Source of the DNA: Methanobacteriota archaeon
Lineage (GTDB): Archaea > Thermoplasmatota > Poseidoniia > Poseidoniales > Thalassarchaeaceae
DNA length: 34,862 bases
Direction: 5' to 3'
NCBI GenBank assembly: GCA_002698225.1
Contig: NZWD01000013.1
Location: forward strand, 1-34,862
Part shown: in pieces, positions 1 through 34,862 of the stretch
Position numbering within the stretch: position 1 is the first letter of the stretch
How the letters are laid out: each line of letters opens with the position of its first letter
The notes under the pieces: model-generated
The model's input: the letters and a program-made list of their open reading frames with translations, nothing else
Told to the model about the DNA's origin: nothing
Database searches by the model: none
Program-made: the position numbers and the translations under genes

Positions 1-1101
1 CCGCCTTCTGCATTACTGACCTGGGAAGACGAGTATAGAGACATGACCGGGGTAGATGCTGTTTCTGGAGACGGATCTGGAGTAGTGCTTTGTGTTGTTG
101 ATTCTGGAATTGACCCCGAACATCCAGACTTACAGAATATGAATCTTGACGGATGGCATGATGCAATCGGTGAATCGGATTCTCCCTACGATGATGAAGG
201 ACATGGAACTGCGATGGCTGGAATCATTGTGGCTCAAGATGGGCTGACGGGTAATGCTCCAGGAGTGAGTCTGCTAGTTGCCAAGGCTATTGATGACCAA
301 GGTGTAGGTAATGATGAACAGATTGCCGAGTCTGTCGACTGGTGTGTTGCCAGTCAAGCGGACGTGATCTCTCTGAGTCTTGGAGGTGCGCAAGGATTCG
401 GCTCTGGCTTGTTCACCACGGATGCTCTGGAGGAAGCAGTCGAAGACGCAATCAACCAGGGAGTATATGTCGTGGCTGCTGCGGGTAATGATGGCGAGGA
501 TGATGATGGAGATGTCGAATCTCCTGGCTCTGTCGAGGATGTGATCTGTGTTGGCGGAGTCACTCGCACCGGTGCGATATGGACAGGTAGCTCACAAGGA
601 GATAATGACGGTAGAATCTGGCCCAACCCAATCTTCCCGAGAAGTGATCCTGACAAGAAACCGGAAGTGGTCGCACCGGGACACGAAGTTCCGATTCTAA
701 TGGCAGGAGGGTTGAGTTCGGGCTCTTGGTGGGGATGGTCAAGCGGAACATCTGCATCGACAGCTTGGGTTTCCGGTGCTTTAGCTGTCATTCTGGAAGA
801 ACACCCTGAGATACAGCGTGAAGGAGATTCTGGTGGGCCCGGAGCGGTAGCTCAGATGAAGGAGTTGATTATGCAGAACTCGCAGATGAAAGAAGGTCAG
901 AGCGAGCATGATGAACACTACGGCTATGGCCATCTGAGGGTAGATCTGCTGATTGATGCCCTGAGTAACTCGACTGATGAGTCATCCAATTATTCGGAGA
1001 ACAATCAGCCTTCTTTCGAAGAGCGGATTGACGACCCCATTCAGGTTCGTCGGAGTACCGCGAGAGTGCCCCCCGTAAGCTCTACGAATCCCAGAGAATG
1101 A
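1..1101 (+). CDS. Subtilisin-like S8 serine peptidase, 5' end truncated by window edge
   Basis: Catalytic motifs VVDSGID (Asp), DEGHGTAMAG (His), VVAAAGNDG (Asn) and SGTSASTAWVSG (Ser). Frame is open upstream of the listed ATG at 43 to the window start (PPSALLTWEDEYRD-). Confidence 0.93.
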   Translation, partial: PPSALLTWEDEYRDMTGVDAVSGDGSGVVLCVVDSGIDPEHPDLQNMNLDGWHDAIGESDSPYDDEGHGTAMAGIIVAQDGLTGNAPGVSLLVAKAIDDQGVGNDEQIAESVDWCVASQADVISLSLGGAQGFGSGLFTTDALEEAVEDAINQGVYVVAAAGNDGEDDDGDVESPGSVEDVICVGGVTRTGAIWTGSSQGDNDGRIWPNPIFPRSDPDKKPEVVAPGHEVPILMAGGLSSGSWWGWSSGTSASTAWVSGALAVILEEHPEIQREGDSGGPGAVAQMKELIMQNSQMKEGQSEHDEHYGYGHLRVDLLIDALSNSTDESSNYSENNQPSFEERIDDPIQVRRSTARVPPVSSTNPRE

Positions 1102-1832
1102 TTCTCACTCACGCCCTTTACAAACGAAATCCACTGGTTAAACGATTCCACTTTCTTCTGAGCGGAGGTCATTTCGGAAGGTGAACCCGCCACACCTACA
1201 TCACCTGTCGGAACCTCTGGCTCCTGTACGAGTAATACGCCCCCAGGAGAGAGTAGCTCGAACGCAGATTCAGCAGTAGAGGATCTATCCGACTCGGGTA
1301 CATCAATGACGACGAGATCGAGGGGCAGAGGGAGAGGAGAGGGTTGAGCGGTTTGTGGTAGAGCCGCTGTGGCTGCAGACCATGTCGCTGCCTCGGCAGC
1401 CAACTCGCTCCATGGCATTTGGATTACTTGCGTCCATACTTCTGCCCCATGGCGCCTGATTAGCCTGTCAATAATCACTCCAAATTTGCCCCCCGGTTCG
1501 ATGATTCGGAAACTATCTGGCTTAGATGGTGGGACCTCAGGAGGGTTTGCAGGATCTCCACACCATAAGTCGAGCAACCATGCAGAAAGGTGTCCGATTC
1601 CACCTCCGATTAGAACGGCGTTCTTGGCGGGAATTCTACTTGAGATATCTCTGATTCTAGCGCGCATAGATCGAGGTAGGGGGCGTAGACTCATGTGAAG
1701 CATCTGCTCGCCGATTCCTGCGGCTATCGCCGGCTCAGAATCATCCCTCTCGACATCATCTGACAACAGTAGCGAGAACATCTCCTCCTCTGACATCTGA
1801 GGCAGCCCTATTCCGCCATCCTCAGTAGCCAT
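1041..1832 (-). CDS. Putative SAM-dependent methyltransferase-like Rossmann protein
   Basis: 263 aa ORF with VLIGGGIGHLSAWLLDL (motif I-like), LDLVVIDVPE and LLSPGGVLLVQEPE, typical of class I methyltransferase folds. Confidence 0.6.
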   Translation of the reverse strand: MATEDGGIGLPQMSEEEMFSLLLSDDVERDDSEPAIAAGIGEQMLHMSLRPLPRSMRARIRDISSRIPAKNAVLIGGGIGHLSAWLLDLWCGDPANPPEVPPSKPDSFRIIEPGGKFGVIIDRLIRRHGAEVWTQVIQMPWSELAAEAATWSAATAALPQTAQPSPLPLPLDLVVIDVPESDRSSTAESAFELLSPGGVLLVQEPEVPTGDVGVAGSPSEMTSAQKKVESFNQWISFVKGVSENHSLGFVELTGGTLAVLRRT

Positions 1833-1883
1833 GGCATCTGCTCTAGGGGGCTTCTATTCAATCATCGCATTGGATGGCTTCAA

Positions 1884-2516
1884 GTGGAAGATGATTGCCG
1901 AAGACACATGACAGAAGGTCTTGATGAGGATGCAGGGCCGCAGATTACCGAGTGCCTGAATTGCGCGCAGTCCACCGAGCACGAGGTACTTCGTAGGACT
2001 CCTCGTGGGAGTGGTATCGATGTCCTTGCCAGATGTATCGAATGCAGCAAGGTACAGACTGTCGTAATCCGGCCTCCAAGACCTGTGAGATTGGTCTTCA
2101 CGCTATCAGAGGGAGCATCTAGTAGGGCTCAGGAAATTGAGATTGATGAGGATGAGGTGCTCGCAGTAGGGGAGGTCTTTGAGTGGGACTCGGCACAATG
2201 GGAGATTACCCGAATTGACAGTGTAGGCTCTCGACCTCGCAAAACCTTGCCGGTTACTAAGATAGTAGCTGCTTGGGCTGTCCGCAAGGACAGAGTCACG
2301 GTCAGACTCACCATGACAGAAGGAGAGGAGAGTTCATCCGAGGCATTGGAGTGCAATCCCGAGCAGGAGTTCTCATGTGGGAATGTGATTGAGGTAGGAG
2401 GTAGGACTTGGCGTATCAGAGCTATACATACCGGCAAGGGCAGGACGCTTAGAGGGAAGCGTGCGGCATCAGATATTCGTAGGATATACCTTCACCCAAT
2501 CAATTCAAGGGACTAG
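1884..2516 (+). CDS. HVO_0476-like archaeal zinc-finger protein
   Basis: N-terminal C-x2-C / C-x2-C pair (ECLNC...ARCIECSK) followed by a beta-rich region with WEITRIDS / KIVAAWAVRKDRVTVRLT; resembles the archaeal HVO_0476 family from memory. Confidence 0.7.
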   Translation: MEDDCRRHMTEGLDEDAGPQITECLNCAQSTEHEVLRRTPRGSGIDVLARCIECSKVQTVVIRPPRPVRLVFTLSEGASSRAQEIEIDEDEVLAVGEVFEWDSAQWEITRIDSVGSRPRKTLPVTKIVAAWAVRKDRVTVRLTMTEGEESSSEALECNPEQEFSCGNVIEVGGRTWRIRAIHTGKGRTLRGKRAASDIRRIYLHPINSRD

Positions 2517-3490
2517 CGTTTGTTAGTCCATGGCATCAGCAGCGCCTTAGTAACATGGAAGGCAATCTCTGGATTCTCCCTCAGGCGACGCATGCTGTAT
2601 TCATACCACTTGGTCCCGTATGGCACATATACTCTCGTTGTATGCCCCTGCTCCGAGAGTTTTCGTCTGACATCTCCCCTCACTCCGAGCAAGAACTGGA
2701 ATTCGTAACCCGGCCCCTTACCTGCCCATAACGCAGGCGATTCGGTATTTCTTGGATCGGGCTTGTCCGGCCCCATGTTTCTACTCTTCAAGGCTGATAG
2801 AGCATAGGAAATCACCGGATTATCATGCGAAGCTATCGCAGTGTATGCTCCTGAATCGAGCATTGCATCAATAGCATCGTTAGTGCCATGCACAATATCC
2901 CAGTATTTTGTGTGAGCGATATTCTCCGGCTCGAGGTAGATTCCCTTGCAGATTCTGAAATCGGTCTGATTACCAGTAGTAGCGCATACTTCAGATATGT
3001 CGGAGAGGGTTCGCATTAGCCGGCCTTGGAGTACTAATCCGATGTTGTGAAGTCCTTTCTCGTGCATTGCTGTGCAGACCCCTATAGTAGGCCCAGTGAC
3101 TCTGTGATCCTCCATATCCAAGCGGACGAACATGTTGTGCTGCGCTGCCTTTCTTACTAGATTCTCGATGTTATCCAGTGCGGCATCGGGATCAATCAGC
3201 AGACCAAATGCAGTGGGTTTGATTGAGATGTTAGCATCGAGGTTATTCTCAGTGATGGAGTCGATAAGGGTTGAATACTCTTCGATGAAGAACTCGGCCT
3301 CCTCCATTGAACTAATCTCTTCCCCTAGGACATCCACCGTGAAACAGGCCCCCTCATCGCTCATATCTCGCATCAGGGAGATTGCACTTTCCATGTCTGA
3401 CCCGGCGACATATCTCTTCGATACCCAGCGGATAAATGCCTTTGGAGTAATGGGCATCAAGCCGACGACCAACTGTCCGAACAGCCTCAT
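2513..3490 (-). CDS. Proline dehydrogenase (PRODH/PutA catalytic domain family)
   Basis: 325 aa; ISIKPTAFGL, VRLDMEDHRVT, LQGRLMRT, FRICKGIYLEP, IASHDNPVI, YEFQFLLGVR, RVYVPYGTKWYEYSMRRLRENPE are characteristic PRODH barrel motifs. Confidence 0.93.
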   Translation of the reverse strand: MRLFGQLVVGLMPITPKAFIRWVSKRYVAGSDMESAISLMRDMSDEGACFTVDVLGEEISSMEEAEFFIEEYSTLIDSITENNLDANISIKPTAFGLLIDPDAALDNIENLVRKAAQHNMFVRLDMEDHRVTGPTIGVCTAMHEKGLHNIGLVLQGRLMRTLSDISEVCATTGNQTDFRICKGIYLEPENIAHTKYWDIVHGTNDAIDAMLDSGAYTAIASHDNPVISYALSALKSRNMGPDKPDPRNTESPALWAGKGPGYEFQFLLGVRGDVRRKLSEQGHTTRVYVPYGTKWYEYSMRRLRENPEIAFHVTKALLMPWTNKR

Positions 3491-3527
3491 CTAGGCACAT
3501 GCAAGACGGGGAGAGCCTTCACAATTG

Positions 3528-4463
3528 CTAGGATTGATTCAGTTCCTTTCCTCGCCTTACAGGCACACCTAACTCGTCCAAAAGCCGCAATATTGCCGTT
3601 CTCTGCCAGCCCTTGAATGACTTCCTGTCGAGATGAGCGAAGAATCGCCCTCCTGGAAATGACGACATCGTGGACTCCACCGAGGTTTGGATGGAGTGCT
3701 TCCAAGCCCCATCCGGCTCATCTCCTTCTATATGATTCTCGAAAGGTAAGGCGTAATTCGCCAGCAGGTGACCCACCCATAGATTGGATTCTGACAAGAC
3801 CGCCTTGTGCCTGGGAGCATAGTGGCCCCCTCCAAGTCCAATCATAACATCTCCTCCTGCTTCCCAAGATACTGACTCAGAACCGTCAAGTCCGAGATTA
3901 TTCGAGATGACACTCGCCCAAGCGTCACCCGCAGCCGAGCTTTTCCATTGGCTCTCTGTGGAACCTATCTCAATGTACAGTGTGGGTGTGGATAGAACCG
4001 GCCCGTGATGCGTCGTCTCCAGGGTCAAATCATACTCCTCGTCGAGTCCACGTGATCTACCTTCTGCCAGCATGCCTCTGAACAGAGATGCGAACCTAGG
4101 AGAAGGAGGTACGACTGTTCCTCTCCGGCCTCCTGCTAGGCCCTCTTCCCCATGAGGAGTCTCTCCGGGGATTCCAATTGCATGTAGTGTCAGTGCAGGA
4201 GTATTGCTGGCTGAGACATGTCTTGAGAGGATCAAGACTTCATCCAGTTCGCAACCAGTTTGCTCCTCATGAATGGCGTCTATACCATCGGCATGGATGT
4301 GTAACTGCTCAATGAGGAGCAAATGGACATCACGCAACTGGTGATGGTGTATCGTACCATGAGGCATAGTTGATGGCTCAGACCACCCACCAAGGTCGAG
4401 CATTGCCCGATGCAGATTGAGAGATGCTTCGTCCCCGGACGAAGCCATCAGTAGGGTGACCAT
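3528..4463 (-). CDS. dtdA: D-aminoacyl-tRNA deacylase, archaeal DtdA/GEK1 type (ORF track start 4514; ATG at 4463 preferred)
   Basis: MVTLLMASSGDEASLNLHRAML N-terminus, TTHHGPVLSTPTLYIEIGSTESQW, MIGLGGGHYAPRH. Confidence 0.9.
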   Translation of the reverse strand: MVTLLMASSGDEASLNLHRAMLDLGGWSEPSTMPHGTIHHHQLRDVHLLLIEQLHIHADGIDAIHEEQTGCELDEVLILSRHVSASNTPALTLHAIGIPGETPHGEEGLAGGRRGTVVPPSPRFASLFRGMLAEGRSRGLDEEYDLTLETTHHGPVLSTPTLYIEIGSTESQWKSSAAGDAWASVISNNLGLDGSESVSWEAGGDVMIGLGGGHYAPRHKAVLSESNLWVGHLLANYALPFENHIEGDEPDGAWKHSIQTSVESTMSSFPGGRFFAHLDRKSFKGWQRTAILRLLDELGVPVRRGKELNQS

Positions 4464-4534
4464 GTCTCGCAATGGGGGCACGCGTATAATCACTCCAGCC
4501 ACACCTTCAAGCACGGTGGCGGGGAGCGGATGGC

Positions 4535-5446
4535 ATGCAAGGGGCTCGGTTCGACTTCCAACCCATGAGAGTCGATCAGGGCGAGGCTGCTAAGGTACTG
4601 GTTGGATGCTCGGGCGAGTTACTGAGAATCGATGTAGATGGAAAGTCCTTGCACGAACCGGTCACTCCGTTTCCTACGAGTATCTCAGGAGGAGTTGTAA
4701 TGCGGGAATATTGGCTAGGGACCTGGGTAGATCAGGAACTGCGACAAGCCAGGATGGCAGCTCTCCCTCTAGAAGGCAAATGGGAAGATGGGGGTGGCAG
4801 ACAACAACTCAGAGAGGTACCCGATACAGATGTCTTGATGCCTGCTGCATCAATCTGGGCAAGACGACTTGATGCAGAGCCGATGGCACTCACCCGGGTC
4901 TCCGACGGGGCTGTATTCGCGACTTTGAACAGAGGCGTGTACTTGATTGATGACGGGGCCGAAGAGTTGTGGAGGTCGCCCTACCCAGAGTGGCCGGGGT
5001 TATCGAAGTTCCAAAACTCAGACACTCTAGTTTCATGCACAGAACATGACGGGAGAATCGGGCTGTGGTCACGGTCGGGTTCAGTGACATTGCTCAATGG
5101 AGAAGATGGATCATTCGTCTCAAGTCATGTAGTTGGCCTGACGAGTCCAATGGCAGGAGTAGAATACAGTGAGGAGGGGGGTTGGTTTGTGATGCTGGAG
5201 AGTGGGGGTGCAGTAATTCTAGAGGATATTTCACAGTCGCCTCGGATGCTGAATACTCCTGGGCCAGTCTTCGATGCCAATTATTCAGATGGCAGATGGA
5301 GATGGACTGGCTGGAGGCACGATGGTTCGGATCTCGGCGAAGGTTGCAATATTGCGGCTCGCAGAGATGTAGGTGTCGCCATAGTAGGAGATAATGTTGT
5401 CACGAATGATGGAAGATGGGATATTTTCCGTGCTGCCTCACTCTAG
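4535..5446 (+). CDS. Hypothetical beta-propeller-like (WD40/PQQ-like) protein
   Basis: 303 aa ORF with repeating blades (VLVGCSGELLRIDVDGKSL; DGRIGLWSRSGSVTLLNGEDGSFV; GGWFVMLESGGAVILEDI); no signal peptide evident. Confidence 0.6.
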   Translation: MQGARFDFQPMRVDQGEAAKVLVGCSGELLRIDVDGKSLHEPVTPFPTSISGGVVMREYWLGTWVDQELRQARMAALPLEGKWEDGGGRQQLREVPDTDVLMPAASIWARRLDAEPMALTRVSDGAVFATLNRGVYLIDDGAEELWRSPYPEWPGLSKFQNSDTLVSCTEHDGRIGLWSRSGSVTLLNGEDGSFVSSHVVGLTSPMAGVEYSEEGGWFVMLESGGAVILEDISQSPRMLNTPGPVFDANYSDGRWRWTGWRHDGSDLGEGCNIAARRDVGVAIVGDNVVTNDGRWDIFRAASL

Positions 5447-5608
5447 TTCAGCGGAATGACCGCACTTGCCGCAGACCTTCCTGTTAGAGTGGACTCCAAG
5501 GAAAACTCCGGGCCCGCAGGTAGGGCAGAACTCTCCATTTCTAACCAACTCGCCATCCTCGACTGAGTACTTTGAGTGCTTGCCGTTGGGGTTGGGTCCT
5601 TCTCCCAT
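5438..5608 (-). CDS. 30S ribosomal protein S27ae (56 aa, below the ORF-track size cutoff)
   Basis: Manual translation MGEGPNPNGKHSKYSVEDGELVRNGEFCPTCGPGVFLGVHSNRKVCGKCGHSAELE; CPTCGPG...CGKCG zinc ribbon, immediately downstream of S24e as in archaea. Confidence 0.93.
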   Translation of the reverse strand: MGEGPNPNGKHSKYSVEDGELVRNGEFCPTCGPGVFLGVHSNRKVCGKCGHSAELE

Positions 5609-5610
5609 AT

Positions 5611-5979
5611 CTACTCACTCCCCTCTGACTCTTTTCCGGGAGCCTCTTCTTCAGTAGCTTCTTCCTCTGATGGTTTCGGTTCAGCAGCGGCCTTCTGCAC
5701 TCCTTGCTCTGAAGAGTGTCTAGCCTTGACATACTCGGGCTCAAGTTCCGCAGACTCTGCTGAGTCGTACACTAGAGCAAGCCCTGTAGTCTGAGGCATC
5801 CCGAATCGGGTGCTGACCTCCTTTACGAAAACCAATTCCTCCTTGGCACCAGGCTCGGCCTTAGCAGCCGCGGCTCTCATATCCTTCAGAGAAGGGGTTG
5901 CTGAGTTTGCGTGATTCCAGACAAAGCGAATCTCAACACGGCCCAACAGCGGGTTCTCCTTCCTCTCCGTGACTTCCAT
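5611..5979 (-). CDS. 30S ribosomal protein S24e with acidic C-terminal tail
   Basis: MEVTERKENPLLGRVEIRFVWNHANSATPSLKDMR... and FGMPQTTGLALVYDS; conserved position next to S27ae. Confidence 0.93.
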   Translation of the reverse strand: MEVTERKENPLLGRVEIRFVWNHANSATPSLKDMRAAAAKAEPGAKEELVFVKEVSTRFGMPQTTGLALVYDSAESAELEPEYVKARHSSEQGVQKAAAEPKPSEEEATEEEAPGKESEGSE

Positions 5980-5992
5980 CTAGAAACCTCCT

Positions 5993-6211
5993 CTATCGGA
6001 TGTTGACCTTCAAGGCATAATTACCTGGATCTGAGACATTCAATCTCTTCGCGACCTCAGAACGGTCTGGGTCTAGAATGACTACGAACCCCTGCCAATC
6101 AGTAGTGACTGGGGACCCTGGGCAGTGCATGCACTGAGGTGGGTCGCTCTTCTTCTCAGGATCGGGGAGAATTCTGTTACATTCTCCACATGCGAAGGGC
6201 TGCTTTGCCAT
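5993..6211 (-). CDS. spt4: Transcription elongation factor Spt4 / RpoE'' (ORF track start 6247; ATG at 6211 preferred)
   Basis: MAKQPFACGECNRILPDPEKKSDPPQCMHCPGSPVTTDWQGFVVILDPDRSEVAKRLNVSDPGNYALKVNIR; two CxxC pairs. The start at 6211 lies directly after the rpoE' stop. Confidence 0.93.
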   Translation of the reverse strand: MAKQPFACGECNRILPDPEKKSDPPQCMHCPGSPVTTDWQGFVVILDPDRSEVAKRLNVSDPGNYALKVNIR

Positions 6212-6212
6212 C

Positions 6213-6770
6213 TCAATCATCCTCCTCGCCGAGCCAATCAAAGGCACCGAGCCCCTCCATCTTGCAATTCAAGCCGATCTTGGAAGACCTTGGGTCGTTT
6301 TGGTTGATTGACTTCGAAACTATTCTCGAACGGACTGGAGATCCTTCCTCAAGGTGCTTACCGCTCTGGGTGCCCTCAATCCTCTTGCTCTGAGCGCCTA
6401 GATGGACCTGAACTGGTTCATCGAGAATTTGTGACTTGTGTAGTAGTGCCTCAACCGGACCAATCCTAACGAATGCACCGTATTCGGAGATCTCCGAAAC
6501 GGCTCCGTCTATGACCTCATTGTTCTCCATAGTAAAGACGAGTGCCTTGAAGCGGACATTCTGATAAATCGCTCCGTCTCCGTGGATGATTTTACCTCTG
6601 CCCATGGCCTCGTGGTCGAATGTCAGTAGAGTGTAATCTTCACTCTCATCGAAGCGTCCCTCAAAAGCATCGTGAGCCAGTTCGTCAATATGCTCCTCGA
6701 GCTTGCGGCCTGCTCGAATGTACTCTGCTGGAATGCGTATGGTGTCCTCTCTTGTAACGAGGCTGTACAT
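6213..6770 (-). CDS. rpoE1: DNA-directed RNA polymerase subunit E' (Rpb7 homolog)
   Basis: MYSLVTREDTIRIPAEYI, GDGAIYQNVRFKALVFTMENNEVIDGAVSEISEYGAFVRIGPVEALLHKSQI (S1-like), SKIGLNCKMEGLG. Confidence 0.95.
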   Translation of the reverse strand: MYSLVTREDTIRIPAEYIRAGRKLEEHIDELAHDAFEGRFDESEDYTLLTFDHEAMGRGKIIHGDGAIYQNVRFKALVFTMENNEVIDGAVSEISEYGAFVRIGPVEALLHKSQILDEPVQVHLGAQSKRIEGTQSGKHLEEGSPVRSRIVSKSINQNDPRSSKIGLNCKMEGLGAFDWLGEEDD

Positions 6771-6800
6771 GTCATCGGGCTCCTGTGGGACTCACCTAGA

Positions 6801-6833
6801 GGACGGCCGTAGGAAGGGAGTTTCCTCCCGTCC
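6801..6833 (-). promoter_or_regulatory. GNRA-capped stem-loop in the rpoE'-spt4-S24e-S27ae operon leader
   Basis: On the - strand GGAC-GGGAG-GAAA-CUCCC-UUCCUACGGCC-GUCC; TATA-like TTATAC at 6892-6897 upstream. Confidence 0.4.
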
Positions 6834-6940
6834 CTCATCGGCAGTGCCTCTGGAGGAGAGTTCCTTGTAACCCGGCGACCGGCCCGTCCTGTATAAGCGC
6901 AACGGATGCAATCTACCATTCGGCTAAGCCCAAGGTCCTT

Positions 6941-6970
6941 TCAGACCGTAGGTCTGAGCGATATTATAGG
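6941..6970 (+). promoter_or_regulatory. Candidate promoter of the giant surface protein: inverted repeat abutting a TATA-like box
   Basis: TCAGACC-gta-GGTCTGA (6941-6957) followed by gcgATATTATAGG; ATG at 6994, about 25-30 bp downstream of the TATA-like box. Confidence 0.45.
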
Positions 6971-6993
6971 GCGAATGTTCAAGTGGATTCGGA

Positions 6994-9900
6994 ATGCCAT
7001 CTCCTATTCTGATGACATCGTACCCACCTGTGCTCCGGACTCCAAGACTCCGCCAAGCGGTTCTGGGAGTAGCTTTGATGCTGGCAATGTCACTCTCTCC
7101 TTCGCTATCAATTCTCGATTCTGGACATAGGATGCAAACGGGAGACGGTACACAGGACCCTTGGACAGATGGAGGCCAGCCCTGGCCTCAATCCGGAAGA
7201 ACCTCGGACAGGTTGGCAGTAGCCCCTACTCATGGCCCCGATGGAGGCGCAGGAGATGGATCGCCACAGGGTGCTTCGGAACTCAAGTCGATTGTTGAGC
7301 CAGCTCTGAACTGGGAGTATGGCTCATATTCCATAGGGACTGATGCTCTGTCTACTCCAATCGCTGACCTATCCAACTCAATTACTGTCGGAGAGGGAGC
7401 AGTCGAACGTTGTGGAGGGAGTTCGCTATTCACGATTATAGTTCAGAAGGCTTCGACATCTGACCCGACATACCTCAGAATAATCGAAGGAGAGGATGCT
7501 GAATTGGCATGGGAGGCGGATTTAGGGCAGACTGAGTATGTCAAAGCCGCCCCTCTGGTAGTAGATGTGGACGGAGATGGGTTGCAGGAGATTCTCGTCG
7601 TCTATGATGACTCTGTCGGTGATCTGCGAATAGACGCATGGTCTCCTAGACTATCCTGCTCTGTAACTGGATGGTCGTCCTCAAGCGACTCCAGTGAACT
7701 GGTTTGGAGTTGGACCGATTCAAGCTTGATGATTAGTAGTCCCGATGGTCCCTACACTTCATCGACACTTGGAGGTCATAAACCGACTACTCAGCCACTA
7801 TTGGCGGACCTCGACTTCGATGGCGATGCCGAGTTGATTATCGCTGCACTCGAGGATACCTCAAACAGGGATCCACAGGTGATTGCCTTAGGACTATCAG
7901 ATACAGGGCCCACATTGTTGTGGGATGTGACACTCGACAAAGGAACTCATCCTTCTGATCCGGCGTTTGCTCAAACTGACGATAGTACTGGCTATGTTAT
8001 TCTGACTACCATTCAGGACAGTACTGGCTCTATGTGGGTCTGGAAGTTGGATCACGATGATGGAGAAGATAACTGGGGCGGCTACTCTCTAGGACCTGGA
8101 GAGAGTAACAGTGACTCGACTCCACATGTGAGGCTCCCCGGACCGGTGATTGCGAATCTGGATGGACAGAGCGACCCGGAGATGATTCTCACGATTCCCA
8201 CTGACGGAGATGGGCAGGGAACAGCCGATGGAGCAGAGTTCCTCGGTATGGAAATAGGGAATGCAACTGAGATTTGGTCATTTGAGGCATCAAACGGCTT
8301 CGCCGATGCGCCTCCGACGGCAGTAGACACGGACGGAGACGGCCAGCATGACAGGGTTTGCTGGGTGACTTGGTCTGAGGAGAATATCTTGACAAGGCAT
8401 GGACACGCTGGTTGCCACGACCTCGGTAGTAATCCCAGTCAGGCTTGGGTTAAGAGTTTGGAAAGAGATAGTGGCAACACCAATGACGAGATTGCAGTCT
8501 CTCCTGCTGCATGGATGGATATCGATGGAAGTGGTGAGCCAGAGGTAGTAGTAGCCTTCGGGCGCAAGGTCTGGGCCTATGACGGAGAAGACGGGACTGT
8601 GGCTGACATATGGGGAGGTTCAATCTCAGTTTCTCATCGCACTTGGGCTGCTCTCTCCTTCGCCGACATTGATGGGGATGCGACCCTAGACATGGTAATC
8701 GGTGACACTGTGATTTCTCATTCCGCGGCTGATGTCAGGCCTCTCTTGGACTTCCGAGGCATAGACTTCAGCCCGAGCGAACCAGATCCGGGAGAGCAAG
8801 TCACAGTAACCGCCTGGTTCGAGAATGTTGGCACCGCTGACACTGATGACCAGACCGAGGCCAAACTGTACGCAGATGGACAGTTAATCGGAGTGTATGA
8901 AGCCGGAACGATGGAACCTGTCGACCCGACGGGGAGTGGCAGTATTGAGTCGTTCAGTACATTTTGGAGTGGCCCGTTGGGCGAGCATGAATTTGAACTA
9001 GTTCTGGATCCGGGCTCCAATGTCACACAGACTAGGCGTGACAACGATGCTCAGAATGTAATCTTGGTCATTGTCCCGACCTACAACGCTACCTTCGAGA
9101 TTCCCAGTGAGCCTGTCCGAGTCAATCCCGGGTCGTCGACTGTAGCACTCCCGACTATACGCTCTACGGGACGTCTTGCTGGAACATGGAGCTTGAGCGT
9201 TGACGACTCAGAACTACCTGATGGTTGGTCCTGGCAGGATGATACCATTGGTGGTCTGAGTGGCATAGAGATTGGTGTGGACCAGACCTGGGTCCCCTCA
9301 TTGCGAGTGGTGGCGCCGGCTGATGCCTTGGGCTCTGACACGGGCTATCTAGGACTGACACTGACATTGGACTCCGATCCCGGCAACTACAGTGCTTATG
9401 CATCGCTTCCCGTCGAAGCTAATCGGACTAGAGGTCTTTCACTGCGAGGTCCAGATGGCACCGCCTCAAGTTCTGGTTACGGGCTGATTGGTGGTGATGC
9501 CAATGCTTGGGTTCTGGTTCATAATCTCGGCAATGCTGCCGAGACCCCAGTAATTCAGGTCGGCGGCACGCCATGGGGCGATACTGATGGAGATGGGCAG
9601 ACAGACAATGTAGTCAGCCTGTACGATCTCGATGGTAACTCGCTACCTGCTCTCAGCCTAGATGCAGGAGAGGTCAAGCTGCTTACTGCTAGGCTATCAG
9701 TACCTGGAGATGTTGATCTGGGTGACTTTGTGACAACCCAGATGACTATGTGCGTAGGCAGTGGTGATGAAGAAGAATGTTCCACCATATCTCTCTCTTT
9801 CGAGGCCTCTGGGGTCATTGCTGATGTTCATCAGCGTAGCGTTCCTGCAAGTGGCCTACAATGGCAAGTACAAGCCGACTTGCCATCCGACACAGGACAG

Positions 9901-12642
9901 TTGACATGGTCTCTATCTGAATCTGGGATGGCCATGGAGGGGTGGATTTGGAATACATCCGGCAGCCTTTCTGTCGAGGGCGATTCAATTGTGATGTCTG
10001 GCCCCCCTAGTAGTCAGGCTTCCGGTTACTTGCATCTTGACTTGCCTGCAGATTCGCCCCCAGCATTCCATTCCTTCAGCGACGCTAGTGAGGAGTCAGC
10101 TAGTCATGTGCTACGCATGTCTCTCGAGGTCTTGCAGATTCATCGGGCTGCTATTCTCGTGACCTCTCCTACGGTTCAACCTCATATTGTCGATGTCGAC
10201 GAGGAATCTCTCGTCATGGTCAGATTAGAGAATCCAGGCAATGGAGAAGATAGCTATCGCCTCAGCCACGATGTAGTGATTGATGAGAACATCACCGAAG
10301 ATCCAGGAGTCTCTGTCTCCTTCTCCAACGATATAGTAACTCTGGGTGCGGGCAGCCTAACCAGTATACCCATCATGGTCACTCTACCCGAGACAACCCC
10401 TGCTGGGCACCCAGTGGGAATATCAATCCTCATGACTTCACTAGGCGATTCGGGTGTCGTCGACTCGGATACTGTCTTGTTGCAAGCGAGGCAGGACCAC
10501 AGATGGGGATTTGAGGCCTTGGTGGAGGGAGACTATCTTGTCGAGGAGGGAATCTACTCGGTATATCCGGGATCGGTGTTCTCGGTTGGGTTCATTGTGA
10601 CAAACGAAGGTAATCTGGTTGACGATCTAGATCTACAGGCCGATTACAACCTGAGTTTGATTGGAGAGGACGGTTCCCTCAACTGGTCAGTGGAGGGGAG
10701 TTCTGCTGAGTCAGTTGGAGTTAACGAGTCGGTCTCCATTACGGTCAACACTACGATTCCCAATGATGCTTGGAACGGCTCAGTGATACATGTATCCGTG
10801 TCGGCCCTAGCACAAGGTGAGGAAATGAGAGTTTTCAGCTTCAACCTCGAGGTCAGTAGAGTTCCCGGGTGGGCTGTATATGCGGATCAGGCGAACCTAG
10901 AGATAGATCCCTCCGGGTCGCAAGTAGAGTTGACAGTTATTCAGATGGGTAATGCTGACTCAAGGCCATATTCGACGATATGGGTTAGTGGAGAAAATGG
11001 ATGGACAGTTGAAGAACCTGATGAGTTGCCCATCCTGTCTCCGGGCCAAACAGCGCCATTGATTCTGAACATCACCCCTCCTGAATCCGCTCAGCATGGC
11101 AGGGTAGTGGAACTGAATATTAGACTGAGAGATGGTGATGGGAGTGGCGAGACCGAAATCACACTACCACTCAGAGTGGCGATAATCAGAGATTTCGACA
11201 TGACTTCTTTAGGGGATTGGGTCGTGTCAGAATCAGGAGGGTTTCCTCTCGTCGAATTGATTAATCAGGGCAATGCTCCGACTACAATTTCCCTCCAGGT
11301 GCTGAGTCTCCCAATTGGGTGGACAGTCTCTGGTCAGACCGAGGTGGTACTAGGGATGGGGGAAATCAGGGGAGTCCCTCTAGAAGTGATTCCTTCCGAG
11401 GCATGGGACGGTAGCATGCAGACAATCAGAATCCTAGCCGAGGATGAGGATGGGAACCAAAGAGAGGAGGCGCTAGACACCTTGCAGGCAACTTACTCCT
11501 GGGCATCGTCTCCGGTTGTTGTTGGGATGAGTGGTGACGAGTCGGTGATTAGAATCCACGGTGCCGATTCAACAACTGCTGTGAGCGATTCTTCAACTGG
11601 TCTTCTGAATGTATTGGCAGATGGTGGCTGGGGTTTGCCCGTGATGGCTTCCGGAGAAGGTCAAATCACCGTTGGCGCTGTGACTCTAACATACCGATCA
11701 CACGCCACTGAGCCGGCTTCTAGAATTTCTACTTGCAGCATTTCCGGGGTTTTGGGAGATATGATAGCCCAATGCACCATCATGAACGGTAGTGACGGGT
11801 TCCATTACACGATGATGCTCATTGATGATGAGGGTAGCATGCTGGGGGCGGCATCCGGATATGTTCCTGAGAATACCTCACTAGGGCCAATCAACCTGAG
11901 TGCGGATGGTTGGACCCCAGAGCCTGGGAGTAAGGTTCTGACAATCAGAATGCTTGATGGAAGGGGCGTACTGACCTATCAAACATCCAAGTCTTATGAT
12001 ATCAGGAGAACTGATTGGAATGTGGGAATAATTGATGTGGAACTCGACGGAGAAGGAGATAGTCAGGAGATTAGAGTGTCTTGGCAGCGCAGTGAAAATG
12101 TGGATGAACTGCTGGCTCAGTATGATGCAGACTGCAGACTGACTCTGACTGTCGAGGATTACACCATGGCTCACAATGTCGATTTGACTGCTCCATTTTC
12201 TGTCGCCTTCGAAATCAGTCGCCCGAGCGTAGCACAGGATGGTGAGGAACTCATAGTGACCATGGGCTGCTCCTTCCCTTGGGATGTCGACTCGAATCCC
12301 AACGATGACGAGGACAGAGTCATTCTATCAGGCGGTACAGTGGAGCCTTCGAGATACCCAGATTTGGGTACTTCAGTAGCTGCAGCGGTTTTGGTAATCG
12401 GAGTCAGCGTTGCCTTCGCATGGATAATCAGGAACAACAGAGAAGGTAAGCAGCTCATGGAAATGGCAATGAGTGCTGCCGAGGAGAAGATGAAGAGTAA
12501 GGCTGTTGAACGGGAGTCGGAAGTAGAGGAGTCTACTGACGATCCTGTTCCGGTGATTGAGGAAACAGAAGATAGCCCTGAACCCGAACCAGAACCTGCG
12601 GATGACTTCGAGGCTAGGTTGAGTAGACTGATGAGGGATTGA
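6994..12642 (+). CDS. Giant surface protein: FG-GAP/VCBS-like Asp-rich repeats, CARDB-like domain, repeated Ig-like domains, C-terminal TM and acidic cytoplasmic tail
   Basis: 1882 aa; N-terminal hydrophobic segment (LGVALMLAMSLSPSLS); repeated DxDGDG motifs (VDVDGDGLQEILVV, LADLDFDGDAELIIA, ADIDGDATLDMVIG); DFSPSEPDPGEQVTVTAWFENVGTADTDD (CARDB-like); TM SVAAAVLVIGVSVAFAWII; tail ...EPEPEPADDFEARLSRLMRD. Confidence 0.88.
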   Translation: MPSPILMTSYPPVLRTPRLRQAVLGVALMLAMSLSPSLSILDSGHRMQTGDGTQDPWTDGGQPWPQSGRTSDRLAVAPTHGPDGGAGDGSPQGASELKSIVEPALNWEYGSYSIGTDALSTPIADLSNSITVGEGAVERCGGSSLFTIIVQKASTSDPTYLRIIEGEDAELAWEADLGQTEYVKAAPLVVDVDGDGLQEILVVYDDSVGDLRIDAWSPRLSCSVTGWSSSSDSSELVWSWTDSSLMISSPDGPYTSSTLGGHKPTTQPLLADLDFDGDAELIIAALEDTSNRDPQVIALGLSDTGPTLLWDVTLDKGTHPSDPAFAQTDDSTGYVILTTIQDSTGSMWVWKLDHDDGEDNWGGYSLGPGESNSDSTPHVRLPGPVIANLDGQSDPEMILTIPTDGDGQGTADGAEFLGMEIGNATEIWSFEASNGFADAPPTAVDTDGDGQHDRVCWVTWSEENILTRHGHAGCHDLGSNPSQAWVKSLERDSGNTNDEIAVSPAAWMDIDGSGEPEVVVAFGRKVWAYDGEDGTVADIWGGSISVSHRTWAALSFADIDGDATLDMVIGDTVISHSAADVRPLLDFRGIDFSPSEPDPGEQVTVTAWFENVGTADTDDQTEAKLYADGQLIGVYEAGTMEPVDPTGSGSIESFSTFWSGPLGEHEFELVLDPGSNVTQTRRDNDAQNVILVIVPTYNATFEIPSEPVRVNPGSSTVALPTIRSTGRLAGTWSLSVDDSELPDGWSWQDDTIGGLSGIEIGVDQTWVPSLRVVAPADALGSDTGYLGLTLTLDSDPGNYSAYASLPVEANRTRGLSLRGPDGTASSSGYGLIGGDANAWVLVHNLGNAAETPVIQVGGTPWGDTDGDGQTDNVVSLYDLDGNSLPALSLDAGEVKLLTARLSVPGDVDLGDFVTTQMTMCVGSGDEEECSTISLSFEASGVIADVHQRSVPASGLQWQVQADLPSDTGQLTWSLSESGMAMEGWIWNTSGSLSVEGDSIVMSGPPSSQASGYLHLDLPADSPPAFHSFSDASEESASHVLRMSLEVLQIHRAAILVTSPTVQPHIVDVDEESLVMVRLENPGNGEDSYRLSHDVVIDENITEDPGVSVSFSNDIVTLGAGSLTSIPIMVTLPETTPAGHPVGISILMTSLGDSGVVDSDTVLLQARQDHRWGFEALVEGDYLVEEGIYSVYPGSVFSVGFIVTNEGNLVDDLDLQADYNLSLIGEDGSLNWSVEGSSAESVGVNESVSITVNTTIPNDAWNGSVIHVSVSALAQGEEMRVFSFNLEVSRVPGWAVYADQANLEIDPSGSQVELTVIQMGNADSRPYSTIWVSGENGWTVEEPDELPILSPGQTAPLILNITPPESAQHGRVVELNIRLRDGDGSGETEITLPLRVAIIRDFDMTSLGDWVVSESGGFPLVELINQGNAPTTISLQVLSLPIGWTVSGQTEVVLGMGEIRGVPLEVIPSEAWDGSMQTIRILAEDEDGNQREEALDTLQATYSWASSPVVVGMSGDESVIRIHGADSTTAVSDSSTGLLNVLADGGWGLPVMASGEGQITVGAVTLTYRSHATEPASRISTCSISGVLGDMIAQCTIMNGSDGFHYTMMLIDDEGSMLGAASGYVPENTSLGPINLSADGWTPEPGSKVLTIRMLDGRGVLTYQTSKSYDIRRTDWNVGIIDVELDGEGDSQEIRVSWQRSENVDELLAQYDADCRLTLTVEDYTMAHNVDLTAPFSVAFEISRPSVAQDGEELIVTMGCSFPWDVDSNPNDDEDRVILSGGTVEPSRYPDLGTSVAAAVLVIGVSVAFAWIIRNNREGKQLMEMAMSAAEEKMKSKAVERESEVEESTDDPVPVIEETEDSPEPEPEPADDFEARLSRLMRD

Positions 12643-13383
12643 TTACAACCTCATCCGCTTTGAGTATAGTTCCTCATACAGAGGCGTCGCCTGCTCGAGG
12701 ACGGCATCTAGAGTGGGGGGAAGTTTCCCGACTCTAGGCCTGTACGGTGAGAATCCAGTTGATAACCAGACTGAATCGTACCAATACTCGCCCCAGATGC
12801 CATCGCAATCCCTCGGACCGGCTTGCCAAGATAGCATGTCTTCAGAGAATGGAATGTCAAGTTGCTGACACAGCATTCCAAGTATTCCTCTCGGATCTTC
12901 GAGTACATCTCTAGAGTCAATAATCGGAGGCTTAGAGCCGTCTTGCGAAGCTCTATCCAAAAGAAGTATTTGCTGAGGAAGACCTGTGGCCCACAGTGAG
13001 ACTTCATGAGTAATCCTAGAAAGTGAAAGAAGAACCTCCTTGGGGTCGCGAATCAAGAAGCAGTTGCTCAGTGAGTTAATCCAATCAACATCCCTGCCGG
13101 GCATGATGTGATGACACATTTGCTTCTGATACCAAATTTCGGCACCCTGAGGAATCTCTGCTGTGAGAGTCTCGGCTATACTCTCGTAGTCGGTCTCGTA
13201 ACTCTCAATCACCCTTTCCGCCCCGGGATGATCGACTCCAGTATGTTCTAGGTAGTGAGCGTAGAATGGTTCGTCGATGGCGTGGCAATCCTCCCTGTTC
13301 TCAAATGAGTACATCATTGCGGTCGAGATGTTCCTAGGCCCCGACCACATAGCCACCCTACAGCCATCATCCACCGCACTCAC
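12643..13383 (-). CDS. Sulfotransferase-like P-loop family protein (GTG start at 13383 or ATG at 13350)
   Basis: MWSGPRNISTAMMYSFENR (PAPS/P-loop-like), CFLIRDPKEVLLS, KPPIIDSRDVLEDPRGILGMLCQQLDIPF, GIWGEYWYDSVWLSTGF. Confidence 0.8.
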   Translation of the reverse strand: MSAVDDGCRVAMWSGPRNISTAMMYSFENREDCHAIDEPFYAHYLEHTGVDHPGAERVIESYETDYESIAETLTAEIPQGAEIWYQKQMCHHIMPGRDVDWINSLSNCFLIRDPKEVLLSLSRITHEVSLWATGLPQQILLLDRASQDGSKPPIIDSRDVLEDPRGILGMLCQQLDIPFSEDMLSWQAGPRDCDGIWGEYWYDSVWLSTGFSPYRPRVGKLPPTLDAVLEQATPLYEELYSKRMRL

Positions 13384-14275
13384 TCCTCACCAAATCGATG
13401 TACAGTCCTTGCAGTCTCTCACACATTGGGCCGCGACTACCGCTGCCCACTGGCTTGCTATCAAACGATACCACTGGAGTCAGCCCAGCGAATGTCCCGG
13501 TTACGAACGCCTCGTCCGCTAATCTCACATCGTCCAAGGTGAAGTTTCCCTCGATTGCTGCAATCCCATTTGAGCGGCAAATCTCGAGTACCTTTTTGCG
13601 AGTGATTCCGTCGAGACAGTACTCTCCAGAAGAAGTCCAAACCTCTCCGTCTCGAACGATGAAGAAGTGGGTGGAGTTGCATGTTGAGACATAGCCGTGC
13701 GGGTCTAGCATCAGCCCCTCATCCCCCCCCAGCTCGCCTGCTTCTATACAGGCGGCAATACAATTGTGCTTAGACAGGCTGTTTATCCTAGGGTCCTGAG
13801 TATTTTGCCCTCCCCTCCTCGTGTTAACTGAAACTAGGCTAATGCCGTCTCTCGCCCTTTCCTCATTAGCCCTCTTGAACTCTGGGATAATTACCAAAGT
13901 GGGCTTGCTGGAGATTACCCATGGTGCCTGATAAGGGGTGGGCTTGAGCCCCCTGCTGACAATCAACCGGATGTGAACTCCGTCTGACATTCCGTTAGCA
14001 TCGATTACCCTTTGAATCTCAGAAAGAATCTCTTCTCTGGTTTTGCCAATCTCCATGGAAATCGAGTCTGCACCATGAAATAACCGATCCATATGGTCAT
14101 CAATGAAGGAAAGGTGACCATTGTACAGTCTAAATGATTCCCATACGCCATCTCCCAACAAGAATCCCGCATCGAATACAGAGACCTTGGCCTCATTCCT
14201 ATGGACCAAGTCTCCATTAATCGAGATGGTTACTTCTGAGTTACGAGGGTCGTCCTCATACTCGTGAGTACCCAT
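13367..14275 (-). CDS. PLP-dependent class IV aminotransferase (branched-chain/D-amino-acid aminotransferase-like); ORF track start 14287 is TTG
   Basis: SVFDAGFLLGDGVWESFRLYNG, IRLIVSRGLKP, DPRINSLSKHNCIAA (Lys region), YVSTCNSTHFFIVRDGEVWT, CLDGITRKKVLEIC, EAFVTGTFAGLTPV. Confidence 0.9.
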   Translation of the reverse strand: MGTHEYEDDPRNSEVTISINGDLVHRNEAKVSVFDAGFLLGDGVWESFRLYNGHLSFIDDHMDRLFHGADSISMEIGKTREEILSEIQRVIDANGMSDGVHIRLIVSRGLKPTPYQAPWVISSKPTLVIIPEFKRANEERARDGISLVSVNTRRGGQNTQDPRINSLSKHNCIAACIEAGELGGDEGLMLDPHGYVSTCNSTHFFIVRDGEVWTSSGEYCLDGITRKKVLEICRSNGIAAIEGNFTLDDVRLADEAFVTGTFAGLTPVVSFDSKPVGSGSRGPMCERLQGLYIDLVRSECGG

Positions 14276-14283
14276 CTCAAACC

Positions 14284-15195
14284 TCAAAACTTATTCCCAG
14301 TAAGTCGTTCGTACATCGACGCATACAACTCAGCGGTCTTGTCAATCATCTCCTGGGGTAGGGCAGATATTGGAGGCTCGTCAAGACCCTTGTCCCTCGC
14401 ATCATATAGTGACTCGTGATGTCCGATGTCAATGTAGTGCTCTCTGACGAATTCTTTCGACAGAGATTCAATTCTGCCTTGTGAATAGGTCTCAGCATCC
14501 CACCATCTGTCTTCATCCAGAGTGCCAAATGAGTCCACCAGGACTGGCTTTCTTCCGGGCCCAAGTGCGAACTCTTTCTTTCCATCAACATGAATCAGTC
14601 CTCGCTTTCCAGCCTCCCTCTCGATTATGGCATCAATCTTGAGTACAGCTTCCAAAATCGAGTCGAATTCCTGTTCGGTCATATTAGATATTTGTAGAGC
14701 CTCCTCCCTGTCTAGAAGACGATCAAATGGTTCGAACTTTGTAGATACCTCAAGATACGGTTCCGGTAGTTTGCAGTTCTCCTCGATCTCAGTTCCCGGT
14801 TCAAAGCCGAACTCCTCGGCCCCTACCTCGCCCTTGGCATAGCGGCGCCAACCCGAGCCGGCTAGGTGATGTCTGCAAATTACCTCGAGCGGTACGAACA
14901 CATTCTCCATGTCCCTAGGTATGGCTCCAGGCTCCTTGATTACCTCGAAGCGCTTGGCTAGACACCTGTCAGGAGCGTTCATCTCAATCAAATGCGTGTC
15001 ACAAATTCCTTCCTCAGTAATGAGGTCGAACCAGTGACAAGTCGTCCGGTTCAGGCTCTCTCCCTTGCGCGGGATTAATGAGGGTATAATCTGGTCATAT
15101 ACCGAAATCTGGTCAGTGTACCTGAACTCTAACACATCCGGATTGTTTGTACTCCAGACTTGCTTGACCTTGCCGCTGTATAGTAACTCACCCAT
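14284..15195 (-). CDS. purC: Phosphoribosylaminoimidazole-succinocarboxamide (SAICAR) synthase (ORF track start 15237; ATG at 15195 preferred)
   Basis: MGELLYSGKVKQVW...FRYTDQISVYDQIIPSLIPRKGESLNRTTCHWF, EVICRHHLAGSGWRRY, GLIHVDGKKEFALG, VLVDSFGTLDEDRWWD. Confidence 0.95.
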   Translation of the reverse strand: MGELLYSGKVKQVWSTNNPDVLEFRYTDQISVYDQIIPSLIPRKGESLNRTTCHWFDLITEEGICDTHLIEMNAPDRCLAKRFEVIKEPGAIPRDMENVFVPLEVICRHHLAGSGWRRYAKGEVGAEEFGFEPGTEIEENCKLPEPYLEVSTKFEPFDRLLDREEALQISNMTEQEFDSILEAVLKIDAIIEREAGKRGLIHVDGKKEFALGPGRKPVLVDSFGTLDEDRWWDAETYSQGRIESLSKEFVREHYIDIGHHESLYDARDKGLDEPPISALPQEMIDKTAELYASMYERLTGNKF

Positions 15196-15246
15196 GATAG
15201 AGTTGGGCGATAGCACGACGATGAACATTCCTGACACTAATTCAGG

Positions 15247-16218
15247 TCAGTCTCTTCGCAGAGATTGGTACAGTATGAACACCATAAGCAGAGAAATCAC
15301 GATCCAGCGGGAATCAAATGCATCAACTTCCGGCTTATCGGATTCTCCGAAGATATCGTTCACATCATCCAATTGTGGAGAGTGCTGTGAGGACATCAGC
15401 ACTATGCCATCGACATAGTATGCCTGGCCTCCTCGAAGACCCTTGGAGACTGCCTTCTGTGAAGTCATTGAACCGACCATGAAGTCACAATCCCCTCTCT
15501 TCAGGTCTTGTACGGCCTCAAACTCACCGCCGCTATTCCAAACTCTGAACGATAGTTGAGTAGAGTAGTGGCTTGAAATGCGAGAGGTCACCATCTCAAA
15601 CATATCTACCTCGAATCCCCTCATCTCAGCAGAACCGTCCAACCAAGACATTGGAGTCCCTTGATCATACATGCAAGCGACTAACTCCTGCTCATCCTGG
15701 ATAATCTCATCAAGCACCCCTCCATCGGTTGGGGTAGGCCATAGGTGGGTCTCTGAGATGAGTGTCATGTCCATCTCGGGCTCGCCTAGGAACCATGTCA
15801 AGTATGCATCATAATCCGAATTTGAGGCGAACACTTCCCTCAATGCTGAATTGATTGCATTTAGCAGATCCGCGTTTCCAGACTCCTGTTGAGAGTCCGG
15901 CCTAACTACAGGTGTGTAGAATTCAGTTCGCTCTATCATGCCTACAATCTCTAGACCGGGGGTATTCTCTGAGTTGTCAGGGTCAGTAGCAATCATCTGC
16001 GAGGTCAAAAAGAAGTCGATATTTCCCACCATCAGGTCCCGCATCGCCATGTTGTAGTCTAGATAGCTCTGCTCCGAAATGTGCGAATACGGATCGATAA
16101 GATAGGATACTGAAACTTCCTCAGAGCTCGCTACTGAGTAATCCGAACTTGCAGAAGCCAATATGGTAGGAGAAAGTAGCAATGAGGCTAGACATAGGCA
16201 AGTGGTGAATGCCCTCAT
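15247..16218 (-). CDS. Solute-binding protein, SBP_bac_3-related, with apparently permuted half-domains and C-terminal TM anchor
   Basis: Signal peptide MRAFTTCLCLASLLLSPTILASA; C-lobe-like AMRDLMVGNIDFFLTSQ...LLNAINSALREVFASNSDYDAYLTWFLGEP precedes N-lobe-like LVACMYDQGTPMSWLDGSAEMRGFEVDMFEMVTSRI...LKRGDCDFMVGSMTSQKAVSKGLRGGQAYYVDGIVLM; C-terminal RWIVISLLMVFILYQSLRRD. Confidence 0.75.
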   Translation of the reverse strand: MRAFTTCLCLASLLLSPTILASASSDYSVASSEEVSVSYLIDPYSHISEQSYLDYNMAMRDLMVGNIDFFLTSQMIATDPDNSENTPGLEIVGMIERTEFYTPVVRPDSQQESGNADLLNAINSALREVFASNSDYDAYLTWFLGEPEMDMTLISETHLWPTPTDGGVLDEIIQDEQELVACMYDQGTPMSWLDGSAEMRGFEVDMFEMVTSRISSHYSTQLSFRVWNSGGEFEAVQDLKRGDCDFMVGSMTSQKAVSKGLRGGQAYYVDGIVLMSSQHSPQLDDVNDIFGESDKPEVDAFDSRWIVISLLMVFILYQSLRRD

Positions 16219-16259
16219 GACTCTAGGGGCTGAGATTGCGACTTAGCATTGGTGGTCCG

Positions 16260-16280
16260 CCTAGACTATATTCATCTAGG
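16260..16280. promoter_or_regulatory. Candidate bidirectional promoter/operator: TATA-like core inside a perfect 6-bp inverted repeat
   Basis: CCTAGA-ctatattca-TCTAGG (16260-16265 / 16275-16280) between divergent SBP (start 16218) and permease fusion (ATG 16305). Confidence 0.45.
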
Positions 16281-16304
16281 AGTCTCGGGACAACGAGGAT
16301 TGCC

Positions 16305-18485
16305 ATGTTTGAACGGGTCACTCGGTCCCCACGACCTAGGGCACCTCTAGTGAGTCGTGCAATTATCATTGCAATGCTGATGGTTTTCGTCGCTCTCGTT
16401 TCGCCGAGTCAAGCTAGGGACTTTGAGAGCAGTTGGGTTGTAGTCGAAAGCGGAACCTCGGAGGACCTACTCACCGCTGTTGATTTCGAAAATCAGGTCT
16501 GGGCATTCGGCACCGGGGGCGTGATGCTCAACAGCAGTGACAATGGAATTACCTGGGAAAGTGTGGAATCGCCGACAAACTACGATATTCACCATTCTGA
16601 CTCAGGATTTGGTTCACTAGTAGTCGCCGATGATTCAGGACTGTTTCTCCTCAAGCAAAATCTAGAATCGGAATGGTTGGATATTTCCTTGCCCGAAGTA
16701 TCTCAAGTAAATGGAATCTCTCTGTTAGGAGATCAGAGCGTTGTAGCTGTGGGGGACGGAGGAGCTATTTTCAGATACTCAGAAGGAGTATGGGAGAGCT
16801 TTTCACTAGCTATAGAAGTCGACTTGATGGCGGTTTCATTCTATGACGATAAGTCTGGAGTGATTGTAGGATCCAGTGGCACAATTCTGTTATCTGATGA
16901 TGGAGGTTTGACTTGGGATTATCGAGAAGCTCCTGAGGGAGCAGGAGATACGGAAATCATCGCGGTCGAGTACTACAGCATAAGCAGGATTTACGCGATT
17001 ACCGGTGACGGTCGGATCCTAATGTCTGCGAACAATGTTGCCCAAGGCATCGAGGTCGGTTACATATGGGTCTTAATTGACTTCGAAAGGCATTATCCTC
17101 CTGGTAGCGATGAACCCTTGCTAGATCCTTCCGACCTAGATGTTGAGTTGACTTCAGTTCAGGTGGTCACCACTACCAAATTGATGATGACTGGGGCTGG
17201 AGGATACCTGTCAATTAGTACCAATGGAGGATCTATCGTCTCACAGCAGATCAATCCCTTAGGCAGCGACACCGACTTCAACCATATCCACATGCTGACT
17301 GGATTCGTAGGCATAGCCGTCGGGGACGATGGGGCTATACTCTGGACTGATAATGCCGGAGTCGATGATCAAGTCGGCTTCTCAGTACCCGACTACGAGA
17401 ACTTCGGGGTATTCGTCGATGAGACGAAAGAGATGTTCCTAGGTGGGTTCATCGCGACGGTCAAGATTGTTGCTTTCGGAATCATTCTCGGATTCTTCCT
17501 TGGAGTGACTCTAGCGATGTGTAAGACCTCCCCGACGTCCCTGAAATATCTGGTGGAACGTTTCCAACCAATGCAAGTCAAGGCTGCGGGAGTTCCAATA
17601 CTATTTGCTGGCCTCTATATGTTCAACACGGCCATGCCCGGAACTAGAGGCCTTGGTCTGCAAGGCATTGAGTACATTTTCCTCCCTGTGGGCGCTCCCG
17701 AGTCGTTCGCGAGAATCCTTCTGGGAATCGCACTGACTTTCGTGGGATTGTTGTTCTTGAGCAATAACGGCAAGTTCTCGAAAATCAAGATTAGGTCATT
17801 TACATTGAACCCCTGGAGAGTAAGGCCACTGAACACTATAGCGACCGTGTATACTGACTTCTTTCGGAACACTCCTCTGATAGTACAATTCTTGTTCCTC
17901 CATTTTGGGCTTGAGTTAGGCTCTATGATCAAGACTCCGGGTTTGGAGTATTTCAGTTTCGAGAGATTGGAGCAAGAACACAACTTCATCACGGACATCT
18001 TCGCCACATACGACCACTCCGAGGACAATTATGGAACTCTAATCGGGGGATTGTTCTACGACACAGCATTCATCAGCGCATTCTGCGCACTGGGATTCAA
18101 TTCCGGAGCCTACCAGTGTGAGACTATCAGGGGAGCCATTCAGGCCATACCCTCAGCTCAGATGGAAGCTGGAAGGAGTATAGGTCTGACATACCTCCAA
18201 ACCATGCGGCGAATTATTATGCCCCAAGCAATCAGAATCTGCATACCTCCAATGGGCAACGAGATGGTCAATTTGGTCCTCAACTCGTCGCTTGCGATGA
18301 TCATCGGCTACTCCGAGATCACTAGGCAAGGCAAGTTGATTGTTGCCACCACATTCCAGTACGCATATGCTTGGGGAATGGTCCTGATATCGTACTTCGT
18401 GGTTACATGGACGCTTGCGGTCTTCCTGAGGTGGATGGAGGAGAAGACTAGAATACCGGGATTGGGAATATCAGGAGGTGATTGA
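16305..18485 (+). CDS. BNR/Ycf48-like beta-propeller fused to polar-amino-acid ABC transporter permease (ORF track start 16236; ATG at 16305 preferred)
   Basis: N-terminal hydrophobic segment AIIIAMLMVFVALVSPSQA; propeller blades VGSSGTILLSDDGGLTWDYREAP, AFGTGGVMLNSSDNGITWESV, GVGDDGAILWTD-type; permease DFFRNTPLIVQFLFLHFGL, EAGRSIGLTYLQTMRRIIMPQAIRICIPPMGNEMVNLVLNSSLAMIIG (EAA loop). Confidence 0.9.
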   Translation: MFERVTRSPRPRAPLVSRAIIIAMLMVFVALVSPSQARDFESSWVVVESGTSEDLLTAVDFENQVWAFGTGGVMLNSSDNGITWESVESPTNYDIHHSDSGFGSLVVADDSGLFLLKQNLESEWLDISLPEVSQVNGISLLGDQSVVAVGDGGAIFRYSEGVWESFSLAIEVDLMAVSFYDDKSGVIVGSSGTILLSDDGGLTWDYREAPEGAGDTEIIAVEYYSISRIYAITGDGRILMSANNVAQGIEVGYIWVLIDFERHYPPGSDEPLLDPSDLDVELTSVQVVTTTKLMMTGAGGYLSISTNGGSIVSQQINPLGSDTDFNHIHMLTGFVGIAVGDDGAILWTDNAGVDDQVGFSVPDYENFGVFVDETKEMFLGGFIATVKIVAFGIILGFFLGVTLAMCKTSPTSLKYLVERFQPMQVKAAGVPILFAGLYMFNTAMPGTRGLGLQGIEYIFLPVGAPESFARILLGIALTFVGLLFLSNNGKFSKIKIRSFTLNPWRVRPLNTIATVYTDFFRNTPLIVQFLFLHFGLELGSMIKTPGLEYFSFERLEQEHNFITDIFATYDHSEDNYGTLIGGLFYDTAFISAFCALGFNSGAYQCETIRGAIQAIPSAQMEAGRSIGLTYLQTMRRIIMPQAIRICIPPMGNEMVNLVLNSSLAMIIGYSEITRQGKLIVATTFQYAYAWGMVLISYFVVTWTLAVFLRWMEEKTRIPGLGISGGD

Positions 18486-19277
18486 TTGCCAGAAAATGTG
18501 TTGGAAGTAGAGGATTTACACATGATCTACCCTGGAGGGGTGCATGCCGTTAGAGGGATATCATTCAATGTCAATGAAGGTGAATCGGTAGCTATAATCG
18601 GTTCTTCTGGCAGTGGGAAATCAACCGTTCTTCGCTGTATTAATCGATTGATTGAGCCAACTGAGGGAATAGTCTCACTGAAGGGAGAACAGATCAACAC
18701 CCCTCACACCGATGTTAACAATCTGAGGTCTAGAATAGGGATGGTTTTCCAGTCATTCGAGTTGTTTGCCCACCTGAAAGTATTGGACAATGTAACACTG
18801 GGGCTGAGGCATGTCAGAAAGATGAGTAAGGGGGAAGCCAAGGAGCGTGCGCTATCTGTACTGGAGCGTGTGGATATGCTCGACAGGATCGACGCCTATC
18901 CAGGAAACCTATCAGGTGGCCAGAAGCAGAGAGTTGCAATTGCACGGGCTCTGGCGATGCAACCTGAGGTATTACTGTTCGATGAGCCAACCAGTGCCTT
19001 AGATCCAGAATTGATTGGTTCGGTACTTGAGACCATTAAAGGGTTAGCAGAAGAGGGGATGACGATGCTAATCGTAACGCATGAGATTAGCTTTGCTAGG
19101 GATGTTGCTGACAGAGTCATCTACATGGACGAAGGAGTAGTAGCAGAGGAGGGTCCCTCTTCGATTATCAACAATCCAAAGAGCGAGCGGCTCAAGAAAT
19201 TCCTCTCATCACTGCACGAGGACGAAGTCCCCGAACAAGTGCATGAAGAAGGGAGCGAAGCTACTGGTGAGAGGTGA
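18486..19277 (+). CDS. Polar amino acid ABC transporter ATP-binding protein (GlnQ-like), TTG start
   Basis: Walker A GSSGSGKST, Q-loop VFQSFELFAH, signature LSGGQKQRVAIARAL, Walker B VLLFDEPTSALD, H-loop IVTHE; directly abuts the permease stop. Confidence 0.95.
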   Translation: MPENVLEVEDLHMIYPGGVHAVRGISFNVNEGESVAIIGSSGSGKSTVLRCINRLIEPTEGIVSLKGEQINTPHTDVNNLRSRIGMVFQSFELFAHLKVLDNVTLGLRHVRKMSKGEAKERALSVLERVDMLDRIDAYPGNLSGGQKQRVAIARALAMQPEVLLFDEPTSALDPELIGSVLETIKGLAEEGMTMLIVTHEISFARDVADRVIYMDEGVVAEEGPSSIINNPKSERLKKFLSSLHEDEVPEQVHEEGSEATGER

Positions 19278-19309
19278 GTTGGGGCAGTAAAGAGAGTTTG
19301 CCTGACTCC

Positions 19310-20692
<1,383 letters not shown>

Positions 20693-20791
20693 CTATTTGA
20701 GGGACCGGGCGCTTGCGCGACCGAGGGGGGGCTTTTGAATGGTATCATCACAAGATGTTCAGAAAGAGGGCATTTGGTGGGCCTGATAATC

Positions 20792-22108
20792 TCATGAGAA
20801 GAGATGGCTATCGGCCAACTGCGCCACTTTGTTGCGATGTTCGGGGAGAGTGATTACATACACGGCTGCTTGGCTGACTTGACGGTTCCTCAGTGCATCA
20901 GCGATGGGGGTGTGTTCACGCAGCCATCGGGTCCTTCCATCATCACCCATTACCCTAACATCGACTTGAGACATCCGGGGCTCGGCGAGAAGGAGTTTGA
21001 TATTTGGAACATCCACAGCTACATAGCCAGGAGGTAGTCCAGCTCGATGAGCTAGATCGTCCTCGAACTGACGGCGATTCTCAGGGCTCTCTACAATGCT
21101 CAGTAGGTTAGATGCCTGTTCCTCGCTGAGATCTTCTCTGCGCCTGCTTGTACAAACCTTGAGCAGTTGCCTGTACTTGAGGCGCCGAATCATGTCCTGT
21201 GCGTAATCACCTGCTGCGGCTAGAGCCTCCCATATCTCAGCATCCACTCGGCGCTGAAGATCAATCGAATCAGGCAGACTGTCAGAACTCCTCTCGACCG
21301 CTCTAGACAACATGACCTCGGTGACTCTAGTAACTCGGTGGAAGTAAACTGCACTGTACATCAGAGCACGTGCCATCATCATGCCTTCAAGAGCAGGTAG
21401 TCCGCCTTCCTCGACCGCGATATCTCCCCCGTGCCTCTCAAGGCACATAATCAGTCTACGATGGTCTACGATTCCGTGCTTGACTCCAGTGAAGTGAGAG
21501 TCTCTGAGTAAATAGTCGAGTTGGTCGCAATCGACAGGGCCGTGTACCAGATGCGCTAGAGTGAGGTCTTGATCCACGAAGTCCTCCTTTCCAGTGGTCC
21601 ATGCGCTCAATGAGCGCTCGGTTCCTCCTGCTCCCGGACCTCTAATCAGTCCGGCGACTTCCTTGGGATCGAGTCCGTGCGAGTCAAGAATCTCGGGAAT
21701 AGTTTTGCGATTCGGAATAGAAGCCTCTTCGCCCTCACGCATTACATCGTAGTCGCCGACGATGATTCCCTCTGTAATAGACATGTGATCCATCCCTCCA
21801 CGCTCGTGCAGGATGTGCTCGAGAGTATGCGAGTACGGGCCGTGACCAACATCGTGGAGCATTGCAGCAGCCTGTACGGTGTTGGTCTCATGCTCATCAA
21901 GACCCAATGACTCGGCCATCATTCCAGCAATGTGTGATACTCCCAGTGAGTGTTCGAAGCGGGTGTGATGAGCACCGGGAAATACGAGGTGGGCGAGCCC
22001 GAGTTGCTTGATGTGGCTTAGTTTATTCATCTCGGGAGTACTCAGTAAATCTGCCCTGACTCCTTCGATTCTGAATTGCCCGTGAATGGCGTCGTTGATT
22101 ACCTTCAT
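20792..22108 (-). CDS. HD-superfamily phosphohydrolase (SAMHD1/dGTPase-like); ORF track start 22138, ATG at 22108 preferred
   Basis: DAIHGQFRI, TRFEHSLGVSHIAG, AAMLHDVGHGPYSHTLEHIL, HGPVDCDQLDYLLRDSHFTGV. Confidence 0.9.
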   Translation of the reverse strand: MKVINDAIHGQFRIEGVRADLLSTPEMNKLSHIKQLGLAHLVFPGAHHTRFEHSLGVSHIAGMMAESLGLDEHETNTVQAAAMLHDVGHGPYSHTLEHILHERGGMDHMSITEGIIVGDYDVMREGEEASIPNRKTIPEILDSHGLDPKEVAGLIRGPGAGGTERSLSAWTTGKEDFVDQDLTLAHLVHGPVDCDQLDYLLRDSHFTGVKHGIVDHRRLIMCLERHGGDIAVEEGGLPALEGMMMARALMYSAVYFHRVTRVTEVMLSRAVERSSDSLPDSIDLQRRVDAEIWEALAAAGDYAQDMIRRLKYRQLLKVCTSRRREDLSEEQASNLLSIVESPENRRQFEDDLAHRAGLPPGYVAVDVPNIKLLLAEPRMSQVDVRVMGDDGRTRWLREHTPIADALRNRQVSQAAVYVITLPEHRNKVAQLADSHLFS

Positions 22109-22182
22109 CGCAGACCCTGCGGGGTTGCGAACGGACACTCTGCCTTGAATCGCACTATCGCGAATGTCTGCGTAATGGAAAG

Positions 22183-22242
22183 ATTGTATTCTATTGTCAC
22201 GAATAGTTGCAATTCAATTGTCTTTCATTTGCAATACAATTA
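22183..22242. promoter_or_regulatory. AT-rich divergent intergenic region with operator-like repeats
   Basis: Direct repeat TTGCAATTCAATTG (22207-22220) / TTGCAATACAATTA (22229-22242), 22 bp start-to-start, 12/14 identical; ATTGTATT (22183-22190) is the reverse complement of AATACAAT (22233-22240). Confidence 0.5.
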
Positions 22243-22283
22243 ATAGGCCCTACCCGGTCTGCTAGACTCAGGAGGAATGCGAG

Positions 22284-22652
22284 GTGGCCGGTGTCAGTCC
22301 GATGGTATCGCTGAGAATACCCGAAGACCATTTGCTCGATATTGACCAGAGAGTGGGGCTCGATGGTATGAGAAACAGGTCTGATGTGATTCGAGAGGCT
22401 GTTCGCAGATACCTAGCATCTCCTCTGCCTTCGATGGGAGAGCGAGTGCAAGTAGATCTTGGGCCTGATTTGACAGTTAGAATGAGAGATTTCTGCAAGT
22501 TGCACGGAGAGACTCCGTCCTCCGTTCTGCGTCAGGCTGCTCGTACGCATATTGCAAAGGCAACACTGGAAGGGGCCACAGTAGACAGGGTCCTAGAGAT
22601 GCGCATGGATGAGCTGCGTACTCGATTCGATGAAGATTCGAACGCTCTATGA
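22284..22652 (+). CDS. Ribbon-helix-helix (CopG-like) regulator, apparently two RHH units in tandem; GTG start
   Basis: VSLRIPEDHLLDIDQRVGLDGMRNRSDVIREAVRRYL (RHH1) and VQVDLGPDLTVRMRDFCKLHGETPSSVLRQAARTHIAK (RHH2-like); GGAGG upstream at about 22271. Confidence 0.75.
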   Translation: MAGVSPMVSLRIPEDHLLDIDQRVGLDGMRNRSDVIREAVRRYLASPLPSMGERVQVDLGPDLTVRMRDFCKLHGETPSSVLRQAARTHIAKATLEGATVDRVLEMRMDELRTRFDEDSNAL

Positions 22653-22661
22653 GGTGAGAGA

Positions 22662-22838
22662 TTGAGCGAGGATGGGATGCACGGAAATGCGGGGGGGCGT
22701 CGTGGACGCCCCCTCGCCCAACCCCTGCACGGCCTGAGGGGACTGGTCCATAGGGCTAAGCTCTCCAATGCGGCCGGATACGATGCTCATGAAGCCCCTA
22801 GAGTGCCAAATCGTCCCAAAAGGGACAATCTGCTTTGA
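22662..22838 (+). CDS. Candidate 58-aa basic, Arg/Gly-rich small protein (TTG start; ATG at 22677 possible)
   Basis: Manual translation (M)SEDGMHGNAGGRRGRPLAQPLHGLRGLVHRAKLSNAAGYDAHEAPRVPNRPKRDNLL*; GGTGAG upstream; below the ORF-track cutoff. Confidence 0.4.
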   Translation: MSEDGMHGNAGGRRGRPLAQPLHGLRGLVHRAKLSNAAGYDAHEAPRVPNRPKRDNLL

Positions 22839-22855
22839 GAATCAACACACACCGT

Positions 22856-22873
22856 CCCGCACATTCGTGCGGG
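22856..22873 (+). promoter_or_regulatory. Stem-loop in the leader upstream of the PPDK-like gene
   Basis: CCCGCAC-attc-GTGCGGG, perfect 7-bp stem, extendable by a G-U and a G-C pair. Confidence 0.4.
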
Positions 22874-22926
22874 GCACCCTAATGATTCAGTCTGAACCTT
22901 GATGCGTTGAACGTTCATCCGGCAGC

Positions 22927-25836
22927 GTGGACAAGGGAATGTCGGACTGGAGTCGGTTCGAGAGGCTGACCCCGTTTAGGGTACGCGATGTACTGCTAGT
23001 AGCCAGTCACTTCGATCACTATCTGCTCGAGGAATCTGGATATCTAGCTGAGATTATGAGACAAGAATACTCTGACCTAAATCTGTCCCAATCGCCTCGA
23101 ATCATCCATAGTCCTGAGGCCAGAGACGCGTTGAGGCTGCTACGGGCTCGAGATTTCGATGTGGTCATCACCATGGCTAGGGTGGGTGACATGGATGTGA
23201 ATGCGTTCGGCATTGAAGCCAAGAGAATTAGGCCTGGATTACCTGTCATGATGCTCAGCCACAATACTCGAGAACTAGCTACTCTAAGTGCTGGTGAGGG
23301 AATAGATAGAATCTTCGTTTGGACCGGTGACAGCAGAATCCTACTCTCAATTTGCAAACTCATCGAGGACGAGAGGAATGTGGAGAATGATGTTAGGGAC
23401 GGGGATGTCCAAGTGATACTTCTGGTTGAGGATAGTCGGCGGTTCTACTCCGCTTATCTCCCATTGTTGTATACTCAACTCGTCAATCAGACGACTAGAC
23501 TTATGGGCGAAGGAGGCAACCTTCATGAGAAACTATTGAGACTTCGGGCCAGAGCCAAGATTCTACTGGCCTCGGACATGGAATCGGCGAAGTCGATTAT
23601 CAACCGATACCAGAAGAATCTCATCGGAGTTTTCACTGATGGCAGATTCCCAAACGAAGGAGGGAATCGAGATACTGCGGGTCTAGAACTGGTCAGATAT
23701 GCTCAGCAGGGGCATCGCTACCTGCCGATCCTATTCCAATCAAAGAACTTGGAGTTACGAGAAGAGGCAGAGGCTCTGGGAGTCAGGTTCCTGCACAAGG
23801 AAGACAGCCAGTTGTATCAGGGGATTGAGGACTTCATGGTAGAGGAGATGAATTTCGGCGATTTCGTATTCCGTAAGTCGGATGGTGAGGAGGTTGGCAG
23901 AGCATCAAATCTCAAAGAACTAGCAGAAGGAATAGAGACTGCCCCGATAGAGAGCATAGAACATCATGCGCGTAGAAATCAATTCTCACACTGGTTGAGG
24001 ACCCGTACTGAATTCTCGCTTGCTGCCAGCATGAGGCCGATGACAATAGATGATTTCGAGAATGCCGAAGGAGTCAGGATGTATCTGGCGAATTCCCTCC
24101 GGCAGCATATCGAGCAGGTCAGGATGCGTACAATCAGGGACTTCGACTCTAGCGTTGGAGGAGTTGGTTTCCAGCGGATTGGAAGAGGTAGCCTAGGTGG
24201 AAAAGGCAGAGGCTTGGCATTTTTCTTCACTAGGATGCTTGAACTCGGACTAGGAAAATCTCATCCTGAGGTTGAGTTTGTCATACCTCGCTCTATTGTC
24301 GTGGCGACAGGTGTTTTCCAGGACTTCATCGATGATAACAAGTTGGCCAAATTTGCATATGAAGACCATGATGACGAAACTGTTGATTCAGCATTCCTGA
24401 GTGCCAAGTTCAGACCAGATGTCGTAGATGAGTTCTCGAAGATGATTGAGGACATCGATTGGCCTTTGGCAGTACGCTCATCCAGCTTGCTTGAAGACTC
24501 TAGTCATCAGCCATTCGCGGGAGTATATTCCACTCATATGCTGGCCAACGACCATCCTGAATCCAAAGTGCGACTGAGGCGGCTACTCGAAGCTGTGAAG
24601 TTGGTCTATGCATCGACATATCATAGTGCTGCCAAAGCATATGTCGCTGCTACTCCGAGCACGATAGAAGATGAACGAATGGCCGTGGTTATCCAAGAAC
24701 TGATTGGGGACGAGGTGAATGGCAGATTCTATCCGAAGATCTCAGGGGCTGCAAGGAGTCACAATCACTACCCTGTAGAGCCGTTGTTACCAGAGGATGG
24801 TATCGCAGCGATATGCATAGGATTGGGGAGACAGGTAGCTACTGGAGGCAAGTGTCTCAGATACAGCCCGGGGCAGCCCCTTAGGATACACCAGTTCCAT
24901 AACAATCAATCCACACTCGATTCCTCGCAGAGAACTTTCTACGCTATTCCAATGAGTAAGGAGGGTGGTCCTGTCCACCCTTCAGAAGAGGATAACCTAC
25001 TCAAACTGAGTCTTGAGCAGGCAGAAGAGGATGGGTGTCTGTCACTCGTCGGATCTACTTACATCGCCTCAGATGACCGAATCGTGGATTCGGTGAAGGT
25101 TGAGGGGGGGCCCAGGATAGTGACCTTCGCCCCAGTCCTAAAGTACGGTAGATTCCCATTGTCTGAGATTCTTCACCAAGTCCTGACATCATGTGAAAAC
25201 TACATCGGCTCTCCCGTTGAGATTGAGTTCGCTGTATCGATAGGTGCCTCGGGGTCGAAGCGTTTCGCTATTCTCCAGGTGCGTCCAATGATGGACGAGT
25301 CGGTTGACATCGATGTTGATTTGGATGAAGTAGATAGGGACAAGGCAATCTGTATCTGTAGCCAGTCCTTGGGCAACGGTGTCATCGAGGGGTTGAGAGA
25401 TGTTGTTTATGTGCATCCAGAAAGGCTGGATAGATTGCAAACTTCTGACTTACCCTCTGAAGTAGAGGCGATTGATGCGGTCTTGAGAGAAGAGGGGCGG
25501 CCCTATATCCTGATAGGCCCGGGTAGATGGGGTTCGTCCGACCCTTCATTGGGGATTCCCGTGCAATGGGAACAGATTATGGGATCTAAAGCAATAATCG
25601 AGGTGCCAATGGCCGACATCCATGTCGAGCCTTCCCAAGGCACGCACTTCTTCCAGAACATTATCACATTCAACATCGGCTACCTCACTATAGGCCCAGA
25701 TGACTTTCTCGACTGGGATTGGCTGGACTCTTTCGAGCCAACTAATGAATCGGGTCCGCTCAGGCACATAAGACTGGAGCGGCCACTCAAGGTGATTCTC
25801 GATAGTCGCGATTCCGAGGCAATTATCACAAAGTGA
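22927..25836 (+). CDS. Receiver-like domain(s) + PPDK_N/PEP-synthase-type ATP-grasp + unassigned C-terminal domain (GTG 22927 or ATG 22939)
   Basis: IGRGSLGGKGRGLAFFF, PLAVRSSSLLEDSSHQPFAGVYSTHM, FAILQVRPMMD (PPDK_N motifs); N-terminal VILLVEDSRRFY...LIGVFTDGRFP...VRFLHKED receiver-like; C-terminal YILIGPGRWGSSDPSLGIPV. Confidence 0.85.
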   Translation: MDKGMSDWSRFERLTPFRVRDVLLVASHFDHYLLEESGYLAEIMRQEYSDLNLSQSPRIIHSPEARDALRLLRARDFDVVITMARVGDMDVNAFGIEAKRIRPGLPVMMLSHNTRELATLSAGEGIDRIFVWTGDSRILLSICKLIEDERNVENDVRDGDVQVILLVEDSRRFYSAYLPLLYTQLVNQTTRLMGEGGNLHEKLLRLRARAKILLASDMESAKSIINRYQKNLIGVFTDGRFPNEGGNRDTAGLELVRYAQQGHRYLPILFQSKNLELREEAEALGVRFLHKEDSQLYQGIEDFMVEEMNFGDFVFRKSDGEEVGRASNLKELAEGIETAPIESIEHHARRNQFSHWLRTRTEFSLAASMRPMTIDDFENAEGVRMYLANSLRQHIEQVRMRTIRDFDSSVGGVGFQRIGRGSLGGKGRGLAFFFTRMLELGLGKSHPEVEFVIPRSIVVATGVFQDFIDDNKLAKFAYEDHDDETVDSAFLSAKFRPDVVDEFSKMIEDIDWPLAVRSSSLLEDSSHQPFAGVYSTHMLANDHPESKVRLRRLLEAVKLVYASTYHSAAKAYVAATPSTIEDERMAVVIQELIGDEVNGRFYPKISGAARSHNHYPVEPLLPEDGIAAICIGLGRQVATGGKCLRYSPGQPLRIHQFHNNQSTLDSSQRTFYAIPMSKEGGPVHPSEEDNLLKLSLEQAEEDGCLSLVGSTYIASDDRIVDSVKVEGGPRIVTFAPVLKYGRFPLSEILHQVLTSCENYIGSPVEIEFAVSIGASGSKRFAILQVRPMMDESVDIDVDLDEVDRDKAICICSQSLGNGVIEGLRDVVYVHPERLDRLQTSDLPSEVEAIDAVLREEGRPYILIGPGRWGSSDPSLGIPVQWEQIMGSKAIIEVPMADIHVEPSQGTHFFQNIITFNIGYLTIGPDDFLDWDWLDSFEPTNESGPLRHIRLERPLKVILDSRDSEAIITK

Positions 25837-27947
25837 TGGCCAATCTTCTTGGTCGTTCTATCGTCAGGTCAGGTTCCATGAGGGCCGACCAATCCGGGGA
25901 TTTCGGGAGTTTTCTCGCTCACGATGAGCTGAGGGATTCTCAGGGCGAGATGATTGTCGATGGAATTGCAGCCCTAGGGGCAATGGGTTTCCTACTTGCA
26001 TCTGCCCCTACTGGAATCGGAAAGACAGCGGCCGCTTTGGCGGCAGCTCTCGACGCATCGAGAAAATCTCCCGAGCCGAAGGTAGTGATGTTCCTCACAG
26101 GTAGGCAGTCTCAGCACAGGATAGTTGTAGAGACAGTCCGTAGAATTAATGAGAAGTTAGATTCGGAAACGGGCAAGATCAGGTTGGTAGACCTGATTGG
26201 GCAACAAGGTATGTGTATCAACGAGATTAGGCATGAGCACAGGGCCCTTTTCTCGAGGCTTTGTGCCGATAAGCGGGGCTCTAGAACCTGCAAACCATGG
26301 CTTGCTGACTCTGAGCTCATCCGGCCTCGCATTCTCCATGATCCACTGCATGTAGATGAGTTGGTCTCGTTATGTGAAGGACGGGATGATGAGAAACCAT
26401 ACGGCATCTGTCCATGGAAGGTCGCCAGAGAGTCCGCTTCCTACGCCGATATAGTGGTCTGCGACTACAACCATATCTTCGTCGAAGCGGTCCGAGAATC
26501 ATCACTATCTGCCATGGGATTGGAACTCGAGGACATAATATTGGTCGTGGATGAGGCGCATAATCTACCAGATCGGATACGCAGAGGGTTCGAACGCAGA
26601 ATTACGATGAAAGTGATTCGTGATGCGATTTTCGAAATTGAGGAACATTCAGAGAGGATTCAGTCCGAAGGTGCATCCCTAGAGGGTGAGGATTCCGATG
26701 CCAATGAATCCGAATTAGATCGACTCAGAAGAATGAAGGCCGCAATGAAGAGGTTGAGGGATGAGTTGCCTAGATGGTTCGCAGAAATCGAGGGAGGTCT
26801 TGAAGGTAGTTTGGGCGAGGATCAGCAGGTCTCTATGACTGACTTTATCGAAAGGTTCTCCGGAATACTAGCTCAGGATGTCGAGAGGGCCGTAGAGATC
26901 GATGCACTGGTCAGGATGCTACAGAGAATCAGGGTCGATATCGATGAGAATGATGAGGAATTGGAGGACGAGACAGCCTGCATGAGATTGGCCATCCTGC
27001 TACAGACCTGCATGCAGAATCACGATAGCCCCGCCTTCGCATTGGTGCATGACAAGATGGGCGGAGAGGAGCATCGCCTCACCACACATCTGCTTGACCC
27101 GGGAGTAGTCTCAGGTGGCCTTCTAGAAATGTGCAGCGGCGCCATAATGATGTCCGGCACACTGTTCCCTCCAGAGATGTACTATGATCTTCTCAAGGTG
27201 CCCCAGGACAGGGTCTCAATAGTCAAAGAGTATACCTCTCACTTCCTATCTGAAAGAAGGCCAGTCCTTATCGCCAAGGATGTCACTAGCAGATTTTCCG
27301 ACAGAGGAGATGAAAATACTGCTAGAATAAGAGCACACATCCGATCTATTCTCAAGCAGACCCCGGGACATGTTGCTGTTTTCGCCCCTAGTTACGCCAT
27401 GCTGGAACAGATATTACTAGAGGATGAAGATTGGATTGTTCGTAGTCGTCGGATGCTACAGGAACGCCCTGGGGCCTCAAAAGAGGAAATGGATAGGGTG
27501 GTTGATACTCTGCATCGATTGAGGCGTGAAGAGACTCCTGCCATACTCGCCGGTGTTCTAGGCGGGAAACTGGCCGAGGGTGTGGACTACCCTGGTAACA
27601 TCCTCGATGCAGTGGTCTGTATCGGCTTGCCTCTGCCTCCTCCGAGTTCTAGACAAGAAGCATTGAGGAGTTACTGTGAGGAGCGTTATGGTAAGCAGAG
27701 TGCTTGGAGATATGCAAGCTCACAGCCCGCAGTAAACAGGCTTCTGCAGGCCATCGGCAGACCCATCAGAAAGGCGGCAGATAGGGCATTAGTGGTCCTT
27801 CTTGAGAAGAGGCTGTTGCAAAGAGGTTACAAGTTCTGCCTCCCCAAAGGGGTGCATTTGGTTGAGAGCATCGATTCGGGTCGTACCGAACGTCATGCGG
27901 AGCGATTCTTCAGAAATAATCCCGATCCAGCTAAGCACATTGAGTGA
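25836..27947 (+). CDS. XPD/Rad3/DinG-family superfamily 2 helicase (ORF track start 25833 GTG; ATG at 25836)
   Basis: Walker A SAPTGIGKTAAAL, DEAH VVDEAHNLPDRIR, Fe-S-type cysteine region CKPW...LCEGRDDEKPYGICPWKVARESASYADIVVCDYNHIF, QAIGRPIRKAADRALVVLLEKR. Confidence 0.9.
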   Translation: MANLLGRSIVRSGSMRADQSGDFGSFLAHDELRDSQGEMIVDGIAALGAMGFLLASAPTGIGKTAAALAAALDASRKSPEPKVVMFLTGRQSQHRIVVETVRRINEKLDSETGKIRLVDLIGQQGMCINEIRHEHRALFSRLCADKRGSRTCKPWLADSELIRPRILHDPLHVDELVSLCEGRDDEKPYGICPWKVARESASYADIVVCDYNHIFVEAVRESSLSAMGLELEDIILVVDEAHNLPDRIRRGFERRITMKVIRDAIFEIEEHSERIQSEGASLEGEDSDANESELDRLRRMKAAMKRLRDELPRWFAEIEGGLEGSLGEDQQVSMTDFIERFSGILAQDVERAVEIDALVRMLQRIRVDIDENDEELEDETACMRLAILLQTCMQNHDSPAFALVHDKMGGEEHRLTTHLLDPGVVSGGLLEMCSGAIMMSGTLFPPEMYYDLLKVPQDRVSIVKEYTSHFLSERRPVLIAKDVTSRFSDRGDENTARIRAHIRSILKQTPGHVAVFAPSYAMLEQILLEDEDWIVRSRRMLQERPGASKEEMDRVVDTLHRLRREETPAILAGVLGGKLAEGVDYPGNILDAVVCIGLPLPPPSSRQEALRSYCEERYGKQSAWRYASSQPAVNRLLQAIGRPIRKAADRALVVLLEKRLLQRGYKFCLPKGVHLVESIDSGRTERHAERFFRNNPDPAKHIE

Positions 27948-28456
27948 GCAATGGGTTCATCCGAGTCCCTTGCTTCGGAGTGTCGATGCAGTGGTCGAGG
28001 ATACAAGTTGAGATGCCTAGCTCCAGCGCTGTCTCGGATGCACGGCTTGGAGTCGGTGAGTCCGGCCTGGATGCCACTGCTGAACAGATGCACGATGATT
28101 TCATCGGTTCAATCCCTCATCTCGATGAGGTGAGAGAAGAGCATCATGCAGTTATTTCCGAACTCTCACAAGCAATGGAAGCGGCGAGGGCAGTATCAAG
28201 GGAGCTGCAGCCTCTCGGGGAGTTACTTTCAGAACTGGGTGGATCAATGGGTGAGCGCGAGATAACCATTCCACTTCCTACTGCGAAGCCTGGGGAACTG
28301 GTGATTGAGACGATGACAGAAGATGGTGGCGAGCTGGTTAGGCTGATTGCGCCCGAAAGATTCGGGGGCACCATCAGACACTTTTCATTGACCGAAGGAG
28401 ATTCAATAGTTGGGGCCCGATGGTCTGATGGTGAGTTGGTACTCGAACTCAACTAA
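27944..28456 (+). CDS. Conserved-looking hypothetical protein, N-terminal helical plus C-terminal beta-rich (start GTG 27944 or ATG 28013)
   Basis: 170 aa ORF overlapping the helicase stop by 4 bp; helical region EEHHAVISELSQAMEAARAVSRELQPLGELLSEL, then beta-rich segment. Confidence 0.6.
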   Translation: MSNGFIRVPCFGVSMQWSRIQVEMPSSSAVSDARLGVGESGLDATAEQMHDDFIGSIPHLDEVREEHHAVISELSQAMEAARAVSRELQPLGELLSELGGSMGEREITIPLPTAKPGELVIETMTEDGGELVRLIAPERFGGTIRHFSLTEGDSIVGARWSDGELVLELN

Positions 28457-31400
28457 TTACCATCAGCGATGTAAGAATCCCTTTCAGGGAACTCCTGTAA
28501 CTCGTCTATCTCCTGAAGCACAGTCGAGAGTGCCATCTGAGCGCTCTGGCGATGAGGTTCGCCCAGAATGTGACTGGAGTATCTTGCCTCCTCGAATATC
28601 CGATCTAGGGCTACCAGGGCTTGCTCGCTAATCGGCAAGGCATTTCGAATTGCAATCTCAAACTCTCGGACGGTCTCGAAGTCCCTTCTCAGGAAACCTC
28701 TGCTCATCAGAATCTGACACAGGCTCTCGTAGCAGTTGAAGATGGCTTCTCTGACCTCATCGCCTGCTGCGAGTAATTCGGCTGTATAACTGAACACTCC
28801 TGCAAGTTCGTCAAGTGTAGCCTTCCGGCGGCGGCGAATCAGCATGGCGGCACCAGCGGCGAGCAGGATAGCGATCAACACAAGCCCTAGCATTGTGGTG
28901 AATCCGAACGCTTGCGATGATTGCTTCTCGTAAGTGACATCTAGTCCCCCATGGAAATTAGCCAGCCAAGTCTTGTTGATTGGATCTACAAACTCTGAAT
29001 CGGTCGAGAAGCAGACTCTCAGGGCACCCCAGAAGGTCTGGTTATGGAACGATGGCAATCCGGTGAAAGCCTCGAACCCGTAGGCGAACAAGCCGTCCTG
29101 ATTGGTCAACCCGACCACGGAGAAATGAGTGGATGAGTGTCTCTGGTCACAGGTACCGTTGACGAGATAAGCTGACATAGGGAAGTTCTCTACTGGCTGT
29201 CCTGTATCGAAGGCTGTGACATTGACAGACCCGTCAATGAATCGCTGTCCCTCCGAGATATGCTGAGAATCAGGGGTGAACCTGTAGACAACTGAAATCA
29301 GGATGTCGACTTCGACTTCTAAGGTTGCGCCATTCAGATATCTCGAGCCGTCGGGCTCGACTGTGATGACTAGAGATAGTGGTCCGGGCGGCATTACTTG
29401 GATGGCATTGGTGATGATGCCGAAGTGCTCAGTTCCATCGTCCGACCAAGGGTCGCCCGAAAGTGGCAACAGGCTGTCTTCCCACTTGAGAGATATTGAC
29501 ATGTTGCTCATCACATTGGATTCGCCGCCAATCTCCAGTATCCTACCTTGCAACTTGATGGGAGCGGTTGGGTCTCCCCTGATGATGTAGAGATTATTTG
29601 GGAAGACCTCAATCTCTATGTCTGCCCTTGAGTAGACAGTGAGATTGTACTGCGTCGGCAGGTAGAATGTCTCTCCTGAGAATGAAAACTCGACGATATG
29701 TGGGCCTCTCGCAATCAGGTATCCCAGTTCGTGGGAGTAACTGAAGGTGCCATCAATGGAACTAGTGATTGACCCTATATGCTCTCCATCCAGCGAAACC
29801 AAAATTTCCCGTCCCTCGAGTCCCGGACGCCCCGTAGAGTCGTCATCGAATAGTCTACCAGTGAAGTTCCAAGTCCCTCCTCTAGTCATAATGGCATTAT
29901 CAACCTGTAGAGTCATTCCCGAATGATATGCAATTACTAGGGTTGTATCAGTAGTCCCCAGTCTATGATATCCTTGCTCTGGAGCCCTGACTGTGAGTGT
30001 GTGATTACCTACATCTAGGAAGTCAGAGACGGTCCAGAGGTAAGACCATTCACCGTTTTCATCGGAGCTGGTAATCCCTATCAGAACTCCATCCACGAAG
30101 ATCTGTAGCGAATGGTTGGCCAACCAGCCATCAGGCAGGTTATCCTTGACTGTGCCACTGAGCATCAACGGATCCCCAACCGCTACTGCTGAAGGCTCTT
30201 CTATGGCAATCGAAACCGGACCATAAACGGTGAATATGGTCGAGGAGTTAGATCCGATGATGAACTCCTCTCCCTGATACGAGATTAGCACGATGCGAGG
30301 CCCCAGTTCCATATCCGGTGGGACTGGGATGTAGAGGCTGAAGGTGCCGTTTTCGTCCACTGACAAGCCGGTGAGGAATTGGCCATTCATCGAAACCTCA
30401 AGCTGTCTGTTGGGAAGTACTCGTCCGGAGCCGTCAGTCAACATTCCTTCAATGAGCAACAGCTCGTTCCTGTCAACCTCGCCAGGGGGAGTGGTCAGGA
30501 CGACCTGTGAGGTCTGGGTCACATTGAACTCTCCCGAGTATGAGGAAGGAAGGTAGTACTCTGGATTGAGCGAGTCGCCCTGCCCCATCGGGTCGACCCA
30601 GGTGAAACCGCCAAGGAATCTGACAGTCATGGTGTGAGCTCCGTAGTCCGAATCCAGAGGCAGGTCATAGGTGATGGCCCACTCTCCAGTAGTAGCATTT
30701 GACTGGGTTGAGTAGACTGGACCGATTGTAACTCCGTCTATTTCGAGATGGATAATTCCTCCTTGGGGATTACCTCCGTGGAACAGATTTTGACCATGCT
30801 CATCCAACAGGGTGCCGCTGAAGGTGACTGTTTCGCCTGCGATTGCGGACCCAGTGATTGAGTTGATTCGAAGTTCGGTCGGTGCGAGAATTATGACACG
30901 GGTCCAAGTCTCATCCCCTAGTAGGCCAGTTGTCCCGTTGATGCCTGCGAACACAGCTGAAATGGTCATTGGGCCAGGAGTTCTGAATGCATCGACAGTA
31001 ACCATGGCGTTCATTGTGCCGTTGATGTCGGTGAAGCCCCTCCACTCCAGATTACCCTCAACCAAGATGTCGACAGGTTCGGCGATGATGGGTTGGCCGG
31101 CATTGTCGATTAGTGAAACATTGACGCTAATCAGATCTCCTCTAATCGTCCTACTGTCTGGATCTAGGTCAATCGGATCTAGTATGGTCAATAGCGAGTA
31201 TCCTCTGCTATCGAAGGTCTCGTTGCCCGAACTAGAGCCGTAGTAGTTGACATTCGGTGTGAATGAGGCCATCAAATCGTGAGTACCTCGTGGGAATGTC
31301 AAATCCAATCTTATGTCTGCGGACCATGAACCGTTAGGAGCAACATGTGCGTGCCCGCCATGTGAAATTGTGAAGGTGTTACTCTGGCCATCAATAGAGA

Positions 31401-34400
31401 ATGTCAAGGTCGGGAAGAGTGTGTTGCCGTTGCGATCGATTATTCCGCTTCCATTACTAGATGTGAGCATACCACTTACTGTGAAAGACTCTCCTGCAGC
31501 CGGATTGGCAATAATCGGATCTACGGTCAAGTTGGTAGGGGACCTTACTGTGATGGTGGTAATCAGGGAGGAGATTGAGTGCAATGTTGAGGAGCCGTTG
31601 AAGAACAAAGTCACTGCAATCAGTCCCAGAGGATGAGAATGGGGCACATCGAAGGTGAAGTTGGCTATTCCGGCCCCATTAGTCTGAATCTCAGGCAACC
31701 AAGTGTCATGGAACTTGGCTGCGATGGTTGAGTCCGCCAACTGTCTGTCGTTGTCGCTGGACTCGACTAATCTCGCACCGAAACTAATCGATGACCCCCT
31801 ATCTGCAACTGTGTTGATTATGGGAGTCTTATCGACGAACTGAGTTACTCCTCTAACGAGAATCGTGGCGTTTCCTGTCCCCGTCAGATAGAATGGAGTG
31901 CTACCATTAATCACACTGACTACCACAGTTTTGATTCCGCTGGTTACACCATCTGCAAGGGGATCGGTGGGAACTGAGATCGTGAACGAACCATTGCTCG
32001 TAGTCGTGACGCTATTGACCAGAGTCTCACTCGAGTCGGCTAGGAAGAAGACCTCCAATGCCATTGGTCCGTTAACCGAGCGGTTGCCGTCAATAGCATC
32101 CAATACTCTGCCGCTAATCGAGAAAGCCTGACCGGCCGTGACCTCTGGAGGAATTATGTCTATCTCAACGAAGCTGGCTACCTGAACGGTGAGGTTGACG
32201 AAGGTCTCGTTACCAAGCCACCTTCCGGCATCATCGAGAATCAAAGGATCTGATACATCATCAGGCGCGTGTACCCGCACCGAGTAATATCCGGGTGCCG
32301 TGTTCGCTGGAATCACAGGAGAGAAGGTAGCTATGCCATCGGTGCCTGTGGTTTGATTCTCCATCAGTTGCTCATTGGGACCTCCCCAGTCAAAGTAGAT
32401 GTCAGCAAGAACTCCTTGTAGTAGTGAATTATCCTCTATATCGGTTACTGTCGCGTTGATGACCATCGAGGAGCCAGCAACTACAATGATTGCCTCAGGC
32501 GAAGTCTCGACTACGAACTCTGTCTGTATTCCGGTCCTGTACTCAGCGTCGTCTTGAACCTTGAAGAACTCACCTCCGGATGGGGGGTTCTGAGTGAAAT
32601 CGAGGAGTACTCTGAGGTCATAGACGCCAGAACCAACACCTGTGGGCATCAGGAAAGTAAGATTGTAGCCACCCGTAGTCTGGTTAATCCACCCGGAAGC
32701 CAAGCGGTAGACTACGGGAGGGGAGGGGGAGCCATCGGGTGCTGGAGGCAGATCGGATGGAACTAATAGTTGGACTACAATGGATGAGTTGTTACCTGTA
32801 ATCGGAGTATCGTGGAAGATATCATTGGCAAAGCCGGATATCCAGTTGGTAGATCCTCTAGGCGTCCAATCCAAGCCCAATTGCACCGTAGCGTTGGCTC
32901 TTCCCTGAATTCTGATTATATCAGTCACACCTGCAGGCTGTAGCCATGTCGAGCCACTGTAATTGAGAACCCATGAGTAGTCTCCCGCAAATGTCTCCCA
33001 GGGAGGTGTGAATGCGACATCCAACCGGGGAATATCTGGATCGCTGGCATTCCACTCTTCGGTTCCATTCAGAAGAAGCGTGTAACTTCCTAAGAAGTCA
33101 GCGAGAGAGGTATTGGTGTGATCAGTCATCACCACTTCGACTACTGCTTGGTTTCCTCTCGGGATTGCTTGGAGCTGATATGAGAATAACACATAACTCC
33201 TGATGCCAAACTGGTCAGTGAAAGTAGTTTGGTCATTGGCGTTCAGCCCATCAGAGTCGAACTCCAACTTGACTTGCACCTCTCCTGCAGGCAGCGGAAC
33301 GCGAGAGGCCGAGAACAACCAGTCTAGGGAGAACTCTCCAGGAGTGGATGTCCAATTACTGTCATCCAAATCCCAAGATGTTAGAGTGACATAGGGGCCG
33401 TTTGTGTTGGCCCTCCTCATCTTCAGATACAAAGTACCGTTCAGTGCTTCTGGCGAGGGCCCTCTGCTCAGAACGGTTCCATTGAGATGAATCAACGAGT
33501 CGATCTCAAGGATGCTGTTGTTTGAGCCCCCACCCTCGAGAGTTATCGTTAGATTAGGCGCGGGTGTGATGTTGAACATGAATGCCTTAGAGACTGGTCT
33601 GATGTGGTATGATGGGATCGAGGCGTTGTTGAGGTCTTCCTCGTGCCATCCGTTGAACTCGAGTGATGCATTGATGGTTCCCAGAGGCTCGGTTTCGTTG
33701 ATGTCTATCGAGAACTCGTAGTAACCGCCCGCGCCCACATCTGCAATCAGGCTAACTGGGCCCTCATTGACTGTAGTGTAGTTCAGAATAACCTGCATAC
33801 TATCGAGAGTAGATGGGTCGGTGAAGGGAGTGCTGGCCAGGGATAAATCTCCAGAGACCAGAGTCTCGACTCCAGCACCCAACATTGGTTGATCGACCGG
33901 AGGAGGTTCGTGTATGCTCAGGTTAGAATCATCAGATACATTCAGCCTCCAAGTGAAGGAGATTCCTTGGGAGCCTACATACCCCTTCTCAAAGAGGTGT
34001 AGCACCAGAGAGCCAAACCCGGGATCGATTGGTTCCTCAGGGGTCCCGTTAAGTGAGAATGTGCCATTTGAATCAGTAGTCCCGTTTGCAACTAGATGCT
34101 CAGACATAGCAGCGCTGCCGGGGACATTTCCTGTGTCGTTCGACTTGACTAGGTACATGTAGACTGAAATGTTGGCAGCTCCGGTAGCGTTCTCGATGAA
34201 TTGCAGAGTTCCATTCAGCCAGATGTCTCCTGACGACATATTTCTCTCAAACCAGGTCGGGCCCCATTCCTCGTCAACAACCTCGAGGGCAGCCATTGGG
34301 GGGCATGCTTCAAATGGTATCCAACCCATATCTAGTCCGCCTTGGTTCTGGTTAGTCTCTAGATGGACCTCGACCCATCTAGTGAAGTCCTTGCCGTATA

Positions 34401-34862
34401 CCTCAAACGACTTGCCCGTCCAAGTCCCTCCGGCGAAACCGGTGACCTTGCGCGTAGGGATGCCAGCGAGTCTAAGCATCACAGAGAATACAGTGGTGAA
34501 CTCATCGCAGCTTCCCTCCTTGGTAGTGTTAAGTATCCAGTGAGCGATGTCACTATCAGCATCGAGTCCATCGACCCTGCCTGAGCCATCATGATTGAGA
34601 GTGAAGTTCGTGGTTGAATTTCCATTAATCAGGAAGTCCTGTATCGCGAGCACTTTGTCCCAAGCAGTGAATGCACCTGACTCATTAATTGCATTCTGAG
34701 TAACTTGGTCGACATAGTCGCTACTCCTATCTAAGAAATCGTTAGGCAAGTCATAGGCATAACTACTCCCTGAGAAGGCTGTGGAGTTAGATGTGATCTC
34801 AGTTCCGAAGAAAACTTGTGGGGCGGTGACGAAGAGTGTGTCAACAGTCGATTGATCAATCA
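28453..34862 (-). CDS. Giant membrane-anchored protein: transglutaminase-like domain, about nine or more Ig-like repeats, C-terminal TM and DUF4129-like cytoplasmic domain; 5' end truncated by window edge
   Basis: The listed TTG start at 34749 is not the real start; the frame stays open to 34862 (-IDQSTVDTLFVTAPQVFFGTEITSNSTAFSGSSYAYDLPND). TGase Cys region EGSCDEFTTVFSVMLRLAGIPTRKVTGFAGG; repeated G-x-[LV]-x-D...DENGTFS-type modules; TM FTTMLGLVLIAILLAAGAAMLI; tail TVREFEIAIRNALP...ALDRIFEEARYSSH. Confidence 0.9.
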   Translation of the reverse strand, partial: IDQSTVDTLFVTAPQVFFGTEITSNSTAFSGSSYAYDLPNDFLDRSSDYVDQVTQNAINESGAFTAWDKVLAIQDFLINGNSTTNFTLNHDGSGRVDGLDADSDIAHWILNTTKEGSCDEFTTVFSVMLRLAGIPTRKVTGFAGGTWTGKSFEVYGKDFTRWVEVHLETNQNQGGLDMGWIPFEACPPMAALEVVDEEWGPTWFERNMSSGDIWLNGTLQFIENATGAANISVYMYLVKSNDTGNVPGSAAMSEHLVANGTTDSNGTFSLNGTPEEPIDPGFGSLVLHLFEKGYVGSQGISFTWRLNVSDDSNLSIHEPPPVDQPMLGAGVETLVSGDLSLASTPFTDPSTLDSMQVILNYTTVNEGPVSLIADVGAGGYYEFSIDINETEPLGTINASLEFNGWHEEDLNNASIPSYHIRPVSKAFMFNITPAPNLTITLEGGGSNNSILEIDSLIHLNGTVLSRGPSPEALNGTLYLKMRRANTNGPYVTLTSWDLDDSNWTSTPGEFSLDWLFSASRVPLPAGEVQVKLEFDSDGLNANDQTTFTDQFGIRSYVLFSYQLQAIPRGNQAVVEVVMTDHTNTSLADFLGSYTLLLNGTEEWNASDPDIPRLDVAFTPPWETFAGDYSWVLNYSGSTWLQPAGVTDIIRIQGRANATVQLGLDWTPRGSTNWISGFANDIFHDTPITGNNSSIVVQLLVPSDLPPAPDGSPSPPVVYRLASGWINQTTGGYNLTFLMPTGVGSGVYDLRVLLDFTQNPPSGGEFFKVQDDAEYRTGIQTEFVVETSPEAIIVVAGSSMVINATVTDIEDNSLLQGVLADIYFDWGGPNEQLMENQTTGTDGIATFSPVIPANTAPGYYSVRVHAPDDVSDPLILDDAGRWLGNETFVNLTVQVASFVEIDIIPPEVTAGQAFSISGRVLDAIDGNRSVNGPMALEVFFLADSSETLVNSVTTTSNGSFTISVPTDPLADGVTSGIKTVVVSVINGSTPFYLTGTGNATILVRGVTQFVDKTPIINTVADRGSSISFGARLVESSDNDRQLADSTIAAKFHDTWLPEIQTNGAGIANFTFDVPHSHPLGLIAVTLFFNGSSTLHSISSLITTITVRSPTNLTVDPIIANPAAGESFTVSGMLTSSNGSGIIDRNGNTLFPTLTFSIDGQSNTFTISHGGHAHVAPNGSWSADIRLDLTFPRGTHDLMASFTPNVNYYGSSSGNETFDSRGYSLLTILDPIDLDPDSRTIRGDLISVNVSLIDNAGQPIIAEPVDILVEGNLEWRGFTDINGTMNAMVTVDAFRTPGPMTISAVFAGINGTTGLLGDETWTRVIILAPTELRINSITGSAIAGETVTFSGTLLDEHGQNLFHGGNPQGGIIHLEIDGVTIGPVYSTQSNATTGEWAITYDLPLDSDYGAHTMTVRFLGGFTWVDPMGQGDSLNPEYYLPSSYSGEFNVTQTSQVVLTTPPGEVDRNELLLIEGMLTDGSGRVLPNRQLEVSMNGQFLTGLSVDENGTFSLYIPVPPDMELGPRIVLISYQGEEFIIGSNSSTIFTVYGPVSIAIEEPSAVAVGDPLMLSGTVKDNLPDGWLANHSLQIFVDGVLIGITSSDENGEWSYLWTVSDFLDVGNHTLTVRAPEQGYHRLGTTDTTLVIAYHSGMTLQVDNAIMTRGGTWNFTGRLFDDDSTGRPGLEGREILVSLDGEHIGSITSSIDGTFSYSHELGYLIARGPHIVEFSFSGETFYLPTQYNLTVYSRADIEIEVFPNNLYIIRGDPTAPIKLQGRILEIGGESNVMSNMSISLKWEDSLLPLSGDPWSDDGTEHFGIITNAIQVMPPGPLSLVITVEPDGSRYLNGATLEVEVDILISVVYRFTPDSQHISEGQRFIDGSVNVTAFDTGQPVENFPMSAYLVNGTCDQRHSSTHFSVVGLTNQDGLFAYGFEAFTGLPSFHNQTFWGALRVCFSTDSEFVDPINKTWLANFHGGLDVTYEKQSSQAFGFTTMLGLVLIAILLAAGAAMLIRRRRKATLDELAGVFSYTAELLAAGDEVREAIFNCYESLCQILMSRGFLRRDFETVREFEIAIRNALPISEQALVALDRIFEEARYSSHILGEPHRQSAQMALSTVLQEIDELQEFPERDSYIADGN

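Follow-up and report, generated by a model that had tools for sequence, protein, structure and literature searches.

Gene content of the locus

The window, the whole 34,862-nucleotide stretch of Thalassarchaeaceae DNA that was analysed, carries a gene in which a beta-propeller is joined to an ABC permease, followed by an ATPase gene and faced by a divergent gene for a solute-binding protein (SBP; table 1). The earlier note had described one uninterrupted reading frame with a hydrophobic N-terminal segment, a propeller and a HisM/GlnP-type permease with its EAA loop, and this was confirmed by the reading frame, Pfam, AlphaFold2 and the alignment of relatives. An alternative in-frame TTG lies at 16236, and most close relatives start at the position of ATG 16305 or a few codons from it.

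Table 1. Positions of the features in the window, with residue numbers (res.) of the fused chain.
Feature	Position	Strand	Basis
Propeller-permease fusion gene, 726 aa	16305..18485	+	uninterrupted ORF, ATG 16305, stop 18483-18485
N-terminal hydrophobic segment, res. 15-33	16347..16403	+	KD 2.51; alignment of relatives
Seven-bladed Ycf48-type beta-propeller, res. 38-358, predicted extracytoplasmic	16416..17378	+	AF2, Foldseek, Pfam PSII_BNR
Short conserved linker from blade 7 to TM1, res. 359-376	17379..17432	+	alignment across both families, ungapped
GlnP/HisM-type ABC permease domain, res. 377-720	17433..18464	+	BPD_transp_1, NCBIfam, PDB 4yms
Lineage-specific insertion between TM1 and TM2 that adds a TM hairpin, res. 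404-502	17514..17810	+	alignment, model
EAA loop QMEAGRSIGLTYLQTMRRIIMP, res. 619-640, coupling helix to ATPase	18159..18224	+	alignment of relatives
GlnQ-type ABC ATPase, directly downstream	18486..19277	+	Pfam ABC_tran 134 bits, NCBIfam GlnQ 281 bits
Divergent, circularly permuted SBP with C-terminal TM anchor, 323 aa	15247..16218	-	profile matches, residue comparison
86-base spacer separating the divergent SBP and permease genes	16219..16304	.	read from sequence
Glu/Leu/Phe/Val dehydrogenase gene (context)	19310..20686	-	neighbourhood comparison

The GlnQ-type ATPase gene adjoins the propeller-permease gene in relatives too, and the dehydrogenase gene adjoins the system in the Thalassarchaeaceae loci read but not in the second family described below. 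Further upstream, window:6994-12642 encodes a protein of 1882 aa that has, by reading, an N-terminal hydrophobic stretch and a C-terminal TM segment; a homologue of this gene precedes the propeller-permease locus in the relatives read. On one contig of the second family (L097), a peptidase-like gene lies near the system.

Domains of the fused protein

The hydrophobic segment at residues 15-33 is preceded by an arginine-rich stretch and followed, in the alignment, by a signal-peptidase-like A-x-A/AQ motif, and is predicted to be a signal peptide or an N-in anchor. Pfam PSII_BNR was matched at 53.5 bits in two stretches (cut-off 27), and BPD_transp_1 was matched in the same chain at residues 505-711 with 68.5 bits (cut-off 26.4). 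The AlphaFold2 model, computed with 26 relatives, had seven blades at residues 38-358 with a mean pLDDT of about 90 for the propeller. When this propeller was searched against the PDB with Foldseek, the best twelve matches were all Ycf48 structures (E 4e-15 to 7e-13, TMt 0.70-0.73), in agreement with the BNR/Ycf48-like assignment made at first reading.

The permease half of the model was poor, with many blocks below 50, and the permease assignment therefore rests on sequence homology. The NCBIfam permease domain HEQRo_perm_3TM was passed at 52.0 (cut-off 42.2), the GlnP, EhuC and cystine-permease NCBIfam models were matched at E ~1e-31, under their equivalog cut-offs, and PDB 4yms was matched at E 2.7e-27. 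The EAA loop, which faces the ATPase, is near-invariant in the alignment (QMEAGRSIGLTYLQTMRRIIMPQ). The insertion between TM1 and TM2 is missing from the second family and longer in some genera. Extra membrane segments of varied length between TM1 and TM2 were seen at columns 480-760 of alignment A1 (L020-L022, L025, L027, L051, L056 and L057) in several genera. Most likely, the fused protein serves a type I (polar amino-acid) ABC importer as its membrane subunit.

Residues 34-387 contain 11 K+R against 56 D+E, and residues 407-466 and 486-523 are rich in K/R. These positive-inside counts place the propeller and the permease N-terminus outside, and both charge and topology thus uphold the extracytoplasmic propeller that had been proposed, as a prediction from sequence.

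Distribution and conservation

The fusion was found at full length, in a single frame and without internal stop, in more than 40 metagenome-assembled genomes from several sequencing projects and two families. Of the genomes matched under a record title, most are titled Euryarchaeota archaeon, and two are Candidatus Thalassarchaeum betae. The domain order named in the earlier note thus recurs in many genomes that are independent of one another, some of them from a second family of the class, and the absence of the junction from close relatives for which that note had allowed was not observed. Within Candidatus Thalassarchaeaceae (MGIIb; f1) six genera carry the fusion (g1, g4, g6, g7, g9 and g11), and it was not found in genera g2, g3, g5, g8 and g10 in a phylum-wide scan. 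The second family (f3), outside the window's order as kinship was labelled, carries it in genera g22 and g23. The fusion was not found in the genomes sampled from f2, which is read as Poseidoniaceae, or in the rest of the phylum as sampled. In a plasmid search 2445 records were matched, none covering at least 80% of the query in one place.

The propeller is under strong purifying selection (dN/dS ~0.06-0.18 in ten pairs), and its distances closely follow those of the TM core (Mantel r 0.90, P 1e-4, n=29). Across 77 columns around the junction of blade 7 and TM1, no indel separates f1 from f3. Identity between these families is ~25% in the propeller and ~58% in the TM core, the propeller evolving faster. 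With a profile based on f1, the f3 propellers scored 218-220 bits, and the best propeller-only match outside both families in that scan scored 63.8 bits. The simplest reading would be one origin of the fusion; either vertical loss in f2 or transfer could then account for its absence there. The draft of the window genome is only 67.9% complete, but the same in-frame fusion in more than 40 genomes, from several projects and two families and with the propeller under purifying selection, rules out chance and leaves a negligible probability to a missed stop, a frameshift or an assembly chimera.

The permuted solute-binding proteins

In the SBP adjacent to the permease, the halves are in swapped order with the C-terminal half first. 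Residues 172-284 of the SBP of L096 (f3) correspond to residues 10-117 of PDB 4ZV1 and residues 29-139 to residues 118-232, the two blocks abutting. When the halves were reordered to the standard arrangement, for sequence comparison only, two stretches at 92.6 bits became one stretch at 112.8 bits. TIGR01096 was matched in the same protein first at profile positions 133-248 and then at 17-132, and on these alignments the circular permutation in the second family is beyond doubt. The window SBP matched TIGR01096 in swapped order as well, more weakly (E 0.006 for the N-half and 2e-5 for the other). The matches of the permuted SBP are to amino-acid type II SBPs, both SBP_bac_3 halves being present and the standard order absent. 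Foldseek with the model of the permuted SBP gave PBP-like matches at low TM (~0.3) and was uninformative on the permutation, since its alignment is sequential.

The SBP is under purifying selection (dN/dS 0.07-0.12). All full-length stand-alone permuted SBPs found adjoin a propeller-permease gene, divergently. The reverse does not hold, as an adjacent SBP is missing from many of the propeller-permease loci of Thalassarchaeaceae. A permuted SBP cut at its 5' end was seen in G351 (L138:2644-4254) beside a tyrosine-recombinase-like gene; neither a propeller-permease nor an ATPase was seen in the 8 kb around it. Arg77, Asp161 and the GTT loop, which are taken here to be the amino-acid-binding residues of HisJ/LAO, were compared in five f3 SBPs, all of which retain them, and in ten adjacent SBPs of Thalassarchaeaceae, that of the window included, all of which have lost them; two adjacent SBPs of g11 retain the Asp and part of the GTT loop, not the Arg. 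Divergence of propeller and SBP is weakly correlated (r 0.35, identity-based). The SBP of the window shares 72% identity with its L039 counterpart and 54% with that of L041, whereas the TM core shares 79% with L039 and 91% with L041, and this mismatch of lineages suggests that SBP exchange or recombination may have taken place at the locus.

A permuted domain fused to LivK

In the window genome, L064:7433-10624 (contig C6) encodes a lipoprotein of 1064 aa with a permuted SBP_bac_3 domain and two LivK-type domains. The fusion is in general a lipoprotein of ~1050 aa with the SBP domain in front of the two LivK-type domains, and its gene lies upstream of a fused LivHM permease. By reading of the translation, L064:10735-14475 is a single chain of 1247 aa in which LivH and LivM are fused, and the LivG and LivF ATPases follow it. 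The earlier note, whose architecture and outside propeller stood, had missed both this domain and the permutation of the adjacent SBP. In the LivK-fused domain the circle is opened elsewhere, the domain beginning near profile position 67. Its junction linker is related, and it is 43% identical to the L096 SBP, as against 20-25% between that protein and the Thalassarchaeaceae adjacent SBPs. The amino-acid-binding residues are kept in all six examined, so that the domain is putatively ligand-competent; it may feed the propeller-permease, and could also serve the adjacent Liv permease.

Among 55 Thalassarchaeaceae genomes the LivK-fused permuted SBP was present in 36 of the 39 with the propeller-permease and in one of the 16 without it. 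The Fisher P was 1e-9 at genome level, which overstates independence because related genomes share ancestry, and 0.015 at genus level. The exceptions are G036, with the LivK-fused SBP and no propeller-permease, and three genomes with the reverse. LivK proteins of ~395-410 aa, too short for the extra domain, occur in g10 and some f2 genomes, all without the propeller-permease. A second amino-acid ABC system, AapJQMP-like by reading, was also seen (L099, L100 and L103-L105). Its two permeases are long, at ~500-910 aa, and gave no reported match to the propeller.

Comparison with known systems

In GlnPQ-type importers, SBPs are fused to the N-terminus of the permease. An extracytoplasmic domain ahead of a PAAT-type permease and a separate GlnQ-type ATPase chain are shared with the present system, but the fused domain here is a seven-bladed propeller and the SBP is separate, tethered and permuted. 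No SBP match was found in the propeller-permease chain with Pfam or NCBIfam, and a fusion of the GlnPQ type was rejected. The permease family, the EAA loop and a GlnQ/ArtN-type ATPase are shared with Art(QN)2, HisQMP and GlnP-type PAAT systems (PDB 4yms), and the Art(QN)2 homodimer has a single permease gene, as here; the present system adds the N-terminal propeller and, in Thalassarchaeaceae, the further TM hairpin.

Ycf48 is a factor for the assembly of photosystem II that binds its partners through conserved arginines (PMC8038367). The seven-bladed fold, Asp-box blades and the extracytoplasmic side of the membrane are common to Ycf48/HCF136 and the propeller, whereas the latter is fused to a transporter, acidic and without a photosystem. 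The Ycf48 equivalog NF010237 scored 48 bits against a cut-off of 326; on this score and the acidity a true Ycf48 was rejected as the function, and the fold was kept on the Foldseek matches.

TpMglB-2 of Treponema pallidum is a natural circularly permuted sugar-binding ABC receptor, in which the permutation was tied by its authors to tethering (PMC4990184). Natural permutation of an ABC receptor and a membrane tether are shared, but TpMglB-2 has the type I sugar-binding fold, whereas the present protein belongs to the type II amino-acid SBPs and is anchored by a C-terminal TM segment. Two MGII studies name livK and aapJ as characteristic of Thalassarchaeaceae or as highly transcribed (PMC9723583, PMC6336850); these systems belong to the same organisms, and in the parts consulted neither the propeller-permease nor the LivK-fused permuted SBP domain is described.

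No propeller-permease family was known to the earlier note, and no account of one, or of a permuted type II amino-acid SBP, was found in the open-licence literature. Both are likely to be new, although this is not proven, as the scope was the open-licence literature and bacteria were sampled through plasmids only.

Proposed role of the propeller

The fixed outer propeller is tentatively regarded, at slightly below even confidence, as a docking platform for tethered permuted receptors. Since there is a single permease gene, the permease would form a homodimer and two propellers would stand above the outer mouth of the channel, held at a fixed height by the ungapped junction. If the propeller closes in the usual way, both chain ends would lie on one side, which from the strand order would be turned toward the membrane, with the other side toward the receptors. 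The propellers would dock a receptor that cannot diffuse freely because it is tethered, and position it over the channel. The adjacent permuted SBP would be this receptor in the second family. In Thalassarchaeaceae, where that SBP lacks the binding residues, its task has probably passed to the permuted domain fused to LivK, so that one multi-domain receptor may feed two importers.

Docking is preferred on account of the linkage, the fixed geometry and the analogy with other SBP-dependent importers. Domain order and outside location, recurrence in two families, linkage to the SBP, the permutation, the pattern of kept and lost binding residues, co-occurrence, purifying selection, the fixed junction and the correlation of propeller and TM distances are consistent with it; counted against it are the low-confidence permease half of the model, the r of 0.35 between propeller and SBP, the loci without an adjacent SBP, G036 with the three reverse genomes, and the shared ancestry behind the genome-level P. 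A more far-reaching form is considered doubtful. In it the propeller would be an obligatory docking adaptor for tethered permuted receptors, and the multi-domain LivK receptor of Thalassarchaeaceae would be shared by two ABC importers, reaching one of them by way of the propeller.

The propeller could instead be a receptor itself, binding a peptide or other ligand and gating or stimulating transport or handing cargo to the channel. Ycf48 structures include D1-peptide complexes, by their PDB entry titles, which gives the fold a precedent for peptide binding; Thalassarchaeaceae are thought to live on proteins and peptides (PMC9723583, PMC6336850), and their adjacent SBPs lack the amino-acid-binding residues. 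This role is nevertheless unlikely, as conservation in the propeller peaks mainly at G and W residues that build the blades, with few conserved polar residues, and the second family has what appears to be a normal, ligand-competent SBP. When loop conservation was compared between the top and bottom of the propeller, neither face stood out.

The propeller might also help the permease to which it is fused to assemble or stay stable, as a cis version of the Ycf48 role. This would fit the best fold matches, Ycf48 working outside the membrane on membrane-protein assembly (PMC8038367). It is the weaker reading, and quite improbable, because it would be unusual for a chaperone to be joined permanently and one to one to its client, here through a fixed junction without gaps, and because the strong acidity of the propeller is unlike Ycf48 with its required conserved arginines (PMC8038367). 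Only R207 and R228 are highly conserved among the propeller arginines, and these may or may not correspond to the Ycf48 patch.

Lastly, the propeller might recruit other proteins at the cell surface, for example envelope proteins or extracellular peptidases, and so place the importer beside its nutrient supply. This would be in keeping with the protein-protein contacts that propellers commonly mediate and with the secreted peptidases prominent in these archaea (PMC6336850). It is considered improbable too, and slightly more so, as the Thalassarchaeaceae neighbourhoods read showed no recognisable peptidase gene next to the system, the peptidase-like gene on L097 being from the second family, and the linkage with permuted SBPs is left unexplained.

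The system would enlarge the range of known ABC importer designs by an extracytoplasmic propeller, and would provide a type II amino-acid receptor that is circularly permuted in nature. The question of how a tethered receptor finds its transporter becomes testable. The hosts are uncultured archaea that are abundant in the sea and whose presumed food is dissolved protein and amino acids, and the findings suggest that the livK transcripts reported to be highly abundant in them may reflect two transport systems.
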